DNA of 64,000 bases from Pseudoponticoccus marisrubri (lineage in GTDB: Bacteria > Pseudomonadota > Alphaproteobacteria > Rhodobacterales > Rhodobacteraceae). The stretch is from the NCBI RefSeq assembly GCF_001482405.1, contig NZ_LPXO01000015.1, forward strand, positions 1 to 64,000, given 5' to 3'. The notes under the pieces were generated by a model. That model had not been told where the DNA came from. It saw only the letters and a list, made by a program, of their open reading frames with translations, and did no database searches. The position numbers were made by a program, and so were the translations under genes. Positions 1-64,000 of this stretch are shown one piece after another (the stretch's first letter is position 1; each line of letters starts with the position of its first letter).

Positions 1-98
1 CCGTTCTCACGCATCAGACGACCGACACGGCGGTGGCCAATGTTCAGGCCCAACTCCTTCAACTCCTCGGTCATCCGCGGACGGCCATAACTGCCTAG
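1..98 (-). pseudogene. IS3-family transposase orfB remnant (window edge)
   Basis: Reading the minus strand from about 98 down gives LGSYGRPRMTEELKELGLN followed by IGHRRVGRLMRENG, the helix-rich segment that precedes the DDE domain in IS3-family OrfB proteins. The frame runs off the left edge of the window, so the catalytic part would lie outside. The upstream (N-terminal) part is missing: the frame is cut at the CTAG that borders the IS5-like element, and the sequence on that element's other side does not restore a convincing OrfB N-terminus. It is not the same IS3 type as the intact copy at 726-1928. Confidence 0.75.
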
Positions 99-161
99 GG
101 TCAGGATGCATTGATTTCGTTCGCGGGGCGTGATTCACGGTTCCGAAAACGGAGCGGTGAC

Positions 162-512
162 ATGAGCGATCTTTTCTGCTTGACCGACGCGCAGATGGCA
201 CGTCTGGTCCCCTTCTTTCCCAAGCCACATGGCTTGCCTCGGGTCGATGACAGGCGCGTGTTGAGTGGGATTATCTTTATCAATCGCAATGGCTTGCGCT
301 GGCGTGACGCTCCTTCCGCCTACGGTCCGCACAAGACGCTCTATAGCCGGTGGAAGCGCTGGAGCGAGAACGGCATTTTCGCGCGGATGATGGCGGGTCT
401 GGCAGCTGAGCACGGCGAAGAGAAGACTGTGATGATCGACGCGACCTACTTGAAGGCACATCGAACGGCGACCAGCATGGCCGCCAAAAAAAAAGGGGGC
501 GCGGTCGCCTGA
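162..512 (+). CDS. IS5-family transposase, first frame (orfA)
   Basis: This 116-residue frame starts MSDLFCLTDAQMARLVPFF and carries the N-terminal domain typical of two-frame IS5-family transposases, including GLRWRDAPSAYGPHKTLYSRW. It ends in a DATYLKAHRTA segment, which contains the first acidic residue of the DDE triad (VMIDATYLKA). A run of nine A and five G at 486-499 lies just before the stop; a -1 shift there enters the frame that reads GRGRLIGRTKGGMNTKLH. This is the usual programmed frameshift arrangement in such elements. The start at 162 is preceded by ggagcggtgac, a reasonable ribosome site. Confidence 0.85.
   Translation: MSDLFCLTDAQMARLVPFFPKPHGLPRVDDRRVLSGIIFINRNGLRWRDAPSAYGPHKTLYSRWKRWSENGIFARMMAGLAAEHGEEKTVMIDATYLKAHRTATSMAAKKKGGAVA
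486..499 (+). other. A9G5 slippery run, putative -1 frameshift site of the IS5-like transposase
   Basis: Nine A followed by five G lie in the overlap of the two transposase frames. Zero-frame codons are AAA AAA AAA GGG; slipping back one base avoids the stop at 510-512 and continues into the second transposase frame. Two-frame IS5-family elements are known to use such A-rich slippage. Confidence 0.6.
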
Positions 513-799
513 TCGGTCGCACCAAGGGCGGGATGAACACCAAACTGCACGCGATCTGTGATAGCCAGGGACGACCGATCGACCTGTTCGTGACTGCCGG
601 GCAAGTCAGCGATTATATCGGCGCGCGGGCGCTGCTTGGCAGCCTTCCAAACGTCAAATGGCTGCTCGGGGATCGCGGCTATGACGCCGACTGGTTCAGA
701 GAAGCGTTGCAGGAAAAGGGCATACTGACCTGCTCCCCTTGGAGTCCGCGTTTATAAGTTAGCGCTGTTCAGGTTTTGGTCCTCTCTTGACCGTTGGTG

Positions 800-1573
800 C
801 TACTCCCACGGAGTGAGCCCGTCGAGGCTCGAATGTGGGCGTTGGTGATTGTAGTCGGCGCGCCATGCCGCAATCATGCGGCAGGCATGGCGCAGAGACG
901 GGAACAGGTGTTCGTTCAGGCACTCCTCGCGCATTCTTCCGTTGAAGCTTTCCACCAGACCGTTCTGCATGGGTTTGCCAGGCGCGATGTGGTGCCAACC
1001 GACCTTTCGGTCTTCCTGCCATTTGAGCATCGCGTTCGATGTCAGTTCCGTCCCGTTGTCCGAGACCACCATGCAGGGGTAGCCTCGCAGTTCTGCAATC
1101 CGATCCAGTTCTCGGGCGACACGCGCGCCGCCGATGGATGTATCCACCACGGCGGCCAGGCATTCCCGGCTGAAGTCATCAATGACGTTCAGCACACGGA
1201 ACCTGCGCCCGTCTTCCAGCGCATCGGACATGAAGTCGAGCGACCATCTCTGGTTCGGTCCTTGCGGGATCGCCATCGGCGTCCTGGTGCCCACAGCGCG
1301 CTTGCGTCCGCCGCGTTTACGAACGGTTAACCCTTTTTCGCGGTAGAGCCGGTACAGCTTCTTCCAGTTCACATGCCACCCCTCGCGCTTCAAAAGGATG
1401 TGCAGACGCCGATAGCCAAACCGCCGCCGTTCAGACGCCAATTCCTTCATCCTGACCCGCAGCTCAGTATCCGCCGGACGCTTCGATGCCCGCCGGTAAA
1501 CCCGCGGATCAATCCCCGCCAGAGCACAGGCGCGACGCTGCGAATACCTCTTCTCTTTCATGGCGCAGTCCAC
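800..1573 (-). CDS. IS3-family transposase orfB (rve integrase domain), premature stop
   Basis: The frame shows the HTH_21-like segment [18 protein letters not shown] and then the DDE core: [10 protein letters not shown] (first D), VVSDNGTEL (second D) and [18 protein letters not shown] (E). Translation in cells is expected as an OrfAB fusion after a -1 shift; the frame is open upstream of GTG 1573 as far as the slippery site at 1603-1609. It stops at TAG (800-802) after GLTPWE. The same frame continues with HQRSREDQNLNSANL to TAA at 752-754, the tail expected for the family. The TAG is therefore probably a nonsense mutation that removes the last 15 residues; whether the enzyme still works is unknown. 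Confidence 0.88.
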
Positions 1574-1596
1574 GGCATTCCGCCTCGAACCGGGCC

Positions 1597-1863
1597 TCAG
1601 AAGTTTTTTCCAAGCATCTCTTTAAGCGTCACCACATCCATCATCTGCTCGGCCAGCATCCTCTTCAGCTTGGCGTTCTCAGTTTCCAGCGTCTTCAGCC
1701 GCCGCGCGTCGGAAACCTCCATGCCGCCATACTTCGACCGCCACTTGTAGAAGGTCGCGTCGCTGATCCCGTGCTTGCGGCACAGCTCCTTCGCGCCCAG
1801 CCCGGCCTGATGCTCCTTCAAAATCCCAATGATCTGTTCTTCGCTGAAACGGCTTCTCTTCAT
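1597..1863 (-). CDS. IS3-family transposase orfA (helix-turn-helix)
   Basis: This 88-residue protein starts [19 protein letters not shown], has the HTH segment [19 protein letters not shown], and ends with a leucine-zipper-like stretch [18 protein letters not shown]. It is the DNA-binding and multimerising subunit that recognises the element ends. The start at 1863 is chosen because GAGGAG precedes it by seven bases. The slippery heptamer A AAA AAC at 1609-1603 is in the right phase just before its stop, so OrfAB fusion by -1 frameshift is expected. Confidence 0.9.
1603..1609 (-). other. A_AAA_AAC slippery heptamer for OrfA-OrfB frameshift
   Basis: On the minus strand the codons GGA AAA AAC TTC TGA end orfA. 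The X_XXY_YYZ heptamer A AAA AAC is in the correct phase, and a -1 slip continues into [20 protein letters not shown], which leads directly into orfB. Confidence 0.7.
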
Positions 1864-2130
1864 CGTCTGTCTCCTCAATTGGAGAACAGGCTAACCAAAA
1901 TTCGAGGACATTTCTGGGGAGCAGGTCAATACGCGCCTGCATCCCCGGCCGAAAGCAACGCAAGACACCGGTGAAACATGACAAGCGGCGGAACCGCATC
2001 GAGATCATGTTCGGCAGGCTCAAAGACTGGAGGCGCGTCGCGACCCGCTATGACCGATGCCCCAAAGTCTTTCTCTCGGCCATCGCCCTCGCGGCCATCG
2101 TCATCTACTGGTTATGAATCCTGACCCTAG

Positions 2131-2622
2131 GAACATCTTACAGGTTGTTTGGCCTCGATGCGGCCATGCGGTGACGCAGCATAATTCTCTCTGCGATACT
2201 GGAATGAAAGTCGGTTCGTCGTTCGGCGGCCCGCCCAGTTCGCAGGCGCGGAGAATGACCGCTGTCCGCCCATTGTGTTGAAAAACTCTGCGGCCTGAAA
2301 TTCGCTTTAAAATTTTGGAACAGCTTTCCCTCAATTCACCCTTGGTCAAACTGTGTCCGCGCGACGGAGCTCTCTTGGGAGGAGGTTCTGGAGATTTGCT
2401 TCGTCCTCGCAGCACACCGAATTCTTCAACACAATGCGCCCTTCCTCCCACTGGGCTTCGCTGTTGCTGCGCAAACTCAGCAAGTGCGGCGAACTGCAGA
2501 AAAGTCCCGCAAACTCGACGCCCGAGATCACAAAAAGTCTTTACGCCCCGCAGATATCTGCAGGGGGCGTCGGCCTATTCGGAACCGCGCCGCGAGCAAG
2601 GGCGGGGCGCGTCACCACGCCG
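2131..2622. other. Gene-free stretch next to the IS nest
   Basis: About 490 bases between the IS5-like right end and the SPFH gene. The open frames here have no recognisable motifs, and composition is more AT-rich than the neighbours (for example gctttaaaattttgg near 2304). No inverted repeats matching the flanking elements were found. It may be debris from earlier insertions and deletions; this is inference. Confidence 0.4.
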
Positions 2623-3738
2623 TTACATCGGCGGCGGGGGCGGGGGCATGACGGTGAAGAGCTGTGCCAGTTCCGAGACCTGGCCCGCCTTCTTCCAGCC
2701 GTCCTGGCCTTGCGTCCAGACATAGGTCTCGCGGGTCAGCTCGCCGCTGCTGGCCATGCGGCCCAGATCGGCGCGCGAGAAGGGGCCGCGGGTCTGGCCG
2801 TTCTCGGCCAGGTGCCAGACATGCTCGACCGGGGGCGGGGGCGGCGGGGCGGCGGCCGCCGCCTGCGGCTGTTGGGGGGCGGCGCCCCAGGGGCCCTGCT
2901 GGCCCATCGCGTTGGCCATCTGCATGCCCATGCCGGCGCCGAAGCCCATGCCCATGGACTGGTCCATCGCGCCGCCCTGGCCCATGGCCTCGGCCGCCTT
3001 CCACTTCATGTGGTCGTCGAGATTGCCCGCCAGCCCGCGCGAGGTGCGCGCATCCAGCGCCTTCTCGACCTCGGGCGGCAGCGAGATGTTCTCGATGTAG
3101 AGCTCGGGCAGCTCCAGCCCGTATTGCCGGATCACCGGGTCGATCGCCTTGGCGATCAGCTGGCCCACGTCGCCTGTGTTGGCCGCCATGTCCAGCACCG
3201 GGATGCCGCTTTTCGCGATGTCCTTCGAGAATTCCTGCACGATGATGTTGCGGATCTGGAAGCTGATCTCGTCCATCGTGAACTCGCCATCGGTGCCCAC
3301 GATCTCGGACAGGAACAGCGCCGGGTCCGCCACCTTGACCGAATAGGTGCCGAAGGCCCGGATGCGCACCGGCCCGAATTCCGGGTCGCGCAGCATGATC
3401 GGGTTCTTGGTGCCCCATTTGAGGTTGGTGAACCGGTTTGTGTTGACGAAATAGACCTCGGACTTGAAGGGCGACTGGAAGCCGTGATCCCAGTGCTGCA
3501 ACGAGGTCATGATCGGCATGTTGTTGGTCTCGAGCATGTAGAGCCCGGGCGTGAACACGTCGGCCAGCTGGCCCTCATGCACGAAGACGGCGGCCTGCCC
3601 CTCGCGCACGGTCAGCTTGGCGCCGTACTTGATCTCGTGGCCCTCGCGCTGGAAACGCCAGACCATGGTGTCGCGGGTGTCGTCGGTCCAGTGGATGACG
3701 TCGATGAACTGGCCCGACAGGAAATCCCAAATGCCCAT
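2623..3738 (-). CDS. SPFH-domain protein with C-terminal GYF_2 domain (virion-core/YdjI-like)
   Basis: The protein has 371 residues. Residues about 20-235 form an SPFH/stomatin-type domain, with REGQAAVFVHEGQLADVFTP near the start and the helical LISK-like part (QLIAKAIDPVIRQYGLELPE) near 200. A Gly/Met/Gln/Ala/Pro-rich linker spans about 250-303. A GYF_2 (DUF4339) domain occupies about 307-358, seen as VWHLAENGQTRGPF and WTQGQDGWKKAG, and the chain ends in PPPPPPM. There is no signal peptide or clear membrane segment. SPFH proteins scaffold membrane microdomains; the GYF-like domain suggests binding of proline-rich partners, and its own tail is a candidate ligand. It is the last gene of the minus-strand TelA/XpaC run. 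Confidence 0.85.
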   Translation of the reverse strand: MGIWDFLSGQFIDVIHWTDDTRDTMVWRFQREGHEIKYGAKLTVREGQAAVFVHEGQLADVFTPGLYMLETNNMPIMTSLQHWDHGFQSPFKSEVYFVNTNRFTNLKWGTKNPIMLRDPEFGPVRIRAFGTYSVKVADPALFLSEIVGTDGEFTMDEISFQIRNIIVQEFSKDIAKSGIPVLDMAANTGDVGQLIAKAIDPVIRQYGLELPELYIENISLPPEVEKALDARTSRGLAGNLDDHMKWKAAEAMGQGGAMDQSMGMGFGAGMGMQMANAMGQQGPWGAAPQQPQAAAAAPPPPPPVEHVWHLAENGQTRGPFSRADLGRMASSGELTRETYVWTQGQDGWKKAGQVSELAQLFTVMPPPPPPM

Positions 3739-3755
3739 CCGAATACTCCCTTGAT

Positions 3756-4763
3756 TTAACTCGGCCCGTCCGAGCCGGTCAGCTCGGCGGCCCTGGCCTG
3801 GACGATGGGCAGCGCCTGTTCGGCGCGCATGCCCGGGGTCAGCCGCGGATCGTAGAGGATCTTCAGCAGCATCTCGTCATGCGTCGTCAGCAGCGCGAAC
3901 TCGTCATCGTCGTTGAAGATCGAGGGCCGCGCGCGCGGGTCGTCATTGCCCAGCCCCATGCCCTGCGCCACCTCCTCGTGGATGCAGGAGCGGCGCAGCA
4001 GCTCGGGATGCTCCGAGCGGATAACCGCGATCGCGGTGCCGTAGGAATAGCCGCCCGGCGTGTCCGAGAAGGCGACGACAAGGCAATGGATCGAGCGCGG
4101 CAGGTTGTTGAAGATGCGCAGGGCCGACGGGTTCACGTCCGGCACGATCTGCTGGATGCGCGGCGCGATGCGGTCGCTGTCATCCTCGCTCATGAACAGG
4201 ACGTGGAAATTGGGGTCGCTGTCCGTCATGGTGATCGGGTGGCCGGTGACCCGCGCCAGCCGCGCGGCAAAGGACGAGACCTGCGCGCGGTCGAAGGCGT
4301 GCTGGTCCTCGGGCACGCGCGGGCCGAACTCGACCGTCATGCGCACCGGCTGCAGCCATTTCTTGATCGCGCTGGCCGCCCCGCCCGAGGGGCGCAGCCC
4401 CTCGCCGCGGACATATTCCTCCTCCAGAGCGATGGCGGCGAAGTTGCGCACCAGCATCGTGTCGGTGAAGGCCGTGTCGGGGCCGCCGCCATCGGTGCGC
4501 AGCAGACCGCGGGCCAGCAGGTCATTCTGGACGCGGGCGTAGTACTGCGCAAGCGCCTGGCTGGCGGCCGAGGGCTCGGGCGCGGCCGGCTGGGCCGGCA
4601 TCGCCGCGGGCTGCGGCGCGGGCGCCGGGGCCAGCGTGGCGGGACGCGCCTGCGGCTTGACCCCGCTCGTGCGCGGGGCCAGCGCCGAGGTCTCGCAGCC
4701 CGCAAGGGCCGCGACGACACCAAGAGCCGCCAGCGTGGCGGCAAGCCTGCCCCGACGCAGCAT
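3756..4763 (-). CDS. DUF2927 lipoprotein
   Basis: The 335-residue product has a signal peptide with lipobox ALAGC (Cys-23), so it should be a lipoprotein on the periplasmic face. A Pro/Ala-rich linker (about 30-65) follows, then a DUF2927 domain. The domain carries a conserved CIHEEVAQGMGLGND block (His-262, Glu-263, Glu-264), reminiscent of a metallopeptidase HExx motif, and IFNDDDEFALLTTHDE. No enzymatic activity is established for the family as far as I know. It lies 2 bases after the telA stop and just upstream of the SPFH gene, so co-transcription is very likely. Confidence 0.85.
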   Translation of the reverse strand: MLRRGRLAATLAALGVVAALAGCETSALAPRTSGVKPQARPATLAPAPAPQPAAMPAQPAAPEPSAASQALAQYYARVQNDLLARGLLRTDGGGPDTAFTDTMLVRNFAAIALEEEYVRGEGLRPSGGAASAIKKWLQPVRMTVEFGPRVPEDQHAFDRAQVSSFAARLARVTGHPITMTDSDPNFHVLFMSEDDSDRIAPRIQQIVPDVNPSALRIFNNLPRSIHCLVVAFSDTPGGYSYGTAIAVIRSEHPELLRRSCIHEEVAQGMGLGNDDPRARPSIFNDDDEFALLTTHDEMLLKILYDPRLTPGMRAEQALPIVQARAAELTGSDGPS

Positions 4764-4765
4764 GA

Positions 4766-5962
4766 TCAGCGCGGGACCGAGGTGGCGGCCACGTCGCCGG
4801 TGCCGCTGCGCCGCGACTTGGCGGCGGCCAGCGTCTCGCGCAGTTCCTTCTCCATGGTCTGGAGCTCTTCCTCGGCCTTGGCGCGGCGCGCCTTGCCCTC
4901 GTCGGCGATCTGCAGGCTGTCCTGGATGGTGGCGACCAGGTCGGCATTGGCCTGCTTGACGGCCTCGATGTCGAACACGCCGCGCTCCATCTCCTCGCGG
5001 ATCATCTTGTTGCTGTCGCGCAGGTTGGCCGCGTTCGAGGTCAGCAGCTCGTTGGTCAGGTCATTGGCATCGCGCACCGCCGCCGCCGCCTGCTTGGAGC
5101 GCTGCAGCGTGACCGCCTGGGCCAGCTGCGTCTCCCAGAGCGGGACGGTATTGACGAGGGTCGAGTTGATCTTGGTGACCAGCGACTTGTCGTTCTCCTG
5201 CACCAGCCGGATCGAGGGCAGGGACTGCATGGTCACCTGCCGCGTCAGCTTGAGGTCATGCACCCGGCGTTCCAGGTCGTCGCGCGCGGCGCGCAGGTCG
5301 CGCAGCTCCTGCGCCTTCATCACCTGGTCCCCCTCGGGCGCGGCGTTGACCTCGGCCTCCTTGGCGGGGATCTCGGTGTTGTCGAGCTCTTCCAGCTTCT
5401 CCTCGCCGGCCGCGATGTACAGCGCCAGCTCGTCGTAGAACTGCAGCGTCTTCTCGTAGAGCATGTCCAGAGACTTGATGTCCTTCAGCAGCGTGTGCTC
5501 ATGCTTGAGAAGGTCGTCGGTGATCTTGTCGATCTGCGCCTGCACGGTCTCGTAGCGGGCGGTGAACTTGGCGAAGGGCGCGGCGCGGCCCAAGAGCTTT
5601 TCCCACCACGAGCGTTCGCGGCGCACGTCCAGCTCCGAGACCGAGAAGCCGCGGATCGTGGTGACCATGTTGCGCAGCCCGTCACCCGCCGGGCCCACAT
5701 CCTTGTTGCGCACATCGGCCAGCATGGCCTGGCTGATCTCCTGCAGCTCGGCCTGCGCGGCGGAGCCGAAGGACACGATGGAGTTCGTGTCGCGCATGTC
5801 GATCTCGTCCATGCGGGTGCGGATCTCCTCGCCGACCGGGGCGTCGGCCTCCTTCAGGTGCACGATGGCATTGGCGTCGCGCGGCTCGGGCAGAACCACC
5901 GCGTTCACCTCGTCGACCAGGGTCACTGCCTTCTCGGCTTCTTGGCGTACATTCTCAGACAT
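4766..5962 (-). CDS. telA: TelA/KlaA-family toxic anion resistance protein
   Basis: The product has 398 residues and matches the TelA family (PF05816 type) throughout: TRMDEIDMRDTNSIVSFGS near the N-terminus, WWEKLLGRAAPFAKF centrally, then long helices with DDLLKHEHTLLKDIKSLD and LRLV/LVTKINSTLVNTVPLWE. It is predicted to be cytoplasmic and mostly coiled coil, with no membrane segments. Members are linked genetically to tellurite or toxic anion resistance and to antimicrobial tolerance, but the mechanism is not known. The neighbouring XpaC gene is a known partner in many genomes. The start follows gggggct with weak ribosome-site character. Confidence 0.9.
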   Translation of the reverse strand: MSENVRQEAEKAVTLVDEVNAVVLPEPRDANAIVHLKEADAPVGEEIRTRMDEIDMRDTNSIVSFGSAAQAELQEISQAMLADVRNKDVGPAGDGLRNMVTTIRGFSVSELDVRRERSWWEKLLGRAAPFAKFTARYETVQAQIDKITDDLLKHEHTLLKDIKSLDMLYEKTLQFYDELALYIAAGEEKLEELDNTEIPAKEAEVNAAPEGDQVMKAQELRDLRAARDDLERRVHDLKLTRQVTMQSLPSIRLVQENDKSLVTKINSTLVNTVPLWETQLAQAVTLQRSKQAAAAVRDANDLTNELLTSNAANLRDSNKMIREEMERGVFDIEAVKQANADLVATIQDSLQIADEGKARRAKAEEELQTMEKELRETLAAAKSRRSGTGDVAATSVPR

Positions 5963-5985
5963 GGGGGCTCCCGCATTAAATCACT

Positions 5986-6876
5986 TCATCGCGTGTCGAG
6001 ACGGACACCTTCGCGCTGCAGACGCTCGCGCAGTACCTCGATCTCGACGGTCAGATCGGCATTGTTGTCCAGCAACAGCCTGTCGATCTTCTTGTCAAAG
6101 CTCTCTTCCAGATCGGTCAACAGCATCATGAAATCGCTGCGCGCATCGCGGTCGCGTTTGCGCGCGTAGACATCGGAAAACTTCACCGCCGCATCCCGGG
6201 CGCCCATCAGGTAGACGCCAAGGAATTTCTTGGCCGCCGTCAGGTCGCGGGGATCCTCTTCGACCGTGCGGATCATCTCGCGCACCTTGCCGGCAAAGCG
6301 CTCGACCCGGGCCTCGACCTGCCGGTCGCCGGCACGTTTCACCGCGTCCGTCATGTCGGCCAGGTGTTTCTCGGCCTCGTCCACCACCCGGGCGACGCGG
6401 TCCTGCTGGAAGGTGTCGATCCCCTCCATCCCCTTGTCCTTCATCGGATCGAGGCCGAAGGCGCCGAGGTGCAGCGCGGTCGCGGCGCCGCCGAAGATCA
6501 GCGGTGCGACCAGCCCGGGCTCGGACCGCCAGGCGGCGATCGCGGCGCCGATCCCGGTCAGCACGGCGGCAAACAGCTTGCGCGGGATGCCCGGACGGCG
6601 CGCCACCTTGCGCGCGTCATAGGCGGCCTGCGCCTTCAGCCCGTCGCGCAGCAGCCAGGCGCCCAGCAGCAGCGCGCCCGCGCCGCCCAGTCCCGCGGCG
6701 AGGCCCACGGCACCGTCATTCAGCGACAGCGCGGCCAGCACGATGGGCGGGATGAAAAGCAGGTTCGAGCGTGCACCGACCGGCGTCACCGTCGCACCCG
6801 CATAGGCCGGGCGGTCGCCGGGCTCCGGGCCGCTTTCGCCGTCGGGGCTGTACTTGCCGCCATAGCGCTGCGCCAT
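5986..6876 (-). CDS. XpaC-family (5-bromo-4-chloroindolyl phosphate hydrolysis) membrane protein
   Basis: The product has 296 residues. The N-terminal half holds hydrophobic segments at about 38-56, 60-76 and 100-140. The C-terminal half (about 160-290) is charged and helical. The family signatures AYDARKVARRPGIPRK and GAFGLDPMKDKG are shared with the second XpaC-like gene at 7050-7904, so the two are paralogues. The family name comes from a Bacillus phenotype and is not an established activity. It starts 2 bases after the stop of a 29-codon ORF and is followed 23 bases later by telA. Confidence 0.85.
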   Translation of the reverse strand: MAQRYGGKYSPDGESGPEPGDRPAYAGATVTPVGARSNLLFIPPIVLAALSLNDGAVGLAAGLGGAGALLLGAWLLRDGLKAQAAYDARKVARRPGIPRKLFAAVLTGIGAAIAAWRSEPGLVAPLIFGGAATALHLGAFGLDPMKDKGMEGIDTFQQDRVARVVDEAEKHLADMTDAVKRAGDRQVEARVERFAGKVREMIRTVEEDPRDLTAAKKFLGVYLMGARDAAVKFSDVYARKRDRDARSDFMMLLTDLEESFDKKIDRLLLDNNADLTVEIEVLRERLQREGVRLDTR

Positions 6877-6878
6877 GC

Positions 6879-6968
6879 CTAGAGCCCCCCGAGCCAGCCG
6901 GTCGCCACCCCGAACAGGAGCACGATCAACAGCACGTAGCTCACCTTCTGCAAGGCGTTTCCGGACAT
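6879..6968 (-). CDS. 29-residue single-pass membrane peptide
   Basis: A short frame, ATG at 6968 to TAG at 6881-6879, encodes MSGNALQKVSYVLLIVLLFG and then VATGWLGGL. It has a short polar N-terminus and one hydrophobic segment of about 18 residues. GGGGGAGCC precedes the ATG as a plausible ribosome site, and its stop is 2 bases before the XpaC start, so translational coupling is likely. It is recognised only from position, composition and coupling; no family was identified. Confidence 0.6.
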   Translation of the reverse strand: MSGNALQKVSYVLLIVLLFGVATGWLGGL

Positions 6969-7049
6969 GGCTCCCCCGCGCTCTGCTTACGCCGCAGAAC
7001 TTAAGGGCAAATTGCTGCGCTTGCTAGGGGGAACCCGCGGCGAGGGGCG

Positions 7050-7904
7050 TCAGGCAGCGGATTCGCGCGGCATGCGCTCCAGCAGGAAGTCCGCCTCCAT
7101 GTCGAACACGTCGCGGCCGCCGCGCAGCCCGTGCCGCCGGGCGCGTTCCTCGAAGCTTTCGGCCATCACGTCCAGCTTGGCGACGAAGCGACGGCGGGCA
7201 AAGCGGAAATCCTCGCGCCTTGCGGCGTCCTCCAGCCGCGCGGTCTCGGTTTCCAGCATTTCGGCGAAGCGGGTCACCGGCTTGAGGATGCGGGCCCGCT
7301 CTTCGGGCGTGTGGCCGATGCTGCGCATGCAGCGCAGCACCATGGCGCGGGTCGCCTCGCTGCGCCGGGTCAGGTCGGCATCCTGCAGGGCGGCAATGCG
7401 GTCGGTCAGTTCGACCAGCACATCCTCCAGCCGGGCCTGCGCGGCCTCGACCTCCAGCGCGGCGGAATTGACGGGCTGTTGTTCGCCCTTGTCGCGCAGC
7501 GGGTCCGGCCCGAAGGCCGCAAGGCTCAGCGCCATGCCCGTCAGGCCCATCAGCAGCGGCGGCATCAGCGTGGCGAACTGGTGCCCGGCCAGGATCAGCA
7601 CCATCACCCCGATCAGGGCCGAGCCCAGGATCTTGCGCGGCAGGCGCGGGCGCCGGGCGACCGGCGCGGCGTCATAGGCTTGGTGCAGCCGGTGGCCATG
7701 CGCGATCAGCCGCAGACCGATAGAGAAGATCCACAGCGCCATCAGCGCCGTGGCCACCCCGGCGAACGAGCCGCGGAACAGCCAGAGCAGCAGCGGGAAG
7801 GCCGCCAGGAACAGGATGTTGAGCCAGGAATCGAAGGCCGCGTCATCGGGCGCGGTCGTTGCGGTCCGGGCACGCCTGTCCTTGGGGATCATGAGGGCCT
7901 CCAC
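7050..7904 (-). CDS. Second XpaC-like membrane protein
   Basis: The 284-residue product shares the XpaC signatures of its neighbour: AYDAAPVARRPRLPRK and AAFGPDPLRDKG. Three to four hydrophobic segments lie at about 25-45, 50-68, 95-112 and 115-130, followed by a helical, charge-rich C-terminal half. A GTG at 7904 touches the upstream stop; an ATG at 7892 (MIPKDRRA) is an alternative start. It diverges strongly from the 296-residue paralogue in the C-terminal half, so the pair may form a heteromer. This is inferred. Confidence 0.8.
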   Translation of the reverse strand: MEALMIPKDRRARTATTAPDDAAFDSWLNILFLAAFPLLLWLFRGSFAGVATALMALWIFSIGLRLIAHGHRLHQAYDAAPVARRPRLPRKILGSALIGVMVLILAGHQFATLMPPLLMGLTGMALSLAAFGPDPLRDKGEQQPVNSAALEVEAAQARLEDVLVELTDRIAALQDADLTRRSEATRAMVLRCMRSIGHTPEERARILKPVTRFAEMLETETARLEDAARREDFRFARRRFVAKLDVMAESFEERARRHGLRGGRDVFDMEADFLLERMPRESAA

Positions 7905-8099
7905 CTAGAGATAGCTGAGCAGGAAGATCATCGCCCAGAGCGCCAGGAAGGCCGCGCGCTGCGGCAGCCGATGATCGGCCCGTGCCCGGGCCGCGCATCC
8001 GGCGAGCGCGTCATAGGTGTCGCGCGCGATCCCGGGCAGCTGGCTGAGCACCAGGACCGAGGTCAACAGAATCGTGGCAAGGGCGATGAGGGATGTCAT
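7905..8099 (-). CDS. Small membrane protein, first gene of the XpaC/TelA run
   Basis: The 64-residue product begins MTSLIALATILLTSVLVLSQ and ends FLALWAMIFLLSYL, giving two hydrophobic segments separated by a basic loop with two His. Its stop directly abuts the GTG of the second XpaC-like gene, as expected for an operon. No family was recognised. It opens the minus-strand run that continues to 2623, and the 139 bases upstream (8100-8238) are the likely promoter region. Confidence 0.6.
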   Translation of the reverse strand: MTSLIALATILLTSVLVLSQLPGIARDTYDALAGCAARARADHRLPQRAAFLALWAMIFLLSYL

Positions 8100-8238
8100 G
8101 CCCCCAAGGTCCGGCCCAATCCGGGCGAAATCGGGGCAGGGGCCGGGAAAAACTGAGAAAGGTTAATGCCGTGTGAGGTGTTCTGGGGCAGGCCGGGGCC
8201 GAGCGTGCCGGGACGGGGCGGCGCCGGGGCCCGCGCGC

Positions 8239-9051
8239 TCAGCTCCGGCCGCGTCCCGGCGGGCTCCGCCGGCGCCGCACCGGGCGTTTCCTGGCCGTCG
8301 CCGTGCCCTCGGTCTCGGGGGCGGGCAGGCCCAGCTGGTCGCGCAGGATCTTGCGGCGCACCTCCTGCACCTCGCCCGGTTTCAGCTGGCCCAGCTGGAA
8401 GGGGCCGTAAGACAGGCGGATCAGCCGGTTCACCTCCAGCCCGATATCGGACATGGCGCGGCGGATCTCGCGATTCTTGCCCTCGCGCAGCCCGACGGTC
8501 AGCCAGGCATTGGCGCCCTGCTGGCGGTCCAGCGCCACGGTCATGGGCTGAAAGCGCATGCCGTCGACCTCCAGCCCGTCACGCAGCGGCGCCAGCATGG
8601 CATCGGTGGGCCGGCCCTTGACGCGCACGCGGTACTTTCGCAGCCAGCCGGTCGAGGGCAGCTCCAGCTTGCGCTTGACCCCGCCATCATTGGTCAGCAG
8701 CAGCAGCCCCTCGGAGTTCAGGTCCAGCCGCCCCACGCTCATCACCCGGGGCAGGTCGTCGGGCAGTTCGTCGTAGATGGTGGGCCGGCCCTGCTCGTCC
8801 CGCGTCGTGGTCACGAGGCCCGTGGGCTTGTGGTAGAGCCACAGCCGCGCCGCGTCGGGCGCCTCGAGCGGGGTGCCGTCCACGGTGATCCGGTCCGACG
8901 GGGTGACGTTCAGCGCGGCGCGTTCGACTTGGGCGCCGTTCACCGTGACGCGGCCGGCCTCGATCAGCCGCTCGGCCTCGCGGCGGCTGGCCCGGCCCGC
9001 GCGCGCGATGACCTTGGCGATTCGCTCGCCCTCTGGGGTATCCTTGCTCAT
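8239..9051 (-). CDS. rluB: 23S rRNA pseudouridine synthase, RluB type
   Basis: From ATG 9051 the product has 270 residues. An S4 RNA-binding domain spans about 8-55 (ERIAKVIARAGRASRREAER). The RsuA/RluB catalytic motif GRLDLNSEGLLLLT places the nucleophile at Asp-110, and KNREIRRAMSDIGLEVNRLI is the conserved C-terminal motif. The basic, Arg/Pro-rich tail is common in alphaproteobacterial members. RluB modifies the peptidyl-transferase region of 23S rRNA; distinguishing RluB from close RsuA-family paralogues rests on the S4 domain and overall likeness. It is divergent from tadA. Confidence 0.85.
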   Translation of the reverse strand: MSKDTPEGERIAKVIARAGRASRREAERLIEAGRVTVNGAQVERAALNVTPSDRITVDGTPLEAPDAARLWLYHKPTGLVTTTRDEQGRPTIYDELPDDLPRVMSVGRLDLNSEGLLLLTNDGGVKRKLELPSTGWLRKYRVRVKGRPTDAMLAPLRDGLEVDGMRFQPMTVALDRQQGANAWLTVGLREGKNREIRRAMSDIGLEVNRLIRLSYGPFQLGQLKPGEVQEVRRKILRDQLGLPAPETEGTATARKRPVRRRRSPPGRGRS

Positions 9052-9083
9052 GCCCTTCCTTAACGCAGGCCGGGCGCGGAGCG

Positions 9084-9150
9084 GAAGGGCCTTCGAAGGC
9101 CCTTCAAAGCGGCGTGCACGCCGCTTGAAAGGCGCTTGCAAGCGCCTTTC
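9084..9150. repeat. Three tandem perfect palindromes between rluB and tadA
   Basis: Three unrelated perfect palindromes stand almost end to end: 9084-9105 (GAAGGGCCTTC and its complement), 9107-9126 (AAGCGGCGTG and its complement) and 9127-9150 (GAAAGGCGCTTG with its complement). The second and third are directly adjacent. They lie in the 129-base gap between two divergently transcribed genes, so they are not obviously transcription terminators. They may be operators, cruciform-prone repeats or part of a repeat family. Confidence 0.9.
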
Positions 9151-9180
9151 CCCCGCCCGCCGGGACCGGTACCAAGCGGT

Positions 9181-9621
9181 ATGAGTTTCGTGTCGCATAT
9201 GGACCTGGCGCTGAAGGCCGCGCGCGCGGCCTTCGCCCGTGGCGAGGTGCCGGTAGGCGCCGTGCTGGTCGCGCCCGGTGGCCGGGTGGTCGCCAGCGCC
9301 GGGAACCGCACGCGCGAATTGCAGGACCCGACGGCCCATGCCGAGATGCTGGTGCTGCGCGCCGCCGGGGCCGAACGGCTGCCGGACCATGACCTCTACG
9401 TCACGCTCGAGCCCTGTCCGATGTGCGCCGCCGCGATCTCTCTGGCGCGGATCCGGCGGCTTTACTACGGCGCCTCCGATCCCAAGTCCGGCGGGGTGGC
9501 GCAGGGGCCGCGCATCTTCAGCCACCCGCAATGCCACCACGTCCCCGAAATCTATGACGGGCTGGCCGAGCCCGAGGCGGCCGCGCTGCTGCGGGATTTC
9601 TTCCGCGCACGGCGGGGCTGA
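9181..9621 (+). CDS. tadA: tRNA-specific adenosine deaminase
   Basis: The 146-residue product has the zinc-dependent deaminase motifs HAE (His-53, Glu-55) and PCPMCAAA (Cys-79, Cys-82). It converts A34 to inosine in the tRNA-Arg(ACG) wobble position. The length and the C-terminal helix ending LLRDFF match the family. The start at 9181 is chosen because residues before it would fall in the palindrome array; a GTG-type or earlier start is less likely. RluE follows 68 bases downstream on the same strand. Confidence 0.93.
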
Positions 9622-9689
9622 GCGAGGGTGTCCGGAATGACGAAAATCCCGTCCGGATCGTACGAAACGGATATTGCCCCCGAGGCCCC

Positions 9690-10235
9690 ATGGCGCGCGT
9701 GATCCTCTTCAACAAGCCCTACGGCGTGCTGTCGCAATTCACCGATCGTGGCACTGCCGACAGCCCGCGCGCCACCTTGTCGGATTTCATCGACCTGCCC
9801 GGGGTCTACCCGGCCGGGCGGCTGGATCGTGACAGCGAGGGGCTATTGGTGCTGACCGATGACGGCAAGCTGCAGGCGCGCATCGCCAATCCCCGCTTCA
9901 AGCGCCCCAAGACCTATCTCGTGCAGGTCGAGGGCCGGGCCGAGCCCGCGCAGATCGCCGCGCTGCGCCGTGGCGTGACGCTCAAGGACGGCCCCACGCG
10001 GCCCGCCCGGGTCGCGGCGATCGATCCGCCCGTGCTCTGGCCGCGCACCCCGCCGGTGCGCTTCCGCAAGACCGTGCCGGATGGCTGGCTGCGGATCACC
10101 ATCACCGAGGGGCGCAACCGGCAGGTGCGGCGCATGACCGCCCATGTGGGGCTGCCCTGCCTGCGGCTGGTGCGCTGGGCGGTGGGCGACTGGACGCTGG
10201 ACGATCTGCCCCCGGGCGCATGGCGCGACGCGTGA
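9690..10235 (+). CDS. rluE: 23S rRNA pseudouridine synthase, RluE type
   Basis: The 181-residue product lacks an S4 domain. It starts [19 protein letters not shown] and contains [17 protein letters not shown] with the catalytic Asp-46, followed by [20 protein letters not shown] near the C-terminus. This short form without S4 is typical of RluE, which modifies U2457 (E. coli numbering) of 23S rRNA. It lies between tadA and a metalloprotease gene on the same strand. Confidence 0.9.
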
Positions 10236-10316
10236 GGCGCACACCCTGAAGTTGATTTTTGCCGCATATTCTGCCATCATGGCGGGACTTTCAGCAGCAA
10301 ATTTCAGAGCATCGCC

Positions 10317-11516
10317 ATGGCCCATTCCCAGAAATCCCCGCGCCCGTCGGATTACGACCGGCACCTTGCCCGCCGCCTCGACGATATCGAGGAGATGATC
10401 GACACGCTCAGCCGCCGGCTCGACGATCCGGCCACGCCGGAGCCCGGAGGGCGCGCGCCCGGACCCGACAGCGCCGCGCCCTTGGGCGAATGCGCGCTGC
10501 CCGCGGTGCCCGAGCGCAGCCTGCCCGACACGGTGTCCAGCGCGCGGGCCGAGCTGATCCGCTATTCGGACCGCAAATGGGTCAACGGCACGATCCTGCA
10601 TTACTATTTCTTCGAAGAGGGGCCCTTTGCCGGGGACCGCGCCAATATCCGCATGGTGCGCGAGGCCTTCGACACCTGGGCCGATGTCGGGATCGGGCTG
10701 GGCTTTGTCGAGACCGGCGACATCTCCGAGGCTGAGATCCGCATCGGCTTTCAGCCCGGCGGCTCGTGGTCCTATGTGGGGCGCGACGTGATCGATATTC
10801 CGGGCCAGGCCGAACGGACGATGAATATCGGCTGGGACCTGCGCCGCGACCCGCGCGGCATCGACACGGCGGTGCACGAGATCGGGCACACGCTGGGCTT
10901 TCCGCATGAGCACCAGAACCCGTTCTCGGGGCTGGTCTGGGACGAGGACGCGGTCTATCGCCATTTCGCCGGCCCGCCCAACAACTGGGACCGGGCGCGC
11001 ACCTATCACAACGTGCTGCGCAAGCTGGCACCGCGCTTGGTCACCGGATCGGACTGGGATCCGGATTCGATCATGCATTACGGCTTTGCGCCCGGGCTGA
11101 TCCTGCAGCCCGAGCCCTATCACCGCACCGGGCTGCGCCCGGCGCTGGGGCTGAGCGAGACCGACCGGGCCGAGGTGCGGCGCTTCTACCCGCCCATGAC
11201 GCCGGAGGAGCTGATCGGGCTGGCGCCCTTCCGCTCGGTCCTGGTCGAGTTGGAGGCGACCGAGCAGGCCAATTACCTGCTGGTGCCCGAGGCCACGCGC
11301 GACCACACGATCCGCGCCTTCGGGCAGGTGGACCTGCTGATGGTGCTGTTCCGCCGCGATGGCGACGTGACGCGCTACGTCGCGGGCGGCGACGATGCCG
11401 GGCAGGAGGCGAACACGACCCTGACCGTGCGGCTGGAACAGGGCCAGGAATACATCCTGCGGGTGCGCATGTTCGCCCGCTACGGGAGTGAGCGGGCGGC
11501 GCTGATGTACTGGTAG
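10317..11516 (+). CDS. Astacin-like (M12A) zinc metallopeptidase
   Basis: The 399-residue product carries the astacin zinc site HEIGHTLGFPHEHQ (His-187, Glu-188, His-191, His-197) and the Met-turn SIMHYGF (Met-253) with Tyr-255 as the usual fifth ligand. The N-terminal 75 residues are charged and Pro-rich and could be a propeptide. No N-terminal signal peptide is visible, so export, if any, must use another route such as a type I system. The C-terminal third (about 290-399) looks like a beta-rich extra domain without a recognised family. Neighbours give no hint of the substrate. Confidence 0.85.
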   Translation: MAHSQKSPRPSDYDRHLARRLDDIEEMIDTLSRRLDDPATPEPGGRAPGPDSAAPLGECALPAVPERSLPDTVSSARAELIRYSDRKWVNGTILHYYFFEEGPFAGDRANIRMVREAFDTWADVGIGLGFVETGDISEAEIRIGFQPGGSWSYVGRDVIDIPGQAERTMNIGWDLRRDPRGIDTAVHEIGHTLGFPHEHQNPFSGLVWDEDAVYRHFAGPPNNWDRARTYHNVLRKLAPRLVTGSDWDPDSIMHYGFAPGLILQPEPYHRTGLRPALGLSETDRAEVRRFYPPMTPEELIGLAPFRSVLVELEATEQANYLLVPEATRDHTIRAFGQVDLLMVLFRRDGDVTRYVAGGDDAGQEANTTLTVRLEQGQEYILRVRMFARYGSERAALMYW

Positions 11517-11534
11517 ACGAAGCGGGCCCCCGGG

Positions 11535-12425
11535 TCAGACCCACTTGGCGAGCGGCGGCAGGCTCATCAGCACGGCATTGGCGTCATGGCCGGTGGCCAG
11601 CCCGAACTTGGTGCCCCGGTCATAGACGAGGTTGTACTCGGCATAGAGGCCGCGATGCACCAGCTGCGTGTCCTTGTCGGCCTCGGAAAAGGGCATGACG
11701 CGGCGCTTTTCGACCAGCGGCACATAGGCCGGCAGGAAGGCGCGGCCGATATCCTGCGTCAGCGTGAAATCCGCGATCCAGTCGCCGGTATTGCGGTCAT
11801 CCATGAAGATGCCGCCCACGCCGCGGGCGCGCTTGCGGTGGGGGATGTAGAAATACTCGTCCGCCCAGGCCTTGAGGCGGGGGTATTCCGCCTCGCCATG
11901 CGGGTCCAGATGCGCCTTCTGGGTGGCGTGGAAATGCGCCGTGTCCGCGTCATACTCGATGCAGGGGTTCAGGTCCGAGCCGCCGCCGAACCACCATGCC
12001 GCGGGCATCCAGAACATGCGCGTGTTCATGTGCACCGCCGGCACGTGCGGGTTCTGCATATGCGCCACGAGGCTGATCCCCGAGGCCCAGAACCGCGGAT
12101 CCTCGGCCGCGCCGGGCACGCCGCGGGCGGCCATCGCCTTCTGCGCCGCGTCGCCCAGCGTGCCATAGACGGTCGAGACGTTGACGCCGACCTTCTCGAA
12201 GACGCGCCCGCCGCGCATCACGCTCATCAGCCCGCCGCCCGCATCCGAGCCGTCATCGGAGTGACGCGTCGTCTCGGTCACCTCGAAGCGGCCGGGCGCG
12301 GCCTCGGCGAAGGGGCCGGTGTCATGGCTGTCCTCCAGCGCCTCGAAACTGGCGACGATCTCGTCGCGCAGGGTGCGAAACCACGCGCTGGCCTGCGATT
12401 TTTCCGGCAACATGGCCTCGGACAT
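11535..12425 (-). CDS. hemF: Oxygen-dependent coproporphyrinogen-III oxidase
   Basis: The 296-residue product is full length for HemF. It contains the family signature with HMNTRMFWMPAAWWFGGGSD, as well as KRARGVGGIFMDD and LYAEYNLVYDRGTKFGL. It catalyses two oxidative decarboxylations of coproporphyrinogen III to protoporphyrinogen IX in the cytosol, using O2. Together with hemC and hemE about 10 kb away it shows that heme (and tetrapyrrole) genes are scattered in this window. The adjacent SDR gene lies upstream in the same direction, 72 bases away. Confidence 0.95.
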   Translation of the reverse strand: MSEAMLPEKSQASAWFRTLRDEIVASFEALEDSHDTGPFAEAAPGRFEVTETTRHSDDGSDAGGGLMSVMRGGRVFEKVGVNVSTVYGTLGDAAQKAMAARGVPGAAEDPRFWASGISLVAHMQNPHVPAVHMNTRMFWMPAAWWFGGGSDLNPCIEYDADTAHFHATQKAHLDPHGEAEYPRLKAWADEYFYIPHRKRARGVGGIFMDDRNTGDWIADFTLTQDIGRAFLPAYVPLVEKRRVMPFSEADKDTQLVHRGLYAEYNLVYDRGTKFGLATGHDANAVLMSLPPLAKWV

Positions 12426-12497
12426 GGCGGCTCTCCTTGTTCGGTTTGCGGCACTCTAGGGCCGGCGGCGCCGGATGAGAAGCACCCCTGCGCCGGA

Positions 12498-13298
12498 TCA
12501 GTGGGCGGGGGCGGCGACCGGGTCCAGCAGGGTGCGCCCGCCATCCACGGTCAGGATCTGGCCGGTGACGAAGCCCGCCCCGTCGCAGGACAGGAACTGC
12601 ACCGTCTCGGCCAGGTCGCGCGGGGCGGCGATGCGGCCGAGCGGCGTGTGGTCCTCGATATCCGACCGGTAGCTGGTATGCTCTTTCAGCGTGTCCTTGA
12701 GGCTGGCCGACATGACCGAGCCGAAGGCCACCGCGTTCACCCGGATCCGCTCGGGCGCCAGCGCCACCGCCATCGAGCGCGTCATCTGGTCGAGCGCGGC
12801 GCAGGAGACCGAGTAGCCCAGCAGCTCGGGATGGGTGCGGCGCGCGGCGATCGAGGACAGGTTGATGATCGAGCCGACCTGTCCCTCGGTCTGGTCCTTG
12901 GCCTGCTTGATCATGCGCTTGGCGACCAGCTGGCTCATCCGCAGCGAGGTCATCAGGTTCTGCTCCAGCAGCTGCGGAACGGTGTCGTCCTCGATGTCCA
13001 GCGGGTCCGAGGGCAGCATCTGGCGCGAGCCGTTGATCAGCACGTCGACCCGGTCGAACGCATCCAGCGTGGCCGACAGCAGGTTGGCCATGGTCAGCCT
13101 CTCGCGCAGGTCGCCCGCGAAATAGCGCATGTTGCCGTCATCATCGGTCTTGCCGCATTCCTTGTGCAGGCGCGGCTCGTCCATGTCCGCCAGCATGACA
13201 TTGGCGCCCTTGTCGACGAAATGCCGCGCGATGGCCAGGCCGACCCCGTTGGCGGCGCCGGTGACGATGGCCGTCTTGCCTTCGATTGAAAAACCCAT
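12498..13298 (-). CDS. SDR-fold protein lacking the catalytic lysine
   Basis: The 266-residue product has a Rossmann nucleotide motif TGAANGVGLA (14-23), the catalytic-type Ser in NLSSIA (Ser-149) and Tyr-162. The expected YxxxK is YSVSC, so Cys-166 replaces Lys. The structural NNAG motif is INGS (89-92) and thus also degenerate. The C-terminus GQILTVDGGRT is standard for SDR proteins. Binding of NAD(P) remains plausible, but classical proton relay chemistry is doubtful. It is upstream of hemF on the same strand; a link to heme synthesis is only positional. Confidence 0.8.
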   Translation of the reverse strand: MGFSIEGKTAIVTGAANGVGLAIARHFVDKGANVMLADMDEPRLHKECGKTDDDGNMRYFAGDLRERLTMANLLSATLDAFDRVDVLINGSRQMLPSDPLDIEDDTVPQLLEQNLMTSLRMSQLVAKRMIKQAKDQTEGQVGSIINLSSIAARRTHPELLGYSVSCAALDQMTRSMAVALAPERIRVNAVAFGSVMSASLKDTLKEHTSYRSDIEDHTPLGRIAAPRDLAETVQFLSCDGAGFVTGQILTVDGGRTLLDPVAAPAH

Positions 13299-13336
13299 GC
13301 GAGCCTCGTTTGGTTGTCCGGTGCCCCTAACCGGAA

Positions 13337-14326
13337 TCAGCGCCGGTTGCGAGAGGGGCGGGCGGCGTGGAACAGCTTGAAGCGCGAGGTGCCGCCCTCC
13401 AGCTCGGTCACGTCCCGGAAGGACGCGGCCAGCGCGCCTTCATAGGGCAGGTGGCGGTTGGCCACCATCCAGAGCGCGCCGCGCGGGTCCAGCATCCGTG
13501 CCGCGGCGGCGATGAAGGCCTGCCCCAGCGCGGGATCGGCGCGGCGCCCCTGGTGGAAGGGCGGGTTCATCACCACGGCCGAGACCGGGGACGGGGGCTC
13601 CCACCGCGTGGCATCGGCCCAGTGAAACGATGCCTTGGGCGTGTCGATGTTCAGCCGGGCACAGTCCAGCGCGGCGAGATCGGCCTCGACCACGTAGAGC
13701 TTGGTGACATGGGGCGTGCGCAGGATCGCGCGCGACATCCAGCCCCATCCGGCGCCCAGATCCGCCACCGGCCCCGCCAGCAGCGGCAGGTTGCGCACCA
13801 GCAACTCGCTGGCCGGGTCGACGCCTTCGGCCGAGAACACGCCCGGCGCGGTCCACGCGCCTTCGACGTTGCGTGTGGGCGTGCGCGCCCAGTCCCGTGC
13901 CAGCGCCGTATCGGCGTTGAACCAGACCACCTTGCCATGCGCCTTGGACACCTGGCCCAGCAGCTCGACCCGGGCGCGCAGCGCCTTGATCATCGCGTCC
14001 ATCCCGTCCGTCTTGGCCCCGTCCACCACGACCAGCCCGCCGGGCGCGGCAGCACAGGCCTCGGCAATGCGGGCCTCGGCCAGGTCCCGGGCACGGGGCA
14101 GCGTGACGATGGCGGCAGAACAGGCGGCCTCGGGGGCGGTCACGGTCTCGATCCCGCGCGCCTCCCAGGCATCGAAATCGGGGCGAAAGCGCTGCACGAC
14201 CTGCAGGCGCTCGGGCGCGAGATCGGGCAGGGGCGCATCGCCCGGCGGGCCGAACAGCACCACGCGCCCCTCGGCCGGCAGGGTCAGGCCCGAGGCCAGC
14301 GCAAAGCCAAGGCGATCGGTGCTCAT
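13337..14326 (-). CDS. rsmC: RsmC-like rRNA guanine-N2 methyltransferase
   Basis: The 329-residue product has two related halves as in RsmC/RlmG proteins. The C-terminal half binds SAM through ADLGAGWGWMSRA (188-200) and has the N2-guanine motif NPPFHQG (254-260). The N-terminal half lacks these motifs and is degenerate. RsmC methylates G1207 of 16S rRNA in the 30S subunit; RlmG-type specificity cannot be excluded by eye. It is 76 bases downstream of clpS on the same strand. Confidence 0.8.
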   Translation of the reverse strand: MSTDRLGFALASGLTLPAEGRVVLFGPPGDAPLPDLAPERLQVVQRFRPDFDAWEARGIETVTAPEAACSAAIVTLPRARDLAEARIAEACAAAPGGLVVVDGAKTDGMDAMIKALRARVELLGQVSKAHGKVVWFNADTALARDWARTPTRNVEGAWTAPGVFSAEGVDPASELLVRNLPLLAGPVADLGAGWGWMSRAILRTPHVTKLYVVEADLAALDCARLNIDTPKASFHWADATRWEPPSPVSAVVMNPPFHQGRRADPALGQAFIAAAARMLDPRGALWMVANRHLPYEGALAASFRDVTELEGGTSRFKLFHAARPSRNRR

Positions 14327-14402
14327 GACCGGATCTCCACGCGCAGCAGGGACGGGAGGGGCAGGGGCCGCACGGCCGGCAGGCAGGACGCGGTCAGGGC
14401 GT

Positions 14403-14765
14403 CTATTCCTTTTCCATCGTGCATTGCAGCGGGTGCTGGTGGCGCCGCGCGAAATCCATCACCTGTCCCACCTTGGTCTCGGCGATCTCGTGGCTGAACA
14501 CGCCCACCACGGCCACGCCTTTCTTGTGCACCGTCAGCATGACCTCGAAGGCCTGCGCGTGTGTCATGCCGAAGAACCGTTCGAGCACATGCACCACGAA
14601 TTCCATGGGCGTGTAATCGTCGTTCAGCAGCAGCACCTTGTAGAGCGGCGGCCGTTTGGTCCGCGGCTTGGTCTTGACGACCACGCCAGCCTCGCCCTCG
14701 CCGTCATCGGGCGGGGTGGTGCTGCCGGTCAGGGGATTTGTCCGAGCCATGCGGGCGTCTGTCAT
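14403..14765 (-). CDS. clpS: ATP-dependent Clp protease adaptor ClpS
   Basis: The 120-residue product has an unstructured N-terminal extension of about 40 residues, then the ClpS core: [20 protein letters not shown], the N-degron pocket region, and [20 protein letters not shown]. ClpS delivers N-end rule substrates to ClpAP. An internal ATG at 14750 (MARTNPLTG) is an alternative start. No clpA is seen nearby in this window. Confidence 0.95.
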
Positions 14766-14858
14766 CGGAACCTGTCGCGCTTTGCGTGTCTGGATGTGAC
14801 GCCGTTATATAGTCTACCGAGCGGTGGCGAAAAGGGGGGGCTGCCCCATGGAGGACGA

Positions 14859-15560
14859 ATGGCGCGCAATCTCAGGACAATTGCATTCGATGCGGACGAC
14901 ACGCTCTGGCACAACGAGCGGTTCTTCAGCCTGACGCAGGCGCGATTCGCCGAATTGCTGGCCGACCATGCCGAGCGCGATCACCTCGATGCGCGGCTGC
15001 TGGCGGCGGAGAGGCGCAATATCGGCCATTACGGATTCGGCGTGAAGGGGTTCACCCTGTCGATGATCGAGACCGCGATCGAGGTGACCGATGGGCGGGT
15101 GCCGGCCTCGGTCATCTCGGAGCTGCTGGCGGCAGGGCGCGACATGCTGGACCACCCGATCGAGCTCTTGCCCCATGCCCGCGAGGCGGTGGAAGCGGTG
15201 GCGCCCAGCCATCACCTGCTGCTGATCACCAAGGGGGACCTGCTGCACCAGGAGCGCAAGCTGGCGCAATCGGGGCTGGGCGATCTGTTCGACGGGGTCG
15301 AGATCGTCTCGGACAAGGCGCCGGACACCTATGCGCGCATCTTCGGCGCCGCCCCCGGCGGGGCAGAGGGTGCGATGATGGTCGGAAACTCGATGAAATC
15401 CGACGTGCGCCCGGCCATCGCGGTGGGCGGCTGGGGGGTGCATGTGCCGCACGACCTGGCCTGGGCCCTGGAACACGCCGAGGCGCCCGAGGACAGCCCG
15501 CGCTTTCGCAGCCTGTCCGACCTGTCGGGGCTGGCCGCGCTGGTCGATGAGATCGGCTGA
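14859..15560 (+). CDS. HAD-superfamily hydrolase
   Basis: The 233-residue product begins MARNLRTIAFDADDTLWHNE, giving HAD motif I with nucleophile Asp-11 and Asp-13. Motif II is in LLLITKGD, and motif III/IV is represented by ERKLAQSGL and VGNSMKSDVRPAIAVGG. The cap between motifs I and II is helical (type C1). The substrate is not predictable. The start at 14859 has gagga as ribosome site five bases upstream. The gene is divergent from clpS with about 90 bases between. Confidence 0.88.
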   Translation: MARNLRTIAFDADDTLWHNERFFSLTQARFAELLADHAERDHLDARLLAAERRNIGHYGFGVKGFTLSMIETAIEVTDGRVPASVISELLAAGRDMLDHPIELLPHAREAVEAVAPSHHLLLITKGDLLHQERKLAQSGLGDLFDGVEIVSDKAPDTYARIFGAAPGGAEGAMMVGNSMKSDVRPAIAVGGWGVHVPHDLAWALEHAEAPEDSPRFRSLSDLSGLAALVDEIG

Positions 15561-15623
15561 CGCGCGGGCCCGAGTCGCCACATTTCCGCCGCAATCTGCC
15601 ACAATCGGAACACATTGGCCGGT

Positions 15624-15653
15624 CTTGGGGGGGCTTTGGGGGGAATCCCCAAG
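15624..15653. other. Hairpin-forming sequence downstream of the HAD gene
   Basis: CTTGGGG (15624-15630) can pair with CCCCAAG (15647-15653). There is no T-run after it, so a simple intrinsic terminator is not supported. It lies in the 236-base gap before the carboxypeptidase gene. Confidence 0.3.
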
Positions 15654-15796
15654 ATGTTGCATCACCCGATCTGCAAAAAACAGGGGAAATCAACAGTCTG
15701 TAAGCTTTTCTGAAACCATCTGGCATGCTATGGTTGTGGACAATAATCGACAAAACCCACCGAAAAATCGGGGGTCGAGGCAGAAAGGCGGAACAC

Positions 15797-17254
15797 GTGA
15801 AGGGACTTCGCGGGCAGTCAGGCCGGTACGGCCTGGGAATGGTGACGTTTGTCTGGCTGGCATTGATGGTGCCGATCGCCACGGCAGCCGCACCCTACGC
15901 AGCGATGGTCATGGACGCGCGCAACGGCAAGGTGCTGCATGCCAGCAATGCCGATACGCGGCTGCATCCGGCCTCGCTCACCAAGATGATGACGCTCTAC
16001 ATCGCCTTCGAGGCGGTGCAGAACGGCGAGATCACCATGGACGCGATGGTCACGATCTCGCGCTTTGCCGCGTCCGAGCCACCCTCCAAGCTGGGGCTGC
16101 GGACCGGGCAGAAGATCAAGCTGCGCTATCTCGTGCGGGCCGCGGCGGTGAAATCGGCCAATGACGCGGCCACCGCCATCGGCGAGGCGATCGAGGGCTC
16201 AGAGGCCGCCTTTGCCCGGCGCATGAACCGCACGGCCAAGGCCATGGGCATGACGCGCACCACCTTCCGCAACGCCCATGGGCTGACCGAGGACGGGCAC
16301 CTGTCCACGGCGCGCGACATGACCCTGCTGGGGCGTCACATGATCTATGACTACCCGATGTACTACAACCTGTTCTCGCGCCAGACGGCCGATGCGGGCG
16401 TGCGCCGGGTCGCCCATACCAACCGGCGGCTGCTGCAGGCCTATCGCGGCGCGGACGGGATCAAGACCGGCTACACGCGTGCGGCGGGTTTCAACCTCGT
16501 CGCCTCGGCGCAGCGCGGCTCCGAGCGGGTGATCGCCACGGTGTTCGGCGGCCGCTCCACCGCGTCGCGCAATGCCAAGGTGGCCGAGCTGCTGGACCTG
16601 GGCTTTTCCCGGTCGCCGTCGCGCGTGGCGCTGCGGGCCCCGCGCGTGCCGCCCTATCTTGGCCGCGCCAGCGGGCCGGTCGTGACCACGGCCAAGGCCG
16701 GCATCCCGCCCGCCGACAGCGGCAAGATCATCCGTCGCGGCAGCGCCGCCGTGGCGCGCAGCCTGCGCCCGGTGGCACGTCCGGTGCCCGACACCACGCC
16801 CGACGTGGCGCCGCTGGTGGCCGATCTGCAGGATGATATCGAAACCGTGCTGAAAGAGGTGCAGATCGCCGCCGCGGCCGAGGCCTCGTCCCGCGCGCCG
16901 GACGCCTCGCCCAAGCCGGTGCCGCGCCCGGAGGGGCTGCTGCTGGCCGCCACCGCCGAAGAGCCGCCGACCCCGGCGCGCAAGGCCGAGGTGGTCACCC
17001 GCCTGTCGACCTCGGGCGGACGTCACTGGGGCATCAATATCGGCCGCTTCCCCAACCGCTTCGCCGCCGAGAAGGTGCTGCTGAAGACCGCGTTGACCGA
17101 GACGGCGACGCTGGACGGCGCGCTGCGCAAGGTGGTCAAGGGATCGCGCGGATGGGATGCCAACTTCATGGGCCTGACCCGCGACACGGCCGAGCTGGCC
17201 TGCCGCCGGCTGCATGCGCGCCAGCTCAACTGCTTCATGATCGGGCCGGGCTGA
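15797..17254 (+). CDS. dacF: D-alanyl-D-alanine carboxypeptidase (PBP5/6, S11) with SPOR domain
   Basis: Using GTG 15797 the product has 485 residues, with a basic start and a signal sequence at about 11-31 (VTFVWLALMVPIATAAA). The penicillin-binding motifs are SLTK (60-63), SAN (120-122) and KTG (223-225). A Pro/Ala-rich linker leads to a C-terminal SPOR domain, seen as GRHWGINIGRFPNRFAAEKV, which binds denuded septal peptidoglycan. It trims stem pentapeptides in the periplasm. An in-frame ATG at 15725 would add 24 residues; GTG is preferred because agaaaggcgg precedes it. The gene is followed by an intrinsic terminator. Confidence 0.88.
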   Translation: MKGLRGQSGRYGLGMVTFVWLALMVPIATAAAPYAAMVMDARNGKVLHASNADTRLHPASLTKMMTLYIAFEAVQNGEITMDAMVTISRFAASEPPSKLGLRTGQKIKLRYLVRAAAVKSANDAATAIGEAIEGSEAAFARRMNRTAKAMGMTRTTFRNAHGLTEDGHLSTARDMTLLGRHMIYDYPMYYNLFSRQTADAGVRRVAHTNRRLLQAYRGADGIKTGYTRAAGFNLVASAQRGSERVIATVFGGRSTASRNAKVAELLDLGFSRSPSRVALRAPRVPPYLGRASGPVVTTAKAGIPPADSGKIIRRGSAAVARSLRPVARPVPDTTPDVAPLVADLQDDIETVLKEVQIAAAAEASSRAPDASPKPVPRPEGLLLAATAEEPPTPARKAEVVTRLSTSGGRHWGINIGRFPNRFAAEKVLLKTALTETATLDGALRKVVKGSRGWDANFMGLTRDTAELACRRLHARQLNCFMIGPG

Positions 17255-17280
17255 GCCCCGTCTGACCGCTCCGCCCCTGC

Positions 17281-17312
17281 AAAGCCCCGGCCATTGCGCC
17301 GGGGCTTTTTCA
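17281..17312 (+). terminator. Intrinsic terminator after the carboxypeptidase gene
   Basis: AAAGCCCCGG pairs with CCGGGGCTTT around the loop CCATTGCG and is followed by further T residues. It lies 27 bases past the stop and, with its A-rich left side, could act on both strands for the convergent oxidoreductase gene. Confidence 0.85.
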
Positions 17313-17326
17313 TTGGCGGGATCCGC

Positions 17327-18409
17327 TCAGCGGCGGCCGAAGGCGCGCTGGTACTTGCCGATGAACAGGTCCTTGCCCTTCATCTGGCGGGTCAGCAGGT
17401 CGCCCACCGTCTTCAGCACAAGGAAGGAACTGCCGCGCCGGGGGCCCAGCGGGATCAGGATCGGCGCCTTGCGCCAGGGCGTGTAGCGGGGCAGGTCCTC
17501 GACCCGGCGGCCGGCGCAGAGCGCCTTGAGCGTCTTGGTCAGCCACGGCCCCTGCCGCGCGGTGGCGACCACGGTCATGCCGTCGCCGGTGGCAGCCACG
17601 TCGCCCGCCGCGAAAAGGTTGGGGAGCTGCGGGGAGGGGCGCAGCCAGTCATCCACCTTGATCCGGCCCTGGCCCGTCACCTCGGCGCCGGGCAGGTTGG
17701 TCAGCAGCTCCGAGCTGGCCGTCGCGCCCAGCACCGGGAAGACGAGATCCGCCTCGATCCGCGTGCCGTCCGACAGGGTCAGGGTGCCCTCGAAAGGCGC
17801 GGTGGTTTCGGGCAGATCCTCGGCCCGCGCGCCCAGCACCAGCTTCACGCCCATGTGGCGCAGCTTGACGGTCAGCGCGCGCCCCAGCGCGGCGGGCTGG
17901 TCGGGGAAAAGCGCAGGTTGGTCCGAGATCAGGTAGACCGTCTTGTCGGGCATGAAATGCGCGATCTCGCCGGCCAGCTCGGTGCCCACGGCGCCGGCGC
18001 CCACGATGGCCACGGTCTTGGCCGCGACCAGGCGCGCATGCGCTTCGGCGTTCTGCGCCCGCAGCCAGGCAATGTCGTCGCCCTTTGCCTTGAAGGGCAG
18101 GGCATTGGACGATCCGGTGGCGGCAACGACATAATCGGCCGCGACCCGGCTGCCATCCGCCAGCGTCACGCCTTCCGCGTCCAGCGCGGTCGCACGGGCC
18201 TGCAGAACGCGACCGCGCGAGAGCAGCTTGTCATAGGGGATCAGCGCATCGTCCAGCAGCTCGGGCGTGACCACGGCGCGGATCATCGCCGAGGTATGCA
18301 CGAAATGGCTGCGCTGCTCGATCAGCGTGACCTCGGCCGTGTCCTCCAGCGACCGGGCCAGCTCGGCGCCCAGGTAGCCGCCCCCCACGATTGCGATCCG
18401 TTTCGACAT
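17327..18409 (-). CDS. FAD-dependent NAD(P)H oxidoreductase (NDH-2/AIFM2-like)
   Basis: From ATG 18409 the product has 360 residues with two Rossmann motifs, RIAIVGGGYLGAELA near the N-terminus for FAD and TVAIVGAGAVGTELA near 137 for NAD(P)H. The FAD-closing motif NLFAAGDVAATGD lies near 275. There is no CxxC redox pair, so thioredoxin-reductase type chemistry is unlikely. The overall look is of an NADH:quinone oxidoreductase or the AIFM2/FSP1 group, acting at the inner membrane face. The quinone-linked COQ9 gene lies nearby. Confidence 0.8.
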   Translation of the reverse strand: MSKRIAIVGGGYLGAELARSLEDTAEVTLIEQRSHFVHTSAMIRAVVTPELLDDALIPYDKLLSRGRVLQARATALDAEGVTLADGSRVAADYVVAATGSSNALPFKAKGDDIAWLRAQNAEAHARLVAAKTVAIVGAGAVGTELAGEIAHFMPDKTVYLISDQPALFPDQPAALGRALTVKLRHMGVKLVLGARAEDLPETTAPFEGTLTLSDGTRIEADLVFPVLGATASSELLTNLPGAEVTGQGRIKVDDWLRPSPQLPNLFAAGDVAATGDGMTVVATARQGPWLTKTLKALCAGRRVEDLPRYTPWRKAPILIPLGPRRGSSFLVLKTVGDLLTRQMKGKDLFIGKYQRAFGRR

Positions 18410-18506
18410 GTGCTCCGCCTCTCTGCATTGTCCGGTTGGGGCAAGGGTAGGGTTCGGGGTCCGCAAGACCAAGCCGCGCACAATTTGCCGGGCCCTTAAA
18501 CAGACG

Positions 18507-18534
18507 AACCCCCGAGAGGCGGCCTCCGGGGGTT
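18507..18534 (-). terminator. Intrinsic terminator, probably of rpsU
   Basis: AACCCCCGAGAGG and CCTCCGGGGGTT form a strong GC stem with a two-to-four base loop, 39 bases past the rpsU stop on the minus strand. The downstream minus-strand bases are only partly T-rich (cgtctgttt). Confidence 0.65.
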
Positions 18535-18572
18535 GTCACGTGACTTCAGTGTCTGAAGACAAAGGCGGGCGC

Positions 18573-18779
18573 TTAGAGCAGCCCTTCGCGCTGGGCCTTC
18601 TTGCGCGCCAGCTTGCGGGCACGACGAATCGCCTCGGCCTTTTCACGGGCCTTCTTCTCGGAGGGTTTCTCGAAATGCTGCCGAAGCTTCATTTCGCGGA
18701 ACACGCCTTCGCGCTGCAGCTTTTTCTTCAGGGCGCGGAGCGCCTGATCGACATTGTTGTCGCGAACACTGACCTGCAT
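18573..18779 (-). CDS. rpsU: 30S ribosomal protein bS21
   Basis: The 68-residue product begins [20 protein letters not shown] and is followed by the basic helix [20 protein letters not shown], diagnostic of bS21. It takes part in initiation on the 30S subunit. AAAGGTGGTGAC precedes the start. In many proteobacteria rpsU sits directly before dnaG-rpoD; here it is about 36 kb away from that pair. Confidence 0.97.
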
Positions 18780-18896
18780 GTGGTTGTCACCACCTTTCTA
18801 GTTTCGAGTTGCAAGGAAAATTGCAGGAGGTGGCCGTATAGCAAGCAGCGGCCTAGTTGTCTAGTGTCACGCCCAACGCCACGAGGAGACGATCCC

Positions 18897-19580
18897 ATGA
18901 CCGAGACGACTGCCGACAGCCTGCTGGACGCCGCGCTGATGCATGTGCCGTTCGACGGCTGGTCCGAGGCCACGTTCCGCGCCGCGATCCGCGACACCGA
19001 GACCGAGCGCGCGGTGGCGCGCGGCCTGTTCCCGCGCGGCGCGGTGGATCTTGCCGTGGCCTATCACAAGCGCGGTGATGCCTTGATGCGCGACCGGATC
19101 GCGGCCGCCGACCTGAGCGAGATGCGCTTCCGCGACAAGGTGGCCTTTGCCGTGCGCGCCCGGATCGAGGCGGTGGATGACCGCGAGGCGGTGCGCCGGG
19201 GCACGACGCTGTTCGCCCTGCCGATGCATGCGGCCGAGGGCGCGCGGCTGATCTGGGGCACGGCCGACGCGATCTGGACCGCGCTGGGCGACAGCTCGGA
19301 GGACATCAACTGGTACACCAAGCGCGCCAGCCTGTCGGGGGTCTACTCGGCCACCGTGCTCTACTGGCTGGGCGACGATTCGCTGGGCAACGAGGCGACC
19401 TGGGATTTCCTCGACCGCCGGATCGAGGACGTGATGCAGATCGAGAAGGTGAAGGCCTCGATGCAGGACAACCGGCTCTTCGGCACGCTGATGGCAGGGC
19501 CTTCAAAGCTCTTCGACCTCGTGCGCGCACCGGGGCAGGGGATGCACGACGACCTGCCGGGGCAAAGCGGCGCGCGCTAG
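18897..19580 (+). CDS. COQ9-family ubiquinone biosynthesis protein
   Basis: The 227-residue product matches COQ9 (TetR-fold lipid-binding protein). The N-terminal helices include DAALMHVPFDGWSEATFRAA, the characteristic COQ9 start, and the C-terminal part has INWYTKRASLSGVYSATVLY and WDFLDRRIEDVMQIEK. COQ9 presents quinone intermediates to the COQ7-type hydroxylase in ubiquinone synthesis. The start is supported by gaggag ten bases upstream. It is divergent from rpsU. Confidence 0.92.
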   Translation: MTETTADSLLDAALMHVPFDGWSEATFRAAIRDTETERAVARGLFPRGAVDLAVAYHKRGDALMRDRIAAADLSEMRFRDKVAFAVRARIEAVDDREAVRRGTTLFALPMHAAEGARLIWGTADAIWTALGDSSEDINWYTKRASLSGVYSATVLYWLGDDSLGNEATWDFLDRRIEDVMQIEKVKASMQDNRLFGTLMAGPSKLFDLVRAPGQGMHDDLPGQSGAR

Positions 19581-19662
19581 GCCTCAACGACCCGGGACGC
19601 TTTGCCCTTTGTCCGCCGCCGCCGACTTGCTACCACGCGGGCCAAGTCGAAAGGATCAGCGG

Positions 19663-20646
19663 ATGACGGACATGCGAGCAATCGAGATTTCTGAGCCGGG
19701 CGGACCCGAGGTGCTGCGCCCCGTGACGCGCGGGCGGCCCGAGCCCGCGGCCGGACAGGTGGTGATTGAAGTGGCCTATGCCGGGGTCAACCGCCCCGAC
19801 GCGCTGCAGCGCGCAGGCAATTACGCGCCGCCGCCCGGCGCCTCGGACCTGCCGGGGCTTGAGGCTTCGGGCACCGTGGTGGCCGTGGGGGACGGGGTCG
19901 ACTGGCCGCGCGTCGGCGACGCGGTCTGCGCCCTGCTGCCGGGCGGGGGCTATGCCGAGTATGTCGCCACACCCGCCGCGCATTGCCTGCCCGTGCCCGA
20001 CGGGATGGGGCTGAAAGAGGCGGCCTGCCTGCCCGAGACCTTCTTCACCGTCTGGACCAACGTTTTCGACCGCGGCGGCCTGCAGGCGAGCGAGCGTTTC
20101 CTCGTGCATGGCGGCTCGTCCGGGATCGGCACAACGGCGATCCAACTGGCCCGGCATTTCGGCGCACGGGTCTTCGCCACCGCCGGCTCGGCCGAGAAAT
20201 GTGCCGCCTGCACGCGGCTGGGCGCCGAGCGCGCGATCAACTACCGCGACGAGGATTTCGTCGAGGTTTTGCGCGCCGAGGGCGGGGCGAACCTGATCCT
20301 CGACATGGTGGGGGGCGATTACATCCCGCGCAACGTCAAGGCGCTGGCCGATGACGGGCGGCTGGTGCAGATCGCCTTTCTGCAGGGCCCCAAGGCCGAG
20401 CTGAATTTTGCCCAGCTCATGGTGCGCCGCCTGACGATCACCGGCAGCACGCTGCGCCCGCAGAGCGACCTGGCCAAGGCCCGCATCGCCGAGGCGCTGC
20501 GCACCCATGTCTGGCCGCTGCTGGAGGCGGGACGCGTGGCGCCGGTCATGGATTCCGAGTTTCCGCTGGACGAGGCCGCCGCGGCCCATGCGCGGATGGA
20601 AAGCTCGGACCATATCGGCAAGATCGTCCTCAAGGTCCGCGACTGA
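19663..20646 (+). CDS. NAD(P)H:quinone oxidoreductase (zeta-crystallin/MDR family)
   Basis: The 327-residue product is a zinc-free medium-chain dehydrogenase. The substrate domain has VAYAGVNRPDALQRAGNY and the nucleotide motif is HGGSSGIGTTAIQLA near 149-163. FATAGSAEKCAACTRLGA resembles the NADPH-selecting strand of quinone reductases (PIG3-like). It is predicted to reduce quinones with NADPH in the cytosol. ATG 19663 has aaaggatcagcgg upstream. It is 82 bases after COQ9 on the same strand and may be co-transcribed. Confidence 0.9.
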   Translation: MTDMRAIEISEPGGPEVLRPVTRGRPEPAAGQVVIEVAYAGVNRPDALQRAGNYAPPPGASDLPGLEASGTVVAVGDGVDWPRVGDAVCALLPGGGYAEYVATPAAHCLPVPDGMGLKEAACLPETFFTVWTNVFDRGGLQASERFLVHGGSSGIGTTAIQLARHFGARVFATAGSAEKCAACTRLGAERAINYRDEDFVEVLRAEGGANLILDMVGGDYIPRNVKALADDGRLVQIAFLQGPKAELNFAQLMVRRLTITGSTLRPQSDLAKARIAEALRTHVWPLLEAGRVAPVMDSEFPLDEAAAAHARMESSDHIGKIVLKVRD

Positions 20647-20699
20647 CCGTGTGGCGCAGGCGGGGGCGGCCCCTCCTGCGCCGGGGTCACGTCACGGCG

Positions 20700-21554
20700 T
20701 CACTTCACCGCGCGGCGATAGAGATGCCAGGTGGCATGGCCCAGCCAGGGCAGCACCAGCACCAGCCCCAGCAGGAAGGGCAGGCTGCCCAGCACCAGCA
20801 GCCCGGCCACCAGCGCGCCCCAGGCCAGGATCACCTGCGGGTTCTGCCGGGTCACGCGCACCGATGTCTCGACCGCCACGGGAAGACCTGTCTTGCGGTC
20901 GAGCAGCAGCGGGAAGGCCACGACCGACACGGCCAGAACCACCAGCGCAAAGACGAAGCCGATCCCGCAGCCCAGCACGATCATCGTCCAGCCCGCCCCG
21001 GTGCCCAGAACCTGGGACAGGAACGCCCCGATCGAGGCCGGCGCGCCGGGGCCCATCGTGACCGAGTAGAGCGTCATCGCCACCGCCATCCAGGCCAGGA
21101 ACAGCATCGCCAGGTAGAGCCCAAGCACGAGGATCGCGCTGAACGAAGGGCGCTCCACCACTTTCAGCGCGCTCAGCATGCCGGCATCCTCGCCGGCCTC
21201 GCGCCGGCGGCTGATCTCGTAGACCCCGACGGCGGCCACCGGGCCCAGCAGGGCAAAGCCCGCGACCAGCGGGAAGAGCAGCGGCACCAGCGACATCTGC
21301 AGCCCGATCCCCATCAGGACCAGCCCCATCACCGGGTAGAGCAGGACGAGAAACATCACGTCGCTGCGGCTGGCCTGGAAATCGGCCCAGCCGTCACGCA
21401 GCGCGCCGCGAATATCCTGCATCGAGAGGGTCTGGACCTGCGGCGGGGCCACGTCCTCGCTGCCCAGCCGCGAGGTGCTTGCCGCCACGTGTCGCCCGGT
21501 GCGGCCGATCACGTTGGCCAGCCATGTGCCGGGATTGCCGATCGTCTGAGCCAT
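20700..21554 (-). CDS. DUF2189 integral membrane protein
   Basis: The 284-residue product has an N-terminal cytoplasmic part of about 60 residues (with DIRGALRDGWADF) and then roughly six hydrophobic segments from about 65 to 265. The repeated-looking hydrophobic block FLVLLYPVMGLVLMGIGLQM and the general plan match DUF2189 proteins, which are common beside respiratory genes in Rhodobacterales. No function is established. It is convergent with the quinone reductase gene. Confidence 0.8.
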   Translation of the reverse strand: MAQTIGNPGTWLANVIGRTGRHVAASTSRLGSEDVAPPQVQTLSMQDIRGALRDGWADFQASRSDVMFLVLLYPVMGLVLMGIGLQMSLVPLLFPLVAGFALLGPVAAVGVYEISRRREAGEDAGMLSALKVVERPSFSAILVLGLYLAMLFLAWMAVAMTLYSVTMGPGAPASIGAFLSQVLGTGAGWTMIVLGCGIGFVFALVVLAVSVVAFPLLLDRKTGLPVAVETSVRVTRQNPQVILAWGALVAGLLVLGSLPFLLGLVLVLPWLGHATWHLYRRAVK

Positions 21555-21702
21555 GTCTTACCTCCTCGTTGGCATGCGCATACCAACCGGGCAGGGCCAT
21601 GGGGCGCCCACGGCCAGACCGGCAAGCGCACGATGCGACAAAGGGTAGCATGATTCTGCCGCCCCGTGGGTCACGGAGTGGCGAGGGCCCGCGCCGGCGG
21701 GC

Positions 21703-22662
21703 CTATCCGCGCCAGTCGAAGAAGCCGGGACCGGCGCGCGACAGCAGATCGGCGGCCAGGGCGCGGCCCAGCTCGGGCCCCTCGACGATCGGCCCGCTGA
21801 CCGCGCCGGCATGCGCTTCCGAGCCGTCGGGGCGCAGGATCTCGCCGCGCAGGTGCAGCTGATCGCCGTCCAGCTCGGCCAGCGCGGCGATCGGCGTCTC
21901 GCACGAGCCGTCGAGCGCGGCCAGGAAGGCGCGCTCGGCCGCCAGCCGTTGGGCGGTGGTCAGGTCGTGGATTGCCGCCAGCATCCCTGCCACGCGCGAA
22001 TCGCTCTCGCGGCGCTCGATGCCGATTGCGCCCTGCGCGACGGCGGGCAGCATGTCCTCGGGCGGGATCGGGGTCTGCGGCACATGGGTCATGCCCAGCC
22101 GGCTCAGCCCCGCGCAGGCGAGGAAGGTGGCATAGGCTACGCCGTCCTCGAGTTTCTTCAGCCGGGTCTGCAGGTTGCCGCGGAACTCGACCACGCGCAG
22201 GTCGGGGCGGCGGTGCAGCAGCTGCGAGCGGCGGCGCAGCGACGAGGTGCCCACCACCGCGCCGTCCGGCAGATCGGCGATGGTCGCGGCATGCGGGCAG
22301 ATGAAGGCGTCGCGCGTGTCCTCGCGCGGCAGCAGGCAGTCCAGCACCAGCCCCTCGGGCTGCTCGACCGGCATGTCCTTCATCGAGTGGACGGCGATGT
22401 CGATGCGGCCGTCCAGCATCGCCTCCTCGATCTCCTTGGTGAACAGGCCCTTGTTGCCGATCTCCTTCAGCGGCCGGTCCGCGGCGATCATCGCGCGGTC
22501 GTCGCCGGTGGTCTTGATCACCACGATCTCGAAGGCCTCCGGCGCCAGGTCATGCGCGGCGGCCAGCCTGTCGCGGGTCTCGTGGGCCTGGGCCAGCGCC
22601 AGCGGCGAGCCGCGGGTGCCGATCTTCAGGGGGGCGGCGGGGGAGGGCAGATCCGTCTTCAT
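21703..22662 (-). CDS. hemC: Hydroxymethylbilane synthase (porphobilinogen deaminase)
   Basis: The 319-residue product has [18 protein letters not shown] at the N-terminus, the active-site loop with [18 protein letters not shown], and the dipyrromethane-binding Cys-254 in [11 protein letters not shown]. It polymerises four porphobilinogen units to hydroxymethylbilane. The start at 22662 fits the family start. It is divergent from hemE, with 84 bases shared between the two genes, so common regulation is possible. Confidence 0.97.
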
Positions 22663-22746
22663 GCGCAAAGCTTTATGCGGCAGGCTGCCCGCTGGCAACC
22701 GGGCTTGATTTGCCATATGCGACGGAAAACGGATGGGAGGCCCCCG

Positions 22747-23775
22747 ATGAGCAAGACGATCCTGCGTGCCCTGGCGGGCGAGACATTGCCGGTACCGCCG
22801 GTCTGGATGATGCGGCAGGCGGGCCGCTACCTGCCCGAGTACCGCGCCACGCGGGCCGAGGCGGGGGATTTCCTGTCGCTGTGCTACAACCCGGAACTGG
22901 CGACCGAGGTCACGCTGCAGCCGATCCGGCGCTACGGGTTCGACGGCGCGATCCTCTTCGCCGACATCCTGCTGCTGCCGCAGGCGCTGGGGGCGGATCT
23001 GTGGTTCGTCACGGGCGAGGGCCCGCGCCTGTCCACGATCACTTGCCAGGCCGATTTCGACAAGCTGGGCCGGGGCGAGATGATCCATGACACGCTCTCG
23101 CCGATCTACGAGACGGTGTCGCGGCTGTCCCGCGAGCTGCCGGAGGAGACGACGCTGATCGGCTTTGCCGGCGCACCCTGGACCGTGGCGACCTACATGA
23201 TCGCGGGCAAGGGCACGCCCGACCAGGGCCCGGCGCACGCGCTCAAGGACGAGAACCGCCCGCTTTTCGAGGCGCTGATCGAGCGGCTGACCGAGGGCAC
23301 GATCGACTACCTCTCCGAGCAGGTGAAGGCCGGCGCCGAGGTGGTCAAGATCTTCGACAGCTGGGCCGGCTCGCTCGAGGGCGAGGATTTCGACCGCTAC
23401 GCGCTGGCCCCGGCGCGCACCATCACGCAGGAGCTCAAGAGCCGCTTCCCCGGCCTGCCGGTGATCGTCTTCCCGCGGCAGGCGGGCGACAAGTATGTCG
23501 GCTTCCACGCGGCCACGGGCGCGGATTGCGTGGCGCTCGACGACAGTGTCAGCCCCGACTGGGCGGCCGAGCATGTGCAGGTCTCGGGCTGCGTGCAGGG
23601 CAACCTCGCCAACACCCACATGGTCACCGGCGGCCAGGCGCTGGTGGACGAGACAAGGCGCGTGGTGCAGGCGTTCTCCAAGGGGCCGCACATCTTCAAT
23701 CTCGGCCACGGCATCACGCCCGACGCCGATCCCGAGAACGTGCAGCTGATGATCGACACGATCCGGAACGGCTAG
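22747..23775 (+). CDS. hemE: Uroporphyrinogen decarboxylase
   Basis: The 342-residue product is full length for HemE. It contains [17 protein letters not shown] (signature 1), the [12 protein letters not shown] region, [16 protein letters not shown] (signature 2), and [15 protein letters not shown] at the C-terminus. It decarboxylates uroporphyrinogen III to coproporphyrinogen III, which HemF (11535-12425) then oxidises. The final G of its TAG stop also begins a 58-base double-hairpin structure. Confidence 0.97.
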
Positions 23776-23832
23776 GCGGACAAATTCCATCAGATGGAAT
23801 TTGCAAGAATTTTCCGAAAATTCTTGTCCGCC
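23775..23832. repeat. Two perfect palindromes enclosed by an outer 6-bp stem
   Basis: The outer arms GGCGGA (23775-23780) and TCCGCC (23827-23832) are complementary. Between them lie two perfect odd palindromes placed head to tail: 23781-23803 (arm CAAATTCCATC, centre A) and 23804-23826 (arm CAAGAATTTTC, centre C). The whole 58 bases can form a three-way junction without unpaired bases outside the loops. It sits between the convergent ends of hemE and an EamA transporter gene and is strikingly AT-rich for the region. It may act as a two-way terminator. Confidence 0.92.
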
Positions 23833-23837
23833 CCCTG

Positions 23838-24815
23838 TCAGCGGCGTCCCCAGAGCGAGCGGCGTCCCGGCGTGGGGCGGCCGCGCCGCCGTTCGCGCAG
23901 GAAGACGAAGATGCCGGCGCCGATGATCAGCGCGCAGCCGATCCAGGTCGCCGGTACCGGCCATTCGCCGAAGATCGCCCAGCCCCAGAAGATCGCCAGC
24001 GGCAGGCCGATATACTCGAAGGGCGCCACCGTCGCCGCCGCGGCCGAGCGGTAGGCCGCGCTCAGGCAGTAGCCCACGATGCCCGACATGCAGCCCAGCC
24101 CCAGGAAGACCGGCCAGTCCTCCTCGGGCGGCCAGCGCCAGGCGCGCAGCAGGAATTGCAGGCTCTCGTTCTCGACGCCTTCGGCAAAGCGCCCGTCGCC
24201 CGCCACCACGAAGAAGCCCAGCGAGACCACGAGGAAGGTCGACTGGATGTAGACCGCGAGGGCCGAGGCGCGCGTGGTCACGCCCAGCCGCCGTGTCAGC
24301 ACCTGCATCAGCGCGTAGAGCGCTGCGGCGATCACCGGCAGCAGCAGCACCCAGCGCGCCACGTCCAGCTCGGCCTTCCACGGCTCCTGCAGGATCACCA
24401 CGCCGGCAAAGCCCACCACCACCGCCCCCATGCGCAGCGGGCCCACCGTCTCGCCCAGCATCGGGATGGACAGCAGCGTGATGAAGAGCGGCGCGACGAA
24501 GAACAGCGCCGTCGCCTGGCCCAGCGGCAGCACCGCCACCGCGGCGAAGAAGGTCATGTTGGCCAGCACCACCAGCAGGCCGCGCAGCGCCTGGATGCCC
24601 GGGCGATCGGTGCGCAGCAGGCGCAGTCCGCCCTCGGCAAAGAGGAAGCCGAAGGTGAAGACCAGCCCGATCGCCGCGCGCACGAAGACCAGCTGGTGCA
24701 GCGGGTAGCCGCCGGACAGGACCTTGATCAGCAGGTCGTTGACCGAAATGGCCAGCGTGCCGATGCAGATGAACAGGATGCCGAGTCCGGGCCGGTCATG
24801 CGTGTCAGGTGTCAT
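23838..24815 (-). CDS. EamA/DMT-superfamily permease
   Basis: The 325-residue product has about ten hydrophobic segments in two EamA repeats, with ALRGLLVVLANMTFFAAVAV and the conserved PLGQATALFFVAPLF and ATVAPFEYIGLPLAIFWGW at the ends of the repeats. It is predicted to be an inner-membrane metabolite exporter. The substrate is unknown. The C-terminus is a basic tail, RERRRGRPTPGRR. It is divergent from the ABC exporter genes. Confidence 0.88.
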   Translation of the reverse strand: MTPDTHDRPGLGILFICIGTLAISVNDLLIKVLSGGYPLHQLVFVRAAIGLVFTFGFLFAEGGLRLLRTDRPGIQALRGLLVVLANMTFFAAVAVLPLGQATALFFVAPLFITLLSIPMLGETVGPLRMGAVVVGFAGVVILQEPWKAELDVARWVLLLPVIAAALYALMQVLTRRLGVTTRASALAVYIQSTFLVVSLGFFVVAGDGRFAEGVENESLQFLLRAWRWPPEEDWPVFLGLGCMSGIVGYCLSAAYRSAAAATVAPFEYIGLPLAIFWGWAIFGEWPVPATWIGCALIIGAGIFVFLRERRRGRPTPGRRSLWGRR

Positions 24816-24945
24816 GCCCTGCGCCTAGCGTCGCGCGCGCGCCCGGTCCATCCCCCAACGGACATGCATGGCCGTTGTGCAGGATTGCACGATTGCATTC
24901 TGAACGATCGGGTCTAGTTTCCCCACGCGAACAGGAGGGCCGGAC

Positions 24946-25896
24946 ATGGCGATGGTAGAGATCCGCGACGTGCGGAAATGGTACGAAGGCGGATTCGAGG
25001 CGCTCAAGGGCGTCACGCTCGACATCGAGGAGGGCGAGATCCTCGCGCTGCTCGGACCGAACGGGGCCGGCAAGACCACGCTCATCTCGGCGATTTGCGG
25101 CATCACCCGCCCCAGCGCGGGCGAGATCCGCGTCGGCGGCCATGACGTTGTCAGCGACTATCGCCGCGCCCGCGCGCTGGTCGGGCTGGTCCCGCAGGAG
25201 ATCAATCTCGAGCCCTTCACCAAGGTCGCCGACAGCGTGCGCTTCTCGCGCGGGCTGTTCGGCAAGCCGCATGACCCGGCCGCGATCGAGCGGATCCTGC
25301 GCAAGCTGTCGCTCTGGGACAAGCGCGACAGCAAGACGATGGAGCTGTCGGGCGGCATGAAGCGGCGCGTCCTTATCGCCAAGGCGCTGGCCCATGATCC
25401 GCGCGTTCTATTCCTTGATGAGCCCACCGCCGGGGTCGATGTCGAGTTGCGCCGCGACATGTGGCGCATCGTCGAAGAGCTCAAGGCCGATGGCGTGACC
25501 ATCATCCTGACCACGCATTACATCGAGGAGGCCGAGGCCATCGCCGACCGCGTGGGCGTGATCAACAAGGGCGAGATCCTGCTGGTCGAGGAAAAGGCCG
25601 GGCTGATGGCGCGCATGGGTCAGAAAGAGCTGCGCATCGACCTCGTCACCCCGGTCGAGACGCTGCCCGAGGCGCTGGCCGCCCATGAGCTGGAACTGGA
25701 GCGGGACGGGCGCGTGCTGGTCTACCGCTACGAGACCGGGTCCGGGCGCAGCGGCATCGGCCGCCTGATGGGCGAGATCGCCGCCGCGGGCCTGCAGGTC
25801 AGCGACGTGCACACCGCGCAGGATTCGCTCGAGGACATCTTCGTCAACCTCGTGGCCGGGCAGGACCACAGTGACATGGAAGGGCGCGCGGCATGA
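24946..25896 (+). CDS. ABC transporter ATP-binding protein (ABC-2 exporter type)
   Basis: The 316-residue product has Walker A GPNGAGKT (37-44), signature LSGGMKRR (134-141) and Walker B VLFLDEP (154-160), followed by the H-loop in [10 protein letters not shown]. The C-terminal 90 residues form the accessory domain found in NodI/DrrA-like ATPases. It energises export together with the permease whose start overlaps its stop by four bases (ATGA). The substrate is unknown. Confidence 0.93.
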
Positions 25897-26654
25897 ATTT
25901 TCACGCCATCCTGGCCATCTACCGCTCCGAGATGGCGCGGTTCTTCCGCACGCTGTTGCAGAGCTTCATCTCGCCGGTCATCTCGACCTCGCTCTATTTC
26001 GTGGTGTTCGGCGCGGCCATCGGCTCGCGCATCGACGAGGTTGAGGGGGTCAGCTACGGCGCCTTCATCGTGCCCGGCCTGATCATGCTGAGCGTGATGA
26101 CGCAGGCGCTCTCCAACGCCTCCTTCGCGATCTACTTCCCGAAATTCATCGGCACGATCTACGAGCTGCTCTCGGCACCGATGAACTTCCTCGAGATCGT
26201 GCTGGGCTATGTGGGCGCGGCGGCGACCAAGGCGCTGTTCATCGGGGTGGTGATCCTCGGCACCTCGTCCTTCTTCGTGGACCTGTCGATCCAGCACCCG
26301 CTGGCGATGATCCTGTTCATGGTGCTGACCTGCATCAGCTTCTCGCTGTTCGGCTTCATCATCGGCATCTGGGCGAAGAATTTCGAGCAGCTGCAACTGG
26401 TGCCGCTGCTGGTGGTGACGCCGCTGGTCTTCCTGGGCGGATCCTTCTACTCGATCTCGATGCTGCCGCCGGTCTGGCAGACCATCACCCTGTTCAACCC
26501 GGTGGTCTACCTGATCTCGGGCTTCCGCTGGTCCTTCTTCGGCGCCGCAGACGTGCCGGTGGGGCTGAGCCTCTTGGCCATCGCGGGCTTCACCGCGCTC
26601 TGCCTTGCCGTGATCTGGTGGATCTTCCGCACCGGCTGGCGCATCCGCAGCTAG
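25893..26654 (+). CDS. ABC-2 type permease
   Basis: The 253-residue product has six hydrophobic segments and the ABC-2 features [20 protein letters not shown] and [20 protein letters not shown] (the family signature near the fourth and fifth segments). It is the membrane partner of the ATPase at 24946-25896. Overlapping start and stop indicate translational coupling. NodJ/DrrB-like exporters move polysaccharides, lipids or drugs; the cargo cannot be read from the sequence. Confidence 0.92.
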
Positions 26655-26681
26655 GTTTTTTTGAGTTCGAGACCGCACCCC

Positions 26682-26705
26682 GGGCCCGCGAGACATCGCG
26701 GGCCC
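26682..26705 (+). terminator. Strong GC hairpin after the ABC exporter operon
   Basis: GGGCCCGCGA pairs perfectly with TCGCGGGCCC around GACA, and a run of five T follows at 26713-26717 (acgttttt). A second T-run lies just before the stem at 26655-26662. Confidence 0.7.
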
Positions 26706-26850
26706 GCCGGACGTTTTTGGCGGGACGAGAACCCGGCAGCTCCGTGTCGCCGAACGTCCAGCCCGTCAGTACGTATCAAAGCCGCCCCGGGGCAAGCTCG
26801 GGCGCGCCCGTCCGCTGGCATCCCGCGGGCGCATGGGGCATAGGCGGGGC

Positions 26851-27783
26851 ATGGATATTCCCAACACCGCGGCGCGCAACCGGGCGGCCGTCTTCTTCAT
26901 GATCGGTGCGTCGGCGCTGATCTCGGGCACTTCGCTTCTGGCCAAGGCGCTGGGCCTGCCCATGGGCGAGGTCGCGGGGCTGCACCCGTTCCAGGTGACC
27001 GCGGGGCGGTTCTGGTTCGGGCTGGTCACGCTGCTGGTCTTTCTCGGCGCGCGGCCGGCGCTGCGGCCGGGTTTTGCCGGTGCCAACTGGGGCCTGCACA
27101 TGGCGCGCGTGGCCTGCGGCTGGCTGGGCGTCACCTCGATGTTCGCCGCGGTGGCCGCCATGCCGGTGGCCGAGGCGACGGCGATCTCGTTCCTCGCACC
27201 CCTGGTCACCATGGCGCTGGCCGTGCTGATGCTGGGCGAGCGGCTGGGCCTGACCAAGCTGGCCGCCGCGGCGCTGGCGCTGGTGGGCGTGACGCTGATC
27301 CTCAAGCCCGGCACTGCGGCCTTCCAGGTGGCAGGGCTCTACGCGCTGGCCTCGGCCGGCTTCCTCGGGGTCGAGGCGATCTTCATCAAGCGGCTGAGCG
27401 GCAGCGAGCCCGCGCTGCGCGTCTTGCTGATGAGCAACCTCTTGGGCTCGGTCGTGTCGCTGGGCGTGGTGGCCTTCGTTTGGGCCTGGCCCGTGGCCGG
27501 GCAATGGGCGCTGATGGCGCTGCTGGGCGCGGTGATGGTCGGTGCGCAGGCCTGTTTCGTGCAGGCGCTGAAACGCGGCGAGGCGAGCCTCGTAATGCCG
27601 GTCTTCTACACCGTGCTGGTCTTCGCGGCGGTCTATGACTACGCGCTCTACGACGTGGTGCCGGACTTGCTGGCCGGGATGGGCGCGGCGCTGATCGTGG
27701 CCGGTGCGCTGCTGCTGGCCTTCCGGCAGCCGGTGCGCGCGGCGCTCACACGGTGGCGGGGGCGCCGCGACCTCCGAGGATGA
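26851..27783 (+). CDS. EamA/DMT-superfamily permease
   Basis: From ATG 26851 the product has 310 residues with about ten hydrophobic segments in two EamA repeats. Conserved blocks are VACGWLGVTSMFAAVAAMPV and EATAISFLAPLVTMALAVLM. It is not closely similar to the EamA protein at 23838-24815 and so is not a recent duplicate. An in-frame ATG at 26833 would add six residues. Its end overlaps the convergent YeeE/YedE gene by 38 bases. Confidence 0.88.
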   Translation: MDIPNTAARNRAAVFFMIGASALISGTSLLAKALGLPMGEVAGLHPFQVTAGRFWFGLVTLLVFLGARPALRPGFAGANWGLHMARVACGWLGVTSMFAAVAAMPVAEATAISFLAPLVTMALAVLMLGERLGLTKLAAAALALVGVTLILKPGTAAFQVAGLYALASAGFLGVEAIFIKRLSGSEPALRVLLMSNLLGSVVSLGVVAFVWAWPVAGQWALMALLGAVMVGAQACFVQALKRGEASLVMPVFYTVLVFAAVYDYALYDVVPDLLAGMGAALIVAGALLLAFRQPVRAALTRWRGRRDLRG

Positions 27784-28807
27784 CATCGGTCGCCATGCCG
27801 CCCACCCACATGGCAAAAAGCGCCAGCCAGGCGGTGCCGGCGAATATCGAACCGCCCGAGACACCGGCGCCGATGGCGCAGCCGCCGGCCAGCATCCCGC
27901 CGAACCCCATCAGCGCGGCGCCGATCATGGCGTTGCGCATGGGCGTCGGCCCTTCGAACCCCTGGAAGCGCAGCTCGCGCGCCCAGGCAGCGGCGAGGAA
28001 CGATCCGATCACCACGCCGGGCACCAGCCCGATGTCGAATTCCAGCACCGAGGTGCGGTCGAGGAAGAACATCAGCGTGTTGGCGGAAGGGCCGGTGAAG
28101 GTCAGGCTCTCGATCTGGACCGGCTCGAAGGCCGACTGGCTGAGCGCGGTGGTCAGCCCATAGCCCAGGGCCGCGGCGAACCCCACGCCCGAGGCGAAGA
28201 CCAGCCGCGACCAGCCGATCTGGTTGCGGCGCGACAGTTCCAGCGCGACCAGTGCCACGATCAGCCCGATCACCAGCCCGCTGCCCTGCGGCAGGCTGGC
28301 GGCGGCCAGCAGGTCCATGTTGCGCCCGCCCTCGGTGATCCAGAGCGCCGCCAGCCGGTCGCGCAGCGGCGCCAGCCAGCCGGTCAGGCTCATCTGTGCC
28401 ACCACCGCGAAGATCAGCCCCGAGACGACCGAGCGCAGGTTGCCCGTGGCCGCCAGCACCAGGAGCCGCCCCGAGCAGCCGCGCGCCAGCACCATGCCTG
28501 CGCCGAAAAGCAGCCCGCCGATCACCGCGCCCGACCAGCTGCCGGTGACCGCCATCATGCGCGCCTCGCCGGTGTCGATCAGCCCCAGCATCCGCGCGCC
28601 CTGCACCCAGACCACCGCGGTCGAGAAGGTCAGCAGCCAGACCGCCACCTTGTCCTGCAGCATGCCGCGGGCGAACTCGACCACCGCGGCGCGCAGGCAG
28701 AAGCGCGAGCGCTGCGCCGCGACGCCGAAGACCAACCCGGTGATCAGGCCGAACAGCGCGGCAGCGGGGCTTTCGCCGATCCGGTCGAGAAGGGGGACGA
28801 TATCCAT
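27746..28807 (-). CDS. YeeE/YedE-family sulfur-compound transporter
   Basis: The 353-residue product has about nine to ten hydrophobic segments in two halves. Each half carries the family glycine-cysteine motif, GAGMVLARGCSGR (first half) and GGMLAGGCAIGAG (second half); the cysteines in TsuA-type proteins conduct thiosulfate across the membrane. Thiosulfate or a similar sulfur anion is therefore the likely substrate, by family only. ATG 28807 is chosen because GAGAGG lies nine bases upstream; ATG 28816 is too close to it. A FNR-like box lies 58-71 bases upstream. Confidence 0.88.
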   Translation of the reverse strand: MDIVPLLDRIGESPAAALFGLITGLVFGVAAQRSRFCLRAAVVEFARGMLQDKVAVWLLTFSTAVVWVQGARMLGLIDTGEARMMAVTGSWSGAVIGGLLFGAGMVLARGCSGRLLVLAATGNLRSVVSGLIFAVVAQMSLTGWLAPLRDRLAALWITEGGRNMDLLAAASLPQGSGLVIGLIVALVALELSRRNQIGWSRLVFASGVGFAAALGYGLTTALSQSAFEPVQIESLTFTGPSANTLMFFLDRTSVLEFDIGLVPGVVIGSFLAAAWARELRFQGFEGPTPMRNAMIGAALMGFGGMLAGGCAIGAGVSGGSIFAGTAWLALFAMWVGGMATDVILGGRGAPATV

Positions 28808-28864
28808 GGGCGGCATCCTCTCAGGCGGTTCCGGGCGGTCTGCCGCAGCCGCGCGCCGGGCGCC

Positions 28865-28878
28865 TTGATCTGGATCAG
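28865..28878. promoter_or_regulatory. FNR/DNR-like binding site
   Basis: TTGATCTGGATCAG matches the Crp/FNR-type consensus TTGATnnnnATCAA at nine of ten defined bases. It lies 58 bases upstream of the YeeE/YedE start and 146 bases upstream of the cupin start, in a 216-base divergent promoter region. It could place one or both genes under oxygen or nitric-oxide control. The assignment to FnrL or a DNR paralogue is not possible from sequence. Confidence 0.6.
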
Positions 28879-29023
28879 GGCAGGGCCGGTCCATCTGCGA
28901 CGCGGGCGTCGTTTTCAGGGCGCTTGTCCCCGACACGGGCGGGTCGTCCCCGGGCCGGACCGATGCGGGTGATTCGCGGCACAAGGGGCGGCAACGACAT
29001 TCAGGCGAAATCGGAGGATCGCC

Positions 29024-29440
29024 ATGGACCAGAGCTTTTCTGCAGCCCAGCTGATCGCGGCCATGCCGGTGATCGCCAATGCCGACCACGCCCCGCTGGA
29101 GGGCGGCGAGGATCCGGCCTTCGGCACGGTGCGTTGGCGCACGCTGTTCTCGGCCGACAAGACCGACACGCATTCCATGGTGATGGGCGTGGCCGAGTTC
29201 GGCCCCGGCGGCACGCTGAACGCCCATCGCCACAGCCCGGCCGAGATCTATTTCGGGCTGGCGGGCCACGGCACCGTCACCATCGACGGGGTCCCGCACG
29301 AGATCTCGCCCAACGTGGCCGTCTTCATTCCGCCGGATGCCGAGCATTTCACCGAGGCCGGCGAAGAGGGGCTGCGCTTCCTCTATGTCTTCCCGAACAA
29401 TCGCTTTGGCGAGGTGGAATACCGCTTCTCGGTCGCCTGA
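29024..29440 (+). CDS. Cupin-domain protein
   Basis: The 138-residue product is a single cupin. Metal ligands expected for the fold are visible: His-68 and His-70 in NAHRHSPAE, Glu-74 and His-108 in PPDAEHF. GTVTIDGVPHEI marks the second cupin strand pair. GGAGGA precedes the start by seven bases. Functions of such small cupins range from isomerases to dimethylsulfoniopropionate lyases (the DddW group is of similar size); nothing here fixes the substrate. A MFS transporter gene follows about 100 bases downstream and may be linked. Confidence 0.85.
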   Translation: MDQSFSAAQLIAAMPVIANADHAPLEGGEDPAFGTVRWRTLFSADKTDTHSMVMGVAEFGPGGTLNAHRHSPAEIYFGLAGHGTVTIDGVPHEISPNVAVFIPPDAEHFTEAGEEGLRFLYVFPNNRFGEVEYRFSVA

Positions 29441-29539
29441 GCCGGCCTGTGACCCCGCGCCCGGTGCGCAGGTCGGCCTGCGCTGGCGCAGGGTGCATTG
29501 CGCTCGCCTCGTCCCGGGAAAAGGCGTAAGGACAGGGGC

Positions 29540-30772
29540 ATGATGACCCCCGTGCCCCTGTCCGATGCCCGCAGCCTTCCGATCTGGAAGCGGCCGGTGA
29601 CGCTGCTGTTCCTGATGGCCGTGGCCATGCCGCTGAGCTTTGCCACGTGGTCGGCGCTGCTGAACAATTTCGTCATCGAGGCGGCGGGGTTCGACGGGTC
29701 CGATATCGGCTGGCTGCACACGGTGCGCGAGATCCCCGGTTTCCTCGCCGTGGGCGTGATCCTTGTGATCATGGTGATGCGCGAGCAGGTGCTGGGCCTT
29801 CTGTCGCTGGTGCTGCTGGGCGTGGCCACCGGCGTGACCGCGTGGTTCCCCACCATTGGCGGGCTGATGATCGTCACGCTGCTCAGCTCCATCGGCTTTC
29901 ATTATTTCGAGACGGTGAACCAGTCGCTGCAGCTGCAATGGCTGCCCAAGGACCGCGCGCCGCAGGTGCTGGGCTGGCTGATCGCCGCCGGATCGGCCGC
30001 GACGCTGGTCGCCTACGTGCTGATCGTGATGACCTGGGAAGCCTTCGATCTGTCCTACAATTTCGTCTACCTCGCCTCGGGCGGGGCGACGGTGCTGATC
30101 GCGCTCTACTGCCTGCTGGCCATCCCGCAATTCGAAAGCCCCAACCCGCAGGTCAAGAAGTTCATCCTGCGCCGCCGCTACTGGCTGTATTACGCGCTGC
30201 AGTTCATGTCGGGCGCGCGGCGGCAGATCTTCGTGGTCTTTGCGGGCTTCATGATGGTCGAGCGTTTCGGCTTCGAGGTGCACGAGGTCACGGCGCTCTA
30301 CCTGATCAACCTCGTGGCCAACATGGTGATCGGGCCGCTGTTCGGGCGCGCCGTCTTCCGCTTCGGCGAGCGCAACACGCTGGCCTTCGAATATGTCGGG
30401 CTGACGCTGGTCTTCCTTGCCTATGGCGGGATCTACTGGTTCGGCTGGGGCGTGATCCTCGCCGCGGCGCTCTACGTGATCGACCACCTGTTCTTTGCCA
30501 TGGCGCTGGCGCTCAAGACCTATTTCCAGAAGATCGCCGATCCGGGCGACATCGCGCCCACGGCGGCGGTGGCCTTCACGATCAACCACATCGCGGCGGT
30601 CTTCCTGCCGGCGCTGCTGGGCTATCTCTGGCTGGTCTCGCCCGGGGCGGTGTTCGGGCTGGCCGCGGCCATGGCGCTGACCAGCCTCGCGCTGGCCCTG
30701 ATGATCCCGCGCCACCCCGAGCCGGGCCACGAGACGGTGTTCGCGGCGCTCGTGCCCACCCCGGCCGAGTAG
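29540..30772 (+). CDS. MFS transporter
   Basis: The 410-residue product has about twelve hydrophobic segments. The start MMTPVPLSDARSLPIWKRPV is followed directly by the first one. VREIPGFLAVGVILVIMVMR corresponds to the region after the second segment, and a longer polar loop with NPQVKKFILRRRYW separates the two halves. The substrate is unknown. Start 29540 (or 29543) follows aaggacaggggc. It lies between the cupin and MATE genes on the same strand. Confidence 0.87.
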   Translation: MMTPVPLSDARSLPIWKRPVTLLFLMAVAMPLSFATWSALLNNFVIEAAGFDGSDIGWLHTVREIPGFLAVGVILVIMVMREQVLGLLSLVLLGVATGVTAWFPTIGGLMIVTLLSSIGFHYFETVNQSLQLQWLPKDRAPQVLGWLIAAGSAATLVAYVLIVMTWEAFDLSYNFVYLASGGATVLIALYCLLAIPQFESPNPQVKKFILRRRYWLYYALQFMSGARRQIFVVFAGFMMVERFGFEVHEVTALYLINLVANMVIGPLFGRAVFRFGERNTLAFEYVGLTLVFLAYGGIYWFGWGVILAAALYVIDHLFFAMALALKTYFQKIADPGDIAPTAAVAFTINHIAAVFLPALLGYLWLVSPGAVFGLAAAMALTSLALALMIPRHPEPGHETVFAALVPTPAE

Positions 30773-30815
30773 CGGCGATGCGGCCCCCGTCCACGCGCAC
30801 GGATCCGGGCCGGGC

Positions 30816-32213
30816 ATGAGCGGCACCGAGGGCCGGTTCCTGCGCGGCGCGACACTGGGGCACGTGGTGCGCATGACGCTGACCAGCGCGGCGGGCATCA
30901 CCTTCGTCTTCCTCGTCGATGCGGCCAACCTGTTCTGGCTGTCGCAGCTGGGCCAGCCGATCCTGATGGCCGCGATCGGTTTCGCCTTCGCGATCCAGTT
31001 CTTCACCGTCTCGATCGGGGTGGGGCTGATGATCGCCACCACGGCGCTGGTTTCACGCAGCATCGGGCGCGGCGAGCGTGCACTGGCCCGGGATCAGGGC
31101 AGCGCGGGCATGGTCCTGACCGTGCTGGTGCAGATCCTCACCGCCTCGGCCGTGGTGCTGCTGCGCGAGCCGCTGCTGCGCTCGGTCGGGGCAGAGGGGG
31201 CCGCGCTGGAGCTGGCGGCGCGCTACTTGGCCCTGTCCATCCCCTCGCTGGCGGTGATGGCCGTGGGGCTCTGCGGCAGCGCCGTGCTGCGGGCCGAGGG
31301 CGACGGGCGGCGCGCCATGCAGGTCACGCTGGGCGCGGGCGCGGTGATGCTGGTGCTGGACCCGGTGCTGATCGTCTGGCTGGGGCTGGGCCTGGACGGC
31401 GCGGCGCTCAGCGTCTGGATCTTCCGGCTGCTCATGGCCGGGCTTGCGCTGCATTACGCCATCGGCGTGCATGACCTGCTGGCGCGCCCCCGGCTGGCGG
31501 CGCTGCGCCACGCGGCCGGCCCGTTGCTGCGCGTGGCGCTGCCGGCCATGGTCACGCAAATGGCCACGCCCTTCGGCAACTTCCTTCTGACCGGCGTGAT
31601 CGCCACCCATGGCGATGGCGCGGTCGCCGCCTGGGCGGTGATCAACCGGCTGACCGTCGTGGTCTTTGGCGGGCTGATCTCGCTCGGCGGGGCGATCGGC
31701 GGCATCTTCGGGCAGAATTACGGGGCGGGTGCAATGGACCGGGTGCGCAGCACCTATCGCGACGCGGTCGGCTTCGCGATGGTCTATGCCACGCTGGCCT
31801 GGCTGGTGCTGATGGCATTGGCCGACCGGGTGGCCGCGGCCTTCGGGCTGGCGGGCGAGGCGGCCGAGGTGCTCGCCGCCTTCGCGCAGGTGGGCACCGC
31901 CGCCTTCATCCTGGGCGGGCTGATCTTCGTGTCCAACGCCGCCTTCAACGCGCTGGGCCGGCCGGTCTCGGCCAGCCTGCTCAGTTGGACCCGCGAAGGC
32001 GTGCTGATGCTGCCCGCCGCGCTGTGGCTGTCGGGGCCGTTCGGCGCCGCGGGCGTGGTCTATGCCCAGGCGCTGGTCGGCGTGGTCATGGGGGTGATCG
32101 CGGGCCTGCTGGGCTGGCGCCACGTGCAGCGGCTGGATCCGCGCCCGGTCGCGCCGCTTGACCTTGTCACCCGGCGCGCCTACCGGGACGTGAACCGCTA
32201 TCGGAGACGCTGA
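30816..32213 (+). CDS. MATE-family efflux transporter
   Basis: The 465-residue product has twelve predicted membrane segments in two MatE repeats. ANLFWLSQLGQPILMAAIGF is the first-repeat region, and INRLTVVVFGGLISLGGAIG followed by GIFGQNYGAGAMDRV is the second-repeat signature. Family members use Na+ or H+ gradients to expel cationic compounds. Its stop is 1 base before prmA, so the two genes are probably co-transcribed. Confidence 0.92.
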   Translation: MSGTEGRFLRGATLGHVVRMTLTSAAGITFVFLVDAANLFWLSQLGQPILMAAIGFAFAIQFFTVSIGVGLMIATTALVSRSIGRGERALARDQGSAGMVLTVLVQILTASAVVLLREPLLRSVGAEGAALELAARYLALSIPSLAVMAVGLCGSAVLRAEGDGRRAMQVTLGAGAVMLVLDPVLIVWLGLGLDGAALSVWIFRLLMAGLALHYAIGVHDLLARPRLAALRHAAGPLLRVALPAMVTQMATPFGNFLLTGVIATHGDGAVAAWAVINRLTVVVFGGLISLGGAIGGIFGQNYGAGAMDRVRSTYRDAVGFAMVYATLAWLVLMALADRVAAAFGLAGEAAEVLAAFAQVGTAAFILGGLIFVSNAAFNALGRPVSASLLSWTREGVLMLPAALWLSGPFGAAGVVYAQALVGVVMGVIAGLLGWRHVQRLDPRPVAPLDLVTRRAYRDVNRYRRR

Positions 32214-32214
32214 C

Positions 32215-33105
32215 ATGCCCACCTGGACCGCCTTCACCAAGCTCGCCACCAAGGCGCCCGCCGAGGCGTTGGGCGAGGCGATGGAAACGCTGGAGCCCGA
32301 GCCCACCGGGGTGGGCGTCTTCGAGATCGAGGACGGTTCGGGCACATGGGAGGTCGGCGGCTATTTCACCGAGGCCCCGGACGAGGTCGAACTGGCGCTG
32401 CTGGCCGCCGCCTTCGGGGCGCAGAGTTTCGTGGTTTCGGAAGTGCCGGATACCGACTGGGTCGACAAGGTCCGGCGCGAGCTGACCCCGGTCGTGGCCG
32501 GGCGCTTCTTCGTCTATGGCAGCCATGACGCCGACAAGGTGCCCGAGGGGTCCGAGCCGCTGTTGATCGAGGCCGCCATGGCCTTCGGCACCGGCCATCA
32601 CGGCACCACGCAGGGCTGCCTCGAGGCGCTGGACCGGCTGGCGGTCGAGGGGCTGATCGGGCGCAACGTCGCCGACATCGGCTGCGGTACCGCGGTGCTG
32701 GCCATGGGCGCGGCGCGGATCTGGCCGGTAGAGCCCGACCGCCCGGTGCTGGCCTCCGATATCGACGCGGTCGCGGTCGAGGTGGCCGAGGCGAATGTCG
32801 CCGCCAATGCCCTGTCCGAGCGGGTGCGCTGCGTCGAGGCGGCGGGCTTCGGCCACGAGGACATCCTGTCCCGCGCGCCCTTCGACCTGGTCTTTGCCAA
32901 TATCCTCAAGCAGCCGCTGATCGACCTTGCTCCGGACATGGCGCAGCACCTTGCCCCCGGCGGCTACGCGATTCTCTCGGGCATCCTGACGCGTCAGGCC
33001 GACGAGGTGGTCGAGGTCTATGCACGCCACGGGATCAATCAGCTGCGCCGCGACGTGATTGGTGACTGGGTGACGCTCACCTTGCGCAGTTCTGCTGCCG
33101 TTTAG
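32215..33105 (+). CDS. prmA: Ribosomal protein L11 methyltransferase
   Basis: The 296-residue product has an N-terminal L11-recognition domain and a C-terminal SAM methyltransferase domain. AFGTGHHGTTQGCLEAL and VADIGCGTAVLAMGAARIW are characteristic of PrmA, with DLVFANILKQPL as motif IV. It trimethylates lysines of ribosomal protein uL11. Only a single base separates it from the MATE gene; a strong palindrome pair follows its stop. Confidence 0.95.
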   Translation: MPTWTAFTKLATKAPAEALGEAMETLEPEPTGVGVFEIEDGSGTWEVGGYFTEAPDEVELALLAAAFGAQSFVVSEVPDTDWVDKVRRELTPVVAGRFFVYGSHDADKVPEGSEPLLIEAAMAFGTGHHGTTQGCLEALDRLAVEGLIGRNVADIGCGTAVLAMGAARIWPVEPDRPVLASDIDAVAVEVAEANVAANALSERVRCVEAAGFGHEDILSRAPFDLVFANILKQPLIDLAPDMAQHLAPGGYAILSGILTRQADEVVEVYARHGINQLRRDVIGDWVTLTLRSSAAV

Positions 33106-33108
33106 TCG

Positions 33109-33166
33109 AAATTTCGGTGAATGCGCCGCATTTGCCGAAATTTTGCCGCAATTTGACGTCAAATTG
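33109..33166. repeat. Paired hairpins after prmA
   Basis: AAATTTCGG (33109-33117) pairs with CCGAAATTT (33135-33143), with an inner AATGCG/CGCATT stem and a 2x2 mismatch between them. Directly after it, 33149-33166 is a perfect 18-base palindrome (arm CAATTTGAC). The arrangement of two AT-rich palindromes side by side resembles 23775-23832. It lies between prmA and a small membrane protein gene on the same strand. Confidence 0.8.
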
Positions 33167-33203
33167 GCCAAATCCGGTGGGGGCCGGACATTACGAGGCT
33201 GCC

Positions 33204-33548
33204 ATGGACGACGCGCTCCGCAACTTCCAGAAACGCCAGCAGGCGGTTCACCGCAAACATCTTCGCATGGCCCGCGGCTATGTGACGAAACTCGACCGGA
33301 CCGGGGTCTTCGTGCAGACCCCCGACAACAAGGCGGCCGGCTTCGGCCTGCGCACCCTGCTGCTGGTGGTGCTGGCCTTTGCCCTCTTCAAGATCGGCGT
33401 ACTCGCCTATCTGGGCGAAGAGGTCTATGCCGGCCATGTCGAGGCGCTGCGCGCCGGCTCGGTCTTCGAACAGGCGGGCGCCTGGCTGATGCAGGCCGAC
33501 CCGGTCACACGGGCGGCGGCCAGCCTTGTCGCGCCCTATCTCGGCTGA
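33204..33548 (+). CDS. Small membrane protein of unknown function
   Basis: The 114-residue product begins MDDALRNFQKRQQAVHRKHL, a basic amphipathic helix, and has one clear hydrophobic segment at about 48-70 (GLRTLLLVVLAFALFKIGVL). The remainder is predicted helical and periplasmic. No family was recognised with confidence. Its start is preceded by gaggctgcc. It stands between prmA and the convergent DUF1127 gene. Confidence 0.7.
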   Translation: MDDALRNFQKRQQAVHRKHLRMARGYVTKLDRTGVFVQTPDNKAAGFGLRTLLLVVLAFALFKIGVLAYLGEEVYAGHVEALRAGSVFEQAGAWLMQADPVTRAAASLVAPYLG

Positions 33549-33586
33549 CCCTGTCGGCTGCGCTCTCTTTCTCTCTCCGCTCACGA

Positions 33587-33619
33587 AAAAGGCCGCTCCT
33601 GCTTGCGCAGAGCGGCCTT
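33587..33619 (-). terminator. Intrinsic terminator of the DUF1127 gene
   Basis: On the minus strand AAGGCCGCTC and GAGCGGCCTT form a ten-pair stem with an eleven-base loop, followed by TTTTT. It lies 22 bases past the DUF1127 stop. Confidence 0.85.
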
Positions 33620-33640
33620 CAGTTCCAAGGTATCACGTGT

Positions 33641-33844
33641 TCAGCCCCGCGCGACCTTGTCGATGTCGCCACGGTGCAGGCCAATATCATCCAGTTCGCG
33701 GTCGCTGAGCTTGGACAGGCTCTTGCGCGTCACGCGCTCGTCGTTCCATGCGGCAAAGCCGCCGACGGCCAGGGTGAAGATCGAACCGATCCGGGCGGCG
33801 GAGCCGGTCGCGGCGAAGGGGCGGGTGGTGTCGAATGCGGCCAT
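33641..33844 (-). CDS. DUF1127 (YjiS-like) small protein
   Basis: From ATG 33844 the product has 67 residues and ends with the DUF1127 motif RKSLSKLSDRELDDIGLHRG. Proteins of this family are small, Arg/Lys-rich and abundant in alphaproteobacteria; some bind RNA and affect phosphate or carbon physiology. The start follows ggagacc. The upstream region holds a 33-base palindrome (33918-33950). Confidence 0.9.
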   Translation of the reverse strand: MAAFDTTRPFAATGSAARIGSIFTLAVGGFAAWNDERVTRKSLSKLSDRELDDIGLHRGDIDKVARG

Positions 33845-34157
33845 CTGTCTGGTCTCCTGTCCTTGGTGCTGCGCTTCGTCACCCGCACCTAGTCGAGCCG
33901 AAATGCCCGAACAAGAGGCGCTTTTTGCATGGAACCCATGCAAAAAGCGCATGCCGGAATTGATCATTAAAGTTTTGAAATTACTGCCGGAATCTGCCTT
34001 GGCGTCGTGTCGTTTCCGACCCGTTTGGCGCCGCTTTCAGACCATGCCTGTCGCCTGTGGAAAACCGCATGTCGCAAACGGTGCAAGCGGGATTTTGCGT
34101 GGTATATGTTCGCCTTTCGTGCTAGTCGTGGCGAAATAACAACAATTGCAGGCAACC
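33845..34157. other. Divergent intergenic region between DUF1127 and ruvC
   Basis: About 310 bases with no gene. It holds the long palindrome at 33918-33950 and an AT-rich stretch (33957-33984) that could contain the DUF1127 promoter. No GTTCN7GTTC-type alphaproteobacterial SOS box was found upstream of ruvC. Confidence 0.6.
33918..33950. repeat. 33-base near-perfect palindrome
   Basis: GCGCTTTTTGCATGG (33918-33932) and CCATGCAAAAAGCGC (33936-33950) are exact complements around AAC. It lies 74 bases upstream of the DUF1127 start and 208 bases upstream of ruvC, so it is in a promoter region rather than at a gene end. Confidence 0.92.
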
Positions 34158-34649
34158 ATGCGGGTATTGGGCATCGATCCGGGGCTGCGCAACCTCGGCT
34201 GGGGCGTGATCGAGGCGAAGGGCAGTCGACTCAGCCATGTCGCGAACGGCACCTGCCACTCGGCGGGCACGGATCTCGCGGCGCGTCTGCTGTCGCTGCA
34301 CGCGCAGCTGAGCGCGGTCTTCGCGCGTTACGCACCGGACACGGCGGCGGTCGAACAGACCTTCGTCAACAAGGACGCGGTGGCGACGCTGAAGCTGGGA
34401 CAGGCGCGGGCCATTGCGCTGCTGGTACCGGCGCAGTTCGGGCTGGCCGTGGGCGAATACGCGCCCAACAAGGTCAAGAAGACGGTGGTCGGCGTGGGAC
34501 ATGCGGACAAGGCGCAGATCCAGCACATGGTGAAGATGCAGCTGCCCGGCGTGACTTTGGCCAGCGCCGACGCGGCGGACGCGCTGGCCATCGCGATCTG
34601 CCACGCCTTCTACGCGGCCGCCCCGCAATCGCGGATGCGCGCGTCATGA
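34158..34649 (+). CDS. ruvC: Crossover junction endodeoxyribonuclease RuvC
   Basis: The 163-residue product has all four catalytic acids of RuvC: Asp-7 (GIDPG), Glu-66 (VEQTF), Asp-138 and Asp-141 (ADAADALA). It resolves Holliday junctions with RuvAB. ATG 34158 is chosen over an upstream TTG (34146) because it puts the first catalytic Asp at the usual position 7. Its stop overlaps the ruvA start by four bases (ATGA). Confidence 0.96.
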
Positions 34650-35326
34650 TCGGGCGGATCGCGGGACGCATCGAGTACAAGGCCACCGATCACGTGCTGA
34701 TCGACGTGCGCGGCGTGGGCTATGTCGTCTATTGCTCGGACCGGGTGCTGGCGGCACTGCCCGGCCCGGGCGAGGCGGCGGCGCTCTACACCGACCTTCT
34801 GGTGCGCGAGGACCTGCTGCAGCTCTACGGCTTTCCCACCCTGACCGAGAAGGAGTGGTTCCGCCTGCTGATGAGCGTGCAGGGCGTGGGCGCCAAGGCG
34901 GCGCTGGCCATCCTCGGCACGCTGGGCGCCGACGGGGTCAGCCGCGCCATCGCGCTGGGGGACATCGCCTCGGTCAAGGCGGCCAAGGGGATCGGCCCCA
35001 AGACCGCGCAGCGCGTCGTCAACGAGCTCAAGGACAAGGCGCCGGCCGTCATGGCCATGGGTGCCGGCGCCGCACCCGCCATGCCCGACACGGAGCTGAC
35101 GGAACCCGCCGAGCCGGCAAGCCGGCCGGCCACGCCCGCAGCCGCGCCGTCGCCGCAGGCCGCCGCGGTCTCGGCCCAGTCCGAGGCATTGTCGGCGCTG
35201 GGCCATCTGGGCTATGCGCCGGGCGAGGCGGCCGCCGCTGTGGCGCAGGCCGCCGGCGAGGATCCCGAGGCCGGCACCGAGACGCTGATCCGCGCCGCGC
35301 TCAAGCTCTTGGCGCCACAGGCGTAA
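34646..35326 (+). CDS. ruvA: Holliday junction branch migration protein RuvA
   Basis: The 226-residue product starts [20 protein letters not shown]. Two helix-hairpin-helix motifs follow: [17 protein letters not shown] and [19 protein letters not shown]. After an Ala/Pro-rich flexible linker (about 140-175), the C-terminal domain III ([17 protein letters not shown]) contacts RuvB. RuvA binds the four-way junction and loads the RuvB motor. It is coupled to ruvC and lies 45 bases before ruvB. Confidence 0.96.
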
Positions 35327-35371
35327 TCTCAGCCAGCAGGGCGGCGCCGCCCGACCTGCGGAAAGGGGCCC

Positions 35372-36400
35372 ATGACCGAACCTGACCCGACCCTGCGCCC
35401 GGAACCGCTTTCCGAGGATCGCGACCGCGCGCTGCGGCCGCAGATGCTCACCGATTTCATCGGGCAGGCCGAGGCCCGCGCCAACCTGCGCGTCTTCATC
35501 GAAAGCGCCCGGTCGCGCGGCGAGGCGATGGACCACACGCTGTTCCACGGCCCCCCCGGGCTCGGCAAGACGACCCTGGCGCAGATCATGGCGCGCGAGC
35601 TGGGCGTGGGCTTCCGCATGACCTCGGGCCCGGTGCTGGCCAAGGCCGGCGATCTCGCCGCGATCCTGACCAATCTCGAACGTCGCGACGTGCTCTTCAT
35701 CGACGAGATCCACCGCCTGAACGCCGCGGTGGAAGAGGTGCTCTACCCCGCGATGGAGGATTACGAGCTCGACCTCGTGATCGGCGAGGGGCCCGCGGCC
35801 CGCACCGTCCGGATCGAGCTGCAGCCCTTCACGCTAGTGGGGGCCACCACGCGGCTGGGCCTGCTGACCACGCCCCTGCGCGACCGGTTCGGCATCCCCA
35901 CGCGGCTGAACTTCTACACGGTTGAAGAGCTCGAGGTGATCGTCGCCGGCAACGCCACCAAGCTGGGCGTGCGGGTCGAGGGGGACGGCGCGGTCGAGAT
36001 CGCCCGGCGCGCCCGCGGCACGCCGCGCATCGCCGGCCGGCTGCTGCGCCGGGTGGTCGATTTCGCCGTGGTCGAGGGCGGCGGCGTGGTCACGCAGGCG
36101 CTGGCCGACCGCGCGCTCACCCGGCTGGGCGTCGACGGGCTGGGGCTCGACGGGGCGGACCGGCGCTACCTCCAGCTGATCGCCGAGAACTATGCCGGCG
36201 GCCCCGTCGGGATCGAAACGCTCTCCGCCGCCCTGTCCGAGAGCCGCGACGCGCTGGAAGAGGTGGTCGAGCCCTTCCTGCTGCAGCAGGGCCTGATCCA
36301 GCGCACGCCGCGCGGCCGCATGTTGGCCCGAAAGGCCTGGACGCATCTCGGCCTCGCCGCGCCGAAGGCGCCCGGGCAGGCGGATCTCTTCGGCAAGTAG
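35372..36400 (+). CDS. ruvB: Holliday junction branch migration ATPase RuvB
   Basis: The 342-residue product is a full-length AAA+ motor. Walker A is GPPGLGKT (60-67), Walker B LFIDEIH near 108, sensor 1 is in GATTRLGLL and sensor 2 lies in [14 protein letters not shown]. The C-terminal winged helix ends with [14 protein letters not shown]. It drives branch migration with RuvA. Confidence 0.97.
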
Positions 36401-36484
36401 CCCTGCGCCCGGCGACCGCGCCGCGCCCCCGCGGGGTTGCGGTGCCGCCGCACAGCGCCTATCCCGCGGGCGAAGGGAGAGGCC

Positions 36485-37120
36485 ATGACCCCAGACCAGA
36501 TCGAAGCCCTGTTCACCCGCGCCGATGGCGGCTTTCTCTGCGCCCGCTGGGGCCGGCCCATCGTGCCCATCGTCTTCGGGGTCGAGGATGCCACTCTGAG
36601 CACGGTCAAGGGCGCCTTCGAGGCGATCTGCGCGCTGGCCGGCCACCCGATGGCCGAGACCGACCCCGAGCTCGGCACCAACACGATGGTCTTCTTCTTC
36701 CGCGACTGGGACGAGCTTCTGGCCGTGCCCGATCTCGACCGGCTGATCGAGGGGCTGGGCCCGCTGGTGGCGCGGCTGAAATCGGCCGGGGCCAACCAGT
36801 ACCGGGTCTTCCGCTTCGACGCCGACGGCGCGATCCGCGCCTGCTTCATCTTCCTGCGCATGGACGAAGAGCTGTCGAAGGTCCCGGCCGAGGTGCTGGC
36901 GCTCAGCCAGGTCGTGCAGGCGATCCTGCTCTGGTCCGACACGGCCTTCCGCGACCGCTCGCCGCTCGGCCGGGTCGAGGGCGGGCGCACCGTGCTGCGC
37001 CCCGAGATCGCGTCGCTCGTCCGCGCCGCCTACGATCCCGTGCTGCCGGCCATGTCGCAGGACCCGACCCACGCCCTGCGCCTCGCCGCACGCATCCAGG
37101 CACAGGAGAAGGCACAATAG
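36485..37120 (+). CDS. Conserved protein of unknown function downstream of ruvB
   Basis: The 211-residue product, MTPDQIEALFTRADGGFLCA onward, is soluble and of mixed alpha/beta character with no signal peptide. GTNTMVFFFRDWDELLAVPD and CFIFLRMDEELSKVPAE are its most distinctive blocks. I do not recognise a named family. The start is well supported by gaagggagaggcc. It is probably in the same transcription unit as ruvCAB (84-base gap), which does not itself imply a DNA-repair role. Confidence 0.75.
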   Translation: MTPDQIEALFTRADGGFLCARWGRPIVPIVFGVEDATLSTVKGAFEAICALAGHPMAETDPELGTNTMVFFFRDWDELLAVPDLDRLIEGLGPLVARLKSAGANQYRVFRFDADGAIRACFIFLRMDEELSKVPAEVLALSQVVQAILLWSDTAFRDRSPLGRVEGGRTVLRPEIASLVRAAYDPVLPAMSQDPTHALRLAARIQAQEKAQ

Positions 37121-37197
37121 CCGTTCCGCACCGGCCAAGGCCCTTTCATCTTTCCCGAAACACTCCGGGGTCCGGGGCAGCGCCCCGGTCCGACAGC
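37119..37197 (+). repeat. Intergenic direct repeat, copy 1
   Basis: AGCCGTTCCGCACC begins a unit of about 77 bases that includes CCCTTTCATCTTTCC, ACTCCGGGGTCCGGGGCAG and GCCCCGGTCCGAC. It has a GC stem CCGGGGC/GCCCCGG. A second copy lies at 37273-37349 in the same orientation. The first base overlaps the stop codon of the preceding gene. Confidence 0.85.
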
Positions 37198-37272
37198 GAT
37201 GACCTGCCCGGGGCACCTTGCGGGTTCGCTCACAGCTCCTGACCCGCCGAACGGCGCAGAACCAGCCACAAC

Positions 37273-37349
37273 AGCCGTCCCGCACCCTCCAAGCCCCTTT
37301 CATCTTTCCAAAAATACTCCGGGGTCCGGGGCAGAGCCCCGGTCCGACG
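37273..37349 (+). repeat. Intergenic direct repeat, copy 2
   Basis: This copy matches 37119-37197 over its whole length with a small number of differences (AGCCGTCCCGCACCCTCCAA, CTTTCCAAAAATACTCCGGG) and again carries the CCGGGGC/GCCCCGG hairpin. It ends 13 bases before the trpS stop codon (convergent) and so may act as a terminator. Confidence 0.85.
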
Positions 37350-37361
37350 ATGAAAGCCCGC

Positions 37362-38390
37362 TCAGCGCACCATGCCGACGATGTCATAGGTCCGTGCCAG
37401 GATCGGCTGCGCGATGGCGCGGGCCTGCTCGGCGCCGTGGCGCAGGATCGCGTCGATCTCGGCGGGGTCCTGCATCAGCCGTGCCATCTCGCCCGAGATC
37501 GGCGCCAGCTGCGCCACCGCCAGCTCCGCCAGCCGCGGCTTGAACTCGGAAAACGGCTTGCCGCCCATCTCGGCCAGCACCGCCTCGACCGAGCTGTTTT
37601 CCAGCGCGGCGTAGATGTTCACCAGGTTGCGCGCCTCGGCCCGCTCGGCCAGCCCGTCGGCCTCCGAGGGCAGGGGCTCGGGATCGGTGCGCGCCTTGCG
37701 GATCTTGGTCGCGATCGCGTCGGCATCGTCGGTCAGGTTGATCCGGCTCATGTCCGAGGGGTCGGATTTCGACATCTTCTTCGTGCCGTCGCGCAGGCTC
37801 ATGACCCGCGTGGCGGCGCCCTCGATCACCGGCTCGGTGATGGGGAAGAACTCCACGCCGAAATCATTGTTGAACTTCGTCGCGATGTCGCGCGTCAGTT
37901 CCAGGTGCTGCTTCTGGTCCTCGCCCACCGGCACATGCGTGGCATGGTAGACCAGGATGTCGGCCGCCATCAGCGCAGGATAGGCGAACAGCCCCAGCGA
38001 GGCGTTCTCCTGGTTCTTGCCGGCCTTGTCCTTCCACTGCGTCATGCGCTTCATCCAGCCCATGCGCGCCACGCAGTTGAAGATCCAGGCCAGCTGCGCG
38101 TGCTCGGCCACCTGGCTCTGGTTGAACAGGATCGATCGGTCGGGATCGACCCCCGAGGCGATGAAGCCGGCACAGAGCTCGCGCGTGGCGCGGGCCAGTT
38201 TCGCGGGGTCCTGCCAGACGGTCATCGCGTGCATGTCGACCATGCAGTAGATCGACTGCACCCCGCTGTTCTGGCTGTCGGCAAAGCGCTTGAGCGCACC
38301 GAGATAGTTTCCCAGCGTCAGGCCGCCCGAGGGCTGGATGCCGGAAAAGACGCGCGGCGTGAAAGCGGGAGAGGGCTGGCCCTCGGACAT
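37362..38390 (-). CDS. trpS: Tryptophanyl-tRNA synthetase
   Basis: The 342-residue product is a class I synthetase. [20 protein letters not shown] gives the N-terminal fold with the HIGH-equivalent [20 protein letters not shown] is the substrate region, and KKMSKSD is the KMSKS loop. It charges tRNA-Trp in the cytosol. The start follows gagaccgccg on the minus strand. It is divergent from the rhomboid-like gene. Confidence 0.97.
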
Positions 38391-38474
38391 CGGCGGTCTC
38401 CGTCTGGAAGTTTGGCTGCGGGTGGCTTACCCATGCGCCCGAGCGTGGTCAAGAAAGCCGGGAAAGGGTCCGCC

Positions 38475-39161
38475 ATGACGCATCCGCACCAAGAGACGCC
38501 GGTCAACCCGATGCCGCCCGTGGTGGTGGCGCTGTTCCTCGTGCTGGCAGGGATCGAGGGCGCCTTCGCGCTGGCCGACCGGGGCCTGCTGGGCGGTGCC
38601 GGCGGGGTCGGCTGGCGGATCGAGGCGCTGAACCGCTTCGGCTTCTCGGGCCGGGTGATGGACTGGATGCTGCAGACCGGGCAGACCCCGGCCGAGCACC
38701 TCGTGCGCTTCCTCGCCTATCCCTTCGTGCATGCCAGCTTCAGCCATGCGCTCTTTGCCATGGTGATCCTGCTGGCCATGGGCAAGCTGGTGGCGGAATC
38801 GCTGGGCACGCTGGCCTTTGTGGCGATCTTCATGATCTCGGCGCTGGCCGGTGCGCTGGCCTACGGGCTGCTGCTGGACGACCCGCGCCTGCTGGTGGGC
38901 GCCTACCCGCCGGTCTACGGGCTGATCGGGGGTTATACCTTCCTGCTCTGGACGGGGCTGGGCGCGATGGGGCAGGCGCGCTACCGCGCCTTCACGCTGA
39001 TCGGCTTCCTGCTGGGCATCCAGCTGATCTTCGGCGTGCTCTTCGGTGGTGGCAGCGACTGGGTGGCCGATGTGGCGGGCTTTGCCACGGGTTTCTTCCT
39101 CAGCTTCCTCTTCGTGCCGGGCGCGCTGCAACGCGTGCTGGCCAAGTTCAAGCGCGACTGA
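38475..39161 (+). CDS. Rhomboid-fold membrane protein without catalytic residues
   Basis: The 228-residue product has six to seven hydrophobic segments and a rhomboid plan, including the loop PFVHASFSHALFAM (83-96). The catalytic Ser motif GASG is replaced by GAYPPVYG (142-149; Tyr-144 at the Ser position). The catalytic His motif appears as VADVAGFATG, with Asp-199 at the His position, and the accessory Asn is Ala-95. All three are missing, so it cannot be a serine protease of the usual type and is a pseudo-rhomboid. Such proteins bind and chaperone membrane clients. Upstream, 84 bases separate it from trpS. Confidence 0.8.
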   Translation: MTHPHQETPVNPMPPVVVALFLVLAGIEGAFALADRGLLGGAGGVGWRIEALNRFGFSGRVMDWMLQTGQTPAEHLVRFLAYPFVHASFSHALFAMVILLAMGKLVAESLGTLAFVAIFMISALAGALAYGLLLDDPRLLVGAYPPVYGLIGGYTFLLWTGLGAMGQARYRAFTLIGFLLGIQLIFGVLFGGGSDWVADVAGFATGFFLSFLFVPGALQRVLAKFKRD

Positions 39162-39195
39162 CCGCGCGCCAGGTTTCACGACAAAGGAGAATGTC

Positions 39196-39495
39196 ATGAT
39201 CGTCGAACATGCCCAGGTGCGGGTGACCCCCGGCGCCGGCGCGGCGTTTGCACAGGCCGTGGCCCAGGCCCGGCGCGAGGTCTTTCCCAAGGCGAAGGGC
39301 TGGCTGGGGCTGGAACTGCACCGTTGCGTCGAGGCGCCGGACAGCTACATCGTCGCGATCTCGTGGGAGACGCTGGAGAACCACACGGTCGATTTCCGCG
39401 AAGGCCCGCTCTTCCGCGACTGGCGCGCCCTCGTCGGCCCCCACCTCGCCGACCCGCCCAGCGTGCTGCATTACGAAACCGTGGATCTCGCCTGA
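39196..39495 (+). CDS. Antibiotic biosynthesis monooxygenase (ABM) domain protein
   Basis: The 99-residue product is a dimeric ferredoxin-like ABM fold: VEHAQVRVTPGAGAAFAQAV at the start, GWLGLELHRCVEAPDSYIVA in the middle and WETLENHTVDFREGPLFRDW with the conserved WE and H. Family members include small monooxygenases and heme or quinone modifying enzymes; the substrate here is unknown. AAAGGAGAATGTC precedes the start. Confidence 0.85.
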   Translation: MIVEHAQVRVTPGAGAAFAQAVAQARREVFPKAKGWLGLELHRCVEAPDSYIVAISWETLENHTVDFREGPLFRDWRALVGPHLADPPSVLHYETVDLA

Positions 39496-39498
39496 GGG

Positions 39499-39537
39499 CA
39501 CGCGCGGCCCGACCCTTCTTCGGCCGGGCCGCGTGTG
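39499..39537. terminator. GC-rich hairpin between convergent genes
   Basis: CACGCGCGGCCCG (39499-39511) pairs with CGGGCCGCGTGTG (39525-39537), with one G-T wobble, between the stop codons of the ABM gene and the TadE/F-like gene. It can end transcription from both sides. Confidence 0.75.
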
Positions 39538-39540
39538 TCG

Positions 39541-40104
39541 TCAGGTGTTGTCGAAGGCGACCTGCGGGGCGTAGCGGGGGCGGGTGAAGCTGTAGGTGCG
39601 GATGTCGAAGCTGCCCAGTCCCACCTCGAAGACCGGGTCGTAGAGGTCCCAGGTCTCGACAAGGATCAGCTGGTCGCCGGACATCGCCTGCGGCAGGCGG
39701 TCGACCATCTCCTGCACGTCGCGGGTCTGCAGCCGGACCTGGTCGCCGCGTTCGCGCGACCAGCGCACCTCCCAGTTGGCGTTGTCCGCGTCGTATTCCA
39801 CCACCGTCACGCGCAGGTCGCTGTCGGTGCCCGACGACTTGGTCAGGTAGCGCAGCAGGTTGCGGGCATTGGTGATGTAGGTGCCGTCGATCGGGTCGGT
39901 CTCGCGCGAGATCATGTCGCCGATCACGTAATTGGCCTTCTGGCTGATCGATTGCTGGCGGAACACGTCGAAATAGACCCAGCCGGCAGCGAAGATCCAC
40001 AGCAGCGCGGGCAGGACGATCATCGCCTCGACCGAGACATAGCCCCTGTCATCTTTCGAGAACCGGCGCAGGAAGCTGTTGAGCGGTCTGAGCAGCATGG
40101 ACAT
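39541..40104 (-). CDS. TadE/TadF-like pilus assembly protein (left cluster)
   Basis: The 187-residue product has a short basic N-terminus, then KDDRGYVSVEAMIVLPALLW, the Tad pseudopilin motif with conserved Glu and one N-terminal membrane segment (about 22-42). The rest is predicted extracytoplasmic. SRETDPIDGTY and the C-terminal YSFTRPRYAP are shared with the protein at 48640-49197, so the two are paralogues. It would be a minor pseudopilin of a Flp/Tad-type system. It is the last gene of a three-gene minus-strand operon. Confidence 0.85.
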   Translation of the reverse strand: MSMLLRPLNSFLRRFSKDDRGYVSVEAMIVLPALLWIFAAGWVYFDVFRQQSISQKANYVIGDMISRETDPIDGTYITNARNLLRYLTKSSGTDSDLRVTVVEYDADNANWEVRWSRERGDQVRLQTRDVQEMVDRLPQAMSGDQLILVETWDLYDPVFEVGLGSFDIRTYSFTRPRYAPQVAFDNT

Positions 40105-40112
40105 GTCTCCTA

Positions 40113-40646
40113 TCAGGGCTCGGTCACGAAGGCGGAGGACACCACCAGCGCGGTATAGCCCTCGGCATCCTTGGGCAGGGACGAGCTGACCGTGCCGGCC
40201 GGGGTGATGGGGCGGTACTTGTAGCAGGCGCGCAGGAACATCATCTGGTTCGCCTCGCCGTTCTGGAAATTCCGGTTCGGCGTCACCGGTTGGGCGGTGT
40301 CCACGCAATCGGCGCTCTGTTCCGGGGCCGACCAGTTGCGCATGTCGAGGCGCACCATCTCGAGATGCAGCGCGTCCATGCAGCCCGGCAGGATGGTGGT
40401 GCGGTCGCAGATCGCCTGCTTGAGCGAGCCGTGATCGGTGATCGTGCTGGGGCTCAGCCGGACCTCGCGCACCGCGCCGTCCAGCGCGCGTTCGAGGATG
40501 GTGCTGCGCACCGTGACCACGCCCAGCTCGACCGAGGAGAGGATGAGCACCAGGAAGAGCGGCATCCAGAGCGCGAAGGGAACCACCATGGAGCCGTCTT
40601 CGCTGCGGGCAAAGCGGCGGAGGAATGCTGTCTGTCTGCGGGTCAT
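40113..40646 (-). CDS. TadE-like pseudopilin (left cluster)
   Basis: The 177-residue product has RSEDGSMVVPFALWMPLFLV near the N-terminus, i.e. the TadE motif and membrane segment, followed by a soluble domain with four Cys (for example AICDRTTILPGCMD). DAEGYTALVVSSAFVTEP at the C-terminus matches DDEGYAQLVVTSAFVQEP of 48098-48634, its paralogue in the right cluster. Its ATG overlaps the VWA gene stop (ATGA), so translation is coupled. Confidence 0.87.
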   Translation of the reverse strand: MTRRQTAFLRRFARSEDGSMVVPFALWMPLFLVLILSSVELGVVTVRSTILERALDGAVREVRLSPSTITDHGSLKQAICDRTTILPGCMDALHLEMVRLDMRNWSAPEQSADCVDTAQPVTPNRNFQNGEANQMMFLRACYKYRPITPAGTVSSSLPKDAEGYTALVVSSAFVTEP

Positions 40647-42427
40647 TGGATCAGCCTCAACTGGACGAGGGAGCGGGCGATATTGGCGAAGGTCTCTGTC
40701 AGGTCCTCGCCCTGCACGTCGAAGTAATGCGAGGCCGAGGAGGCGCAGTCCTGCATGGCATCCAGCCCGCGCTGCGGCGCCTCGACGCCGATGGCGTAGA
40801 CGATGATGCCCTCGGCCTTGGCCGCGTCGCAGATCCGCGACAGCCGGTTGTCGGCCGTATTGGCATTGACCATCGTGCGGTAGGGCGTGCGCATCGCGTT
40901 GTAGCGGCTCCACGAGATCAGCCCGGCATAATAGGCCGGCCGGTACCAGGCCTCGGCCACCCAGCGGGTCTTGAACTCGGCATAGAGTTCGAGGTTGCTC
41001 AGCCGCAGCGGCACGTTGGACGCGCAATCGGCGGCGTCGCTGTCGGGCGCCACGTGGTAGGGGCTGCAGAGCGGCTCGGTCGTGCCGGTGCCCGCCGGGG
41101 TGATGATCGATTCCAGCAGATCGCGGGTGATCTCGGCCACGTCGCCCACCATCGGGGCCGCGCCGCCAAGCGCATGGCTGTAGGGGCCGCGCGCCCAGCC
41201 ACCATTATGCGGCCAGTACCAGATGTCGTTGCTGGTGCCGACATTGTCGACCACGCGGATCGAGAACCGGTCGTCGCCCTTGGCCAGGGTGCCGTTGTCA
41301 TCGACCCAGACATCGGACATGTCGTATTTCATGCTGTCCGGCAGATCGTATTGCTGGGTGTTGGCGCCGTCGGTCATCACCACGATGAACTTGAAGGTCT
41401 CGCCGTCATTGTAGGGCGCGGGGCGATCGGCCGCCGCGGGTGCCACGTGCCCGTCCGCCGCCATCTGCGCGACGGCTGTCCCGGCCGAGGGGTCGAGCAG
41501 CGCGGTGCCCCATTTCACGCCGAGGTCGATGGCCGTGTTGCCCTGCGCCTCGAAGGTCTGGATATGCGCCTTGAGCGTGGCGGGATCCGAGCTGTAGGGC
41601 ACCACCGCGTTGTGGTTGCCGGCGCCGCACCACGGGTCTGTGACCCGGCCCGAGCCGCCATAGGGGTCGAAATGCGCCAGCTGGCCCAGCTCTTCGGCGG
41701 GCGAGACGGCGGCATCGTCGAATTCCGCCGCCTCGAAGGTGGCGCAATGCGATTTGTCGTGCAGCGGCTTGAGCGTGTAGTAATCCGACAGCGTCTCGCC
41801 AAGGTTGACGGTCGCGTTGTAGGGCACGACCGAGATGGTCACCGTGCCGTCATTGCCGGGCGGCAGCATCAGGTCGATGAACTCGCCCGAGGCATCCTTG
41901 AGCTGTTCCAGCTTGTTGCCCGACATCGAGCCGGACACGTCCAGCACCATCGAGATCTCGAGCTTGCTCAGCGCCTCCTCGGCGGTGGCCAGGCCCGAGG
42001 CCTGCAGCGTGTCGATGCCCAGAAGCGACAGGAAGTTCGAGGGCATCGTCGTCTGGGCCGAGGCGTTCACCCGCTTGGAGACGACCGTCTCGTCCACGTT
42101 GACCTCGGACAGCGTGTCTTCCAGCCCCATGGCGCGGAAATATTCCTCGACCGTGGAGGTGGGGTCGAGATCGTTCTCCATGCTGGCGGCGGCCAGCACG
42201 GCGCGGTCCAGCGTGCCCTGGATCTTGGCGCGCTTGACCTCGGCATACATCATGTCGATGCCGATGCCGCCGAACACCATCATGATCAGCGACCCGGCCA
42301 CGCCGACATAGGACATGGCGCCGGACTGGTCTTTCCAGAACCGTCCCAGCCATCCGCCGGTCGCCGAAATGGCGGATCCTCCGGGCCGTGTTCGCCCGCG
42401 TGTCAAATGCAAGTCCGTTTCAAACAT
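40643..42427 (-). CDS. TadG-like protein with VWA domain (left cluster)
   Basis: The 594-residue product has an N-terminal Tad domain with a membrane segment (WKDQSGAMSYVGVAGSLIMM, then GIGIDMMYAEVKRAKIQGTL). A VWA domain follows with MIDAS motif MVLDVSGSMSG near 173 and the later FIVVMTDGAN. The C-terminus SASHYFDVQGEDLTETFANI leads to QLRLIQ. It should be anchored in the inner membrane with the VWA part in the periplasm or at the surface. Start 42427 has a GGAAAGGAAAC site; an upstream in-frame start at 42466 adds a Cys-rich leader and is less likely. Confidence 0.88.
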   Translation of the reverse strand: MFETDLHLTRGRTRPGGSAISATGGWLGRFWKDQSGAMSYVGVAGSLIMMVFGGIGIDMMYAEVKRAKIQGTLDRAVLAAASMENDLDPTSTVEEYFRAMGLEDTLSEVNVDETVVSKRVNASAQTTMPSNFLSLLGIDTLQASGLATAEEALSKLEISMVLDVSGSMSGNKLEQLKDASGEFIDLMLPPGNDGTVTISVVPYNATVNLGETLSDYYTLKPLHDKSHCATFEAAEFDDAAVSPAEELGQLAHFDPYGGSGRVTDPWCGAGNHNAVVPYSSDPATLKAHIQTFEAQGNTAIDLGVKWGTALLDPSAGTAVAQMAADGHVAPAAADRPAPYNDGETFKFIVVMTDGANTQQYDLPDSMKYDMSDVWVDDNGTLAKGDDRFSIRVVDNVGTSNDIWYWPHNGGWARGPYSHALGGAAPMVGDVAEITRDLLESIITPAGTGTTEPLCSPYHVAPDSDAADCASNVPLRLSNLELYAEFKTRWVAEAWYRPAYYAGLISWSRYNAMRTPYRTMVNANTADNRLSRICDAAKAEGIIVYAIGVEAPQRGLDAMQDCASSASHYFDVQGEDLTETFANIARSLVQLRLIQ

Positions 42428-42736
42428 CACGTTTCCTTTCCCGTAGCAGCCCGGGACAAAACACACGATTCACTCAGCCCATGTCGCATTGATGCCGTGT
42501 CAAGGTGGCCAAATTTGGGCGGTTTTAATCGTAATTGTCTTGAATTTTAGGGGCTTGCGGTGACAGTGCAGGTCCTGCCGGGTCTTTGTCCCCGGCTTCC
42601 GCACAATGCCCGGCACAGGCCGGCCAAGGCGGGGGCGAAACTGTGTTGGGTCCGGGGCAAAGTCGCGTTACCGTCACGGTTACGGGCGATGATCCGTCAC
42701 AGCAAGAACCGCAGATCGCCCGAGCGGGAGGGACAC
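42428..42736. other. Divergent promoter region between VWA/TadG and glutamate dehydrogenase
   Basis: About 310 bases without a gene. The part near 42505-42550 is AT-rich (ggttttaatcgtaattgtc) and is the best promoter candidate. It contains a single TTAA element but no complete TTAA-N7-TTAA CtrA box. Confidence 0.5.
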
Positions 42737-44173
<1,437 letters not shown>

Positions 44174-44183
44174 GGTCTCAAGC

Positions 44184-44205
44184 GGGGGCGGCGCGTGCCG
44201 CCCCC
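44184..44205 (+). terminator. Hairpin terminator after glutamate dehydrogenase
   Basis: GGGGGCGGC pairs with GCCGCCCCC around GCGT, 11 bases past the stop. There is no T-run directly after it. A second small hairpin (GTCCT/AGGAC with a five-T loop) lies at 44245-44259. Confidence 0.6.
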
Positions 44206-44351
44206 GGCCGCGATGCGTGAAGTTCGTCTAAAACTCGCGCGTTAGTCCTTTTTTAGGACACATTTCTGCACCGTAACCATTCCGGCTGTTCCCGGATCCT
44301 GCCCCACGCCGCGCCCCTTGCCGGGAGCGCGCGAAGACAGGGGACAGGACC

Positions 44352-45956
44352 ATGCGACCTCGTTGCGATTTCGGCTTGCGCTTCTTCGCGGAAGAAGACG
44401 GCAACATCACCATATTCTCCGTCTTCATGACGGTGCTCATCCTCGCCATCACCGGCGCCTCGGTGGACCTGATGCGCTACGAGGCGACGCGGGCCCGCAT
44501 GCAGGCCACCATGGACCGCGCGGTGCTCGCGGCGGCCGATCTCGACCAGGAGCAGGATCCGGTCGCCGTGGTCAACGACTACATGACCAAGGCGGGGCTG
44601 CTGGACGTGCTGGCGCAGGTCGAGGTCGACCAGGGGCTGAACTACCGCACCGTCAGCGCCGATGGCGCGGCGGACATGGACACGATCTTCCTGCACATGT
44701 CGGGTTTCGACCAGCTGACCGCACCGGCCCGCAGCGTGGCCGAGGAGAAGATCTCGAATGTCGAGATCAGCCTCGTGCTGGACGTCTCGGGCTCGATGCA
44801 GGGCAGCCGCATCTCCAAGATGCGCGACGCGGCGCAGGAATTCGTCGACACGGTGATCGTGCCCGACGGCGACACGGCCGGGCTGACCACCGTGTCGGTC
44901 ATCCCCTACAACGCGACCGTGAACCTCGGGACCACGGCCGGGCCCTACTGGCGCCTCTCCGACACGCATGGCTATTCCAACTGCGCGATCTTTCCCGATG
45001 CCAGCTTCGATCAGACGGCGGTGTCGCCCGAGACCGAGCTCGAGCGGCTCGGGCATTTCGACCTGAGCTCGACCAACGAGACTACCTCCGAGATCCCCAA
45101 CCCGTGGTGCCGGACCGGCAACGAGAGCGCCGTCGTGGTGCACAGCGCCGATGCCGCCGCATTGTCAGCGCATATAGCGACCTTCGAGGCGGGCGGCAAC
45201 ACGGCGATCGACCTGGGCGTGAAATGGGGCGCCGCGCTGCTGGACCCTGCCGCGCAACCCGTCGTGGCCGCCATGTCGGCGGACGGCCATGTCATCCCCG
45301 ACGCCGCAACCCGACCCGCGGCCTTCGAGGATCCAGAGGCGATCAAGTTCATCGTGGTGATGACCGATGGCGCCAACACGACCGAGTATGACCTCAAGCC
45401 GCGCTACAAGACCGGCCTGTCCGATATCTGGATCGATGATCGGGGCACAGCCGATCCCGGGGACGACCGGTTCTCGTTGCGGGTGGTCGACAATCCCGGC
45501 AGCCAGAACGACCGGTGGTTCTGGCACCGCTACGAGAACAGCGGCTGGAGCTATCGCTACCGCTCGCGGCCCGATGGCGGCGGTGATGCCCGCAGGATGA
45601 GCCATGCCGAGCTGTTCGCCCGGTTCGGGACCAAGGCCGTCGCGCGCAAGATGTACACCCAGCCCTATTATGACGGCTACGTCTCCTACGACGCCTATTA
45701 CGACATCTACTATGCCTACCGCGCGATCGTGAACGGCGACGCGGCCGACAGTCGTCTGTCCGACATCTGCGAGGCGGCGCGCGACACGGGCATCGTGATC
45801 TTCGCCGTGGCCTTCGAGGCGCCGCAGGGCGGCAAGGACGCCTTGCTGGACTGCGCCTCGTCGCCATCCCACTATTTCGACGTGGAGGGGGTCGAGATTA
45901 CCGACACCTTCCACGCCATCGCGCGGCAGATCAACGCGCTGAGGCTGATCCAATGA
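44352..45956 (+). CDS. TadG-like protein with VWA domain (right cluster, copy 1)
   Basis: The 534-residue product starts MRPRCDFGLRFFAEEDGNIT and has the Tad-domain membrane segment at about 22-40 with SVDLMRYEATRARMQATMDR after it. The VWA MIDAS motif is VLDVSGSMQG near 140, and FIVVMTDGANTTEYD lies near 338. The C-terminus SPSHYFDVEGVEITDTFHAI ends in INALRLIQ. It closely resembles the left-cluster protein in its acidic and Cys positions. An ATGA straddles its stop as in the other copies, but no TadE gene follows; the next gene starts 210 bases later. Confidence 0.88.
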   Translation: MRPRCDFGLRFFAEEDGNITIFSVFMTVLILAITGASVDLMRYEATRARMQATMDRAVLAAADLDQEQDPVAVVNDYMTKAGLLDVLAQVEVDQGLNYRTVSADGAADMDTIFLHMSGFDQLTAPARSVAEEKISNVEISLVLDVSGSMQGSRISKMRDAAQEFVDTVIVPDGDTAGLTTVSVIPYNATVNLGTTAGPYWRLSDTHGYSNCAIFPDASFDQTAVSPETELERLGHFDLSSTNETTSEIPNPWCRTGNESAVVVHSADAAALSAHIATFEAGGNTAIDLGVKWGAALLDPAAQPVVAAMSADGHVIPDAATRPAAFEDPEAIKFIVVMTDGANTTEYDLKPRYKTGLSDIWIDDRGTADPGDDRFSLRVVDNPGSQNDRWFWHRYENSGWSYRYRSRPDGGGDARRMSHAELFARFGTKAVARKMYTQPYYDGYVSYDAYYDIYYAYRAIVNGDAADSRLSDICEAARDTGIVIFAVAFEAPQGGKDALLDCASSPSHYFDVEGVEITDTFHAIARQINALRLIQ

Positions 45957-46166
45957 GCGCGATTGTGGCAGGCGGCGCGCGGGTTCTGCCGCAATTCGGG
46001 GGCGAAGCGGTCACATTCCATCCTGTCGATGCATGTGACCCCGGGGCGCGGCGCGCAAAAAAGGTCCGCTTGTGTCCCAATCCCGTCCCGCTCGCACCGC
46101 ATTCGTTAACTAATCCTGACAGGTGCCGAGGACCGGGAGTCCGGGTGAACGGAAGGGAAAAAGAGC

Positions 46167-48101
46167 ATGTCCAGTGCGTACCAGGAACTGAACCGTTTTC
46201 GAACGGAAGAGGACGGAAACATCACGATCTTCTCGGTCATGATGATTGTTCTCATTCTCATCATCACGGGGGCTTCGGTGGATATCATGCGGTTTGAAGC
46301 CACGCGGGCCCAGCTGCAGGCGACCATGGACCGGGCGGTTCTGGCGGCGGCGGATCTGGACCAGCACCAGCATGCCTCGACCGTCGTGACCGACTACATG
46401 CAGAAGGCCGGGCTGGAAGACGCGCTTGGCGGCGTGGATGTCGAGGACGGGTTCAACTACCGCGTCGTGGATGCCCATGCGCAGGTCGAGCTGGACACCT
46501 TCTTTCTGCACATGTCGGGCTTTGATCGCCTGACGGCGCCAGCCCGCAGCATCGCAGAGGAAAAGATCTCGAACGTCGAGGTGTCGCTGGTGCTCGATAT
46601 CTCGGGATCGATGCGCAACAACGGACGCATGGACAGGATGCGCCCGGCGGCCCAGTCCTTCGTCAACAAGGTCATGACCGAGCAGACGAACGGCATCACG
46701 ACGCTGAACCTCGTGCCCTTCGCAGGACAGGTGAACCCCGGCGATATCCTGTTCGACTATTTCCGGGGCGAACGGCCCAAGATCAAGAAGAACGAGAACA
46801 ACGGCTGGGGCAACGGGGACCAGGATGCCCCCGGCGGTTCGCTGTGCAACAACAATGCCGAGAACGCGGATGAAGGCGCATCCGATCCCTCCTGCTCGGA
46901 CGGCACCACCACGACCGAAACGACGGAACCCGCGGCGGAGGACTACTTCCAGCCCTGGGCGCAGGCGATTTCGAATATCGTGATCTATTTCGACACCGAC
47001 GGCGATGAAATCTACGACGTGGCCCACAAGATCCAGGGGTTCCCGGAGAACGCGCCGCGCGACACGGATGACTTCTTCAAGGGCGCGGTGGCCTACATGA
47101 TGTCTCAGGACGGCCGCTTGCAGCATGCCGACCAGTTCCTCGGCATCTCCATCAAGGGGGGCAAGCAGAAGACGCGCTACTTCCAGGTGAACGGTGACGA
47201 GAACGGCCCCGAGAGCGATATCGGCCCCAAGAAGAACCGCGGCAAGATCCCGGGCAACACCTACAGCTACGGCCACATCAACTTCGACTACTGGGCCCAG
47301 TTCTACACCTCGCCCAACCCCGAAACACCGCCGTCCGACGGGACCGACACGACCGAGGAGCCGGCCCCGGGCAATTCGCAGAACGTGAACATGCCGTCCT
47401 CCTGCGTCGAGATCTACAACAACGAGTTCGCGACGACGGAGATGCCGAAATCCGACGACTACGTACCACACTTCAACTTCTGGCCCTATGACGAGACCGT
47501 CATGGACTGGGGCTGGTGCCCGGGCGAGGACACGACCGTCCAGTACTACTCGGCGAACCGCCAGCAACTGGTCGATTTCATCGGCGACATGCGGATGCAT
47601 GACGGGACGGGCCTTCAATATGGCATGAAATATGGTCTCGCACTGCTGGATCCGGCCAACCGGGACGAAGTCGGCCACCTGATCGACAACGGGGTGGTGG
47701 ACCCGCAATTCCGCGGCCGGCCGATCGACTGGCACGATCCCGAGACGGAAAAATACGTCGTGCTGATGACGGACGGCCAGACGACCGACCAGTATCGCCC
47801 GCAGGATCCCGAGGCGCCGATCAACAACGACGAGGCGCTCCAGACCCAGGGCAGCGGATCGTACTACACGATGTCGTCGCGCTCGACCAACATCTCGAAC
47901 CTGCTGCAGCAATGCGATCTTGCCCGGCTGAACGGCGTGACGGTCTTCACCATCGCCTTCGAGACGAGCAACTCCGCCGCGAACGACATGAAGGCCTGTG
48001 CCTCCTCGCCGTCGCATCACTTCCACGTGCACGGCGATGAAATCGCGGACGCTTTCGATGCGGTTGCGCGCCAGATCAACAACCTGAGGCTGATTCAATG
48101 A
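46167..48101 (+). CDS. TadG-like protein with VWA domain (right cluster, copy 2)
   Basis: The 644-residue product starts MSSAYQELNRFRTEEDGNIT, shares the Tad segment (SVDIMRFEATRAQLQATMDR) with copy 1 and has the MIDAS motif VLDISGSMRN near 146. Compared with the other two it has a much longer insert between about 200 and 420, rich in Asn, Asp, Glu, Thr and Pro (for example DGTTTTETTEPAAEDYF). The C-terminus SPSHHFHVHGDEIADAFDAV ends INNLRLIQ. Its stop overlaps the TadE start by ATGA. Codon choice is less GC-biased than its neighbours. Confidence 0.87.
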   Translation: MSSAYQELNRFRTEEDGNITIFSVMMIVLILIITGASVDIMRFEATRAQLQATMDRAVLAAADLDQHQHASTVVTDYMQKAGLEDALGGVDVEDGFNYRVVDAHAQVELDTFFLHMSGFDRLTAPARSIAEEKISNVEVSLVLDISGSMRNNGRMDRMRPAAQSFVNKVMTEQTNGITTLNLVPFAGQVNPGDILFDYFRGERPKIKKNENNGWGNGDQDAPGGSLCNNNAENADEGASDPSCSDGTTTTETTEPAAEDYFQPWAQAISNIVIYFDTDGDEIYDVAHKIQGFPENAPRDTDDFFKGAVAYMMSQDGRLQHADQFLGISIKGGKQKTRYFQVNGDENGPESDIGPKKNRGKIPGNTYSYGHINFDYWAQFYTSPNPETPPSDGTDTTEEPAPGNSQNVNMPSSCVEIYNNEFATTEMPKSDDYVPHFNFWPYDETVMDWGWCPGEDTTVQYYSANRQQLVDFIGDMRMHDGTGLQYGMKYGLALLDPANRDEVGHLIDNGVVDPQFRGRPIDWHDPETEKYVVLMTDGQTTDQYRPQDPEAPINNDEALQTQGSGSYYTMSSRSTNISNLLQQCDLARLNGVTVFTIAFETSNSAANDMKACASSPSHHFHVHGDEIADAFDAVARQINNLRLIQ

Positions 48102-48634
48102 TCTCCCGTCTGATCTCCTTCGCCAAACGCTTCCGCAAGGAAGAGGACGGCAACGCCACGGTCGAATTCGCCGTCTACTTCACGATCTTCTTCATGATCC
48201 TCGCCGCCGGGGTCGAGATCGCCTTCATCAACCTGCGCCATGCCATGCTGGAGCGCGGGGTGGACCTGGCGACACGCGACATCCGGCTGAGCACAGGGCA
48301 TGTGCCCAGCTATGAGGAGGTGCGCGACAAGATCTGCACCGAGGCGACCATCCTCGACGTCTGCGGCGACAACCTGCGGGTGGAAATGGTCCAGGTGGAG
48401 CCGCGTGACCTGAGCGCGGCGCCGGTGGATGCCGACTGCATCAACGCGCAGCAGGATCCGCGCCCGGTGCGCAATTTCGTGGCCGGGCAGGACAACGACC
48501 TGATGCTGATCCGGGCCTGCCTGAAATACAAGCCGATGATGCCGACGACCTCGATCGGCAAGGAACTGAACTTGGACGACGAAGGCTATGCCCAGCTGGT
48601 GGTGACATCGGCCTTCGTCCAGGAACCGAGGTAA
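48098..48634 (+). CDS. TadE-like pseudopilin (right cluster)
   Basis: The 178-residue product has KEEDGNATVEFAVYFTIFFM, the TadE motif and membrane segment, then a soluble domain with four Cys (KICTEATILDVCGDN and later ones). It is the counterpart of 40113-40646, with shared QVEPRD/RLDMRN context and the C-terminal SAFVQEPR. The start is coupled to the VWA gene by ATGA overlap, and the next gene begins 5 bases after its stop. Confidence 0.88.
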   Translation: MISRLISFAKRFRKEEDGNATVEFAVYFTIFFMILAAGVEIAFINLRHAMLERGVDLATRDIRLSTGHVPSYEEVRDKICTEATILDVCGDNLRVEMVQVEPRDLSAAPVDADCINAQQDPRPVRNFVAGQDNDLMLIRACLKYKPMMPTTSIGKELNLDDEGYAQLVVTSAFVQEPR

Positions 48635-48639
48635 GCCCG

Positions 48640-49197
48640 ATGCGACAGAGCCTTCTTTCCCGACTGACCCGTTTCCTGCGCGACGAGGACGGCAATGTCA
48701 CCGTCGAGACGGTGATCTGGGTGCCGCTGATGATCAGCATCCTCGCGGCCACGTTCAGCCTGTTCGACGCGTTCCGCTACAAGGCGCTGAACGTCAAGGC
48801 GGCCTACACGATCTCGGACGCGCTGTCGCGCGAGACCGACCCGATCGACGGGGCCTACCTGGACGGGATGGTGGACCTGCTGGCCTTCCTGACCCGCTCG
48901 GAAGGGCCCTATTCCCTGCGGGTCACGCTGGTGCGCTATGACGGCGACAACAGCCGGTACAGGGTGGAGTGGTCGCAATCGCGCGGCACCTTCGAGACGC
49001 TCGAGAATGCCGACCTGGCCGATATCGAGACCAAGCTGCCCAACATGCTGGACAACGAGCGCGTCATCGTGGTCGAGACCGCCACGCAATACGTGCCGCC
49101 CTTCGAGGTGCCGGGGCTGAACACGGCCGGGCTGTTCTACAATTTCGGCTTCACCCGTCCGCGCTTTGCGCCCAAGATCGTCTGGAGCGACGGCTGA
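48640..49197 (+). CDS. TadE/TadF-like pilus assembly protein (right cluster)
   Basis: The 185-residue product begins MRQSLLSRLTRFLRDEDGNV and continues with TVETVIWVPLMISILAATFS, a single N-terminal membrane segment of pseudopilin type. SRETDPIDGAYLDGMVDLL and FGFTRPRFAPKIV align with the left-cluster protein at 39541-40104. It ends the right arm of the inverted cluster pair. No tadA ATPase, tadB/C, rcpA or flp pilin gene is in this window. Confidence 0.87.
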   Translation: MRQSLLSRLTRFLRDEDGNVTVETVIWVPLMISILAATFSLFDAFRYKALNVKAAYTISDALSRETDPIDGAYLDGMVDLLAFLTRSEGPYSLRVTLVRYDGDNSRYRVEWSQSRGTFETLENADLADIETKLPNMLDNERVIVVETATQYVPPFEVPGLNTAGLFYNFGFTRPRFAPKIVWSDG

Positions 49198-49302
49198 ACC
49201 CAGCCGCCGCTTCGGGCCGAAAACGACATCAGGCGTCGTCGCCGGGCGTTGATCGCGCCCGGCGCTGCTGTTTCACTGGCCCGGTGGCAGACGGGGCAGG
49301 GC

Positions 49303-50556
49303 ATGCGGTTTTCAGGATGGCGGATCGTCAGGGAGGGGCTGACCGGGAACCGGGGCTGGCGGCCGCACTGGCGCACGCCGGACCCCAAGCCCGAATATGA
49401 CATCGTCATCATCGGCGGCGGCGGGCACGGGCTGGCCACGGCCTTCTACCTGGCCAAGGAGCACGGGCTGCTCAATGTCGCGGTGCTCGAGAAGGGCTAT
49501 CTTGGCGGCGGCAATGTCGGGCGCAACACCACGATCGTGCGCGCCAATTACAACCTGCCGGGCAATTCCGAGTTCTACTCGCATTCCCTGAAACTCTGGG
49601 AGGGGATGGAGCAGGAGCTGAACTTCAATACCATGATGAGTCAGCGCGGCGTGCTGAACCTGTTCCATTCCGACGGACAGCGCGACTACGCGGCGCGGCG
49701 CGGCAATTCCATGCGCCTGCAGGGCGATGATGCCGAGCTGCTCGACCGCGAGCAGGTGCGCGCGATGGTGCCCTATCTCGATTTCGACACGGCGCGCTTC
49801 CCGATCTATGGCGGGCTGTTCCACGCCCGCGGCGGCACTGCGCGGCATGACGCGGTGGCTTGGGGCTATGCCCGGGGCGCGGATGCGCGCGGCGTCGACC
49901 TGATCCAGAACTGCGAGGTGACCGGCATCGACATCGCGGGCGGCCGGGTGCAGGGCGTGCAGACCACGCGCGGCGCGATCCGGGCCAGGAAGGTGGGCAT
50001 CGTCGTGGCCGGACGCTCCAGCCAGGTTGCGGCGCTCGCAGGGATGCGCCTGCCGATCGAAAGCCACGTGCTCCAGGCCTTCGTGACCGAGGGGCTGAAG
50101 CCCTGCATCGATCACGTGGTCACCTTCGGGATGGGGCATTTCTACATCAGCCAGTCCGACAAGGGCGGGCTGGTCTTCGGCGGCGACCTCGATTTCTACG
50201 CCTCCTACGCGGCGCGCGGCAACCTGCCCATGGCCGAACACGTGATGGAGGCGGCCATGACGCTGATGCCGATGATCGGCAAGGCGCGGGTGCTGCGCAG
50301 CTGGGGCGGGATCATGGACATGTCGCCGGACGGCTCTCCGATCATCGACCGCACCGGGATCGAGGGGCTCTACCTGAATTGCGGCTGGTGCTATGGCGGG
50401 TTCAAGGCGGTGCCGGGCTCGGGCTTTTCCTTCGCCCACCTGATCGCCACCGACCGCCCCCACGCGCCTGCCGCGCGGTTCCGGCTGGATCGCTTCGCCA
50501 CCGGGCGCGGGCTGATGGACGAGGAGGGCACCGGTGCGCAGCACAACCTGCACTGA
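49303..50556 (+). CDS. soxB: Sarcosine oxidase subunit beta
   Basis: The 417-residue product has the FAD motif DIVIIGGGGHGLATA (33-47) and the beta-subunit segment GNVGRNTTIVRANYN. The region GGTARHDAVAWGY (His-182) lies where the covalent FMN-bearing His is expected in this family; the exact residue is inferred. WGGIMDMSPDGSPIID and CGWCYGGFKAVPGSG are C-terminal signatures. It oxidises sarcosine to glycine in the cytosol, passing formaldehyde equivalents to tetrahydrofolate on the alpha subunit. Start 49303 has a ggggcagggc site. Confidence 0.95.
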   Translation: MRFSGWRIVREGLTGNRGWRPHWRTPDPKPEYDIVIIGGGGHGLATAFYLAKEHGLLNVAVLEKGYLGGGNVGRNTTIVRANYNLPGNSEFYSHSLKLWEGMEQELNFNTMMSQRGVLNLFHSDGQRDYAARRGNSMRLQGDDAELLDREQVRAMVPYLDFDTARFPIYGGLFHARGGTARHDAVAWGYARGADARGVDLIQNCEVTGIDIAGGRVQGVQTTRGAIRARKVGIVVAGRSSQVAALAGMRLPIESHVLQAFVTEGLKPCIDHVVTFGMGHFYISQSDKGGLVFGGDLDFYASYAARGNLPMAEHVMEAAMTLMPMIGKARVLRSWGGIMDMSPDGSPIIDRTGIEGLYLNCGWCYGGFKAVPGSGFSFAHLIATDRPHAPAARFRLDRFATGRGLMDEEGTGAQHNLH

Positions 50557-50577
50557 GCGCGCCGGCGAGGGGGCGGA

Positions 50578-50602
50578 TGTGAGTATTTTCAAAGAGAAGA
50601 AG
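50578..50602. repeat. Degenerate copy of the intergenic repeat core, reverse orientation
   Basis: TGTGAGTATTTTCAAAGAG resembles the reverse complement of the CTCTTTCC/CAAAAATACTCC core found in the repeats at 37119 and 37273. The match is partial and was made by eye. It lies in the 99-base gap between soxB and soxD. Confidence 0.4.
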
Positions 50603-50655
50603 CTGCAGCGCGCGCCCCGGCCTCTGGTGCGTTCTGGGGACGGGGAGGGGGTCGG

Positions 50656-50922
50656 ATGCGCCTGAGCTGTCCGCTGTGCGGCGAGCGCGACCGCCGCGAG
50701 TTCACCTACCAGGGCGCGGCGGCGATGGTGGACCGGCCGGCCCCCGGCGCCACGACCGAGCAGTGGTCGGACTGGCTGCACCTGCGCGACAACCCCGCCG
50801 GGCGCACGCGTGACCTGTGGTATCACGAGGCCGGTTGCGGGGCCTGGCTGGTGGTGGAGCGCGACACGGTCACCCACGAGATCTTCGGCACCGCGCTGGT
50901 CGGAGGCGATCATGCGGATTGA
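50656..50922 (+). CDS. soxD: Sarcosine oxidase subunit delta
   Basis: The 88-residue product carries the zinc site of the delta subunit: Cys-5 and Cys-8 (CPLCGERD), His-57 and Cys-61 (WYHEAGCGAWL). DYLHLRDNP-like WLHLRDNPAGRTRDLWY is the family core. It is a structural subunit of the heterotetramer. Its end overlaps the soxA start by 11 bases. Confidence 0.95.
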   Translation: MRLSCPLCGERDRREFTYQGAAAMVDRPAPGATTEQWSDWLHLRDNPAGRTRDLWYHEAGCGAWLVVERDTVTHEIFGTALVGGDHAD

Positions 50923-53848
50923 CGGGATGGGCCGCGTGGACCGGGCGCGGGTGCTGGGTTTCACCTTCGACGGGCGACGCTACCAGGGGTTTGCCGGCGA
51001 CACGCTGGCCTCGGCGCTGCTGGGGGCGGGGGTGCGGCTGATGGGCCGCAGCTTCAAGTATCACCGGCCGCGCGGGCCGCTGACCGCCGGCTCGGCCGAG
51101 CCCAACGCGTTGGTCACGGTGGGTCGGGGCGCGCGGGCCGAGCCCAATACCCGGGCCACGATGCAGGAGCTGTACAACGGGCTGGCCTCGGTCAGCCAGA
51201 ACCGCTGGCCCTCGCTGGCGCTGGACCTGCTGTCGGTGAACGACCTTGCCGCGCCGTTCCTTGGCGCGGGGTTCTACTACAAGACCTTCATGTGGCCGAA
51301 AGCATTCTGGGAGAAGGTCTATGAGCCCGTGATCCGGCGCGCGGCCGGGCTGGGGGCCCTGTCGGGGCAGCCGAATCCAGACCGTTACGAGAAGGCCTTT
51401 GCCTTCTGCGACGTGCTGGTGATCGGTGCGGGGCCGGCGGGGCTGATGGCGGCGCTGGCGGCGGGGCAGGCGGGTGCGCAGGTGATCCTGTGCGACGAGG
51501 ACGCCGCGCCAGGCGGCCGCCTGCTGGCCGAGGCCGAGGCGGTGGACGGCCGGCCGGGCGCCGATTGGACCGCGGCGCAGTGGGAGGCGCTGCGGGCCAT
51601 GGAGAACGTGCGCCTGATGCCGCGCACCACCGTGACGGGCGCCTATGACCAGGGCAGTTATGGCGCGCATGAGCGGGTGGCGCAGCACCTGGCCGATCCC
51701 GGTGCGGCGCCGGTCGAGTGTTTCTGGCGCATCGCGGCGCAGCGCGCGGTGCTGTGTTCGGGGGCGCTGGAGCGGCCCATCGCCTTTCGCGACAATGACC
51801 GGCCGGGGGTGATGCTGGCGGGCGCGCTGCGCGGCTATGCCCATCGCTGGGGCGTGGCCCCGGGTCGGCGCGTGGCGGTCTTCGGCAACAATGATGACGC
51901 GCATCGCACGGCGCGCGACCTGGCCGCTGCCGGGTTGGAGGTGGTGGCGCTGGTCGACAGCCGCCATGATGCCGAGAACCGCGCAGGCGACGTGCCCTTC
52001 TTTCCCGGCCACGTGGTGAGCCGCGCGCATGGGCGGCGCGGGCTCTCGGCCATCGAGATCCGCGGCGCGGATGGGCGCCGGCAGCGGGTCGCGGTGGAGG
52101 CGCTGGGCGTGTCGGGCGGCTGGAACCCGGCCCTGCACCTGACCTGTCACCTGGGCGCGCGACCCGTCTGGTCCGAGACGCTGGCCGCCTTCCTGCCGCG
52201 TGCCGATGCGGTGCCTGGGCTGCGCCCGGCCGGCGCGGTGGCGGGGGCCCTATCGACCACGTCCTGCCTGCGGGACGGCGCCGAGGCCGGGCGGGCAGCG
52301 GCGGCCGATCTGGGCTTTGCGGCGGTGCTGCCCGCGATCCCAGAGGCGGAGGATGCGCCCGGCCGCCTGCGGCGGCTCTGGGCGGTGCCGGGCCGTGGGC
52401 GGGCCTGGCTGGATTTCCAGAACGACGTGACGGTGAAAGACGTGAAACAGGCCGCGGCCGAGAACTATGCCTCGGTCGAGCACATGAAGCGCTACACCAC
52501 GCAAGGCATGGCCACCGACCAGGGCAAGAGCTCGAATATCGGGGCGCTGGCGATCCTGGCCGATGCCACCGGGCGCGACATCCCGCAGACCGGCACCACC
52601 ACCTTTCGCCCGCCCTACAGCCCCGTGCCGATCGCGGCCATGGGGGCCGGGGCGCAGGGGCAGGGCTTTGCCCCGGTGCGCGAGACGACCTCGCATGCGC
52701 AAAGCGTGGCGATGGGCGCGCCGATGGTGGAGGCCGGGCTCTGGTACCGGCCCTCCTACTTTCCACGCGCGGGCGAGACCACGTGGCGCGCCGCCTGCGA
52801 CCGCGAGGTCGCCATGGTGCGCGGGGCGGTGGGCATCTGCGATGTCTCGACGCTGGGCAAGATCGAGCTGGTCGGCCCGGATGTGGGCGCCTTCCTCGAT
52901 GTCGTCTACACCAACCGCTTCTCGACGCTGAAGCCGGGGCGCGTGCGCTACGGGCTGATGCTGCGCGAGGACGGGCACGTGATGGATGACGGCACCACGG
53001 CGCGGCTGGAGGCCGATCGCTGGGTGATGACCACGACCACCGCCGCGGCGGGGCAGGTGATGCGGCATCTCGACTGGGTGCAGCAGGCCTGGGCGCCGGG
53101 CATGGATCTGCGCTTTGTCTCGGTCACCGAGCGCTGGGCACAGTTCGCCGTGGCCGGGCCGCGGTCGCGCGAGCTGTTGAACGGACTGCTGGACGCGCCC
53201 ATCGACGATGCGGGCTTTCCCTTCATGGCCTGTGGGCCGGTCTCGGTCGGCGGGGTGGCGGGGCGGCTGTTCCGGATCTCCTTCTCGGGCGAGCATGCCT
53301 ACGAGATCGCGGTGCCGGCGCGCTTTGGGGCCAGTCTGTTCGAGGCACTGGTGGCGCGGGCCGAAGCGCTGGGCGGCGGCGCGTACGGGATGGAGGCGCT
53401 GAACGTGCTGCGCATCGAGAAGGGCCATGTCACCCATGCCGAGATCCATGGACGGGTCACGGCCTTCGATATCGGCTTCCAGCGGATGATCTCGCCCGCC
53501 AAGGAGTGCATCGGCAAGGCGCTTGCGGCGCGGCCGGGGCTGGTCGAGGAGAGCCGCCCGCAGCTGGTGGGGCTGCGCCCGCTGGACGGGCAGAGCCCGC
53601 TGCCGGCCGGCGCGCATCTCTTTGCCGCCGAGGGTGCGGTGACGCCCGACACCGACTTGGGCTATGTGACATCGACGGGCTATTCGCCGACGCTGGGCCT
53701 GCCGCTGGCGCTGGGCTTTCTGGCCAATGGCCGGGCGCGCCATGGCGAGACGGTGCGGCTGATCGACCGGCTGCGCGGGGCGGAGGTCGCCTGCGAGGTG
53801 ACCGACCCCGTGGCCGTCGACCCGGACGGAGGGCGCTTGCGTGGTTGA
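50912..53848 (+). CDS. soxA: Sarcosine oxidase subunit alpha
   Basis: The 978-residue product has an N-terminal ferredoxin-like part (FTFDGRRYQGFAGDTLASAL), a nucleotide-binding flavoprotein part with DVLVIGAGPAGLMAALAAG near 170, and a C-terminal aminomethyltransferase (GcvT-like) half with GICDVSTLGKIELVGPD and EAYEIAVPA-like AYEIAVPARFG. The last half binds tetrahydrofolate and accepts the methyl unit as 5,10-methylene-THF. ATG 50912 lies inside the soxD end, so translation is coupled. Confidence 0.95.
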   Translation: MRIDGMGRVDRARVLGFTFDGRRYQGFAGDTLASALLGAGVRLMGRSFKYHRPRGPLTAGSAEPNALVTVGRGARAEPNTRATMQELYNGLASVSQNRWPSLALDLLSVNDLAAPFLGAGFYYKTFMWPKAFWEKVYEPVIRRAAGLGALSGQPNPDRYEKAFAFCDVLVIGAGPAGLMAALAAGQAGAQVILCDEDAAPGGRLLAEAEAVDGRPGADWTAAQWEALRAMENVRLMPRTTVTGAYDQGSYGAHERVAQHLADPGAAPVECFWRIAAQRAVLCSGALERPIAFRDNDRPGVMLAGALRGYAHRWGVAPGRRVAVFGNNDDAHRTARDLAAAGLEVVALVDSRHDAENRAGDVPFFPGHVVSRAHGRRGLSAIEIRGADGRRQRVAVEALGVSGGWNPALHLTCHLGARPVWSETLAAFLPRADAVPGLRPAGAVAGALSTTSCLRDGAEAGRAAAADLGFAAVLPAIPEAEDAPGRLRRLWAVPGRGRAWLDFQNDVTVKDVKQAAAENYASVEHMKRYTTQGMATDQGKSSNIGALAILADATGRDIPQTGTTTFRPPYSPVPIAAMGAGAQGQGFAPVRETTSHAQSVAMGAPMVEAGLWYRPSYFPRAGETTWRAACDREVAMVRGAVGICDVSTLGKIELVGPDVGAFLDVVYTNRFSTLKPGRVRYGLMLREDGHVMDDGTTARLEADRWVMTTTTAAAGQVMRHLDWVQQAWAPGMDLRFVSVTERWAQFAVAGPRSRELLNGLLDAPIDDAGFPFMACGPVSVGGVAGRLFRISFSGEHAYEIAVPARFGASLFEALVARAEALGGGAYGMEALNVLRIEKGHVTHAEIHGRVTAFDIGFQRMISPAKECIGKALAARPGLVEESRPQLVGLRPLDGQSPLPAGAHLFAAEGAVTPDTDLGYVTSTGYSPTLGLPLALGFLANGRARHGETVRLIDRLRGAEVACEVTDPVAVDPDGGRLRG

Positions 53849-54392
53849 ACTGACGGCACAGACCCCGTGGGCGGCGCTGCTGCCCGTCACTGCCGGGGCG
53901 ACGGGGCTGAGTGCCTGGGATCCCGGCCCGATGACCGCGCTGATGCCCTATCGCGGGCGGAGGGCGGCGCTGTCCGAGGCGATGCAGGCGGCGCATGGGC
54001 TGGGTTTCCCGGACCCGGGCGAGGTGACCGCAGCGCCGCCGCTGCGCTGCCTCTGGACCGGGCGCGGCCAGGCCTTTCTGATGGGCGGCCCCGCCGATCC
54101 GGGCCTGTCGGCGCAGGCCGCGCTGGTGGACCAGAGCGATGGCTGGGTCGCGCTGCGGCTGGAGGGGGAGACCGCCCCGGAGGTGCTGGCCCGGCTGGTG
54201 CCGGTGGATTTGCGCCCGGCGGCCCTGCCCGAGGGGCGGACCCTGCGCACGCTGTGCGGGCACATGACGGTGTCGATCACGCGCGCGCCCGAGGGGCTGG
54301 AGATCCTGGCCTTCCGGTCGATGGCGGGCACGCTTGTGCATGAAATCGCCGACGCGATGCGTCTGGTTGCCGGGCGGGCGGTGCTCGGCTAG
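53841..54392 (+). CDS. soxG: Sarcosine oxidase subunit gamma
   Basis: The 183-residue product starts at GTG 53841, overlapping the soxA stop by eight bases. It is GcvT/YgfZ-like with LRCLWTGRGQAFLMGGPAD and LRTLCGHMTVSITRAPEGLE. It completes the soxBDAG set, the standard order of the heterotetrameric enzyme. The folate C1 genes (glyA, purU, folD) that often follow are absent here. Confidence 0.9.
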   Translation: MVELTAQTPWAALLPVTAGATGLSAWDPGPMTALMPYRGRRAALSEAMQAAHGLGFPDPGEVTAAPPLRCLWTGRGQAFLMGGPADPGLSAQAALVDQSDGWVALRLEGETAPEVLARLVPVDLRPAALPEGRTLRTLCGHMTVSITRAPEGLEILAFRSMAGTLVHEIADAMRLVAGRAVLG

Positions 54393-54438
54393 GTCCTGCC
54401 CCAGCCTGATATGTTCTCGGTTTGCCGGAGATTGCCCC

Positions 54439-54723
54439 ATGCGCCTGCCCGTTCTGCCCGCCCTCCTGTCGGCCTGCCTGCTGCCGTTGGCCCATCCCGC
54501 CGCCGCGCAGGCGCCGGATTGCGCCGCGCAGGCCGAGATCGTGATGCAGGCGGTCACCGCCCGCGCCGAGGGGCGGCCCAAATCCGAGGCGGTGGCGGGG
54601 CTGAGCGCGGCGTTGGATGCCGAGGCGGCGTCCATGCTGTCGGACTGGATCTGGACCCTGCCCGAGGACCAGTTGACATCGGCCGTGGGCGAGGCCTGGC
54701 AGACGCAATGCGAGGCGCTCTGA
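54439..54723 (+). CDS. Small secreted protein of unknown function
   Basis: The 94-residue product has a clear signal peptide, MRLPVLPALLSACLLPLAHP followed by AAAQA (cleavage after about residue 24). The mature part has two Cys (DCAAQAEI and TQCEAL) that could form one disulfide, and is mainly helical. No family was recognised. It stands between soxG and dnaG on the same strand. Confidence 0.65.
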   Translation: MRLPVLPALLSACLLPLAHPAAAQAPDCAAQAEIVMQAVTARAEGRPKSEAVAGLSAALDAEAASMLSDWIWTLPEDQLTSAVGEAWQTQCEAL

Positions 54724-54894
54724 GCAGGGCGCTGCCAGACGGAGCGCGCTGACGCGCGCGCTGCCTCTCTCGTCCTTGGCTTGCGGCCGCGTCCTCGGGC
54801 CGCCGGTGGCACCCGCGCGCCCGGCACGGGGATCTTCGCGGGCGTGGCGATCTTGGGACTTGGATTCGGCGGCCGGAACGCCGATATTCCGGCC

Positions 54895-56856
54895 ATGAGC
54901 CTTCCCCCCGGTTTTCTCGATGAATTGCGCACCCGCGTGACCCTGTCCGACGTGGTCGGGCGCAAGGTGCTGTGGGACAACCGCAAGTCCACGCCGGGCA
55001 AGGGCGATTACTGGGCGCCGTGCCCGTTCCACCACGAGAAGACCGCCTCCTTCCACGTCGATGACCGCAAGGGGTTCTACTATTGCTTCGGCTGCCAGGC
55101 GAAGGGGGATGCGATCTCCTTCGTGCGCGAGAGCGAGAACCTGGGCTTCATGGAGGCGATCGAGATCCTGGCCGCCGAGGCGGGCATGGAGATCCCGGCC
55201 CGCGACCCCAAGGCGCAGGAAAAGGCCGACCGGCACACGCAGCTGCGCGAGGTGCTGGAACAGGCGGTGCAGTTCTTCCGGCTGCAACTGAAGACCGCGG
55301 CGGCGGGCGAGGCGCGCGCCTATCTCACAAAGCGCGGGCTGGACGCGGCAACGCAGGAGCGCTTCGAGATCGGTTTCGCCCCGCCGGGCTGGGAAGGGCT
55401 GCGCGAGGCGTTGGCCGCCAAGGGTGTGCCACCCGAGCTGATGCTGGAGGCCGGGCTGGTCAAGGCCTCGGACAAGGGGCGGGCGCCCTATGACGTGTTC
55501 CGCAACCGCATCATGTTCCCGATCCGCGACGGGCGCGGCCGCGCCATCGCCTTCGGCGGGCGCGCGATGGACCCCAAGGACAATGCGAAATACCTGAACT
55601 CGCCCGAGACGCCGGTCTTCGACAAGTCGCGCACGCTCTACAACCTGCGCGAGGCGCGCGCGGCCAGCGGCCGGGGGCAGACGCTGATCGTGGCCGAGGG
55701 CTACATGGACGTGATCGCGCTGTCCGAGGCCGGCTTCCAGGCCGCTGTGGCGCCGCTGGGCACGGCGGTGACCGACCGCCACCTGCAGCAGCTGTGGCGG
55801 ATCGCGGATGAGCCGGTGATCGCGCTGGACGGCGATGCGGCGGGGCTACGCGCGGCTTACCGGGTGATCGACCGGGCGCTGCCGCTGCTGGAGGCGGGCA
55901 AGGGGCTGCGCTTTGCCATCATGCCCGAGGGCAAGGACCCCGACGAGCTGATCCGCGCCAAGGGCCCCGAGGCGGTGGGCGAGGTGCTGGAGGCGGCGCT
56001 GCCCATGGTGCAGCTGCTCTGGCGGCAGGAGACCGAGGGCCGCGTCTTCGACAGCCCCGAGCGCAAGGCCGCGCTGGACAAGGCGCTGCGCGCGCGCATC
56101 GCGCAGATCCAGGACCCGGGCCTGCGGCGCCATTACGGCGAGGATATCCGCGAACTGCGCTACCAGCTGTTCCGGGCCCGGCGCGCGCCGCGCCCCATGC
56201 CGCAGGGCGGCGGCTTTGCCGGGCGGCGCCCGGACTGGCGCGCGCCGCTGCCCGCGACCGAGACGACCAAGGCCTCGCTGCTGGTCTCGGCGGGCGAGGC
56301 GGTCGAGACGCGGCTTCGCGAGGCGGTCATCCTGGCGGCGATCCTGTCGGCGCCCGAGGTGGCCGAGGAATTCGAGGTCGAGCTGGACCGGATGGATTGT
56401 GCCGAGCCCGATCATGCCCGGCTGCGCGACGCGATCCTGTCGGCGATCGGCCGTGAGGAGACGATGCGCGAGGCCGCCGAGGCCGCGATCGGTGCGCAGG
56501 CGCTTGAAACATTGCTCTCGGCACGCCATGTGGCAATCGTGCCATGCGTGCGCGCCCCCGGCCAGGCGGGGTTGTCGCGGATGACGGTGGCCGAGGAACT
56601 GGCCAAGCTTCAGGCCGAGCGCGGCTGGCAGGCGGAGTTGAGCGAGGCCGAGGCCGATTTCGACACGCTGTCAGACGAGACGCTGACCTGGCGCGTGGCC
56701 GAAGCCGCACGCGAGCGCGCCCGCGCCGGGCGGCGCAAGGACGAGGACGATGCCGATTACGAGATCGGGCCGAACGGGGCCCAGATGGACCGGCAGGAAC
56801 GCAGCGCATTCGATTCGCTGCTGTCCGGGATTCGCTTCGACAAGGGGCGTGGGTGA
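54895..56856 (+). CDS. dnaG: DNA primase
   Basis: The 653-residue product has the CHC2 zinc finger (Cys-43, His-46, Cys-64, Cys-67), the RNA polymerase basic region, and a TOPRIM domain with VAEGYMDVIALSEAGF and ALDGDAAG. The C-terminal helicase-interaction region is long and charged. It makes RNA primers at the fork with DnaB. ATG 54895 is chosen for MSLPPGFLDELRTRVTLSDV, the standard start. rpoD follows 114 bases downstream. Confidence 0.97.
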   Translation: MSLPPGFLDELRTRVTLSDVVGRKVLWDNRKSTPGKGDYWAPCPFHHEKTASFHVDDRKGFYYCFGCQAKGDAISFVRESENLGFMEAIEILAAEAGMEIPARDPKAQEKADRHTQLREVLEQAVQFFRLQLKTAAAGEARAYLTKRGLDAATQERFEIGFAPPGWEGLREALAAKGVPPELMLEAGLVKASDKGRAPYDVFRNRIMFPIRDGRGRAIAFGGRAMDPKDNAKYLNSPETPVFDKSRTLYNLREARAASGRGQTLIVAEGYMDVIALSEAGFQAAVAPLGTAVTDRHLQQLWRIADEPVIALDGDAAGLRAAYRVIDRALPLLEAGKGLRFAIMPEGKDPDELIRAKGPEAVGEVLEAALPMVQLLWRQETEGRVFDSPERKAALDKALRARIAQIQDPGLRRHYGEDIRELRYQLFRARRAPRPMPQGGGFAGRRPDWRAPLPATETTKASLLVSAGEAVETRLREAVILAAILSAPEVAEEFEVELDRMDCAEPDHARLRDAILSAIGREETMREAAEAAIGAQALETLLSARHVAIVPCVRAPGQAGLSRMTVAEELAKLQAERGWQAELSEAEADFDTLSDETLTWRVAEAARERARAGRRKDEDDADYEIGPNGAQMDRQERSAFDSLLSGIRFDKGRG

Positions 56857-56970
56857 ACCGGGTTTGAGGAAACCTTGAGGAATTTGTGCTGGATGGGTGT
56901 GCGAATCGCACAGGTGCGCTATTGATTCGGACCATCGAATCGCCCGCCATCCCCCGATCAGGAGAGCCGC

Positions 56971-58971
<2,001 letters not shown>

Positions 58972-58983
58972 GGAGACAGATCC

Positions 58984-59262
58984 ATGTCCTTGCTTTCACG
59001 CCTGTTCGGCGGGGGCGGCGGCGGTGGCACACCGGCGCCCGAGCCCGTCGAATACGAGGGGTTCCGCATCTATCCCGAGCCGGTGTCGGAAGGTGGCCAG
59101 TACCGGATCGGCGCGCGGATCGAGGCCGAGATCGACGGTACGCTGAAGGAGCACCGCCTGATCCGCGCCGACATGCTGCGGGACCGCGAAGAGGCCGAGA
59201 CCGCCTCGGTCAACAAGGCCAAGCAGATGATCGACCAAATGGGCGCGCGCCTGTTCGATTGA
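58984..59262 (+). CDS. HlyU-family transcriptional regulator
   Basis: The 92-residue product starts [15 protein letters not shown] and has the HlyU domain [38 protein letters not shown] and [17 protein letters not shown]. Vibrio HlyU is an unrelated ArsR regulator; this Pfam HlyU family is common in alphaproteobacteria and its function is not settled. GGAGACAGATCC precedes the start. It is tightly behind rpoD. Confidence 0.85.
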
Positions 59263-59402
59263 GGCCGGGCCTCCGGGCGCCCCGAGCGCGGCGCCTGCGC
59301 GCCGCACCGGCCCACCCTCCAGCCGCGGCCCGGCGAATCGGCCTGCAGTGATTCGGAACCCTTTTTCCTCTTGCGCGTTGTCTTGCCGAGAGGATGAGGA
59401 TC

Positions 59403-59663
59403 ATGAAAAAGCTGCTTGCCTATACCACTGCCTTCTTCTGCGCCGCTGCCGGGGCGCTGGCTGCTACCGATGCGCTGATGCCGGCGGAGCCCGAAGTGAT
59501 CGAGATCGAGGTCGCCCCCCACGAGTTGCAGGAGTGCCGGGACACGCTGGCGCAGGTGGCGCAGCGGCCGGCCGTGTCAGACAGCGGCACGCCGCTGCTT
59601 TTCGACTGGACCACCGAGGATCTGCCCGGGGTTGTCTGCGTGGCAAGCGATACGGCGGCGTGA
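59403..59663 (+). CDS. Small secreted protein of unknown function
   Basis: From ATG 59403 the product has 86 residues with a signal peptide, MKKLLAYTTAFFCAAAGALA, cleaved after about residue 20-21. Mature residues include two Cys (ECRDTLAQ and VVCVASD). It is acidic and has no recognised domain. An ATG at 59394 would add three residues. It sits alone in the gap before YjbQ. Confidence 0.55.
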   Translation: MKKLLAYTTAFFCAAAGALAATDALMPAEPEVIEIEVAPHELQECRDTLAQVAQRPAVSDSGTPLLFDWTTEDLPGVVCVASDTAA

Positions 59664-59743
59664 CGGGGCCTCGGGTCTCGTGTTTTGCCGCCCCGTCCGT
59701 CATATGATGACATGAGGGGCGGAAGAACAGGGCAGGGCGCGTC

Positions 59744-60163
59744 ATGCAAACAGAGTTCACCATCGCCACGCAGGGAGCCGGGCTTTACGAGATTACCGGT
59801 GACGTGGCGGATTGGGTGCGCGGTGACGGGCTGCTGACATTATTTGTCAGGCATACGTCCGCCTCGTTGCTGGTGCAGGAAAACGCGGATCCGGACGTGC
59901 AGGTGGATCTGGTGGCCTTCTTCCGCAGGCTCGTGCCGCCAACCACCGATCCGTCCATGTCCTACCTGACCCATACGATCGAAGGCCCGGATGACATGCC
60001 GGCCCATATCAAGGCGGCGCTGCTGCCAGTGTCGCTGTCGATCCCCGTCCGCAATGGCCGCCTTGCTCTGGGCACCTGGCAGGGCATCTACCTGTTTGAG
60101 CATCGCGATGCACCTCATCGTCGACAGGTCGCGGCCCTTCTGATGCCGGTCGCGGCTTTGTGA
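59744..60163 (+). CDS. YjbQ/UPF0047 family protein
   Basis: The 139-residue product has the UPF0047 signature with FVRHTSASLLVQENADPDVQ and SLSIPVRNGRLALGTWQGIY and LFEHRDAPHRRQV. Conserved His, Gln and Asp residues form the expected metal-associated pocket. Some members have been reported as secondary thiamine-phosphate synthases; the physiological role is not clear. Confidence 0.9.
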   Translation: MQTEFTIATQGAGLYEITGDVADWVRGDGLLTLFVRHTSASLLVQENADPDVQVDLVAFFRRLVPPTTDPSMSYLTHTIEGPDDMPAHIKAALLPVSLSIPVRNGRLALGTWQGIYLFEHRDAPHRRQVAALLMPVAAL

Positions 60164-60274
60164 ACGAGCGGCCGGGGCGCCGGGCCGGGATGGCGGTATT
60201 CCTCCATAGGCGCGCACGGTCCGGTTTGGTACGTTATGGCGGAATTTCGCTGCCACGAAAGCCAAACCCTTGCC

Positions 60275-61024
60275 ATGACACGCGTAATCTCAGCTCGGAT
60301 CATCGGGGCCTTCGCGCTCTTCTCTGCTGCGGCCGTGGGCGGTGCGGTGTTCGGCGTGCCGGAATACCTGGCGCGCCAGGCACTGGAAGCAGCCGAGAGC
60401 TGTCATGACCTGACCGAGCGTGACCGGCGCTGCCGCTTTGTCGGGGGGCCGCTCGAGATGGCCGGCGCGCCCGTCTTCATGGAGAATTTCCAGCAGGCCT
60501 TCCTGCCCACCCGCCAGCAGATCGATTTCGTCGACGCCAAGGGCGAGACCTGGACCGCGCCGCCGCGCACGCTGACCGACGGGGCCTCGATCCCGACGAT
60601 CTTCGCGCCGCTTGTGGGCGACCGGCAGAGCCGCGAATACCTGATCGCCGCCGCGCTGCACGATGCCTATTGCGGGGTCGGCAACGAAGGGCTGGACACC
60701 TACTGGGCGCGGCCCTGGCAAGAGGTGCACCGCATGTTCTACGAGGCGCTGCTGGTCAATGGCACGCCGCCGCAGAAGGCCAAGCTGATGTTCGCCGCCG
60801 TCTACCTGGGCGGGCCGCGCTGGGATGATCCCGAGCGGGATTTGGGCGATGTGAGCGAGGCCGCGCTGCTGCAGGAGATGGAATGGTGCCTGGAATGGAT
60901 CCGCACCGAGAACCCCAGCGCCGACGAGATCGAGGCGTGGATGGACGAGCGCGAAAAGGCCCTGAAGGAGGGCCGGCCCAGCGTGCCCGATTACATCGAC
61001 GCCCATGATCCGCGCGGGCTTTGA
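60275..61024 (+). CDS. DUF1353 protein with N-terminal membrane anchor
   Basis: From ATG 60275 the product has 249 residues. A signal-anchor segment occupies about 5-23 (ISARIIGAFALFSAAAVGGA). The DUF1353 core has LTDGASIPTIFAPLVG and IAAALHDAYCGVGNE with conserved Asp and His, and later VHRMFYEALLVNGTPPQKAK. The family is also found in phages as peptidoglycan-related proteins, by annotation only. An in-frame ATG at 60236 would add 13 residues. It is coupled to the M20 gene. Confidence 0.8.
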   Translation: MTRVISARIIGAFALFSAAAVGGAVFGVPEYLARQALEAAESCHDLTERDRRCRFVGGPLEMAGAPVFMENFQQAFLPTRQQIDFVDAKGETWTAPPRTLTDGASIPTIFAPLVGDRQSREYLIAAALHDAYCGVGNEGLDTYWARPWQEVHRMFYEALLVNGTPPQKAKLMFAAVYLGGPRWDDPERDLGDVSEAALLQEMEWCLEWIRTENPSADEIEAWMDEREKALKEGRPSVPDYIDAHDPRGL

Positions 61025-61026
61025 GC

Positions 61027-62598
61027 GTGGCTGACCTGCAGGCTGCCAAGGCGACGGCCGATGACCTGATCGCCGCCCGCGCCGGGGAGCTGTCCGACTG
61101 GTGTGCGCAGATCTTCGATTTTGCCGAACCGGCCTGGCGCGAATATCGCTCGGCCGACTGGTACGTGGAGCGGCTACGCGCCGAGGGGTTCGAGGTCGAG
61201 CCGGGTTCGGCCGGGATGCCCACGGCTTTCTGCGCGAACTGGTCCAACGGGGACGGGCCGCGCGTGGGCCTTTATGCCGAGTATGACGCGGTGCCGGGGA
61301 ACTGCCAGGCGCCGCTGCCGCTGGCCGCGCCGCGCCCCGGGTTGGGACCGGCGGCGGCGGGCCATACCGATCCGCATTCGGCGCTGGGGATCGGCGCGCT
61401 GGCCGGTCTGCTGGCGACCAAGGCGGCGATGCAGGCCCATGACATCCCCGGCACGCTGCAATTTACAGGCGAGCCGGCCGAGAAGGTGCGCGGCTCCAAG
61501 CCGATCCACGCGGCGGCGGGCTATTATGACGGGCTGGCGGCGATGCTGTCCTTCCACCCGTTCTACATGCTGCCGCTCTGCAACACGGTCCGCTGGGACA
61601 CGCATTGCGGGGCGGCCTACAGTTTCGTCTATCGCTTCCGCTGCACCGCGCCCGAGCGGTGGGGCGCGCAGGACGGCGCGCCCATCCCGCAAAGCCATTC
61701 CGACATCCGCGCCCCCGGCGCCAATGATGCGCTGATGATGATGTACCAGGCGGGGCGCAGCTTGCGCGACAGCATGTTACCGCATCGCGGCGGCTGGTCC
61801 GTCTCCGAGGCGATCCTTGCCACCGGGCAGGCCACGGCCGACAACCTGCCGGCGTTGCAGGCCGATCTGCAATACATGATCCGCGTGCCGGACCTGCAGA
61901 TGGCCGAGCAGATCTCGGGGCAGTTGCACCGGCTGGCGCGGCAGGTGGCCGAGATGACCGGCTGCACGGTCGAGACGATCTGGGTCTCGAAATCCCGGCC
62001 GGGCCTGGCGAACCACGCCGTGGCGCGGCTGGCCTGGGAGGCGTTGCAAGAGGTCGGCCCCCCGGTCTGGGAGGCGCCCGCGCACGAGCTGGCCCGCAAG
62101 GTTCAGGCGGCCTGCGGGCAGCCGGCCGACGAGGCGCCGCTGATCGAGGCCTGCACCCGGCTGATCGACCCAGAAGAGGCCGAGGCGATCCTGCGCCGCG
62201 ACCTGCCGCCGGCGCAGCGCAACAGCACCTCGGATGATTACACGGACATGAGCTGGCATTGCCCGACCGCCCGGATCTATATCGCGCGGCCGGCGCTGCG
62301 GGGTGGGCCCTATCCGCCCTGGGCGATGAACGCGCTGGCTGGCATGCCGGCGCTGATCGACCCGATGGTGCAGGTCGCGGGCCGCGTGCTGGCCCGCAGC
62401 GCGCTGCGGATCCTGACCGACGCCCCCGCCCGCGCCGCCGCATGGGAAGAATTCGAAGAGCGCCGCGCCGCCGCCGAAGATGTGCCGCCCCTGGCCGATT
62501 ACCCGCCGCCGATCCACCTGCCTTGGCCCGAATATGTCGAGACGCGGCGCGGGCGGGACTGGCACATCCCCTCGCCCCCTTCGGGAGACGCAAGATGA
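61027..62598 (+). CDS. M20-family amidohydrolase (aminobenzoyl-glutamate hydrolase-like)
   Basis: GTG 61027 gives 523 residues; a TTG at 61021 would overlap the previous stop. IAARAGELSDWCAQIFDFAE and GLYAEYDAVPGNC resemble the AbgB-like M20D group, as do PHSALGIGALAGL and FTGEPAEKVRGSK. The DALMMMYQAG region would form part of the lid domain. It probably cleaves an N-acyl or amide bond in a folate catabolite or similar compound; the substrate is inferred by family only. Confidence 0.82.
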   Translation: MADLQAAKATADDLIAARAGELSDWCAQIFDFAEPAWREYRSADWYVERLRAEGFEVEPGSAGMPTAFCANWSNGDGPRVGLYAEYDAVPGNCQAPLPLAAPRPGLGPAAAGHTDPHSALGIGALAGLLATKAAMQAHDIPGTLQFTGEPAEKVRGSKPIHAAAGYYDGLAAMLSFHPFYMLPLCNTVRWDTHCGAAYSFVYRFRCTAPERWGAQDGAPIPQSHSDIRAPGANDALMMMYQAGRSLRDSMLPHRGGWSVSEAILATGQATADNLPALQADLQYMIRVPDLQMAEQISGQLHRLARQVAEMTGCTVETIWVSKSRPGLANHAVARLAWEALQEVGPPVWEAPAHELARKVQAACGQPADEAPLIEACTRLIDPEEAEAILRRDLPPAQRNSTSDDYTDMSWHCPTARIYIARPALRGGPYPPWAMNALAGMPALIDPMVQVAGRVLARSALRILTDAPARAAAWEEFEERRAAAEDVPPLADYPPPIHLPWPEYVETRRGRDWHIPSPPSGDAR

Positions 62599-63095
62599 TC
62601 CGTTCGCTCGCACTTTGCCTTGTCCTGGCCCCGCCCGCGCTGGCGCAATGCCCCGCAGAGCAGGCGTTCCTGTCCTGCCAGATCGGCGCCAACGGCAAGT
62701 GGCTGGAGGTCTGCGTCGCGGGCAGCCGGGTCGATTACCGCTATGGCGATACGCTCTGGTCGCCCGAGCTGCACCTGTCGGACCATGCGGCGCAGGTCGA
62801 CTATCGCCCCTGGTCCGGCGTGGGGCGCACCATCTTCGAAGAGGTGCGCTTCATCAATGGCAGCTATGAATACCGCGTGCACGGGGCGCTGGAGCGCGCC
62901 TTGACCGCCGGCCAGACCGACCGTGCCTCGGGCGGGGTCGAGGTTTACAAGGGCGGCGCCCGCATCGCCGCGCTGGATTGCGCACCGCAGGCCACGCTGT
63001 TCGGCTGGAGCACGGCGCTGTCGGATGCGAAATGGGCCGCCGGGCTGAAATGGAACCCGGGCACCGGCACCTGGCAGCCGCGCGGCGGAAACTGA
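62595..63095 (+). CDS. Secreted protein of unknown function
   Basis: The 166-residue product starts MIRSLALCLVLAPPALAQCP, a signal peptide cleaved after ALA (about residue 17). The mature part is beta-rich with Cys pairs (CPAEQAFLSCQIG, LEVCVAG, LDCAPQ). EVCVAGSRVDYRYGDTLW is the most distinctive block. No family was recognised. Its start overlaps the M20 stop by ATGA, so both are co-translated. Confidence 0.7.
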   Translation: MIRSLALCLVLAPPALAQCPAEQAFLSCQIGANGKWLEVCVAGSRVDYRYGDTLWSPELHLSDHAAQVDYRPWSGVGRTIFEEVRFINGSYEYRVHGALERALTAGQTDRASGGVEVYKGGARIAALDCAPQATLFGWSTALSDAKWAAGLKWNPGTGTWQPRGGN

Positions 63096-63329
63096 GTCCC
63101 GCGCGCCACGGCGCGCCTCTCCCTGATCTTGCGGCGACAATTGCCCCCTACCCAAATTATGGGCGAGATCCTATAGTGGCTGTGGATAAGGTGGGGGCCA
63201 ACCCCATCTCTGCATGTGCCGCGTGCGGGCCCGGGACAGGCCTGCCCATCCGCGCATGACCCAACGATAACAGGCGGGGCGCGGGCACAGACGCTCCCCG
63301 AGGCAGAGACGAATAGGGGGGACAGGCCC

Positions 63330-63797
63330 ATGCGCTGCCCGTTTTGCGGAAACATCGACACACAGGTGAAGGATTCCCGGCCGGCCGAGGATCACGTCTC
63401 GATCCGGCGGCGACGCTTCTGCCCGGCCTGCGGCGGGCGCTTCACCACCTATGAACGGGTCCAGCTGCGCGACCTCGTGGTCATCAAGTCCAACGGGCGG
63501 CGCGAGGATTTCGACCGCGACAAGCTGGAGCGGTCGATCCGGATCGCGCTGCAAAAGCGCCCGATCGAGCCCGAGCGCATGGACCAGATGATCTCGGGCA
63601 TCGTGCGGCGGCTGGAAAGCATGGGCGAGACCGACATCCCCTCCAAGCTGATCGGCGAGATCGTGATGGAGGCGCTGGCCCGGATCGACACGGTCGCCTA
63701 TGTGCGCTTTGCCAGCGTCTACAAGAATTTCCAGGCGGCGGACGATTTCGACAAGTTCGTCAGCGAGCTGCGCCCCGAGACACCGGCGCGCAAGTGA
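63330..63797 (+). CDS. nrdR: Transcriptional repressor NrdR
   Basis: The 155-residue product has the zinc ribbon [18 protein letters not shown] with Cys-3, Cys-6, Cys-31 and Cys-34, then the ATP-cone domain ([20 protein letters not shown]) and a C-terminal [11 protein letters not shown]. It represses ribonucleotide reductase genes according to the dATP/ATP level. Its stop overlaps the ribD start (GTGA), an arrangement typical of this group. Confidence 0.97.
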
Positions 63798-64000
63798 CCG
63801 GGACGGATGCGCGCCACATGGCCCACGCGCTGCGGTTGGGCCGTCGCGGGATGGGCCAGTGCTGGCCCAACCCGGCCGTGGGCTGCGTCATCGTGCAGGG
63901 CGATCACGTGGTCGGGCGCGGCTGGACCCAACCCGGCGGACGCCCCCATGCCGAGACCGAGGCGCTGGCCATGGCAGGGTCCGCGGCGCGGGGCGCCACC
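63794..64000 (+). CDS. ribD: Riboflavin biosynthesis protein RibD, N-terminal part (window edge)
   Basis: From GTG 63794 the 69 visible residues show the deaminase domain of Rib[21 protein letters not shown] and [10 protein letters not shown] with the zinc-binding His-52 and catalytic Glu-54. The gene continues beyond the window. RibD deaminates and reduces the pyrimidine intermediate in riboflavin synthesis. Confidence 0.93.

Follow-up and report, generated by a model that had tools for sequence, protein, structure and literature searches.

A conserved Rhodobacteraceae operon that appears to join XpaC-TelA and a YdjI/YdjG-type SPFH-zinc ribbon pair with a DUF2927 lipoprotein

We analysed a stretch of 64,000 nucleotides from Pseudoponticoccus marisrubri (contig NZ_LPXO01000015.1, positions 1 to 64,000; referred to as the window). 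A previous interpretation of this DNA from its letters (the sequence-only reading) had described seven adjacent genes. An ORF check placed all seven on the minus strand at the positions given there, and Pfam identified the SPFH-GYF, DUF2927, TelA and XpaC1 proteins among them. The features of the locus are:

7905..8099, minus strand: 64-aa small membrane protein with two hydrophobic segments; optional, paralogue of the 29-aa peptide
7050..7892, minus strand: XpaC2, a second, divergent XpaC (hydropathy, BLASTP, tree)
6998..7033, minus strand: promoter-like element TTCCCCCTAGCA-N16-CYTARNTT, 29 nt upstream of the 29-aa gene
6879..6968, minus strand: 29-aa peptide with a single TM segment, first gene of the conserved operon (codon-position bias)
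5986..6876, minus strand: XpaC1 (PF10112; Pfam, hydropathy)
4766..5962, minus strand: TelA (PF05816; Pfam, AlphaFold2 model)
3756..4763, minus strand: DUF2927 lipoprotein (Pfam, structure model, conserved motif)
2623..3738, minus strand: SPFH (Band_7_1) and GYF_2 protein with a poly-proline C-terminus (Pfam)
800..1878, minus strand: IS3-family element with OrfA (HTH_Tnp_1) and OrfB (rve) (Pfam)

Gaps of 2 nt separate the end of the 29-aa gene from XpaC1 and the end of TelA from DUF2927, the gap between XpaC2 and the 29-aa gene is 81 nt, and the remaining gaps are about 12-23 nt. XpaC2 has an alternative GTG start at 7904. Pfam searches matched XpaC1 to PF10112 (Halogen_Hydrol/XpaC; 80.9 bits, cut-off 29.8, E 1.6e-22) and residues 50-379 of TelA to PF05816 (367.7 bits, cut-off 30, E 6.6e-110), whilst the SPFH protein exceeded the cut-offs of both Band_7_1 (335.8 bits, E 1e-100) and GYF_2 (77.3 bits, E 7.5e-22). 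Hydropathy analysis indicated an N-terminal hydrophobic region and a cytosolic helical domain in XpaC1, and four N-terminal TM segments followed by a helical cytosolic domain in XpaC2. TelA is predicted to be cytosolic and all-helical or coiled coil, and its AlphaFold2 model (mean pLDDT 68) is helical. Comparison of this low-confidence model with the PDB revealed coiled-coil matches only, none at E <=0.001; a PspA/ESCRT-like fold, considered as a candidate for TelA, found no specific match.

The proposed presence of two XpaC paralogues was borne out. XpaC2 showed no PF10112 match at E up to 1 in Pfam, but it is homologous to XpaC1 (BLASTP identity figure 29%, E 4e-22) and is therefore a diverged paralogue that falls outside the family as the model defines it. 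XpaC2 sequences form their own clade (support 99) nested within the XpaC tree of the family. When a profile of the 64-aa protein was run against about 19,600 ORFs, its first 17 non-training matches were all ORFs of the 29-aa gene. The 64-aa gene and XpaC2 were found in 8 of 60 sampled genera, the 64-aa gene only together with XpaC2, and the pair lay directly upstream of the operon wherever it was present. By sequence comparison, the pair is an optional, lineage-specific tandem duplication of the small-TM/XpaC pair. Its restriction to 8/60 genera rules out an obligate seven-gene unit, and with it the suggested co-conservation of all seven genes in a neighbourhood survey.

The conserved unit in Rhodobacteraceae consists of six genes, encoding the 29-aa TM peptide, XpaC, TelA, the DUF2927 lipoprotein, the SPFH-GYF protein and a double-zinc-ribbon TM protein (ZnR), the last of which is absent from the window. 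This order was present in 65 of 80 named SPFH loci, and another 7 showed it with 64-aa/XpaC2 in front. In a sample of one locus per genus (n=61), XpaC was found in 60, SPFH and DUF2927 in 56 each and the 29-aa gene in 53; ZnR was found in 55 of the 60 other loci, downstream of SPFH in the relatives. In the present genome ZnR has been relocated to another contig (C1:353077-354141), and its usual place, beyond SPFH on the side of the contig edge, holds the IS3 element.

TelA was detected in 89 of 100 Rhodobacteraceae genera. The 11 genomes without it had neither a full-length SPFH (0/11) nor an XpaC above the Pfam cut-off (0/11), and 4/11 kept DUF2927. In the rest of the class sample (288 genomes), TelA and full-length Band_7_1 co-occurred (TelA in 11 of 12 SPFH genomes; Fisher p 4e-14), also outside the family (8 of 9; Fisher p 1e-10). 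Other alphaproteobacterial families carry XpaC, TelA and SPFH side by side without DUF2927, and on Paracoccus plasmids, where TelA-DUF2927-SPFH-ZnR occur together, no XpaC was detected. Many bacteria have SPFH and TelA/XpaC apart from each other. The suggestion of one envelope module across periplasm, inner membrane and cytosol thus stands for five of the seven genes, which are conserved together (in about 53-60 of 61 loci) and lost jointly, but not for all seven.

The 29-codon gene is clearly protein-coding, as the sequence-only reading had assumed. Substitutions in its ORF were distributed 98/44/230 over the three codon positions in 23 disjoint pairs (p 9e-33), a bias which argues for protein-coding selection. 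This establishes a conserved membrane protein gene of a size that annotation easily misses. Beyond Rhodobacteraceae, a search for small TM peptides encoded ahead of XpaC revealed one weak candidate only (locus L101). The promoter-like element, which was also scored by PWM, occurred with <=2 mismatches in 42 of 126 loci, with controls never below 6, and in a genome-wide search it was the sole match in its own genome; a sigma-70 consensus scan detected no site in the region. Two transcription units may therefore lie side by side, with 64-aa/XpaC2 transcribed alone and a separate promoter driving the operon that begins with the 29-aa gene, as the genome-unique element directly upstream of the 29-aa gene, the 81-nt gap and the position of this gene as operon start in most genera would suggest. 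Against this, the genes share one strand, the stretch from XpaC2 to the 29-aa gene contains no terminator-like site, and the pair, where present, is invariably located immediately before the operon, so read-through is possible. We give this arrangement slightly less than even weight; it is a matter of transcription and does not conflict with the functional explanation favoured below.

TelA and XpaC are widespread and are widely annotated as tellurite resistance proteins without a mechanism. A tellurite or oxyanion resistance module, in which TelA and XpaC limit tellurite uptake or toxicity and the other genes assist, would agree with the family name, and a passage in PMC6955997 citing O'Gara 1997 lists R. 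sphaeroides telA among chromosomal tellurite-resistance elements. In a Listeria mutant of the telA homologue, however, sensitivity to nisin increased 4-fold, that to tellurite only 2-fold, according to a passage in PMC12791056 citing Collins 2010. A core-like operon found in 89/100 genera is not what a specialised metalloid function would predict, the conserved gene set contains no reductase, methyltransferase or transporter, a TerC-family gene is a neighbour in only 11 loci, and the SPFH and ZnR partners come from membrane-stress systems. We consider this explanation improbable. Links of TelA/Ter-type genes to stress and phage-conflict operons have also been described, but an anti-phage or conflict system based on a membrane-stress sensor is very hard to reconcile with a near-universal distribution in the family instead of patchy islands, and PADLOC found no match at the locus.

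The DUF2927 protein (Pfam E 2e-59) has a lipobox, LAGC, at residues 20-23. Its structure model (pLDDT 88) resembled MMP-7 in Foldseek (E 6e-4) and in VIA (Z 11.8, 149 residues, 2.8 A), whereas a sequence-profile search of the PDB found no MMP. Matrix metalloproteinases such as MMP-7 and karilysin are metzincins and carry the motif HExxHxxGxxH. In its place, 131 of 133 DUF2927 orthologues have EExxQxxGxxND, and the zinc-binding HExxHxxGxxH/D was found in none of the 133. DUF2927 is thus predicted to have a metzincin-like fold with replaced zinc ligands, a relation based on the fold, with the register of the zinc site taken from the motif and not from a printed structural alignment. Since these ligands are replaced, the protein is probably not an ordinary protease.

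Adjacent XpaC (PF10112) and TelA (PF05816) genes are known as xpaC-yaaN in Bacillus and lmo1966-lmo1967 in Listeria. These are two-gene units, whereas here the genes are joined to SPFH-ZnR, DUF2927 and the 29-aa peptide, and a subclade has a second XpaC. The B. subtilis operon pspA-ydjG-ydjH-ydjI likewise encodes an SPFH Band_7_1 protein (YdjI) together with a double-ZnR TM protein (YdjG; PMC11237479). In comparisons with the Enterococcus SPFH-ZnR-TPM set, a YdjI-YdjG-YdjH gene set used as a stand-in for B. subtilis YdjG, the ZnR profile matched the gene between SPFH and TPM over nearly its full length (E 4e-49). SPFH-ZnR pairs were also found in Vibrio, Comamonas and Tsukamurella. The sequence homology implies that SPFH and ZnR are the counterparts of YdjI and YdjG, the scaffold of pspA-ydjGHI; as XpaC-TelA match xpaC-yaaN, the operon would unite two envelope-stress units which are separate in Bacillus. 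In B. subtilis, YdjI together with YdjG/YdjH has been shown to recruit PspA to the membrane (PMC8581546), and sigma-W controls both the xpaC-yaaN and the pspA-ydjGHI operon (PMC3498285). The statement that none of the parts has a known mechanism was therefore too strong. The sequence-only reading had also overlooked the ZnR gene at its new location, the promoter-like element inside the gene group and the metzincin-like fold predicted for DUF2927.

The partners of the scaffold differ: TelA/XpaC here, PspA/YdjH in B. subtilis. No PF04536 (TPM/YdjH) match was present anywhere in the genome of the window, and PspA is not in the operon. GYF_2 and a poly-Pro tail on SPFH (the tail in 134/136), DUF2927 and the small TM peptides are additional. 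The GYF domain resembles that of GltJ/AgmX (PDB 7z3c; E 0.0095), where it is also part of a membrane-complex protein; GltJ itself acts in gliding motility and lacks an SPFH domain.

Beside the gene content, co-conservation, homologies, duplication and predicted DUF2927 fold reported here, we propose, with about even confidence, that this conserved yet uncharacterised operon serves envelope maintenance in Rhodobacteraceae. XpaC and the small TM peptide in the inner membrane would dock helical cytosolic TelA. SPFH-GYF would assemble into oligomers on the ZnR-TM protein at the membrane, and this platform would recruit TelA/XpaC to damaged or stressed membrane, by analogy with YdjI/G/H for PspA, a helical cytosolic partner in a similar envelope setting. 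The conserved poly-proline tails of neighbouring subunits may serve as ligands of the GYF domain, a self-binding that we guess from motif conservation. DUF2927 would be a sensor on the periplasmic side that binds a ligand or peptide, and the 64-aa/XpaC2 duplicate may add a second membrane anchor. A strict single complex is weakened by DUF2927 without TelA (4/11), the Paracoccus plasmids without XpaC and ZnR at another locus.

Alternatively, the flotillin-like SPFH-ZnR scaffold could be the centre of a quality control of membrane proteins or lipid domains that needs no acute stress. TelA/XpaC would then act as a chaperone in the cytosol, and DUF2927 would bind substrates in the periplasm. SPFH proteins often scaffold proteases, and the SPFH-ZnR pair is conserved across phyla without TelA. 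Deletion of ydjI lowers membrane fluidity (PMC8581546). The operon has no protease gene, however, and within the family SPFH loss coincides with TelA loss; we regard this explanation as rather unlikely. Envelope maintenance by TelA/XpaC on a YdjI/YdjG-type scaffold, in one conserved operon, offers a concrete mechanism testable in the genetically tractable roseobacters; the analysis also gives DUF2927 a predicted fold.

An extended form of the envelope-maintenance proposal seems doubtful as a whole. TelA/XpaC would replace PspA/YdjH on the shared SPFH-ZnR platform, with TelA as the functional counterpart of the PspA/ESCRT-III membrane-repair polymer, the catalytically rebuilt metzincin-fold lipoprotein as periplasmic sensor, and the 29-aa peptide as an obligate XpaC partner co-duplicated with XpaC into the second anchor. 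PspA is mostly absent from Rhodobacteraceae (24 of 100 genera, versus 89 for TelA); the present genome has one PspA, on contig C11.

The left edge of contig C15 (genome size 4.56 Mb) carries the seven ORFs that the sequence-only reading had described there, all on the minus strand. With a promoter-like element among them, they are:

7905-8099, minus strand, 64-aa membrane protein, no Pfam family
7050-7892, minus strand, XpaC2, no Pfam family
6998-7033, promoter-like element TTCCCCCTAGCA-N16-CYTARNTT, upstream of the 29-aa gene
6879-6968, minus strand, 29-aa membrane protein, no Pfam family
5986-6876, minus strand, XpaC1, Pfam match over cut-off
4766-5962, minus strand, TelA, Pfam match over cut-off
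3756-4763, minus strand, DUF2927 lipoprotein, Pfam match over cut-off
2623-3738, minus strand, SPFH-GYF, Pfam Band_7_1 and GYF_2 over cut-off

Elsewhere in this genome, a weak PF10112 (XpaC) match lies below cut-off at G000:C24:33167-33742 (L115; E 5.8e-6).

TelA was found in 89 of 100 genera of Rhodobacteraceae. Iterated profile searches of ~17 kb surrounding TelA from 60 genera, with the window added (61 loci), revealed XpaC in 60, SPFH and DUF2927 in 56 each and the 29-aa gene in 53. Only 8 genera besides the window had the 64-aa/XpaC2 pair; its two genes never occurred separately and immediately preceded the 29-aa gene. A sample of 80 named SPFH loci, obtained by a separate search route and sharing part of its species with the first, agreed with this, showing the order 29-aa/XpaC/TelA/DUF2927/SPFH/ZnR, the last encoding a double-zinc-ribbon TM protein, in 65 loci and the same order preceded by 64-aa/XpaC2 in 7 further ones; the remainder were mostly interrupted by contig ends. 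The operon is real, conserved and uncharacterised. Of the proposed seven-gene unit, five genes (29-aa, XpaC, TelA, DUF2927, SPFH) are co-conserved, whereas the restricted 64-aa/XpaC2 pair makes the framing with two XpaC paralogues a lineage-specific elaboration.

In the 11 TelA-less genomes, full-length SPFH was absent, as was any XpaC match over Pfam cut-off; 4 retained a module-type DUF2927. At L117:8333-8719 in one of the TelA-less genomes (G088), DUF2927 adjoins a short ORF that lacks TM segments and resembles XpaC2 in its cytosolic part only. Module-type SPFH and TelA co-occur in the class sample (Fisher p 4e-14) and outside Rhodobacteraceae (p 1e-10), both values ignoring genome kinship, and in several other families XpaC, TelA and SPFH are adjacent with DUF2927 absent. 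The full Rhodobacteraceae module is also present in JAFKDC010000001.1, a record whose title, 'Enemella evansiae', is the name of an actinobacterium and probably wrong. Large Paracoccus plasmids (P. ferrooxidans pFER4, L218) carry TelA-DUF2927-SPFH-ZnR with XpaC not detectable, and TelA without XpaC may be informative.

XpaC2 had been taken for a second, divergent XpaC, and this holds: it aligns with XpaC1 (29% identity, E 4e-22), and XpaC2 sequences form a single long-branched clade (99*) within the Rhodobacteraceae XpaC tree. A profile built from the nine 64-aa proteins alone was searched against ~19,600 ORFs; apart from those nine, its first 17 matches were ORFs of the 29-aa gene, found mainly via the C-terminal TM at individually weak E-values (3e-4 to ~2). 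From the clade and this retrieval, the best reading is that tandem duplication of 29-aa/XpaC gave rise to 64-aa/XpaC2. Substitutions at the three codon positions (98/44/230 over 23 disjoint pairs, p 9e-33) show that the 29-aa gene codes for protein.

In 42 of 126 loci the element TTCCCCCTAGCA-N16-CYTARNTT is found with no more than 2 mismatches; controls, reversed or shuffled, had 6 or more throughout. At 0-1 mismatch, the operon copy is the sole match across whole genomes. The element resembles a dedicated promoter. Since it lies between XpaC2 and the 29-aa gene, a single transcript for all seven genes is not required.

In 55 of 60 relatives SPFH is followed, in the same orientation, by the ZnR gene (~360 codons), whose product has two zinc ribbons and a TM at the C-terminus; in part of the family (L040, L042, L048, L051, L054, L060, L067 and other loci) a gene for a cytochrome b561-like membrane protein recurs between the two. 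ZnR is absent from the window and lies at C1:353077-354141 of the same genome (77% identity to a relative's copy), followed by its usual neighbours pfkB and dtd. Past SPFH, at the contig edge, the window carries an IS3-family transposase pair (800-1878) and a transposase-like fragment without Pfam match (~1920-2120). Because ZnR is missing here yet sits on C1 with its usual downstream neighbours, and IS3 lies past SPFH, the operon is divided between two loci in this genome. The IS3 element would be the cause of the split; a misassembly may instead account for it.

The ZnR profile matches, almost full length (E 4e-49), an Enterococcus gene between SPFH and TPM (YdjH-type) genes. This arrangement corresponds to the YdjI/YdjG/YdjH gene set described together with PspA in Bacillus (PMC11237479), where PspA requires YdjI with YdjG/YdjH to reach the membrane (PMC8581546). 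The sigma-W regulon of B. subtilis includes xpaC-yaaN and pspA-ydjGHI as two distinct operons (PMC3498285), whereas here the XpaC-TelA and SPFH-ZnR units are combined into one; unlike in pspA-ydjGHI, PspA lies outside the operon, and the whole genome contains no TPM. Neither TelA nor XpaC is named in the text of a 2024 PSP survey. The operon is a variation on known envelope-stress systems. With two units in one operon, PspA outside, TPM absent and YdjI/YdjG-type partners present, gene content suggests that SPFH-ZnR would act as a platform on which XpaC with the small peptide and TelA would stand in for YdjH and PspA. The strongest rival is a quality-control scaffold with SPFH-ZnR at its centre. 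Tellurite resistance as the operon's function is a historical label (PMC6955997); near-universal occurrence and the partner genes favour general envelope maintenance.

An AlphaFold2 model of DUF2927 (pLDDT 88) resembles the catalytic domains of matrix metalloproteinases (Foldseek E 6e-4); against MMP-7 the Z-score is 11.8, with 149 residues aligned at 2.8 Å. HExxHxxGxxH was found in none of 133 DUF2927 orthologues; 131 have EExxQxxGxxND at that position, and by motif register E263, Q267 and N273 would occupy the positions of the three zinc histidines. Its probable role is binding or sensing, or else catalysis at a different site. The HEExxQ pattern also occurs in two longer paralogues, at L113 and L118. 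Besides the DUF2927 gene of the operon, the window's genome has two others: L113 (G000:C3), whose product retains HEExxQ and is greatly extended at its C-terminus, and L114 (G000:C23).

Follow-up and report, generated by a model that had tools for sequence, protein, structure and literature searches.

A tandem array of three perfect palindromes between rluB- and tadA-like genes of Pseudoponticoccus marisrubri is a copy of a dispersed intergenic repeat

The stretch of Pseudoponticoccus marisrubri DNA analysed here (64,000 nucleotides, contig NZ_LPXO01000015.1, positions 1 to 64,000; hereafter the window) carries an array of three perfect, loopless and mutually different palindromes of 22, 20 and 24 bp between two divergently oriented genes (Table 1). 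The Pfam domains encoded by these genes fit rluB and tadA, with rluB as a putative name at the sub-family level, and a second PseudoU_synth_2 gene is located immediately downstream of tadA (9690-10235). As the original prediction had stated, the palindromes are perfect, different and in tandem, and they reside in a divergent intergenic gap, which is bounded by the ATG start codons at 9051 (minus strand) and 9181 (plus strand) and measures 129 bp, or 62 bp without the array. A single A (9106) separates palindromes 1 and 2, and palindromes 2 and 3 directly abut with a gap of 0; the pitch of 22 is also that of the two-unit arrays at the loci L088 and L139. For perfect palindromes with arms of at least 10, Markov models built from the window sequence at order 1, 3 and 5 lead to expectations of 0.5, 0.3 and 0.45 per 64 kb, respectively; four were observed, three of them inside 67 bp. 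RNA folding of the array predicts three hairpins (-46.6 kcal/mol, z -6.61), and the predicted DNA fold of the gap is likewise stable (z -5.90), so that the array is predicted to form three hairpins as RNA or as DNA. Two other perfect palindromes of the window lie apart from the array. The first, GAAGGCCGCGCGCGCGGCCTTC, the fourth in the region and 22 bp long, is located 62 bp from the array within the tadA codons for KAARAAF (9213-9234); the few relatives compared differ at this position, and it may be due to chance. The second is the 18-bp palindrome CAATTTGACGTCAAATTG (33149-33166), which has locally AT-rich surroundings.

Table 1. The palindrome array and its surroundings; positions are those of the window.
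Feature	Position	Strand	Length	Remarks
Whole three-palindrome array	9084..9150	.	67 bp	
Palindrome 1, GAAGGGCCTTCGAAGGCCCTTC	9084-9105	.	22 bp	
Palindrome 2, AAGCGGCGTGCACGCCGCTT	9107-9126	.	20 bp	AAGCGGC-GTGCAC-GCCGCTT
Palindrome 3, GAAAGGCGCTTGCAAGCGCCTTTC	9127-9150	.	24 bp	AAGGCGC-TTGCAA-GCGCCTT core
C-rich outward flank, CCCCGCCCGC	9151..9160	+		like the flanks beyond the ends of other arrays
rluB-like pseudouridine synthase gene	8239..9051	-		Pfam S4 + PseudoU_synth_2; transcribed away from the array
tadA-like tRNA adenosine deaminase gene	9181..9621	+		Pfam dCMP_cyt_deam_1; transcribed away from the array

Palindrome 1 includes AAGGGCCTTCGAAGGCCCTT, a word of the pattern AAGN4TTCGAAN4CTT that is also found in two further genomes, designated G345 and G405; palindrome 2 has a GT..AC centre like that of the minority words of L154 and L163 (GTCGAC); and the 20-bp core of palindrome 3 is identical to a core at another position in the same genome (G000:C3:224225-224244). 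A search of this genome with palindrome 3, allowing up to 3 mismatches, identified four further places, and in all of them the inner 20 bp are perfectly palindromic. The pattern AAGN4TTCGAAN4CTT occurs at 99 sites in the whole genome and its reversed control at 0, and a second word class, ACGCGNTTN4AANCGCGT, at 19 sites compared to 0 for the control. The former pattern imposes no pairing between its two N4 blocks. Among the 50 of the 99 matches listed, 48 sites are self-complementary, where random N4 would give 1 in 256, and this count is independent support for the pairing. In 464 kb of sequence (20 stretches and the window), 43 perfect palindromes with arms of at least 10 were counted versus 2-3 in Markov controls, and nine arrays in 660 kb extrapolate to about 50-60 arrays per genome; both the excess and the array density are slightly inflated because two of the 33 sampled 20-kb stretches (C3:20001-40000 and C3:100001-120000) were picked after hits had been seen there, a choice that does not affect the whole-genome counts. 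With about 50-60 arrays per genome, most gene ends have no array. Plasmid records yielded short, weak matches only. The window array belongs to a dispersed intergenic repeat family and is no peculiarity of this one promoter. The original prediction had also considered that the palindromes might be common, random-like genome words; common in the genome they are, and random-like they are far from being.

For this genome, 39 arrays were catalogued, mostly around the listed sites of both patterns. A stop codon precedes 38 of them, the copy in the window being the sole divergent case: 25 arrays lie in co-directional gaps, 13 in convergent gaps and one in a divergent gap, with gene ends taken from a simple codon-based gene caller, for which a slightly different score threshold results in 24 co-directional cases. 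Divergent gaps account for 34% of the intergenic bases and 23% of the gaps in the sample, and the deficit of divergent arrays (1/39) has a P of 2.5e-6 if weighted by bases and of 3.8e-4 by gap count. The distance from the stop codon to the array has a median of 17.5 nt and is at most 25 nt in 36 of 52 cases, and within co-directional gaps the array is located nearer to the stop codon (P 1e-4). Similarly, in G345 each of the 26 arrays with at least two units adjoins a gene 3' end, the distance from it being at most 15 nt in 27 of 36 cases, and three single palindromes in the loci of this genome reside inside called genes. In G405, seven of nine arrays are next to a gene 3' end and two are divergent. 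As the window copy and these two G405 arrays are divergent, the location at gene ends is a strong bias and not a law.

Hairpins just behind stop codons, and also between convergent genes, resemble intrinsic or bidirectional terminators, and the predicted fold does contain the stable hairpin that is characteristic of intrinsic terminators. However, the arrays differ from these in having two to four hairpins per site, in being built of genome-wide words, in occurring at few gene ends and in the absence of a T-tract: none of 52 tails behind arrays has four or more T in eight bases, by which a reading as T-tract terminators is rejected. The ten bases behind the array on the transcribed strand consist of 56% C and 7.1% T, compared to 16.6% T in the genome sample, and in two genomes the flanks of the arrays are rich in C in the outward direction. 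A generic terminator scan detected none at the window array and none at the four-unit array of the same genome in L104. Tandem terminators without a U-tract (I-, U- and V-shaped) have been predicted in GC-rich bacteria in the GeSTer literature. The arrays share with them the lack of a U-tract and the occurrence of several hairpins in a row; in contrast, the GeSTer-type terminators are heterogeneous predictions and are not known to constitute dispersed repeats built on a shared word grammar. Compensatory stem changes, as seen in the arrays, are described for terminators of Bacillus cereus in the accessible part of PMC5381666.

The rluB/tadA locus itself was compared among relatives. A divergent, adjacent rluB/tadA pair is present in 77 of 110 loci, and in none of these 77 gaps was a palindrome with arms of at least 8 found. 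In relatives the median length of the gap is 94 bp, and with a gap of 57-67 bp in only 14 of 77 an argument for an insertion based on gap length is weakened. When nine relatives with a short gap were aligned, CTTGCGAAAG was present in five and a near form in two, and it is probably a shared promoter element. The window gap does not contain this motif outside the array, and the core of palindrome 3, GCGCTTGCAAGCGCC, resembles it; either the motif was the landing site of an element, or the repeat family has taken in a near-palindrome that was native to this gap. In Pseudooceanicola nanhaiensis an array is located 8 nt behind tadA, and in G345 an array lies on the same side of tadA at a distance of 593 nt, closer to the end of another gene. 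The rluB/tadA region of P. nanhaiensis is flanked by two copies of a single two-palindrome element, one on each side and in opposite order (L008, 2075-2119 and 4459-4503).

The original prediction had treated the palindromes as a feature of the rluB/tadA promoter. It might be proposed, accordingly, that the three palindromes are an operator and bind a regulator of the divergent promoter, as the array is placed between both start codons and a motif like CTTGCGAAAGCGC, found in this gap in several relatives, is absent from the window outside the array. We consider this very improbable: palindromes are lacking in the gaps of the 77 relatives, words of the same class follow unrelated genes, and instead of one recurrent duplex sequence in promoters there are sites whose sequence varies from unit to unit, 38 of the 39 arrays residing outside divergent gaps. 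As the main account, a promoter or operator function is rejected in view of the dispersed sites together with the non-divergent position of nearly all arrays and the result in relatives, and the claim of a feature specific to this promoter is not upheld.

The anatomy of the arrays is highly regular. An array consists of two to four, mostly four, tandem perfect palindromes of about 20-24 bp, which are non-identical and follow each other at a near-fixed pitch; centre-to-centre, this is 24 or 25 nt in 83 of 109 steps, in a list that retains a few mis-called flank units. The commonest word order is AAGGCCC, ACGCGA or AACGCG, AAGCGG, AAGCCGC, with TTCGAA or TTGCAA at the centre and in either orientation, and nearly all catalogued units have AAG/CTT, AACG or ACGCG at their feet. 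Watson-Crick pairs make up 1316 of 1332 arm pairs, and the 16 mismatches include three G-T and two A-C. In an alignment of 31 of the 32 four-unit rows (L138 was left out, its first unit being a mis-called flank), 96.5% of the cells are paired, in 31 of 44 pairs both positions have changed, and the covariation score amounts to 0.395, compared to 0.095 in shuffled controls and no more than 0.092 in slid ones, values that are partly built in because the arrays were detected as palindromes. Two subfamilies, with 9 and 10 copies, have a palindrome identity of 95.6% and 93.6%, whereas the identity of the spacers is 35.7% and 51.9% (spacers of equal length, 65/108 and 70/135 comparisons; the second value is pushed up by two copies, L161 and L162, which have similar flanks). 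Thus, the palindromes are retained whereas the intervening bases drift. The identity of the 12-nt flanks is 50% and 47%, respectively.

That the palindromes are not copies of each other, as had been predicted for the window, holds throughout the family in this genome. The same seven outer stem pairs never occur twice in one array among 37 arrays, compared to 12.3 cases expected from reshuffling the same palindromes, and 0 was reached in none of 2000 shuffles. In G345, a repeated stem was likewise found in 0 of 26 arrays where 2.9 cases were expected (P 0.04), or 2.2 if only neighbours are considered (P 0.085). This rule arises in part from a preferred word at each position of the array. An outer closing stem was not indicated in 19 elements, as the complementarity of their flanks (5.79/8) was that of shuffled flank pairs (5.78/8), i.e. 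there is no element-specific pairing; the outwardly C-rich flanks might still provide a constant GC clamp. Two loci showed related arrangements. In G345 (L227, 804-848), the tandem palindromes CCGGACTTTGCGCAAAGTCCGG and CCGGACCCTGCGCAGGGTCCGG, which belong to another word class and follow the same design under a different grammar, fill a convergent gap, the two stop codons being 4 and 6 nt distant. At L179 in genome G141 (1501-1859), array units occur twice within about 360 bp with similar intervening DNA, which resembles a local duplication.

The occurrence of AAGN4TTCGAAN4CTT was determined in 394 genomes of the same bacterial family, nearly one per genus and including the present one, with controls giving 0-2 matches. 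At least one match was found in 88 genomes, at least 5 in 28, at least 10 in 23 and at least 30 in 10, and 306 genomes had none. In 113 sampled genomes from other families of the class there was never more than one match per genome, and 0 of the 14 sites were self-complementary. The repeat family is hence patchy in the bacterial family of the window, the named relatives being Rhodobacteraceae, and unseen in the 113 genomes of other families. Psychromarinibacter sediminicola has 29 sites and four other species grouped in the same genus have 0; P. nanhaiensis has 52 sites, mostly one AT-rich word among the matches listed, and two-unit arrays in the loci inspected. For one array of P. sediminicola, the homologous gene in all four congeneric species is followed by 300 nt without a palindrome (arms of at least 7), which is not a strict empty site because the downstream gene differs as well. 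A MITE-like element would have inverted ends and would be present or absent at orthologous sites; the observations bearing on this are the C-rich outward ends in two genomes, outer flanks that pair no better than shuffled ones, and this single site at which the array is missing in the four other species.

Some array positions are common to different genomes. When the 39 array gaps of the present genome were compared to the 35 arrays of G345 (26) and G405 (9), three were orthologous, and the numbers of palindromes in common at these places were 0, 1 and 0 (units with arms of at least 9). A homolog next to a G345 or G405 array was identified for 6 of 78 array-adjacent genes versus 5 of 579 other genes (P 7e-4), and 5 of 78 remain (P 0.003) if tadA, which has its G345 array on the opposite side, is left out; at the level of gaps the comparison is 3 of 39 versus 3 of about 374 (Fisher P 0.013). 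Two control gaps contain an array in the other genome and none in this one. Shared and unshared gaps indicate, at small numbers, that words turn over where an array stays in place and that arrays are also gained or lost. A selfish or passive mobile repeat, non-autonomous and without host function, that survives where it is harmless just after stop codons would be in agreement with the patchy distribution (at least 10 sites in 23 of 394 genomes, none in 306), with a genus in which one of five species carries the family, with linked P2/P3 subfamilies and with the C-rich ends. However, palindromes that remain 94-96% identical next to spacers that have drifted to 36-52% are not expected from neutral decay, and some positions are common to genomes of different genera; such a repeat is therefore an unlikely explanation.

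REP, BIME and REPIN elements are similar in being dispersed short intergenic palindromes that occur mostly at gene 3' ends, in small clusters and with tens to hundreds per genome. In contrast to these, the arrays described here unite, within a single element, perfect palindromes that have no loop and differ in sequence, and they have a near-fixed pitch of 24-25. The hairpin foot of REP/REPIN carries a GTAG or CGTC tag according to the accessible part of PMC3733652; this tag was not found in the arrays, where the feet named above prevail in nearly all catalogued units. The RAYT Y1 transposase (PF01797) was detected neither in the present genome (G000) nor in 12 of 14 carriers searched; it is present in 2 of the 14 carriers compared to 0 of 24 non-carriers searched, both genomes that have it being carriers. 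Since two of the three defining features tested, the tag and RAYT, are lacking and the dispersed gene-end habit is present, membership in REP/RAYT was rejected, and the arrays are rated as REP-like, REP/BIME being nearest in habit, but distinct. Bor of Bordetella is described as a REP-like stem-loop family that recalls REP in length and sequence; like other stem-loop repeat families it is found at gene 3' ends, and tandem non-identical perfect palindromes are not described for it in the accessible part of PMC1590033. Arrays of this type are likewise not described in the accessible parts of PMC3733652, PMC13155455 and PMC5381666, and no description was found in the open-licence literature searched. 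A comparison of the window and 16 further loci to Rfam 15 at gathering score returned one tRNA only, located away from the array. Integron attC sites, which consist of a single long imperfect hairpin with an R and an L box, came into consideration because they, too, follow stop codons.

Taken together, we regard it as moderately probable that the arrays constitute a REP-like family of strand-symmetric multi-hairpin gene-end elements, of which the window contains a displaced three-unit copy. A chain of hairpins at gene ends is the best-supported reading of their function as far as can be judged from sequence: once transcribed, the element would form a chain of short stable hairpins with UCGA or UGCA loops behind the stop codon, which might block 3' exonucleases, read-through or both. 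Since every unit reads identically on the two strands, the element would serve both of them, suiting narrow convergent gaps, and the different words of neighbouring units would let each hairpin fold on itself without cross-pairing to its neighbour. The elements are likely to have spread as units, as suggested by the linked P2/P3 subfamilies and by related species without the motif. The copy in the window would have landed or grown in a divergent gap, where it could act only as a 5'-leader or as a DNA-level structure, or have no effect.

Wobble pairs are almost absent from the arrays, which an RNA-only role would not require, and together with the near-fixed pitch this is compatible with a role at the DNA level. 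Gyrase-bound BIMEs are an example of DNA-level palindromic repeat sites. The arrays might, correspondingly, be cruciform or duplex binding sites, acting as supercoil sinks or sites for nucleoid proteins behind converging or ending transcription, with the symmetry being kept because both strands must fold or be bound. The perfect two-strand symmetry with its few G-T and A-C pairs, the near-constant pitch, the conserved positions of AAG, TT/AA and CTT, the stable DNA fold of the window gap and the divergent arrays in the window and in G405 are in line with such sites. On the other hand, a pure duplex reading would not need self-complementary variable N4 blocks, and the bias towards gene ends fits RNA at least as well, so that an exclusively DNA-level element appears rather improbable.

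Returning to the hairpin chains at gene ends, it might tentatively be speculated that they represent a gene-end punctuation of two to four hairpins with the grammar AAG-N4-TT[CG/GC]AA-N4'-CTT, in which neighbours are never identical and the pitch is about 24 nt. Words would be replaced at fixed positions by a DNA-level process, such as arm-templated repair or palindrome exchange between arrays, with structure and place persisting between genera and without a known transposase. If the gene-end reading is right, a common bacterial family would harbour a large and sharply defined set of gene-end structures without a T-tract, which some species of a genus naturally carry and others lack. Three questions would then become directly testable: the setting of mRNA 3' ends by hairpin chains, the spread of palindromic repeats in the absence of RAYT, and the maintenance of perfect symmetry over time.
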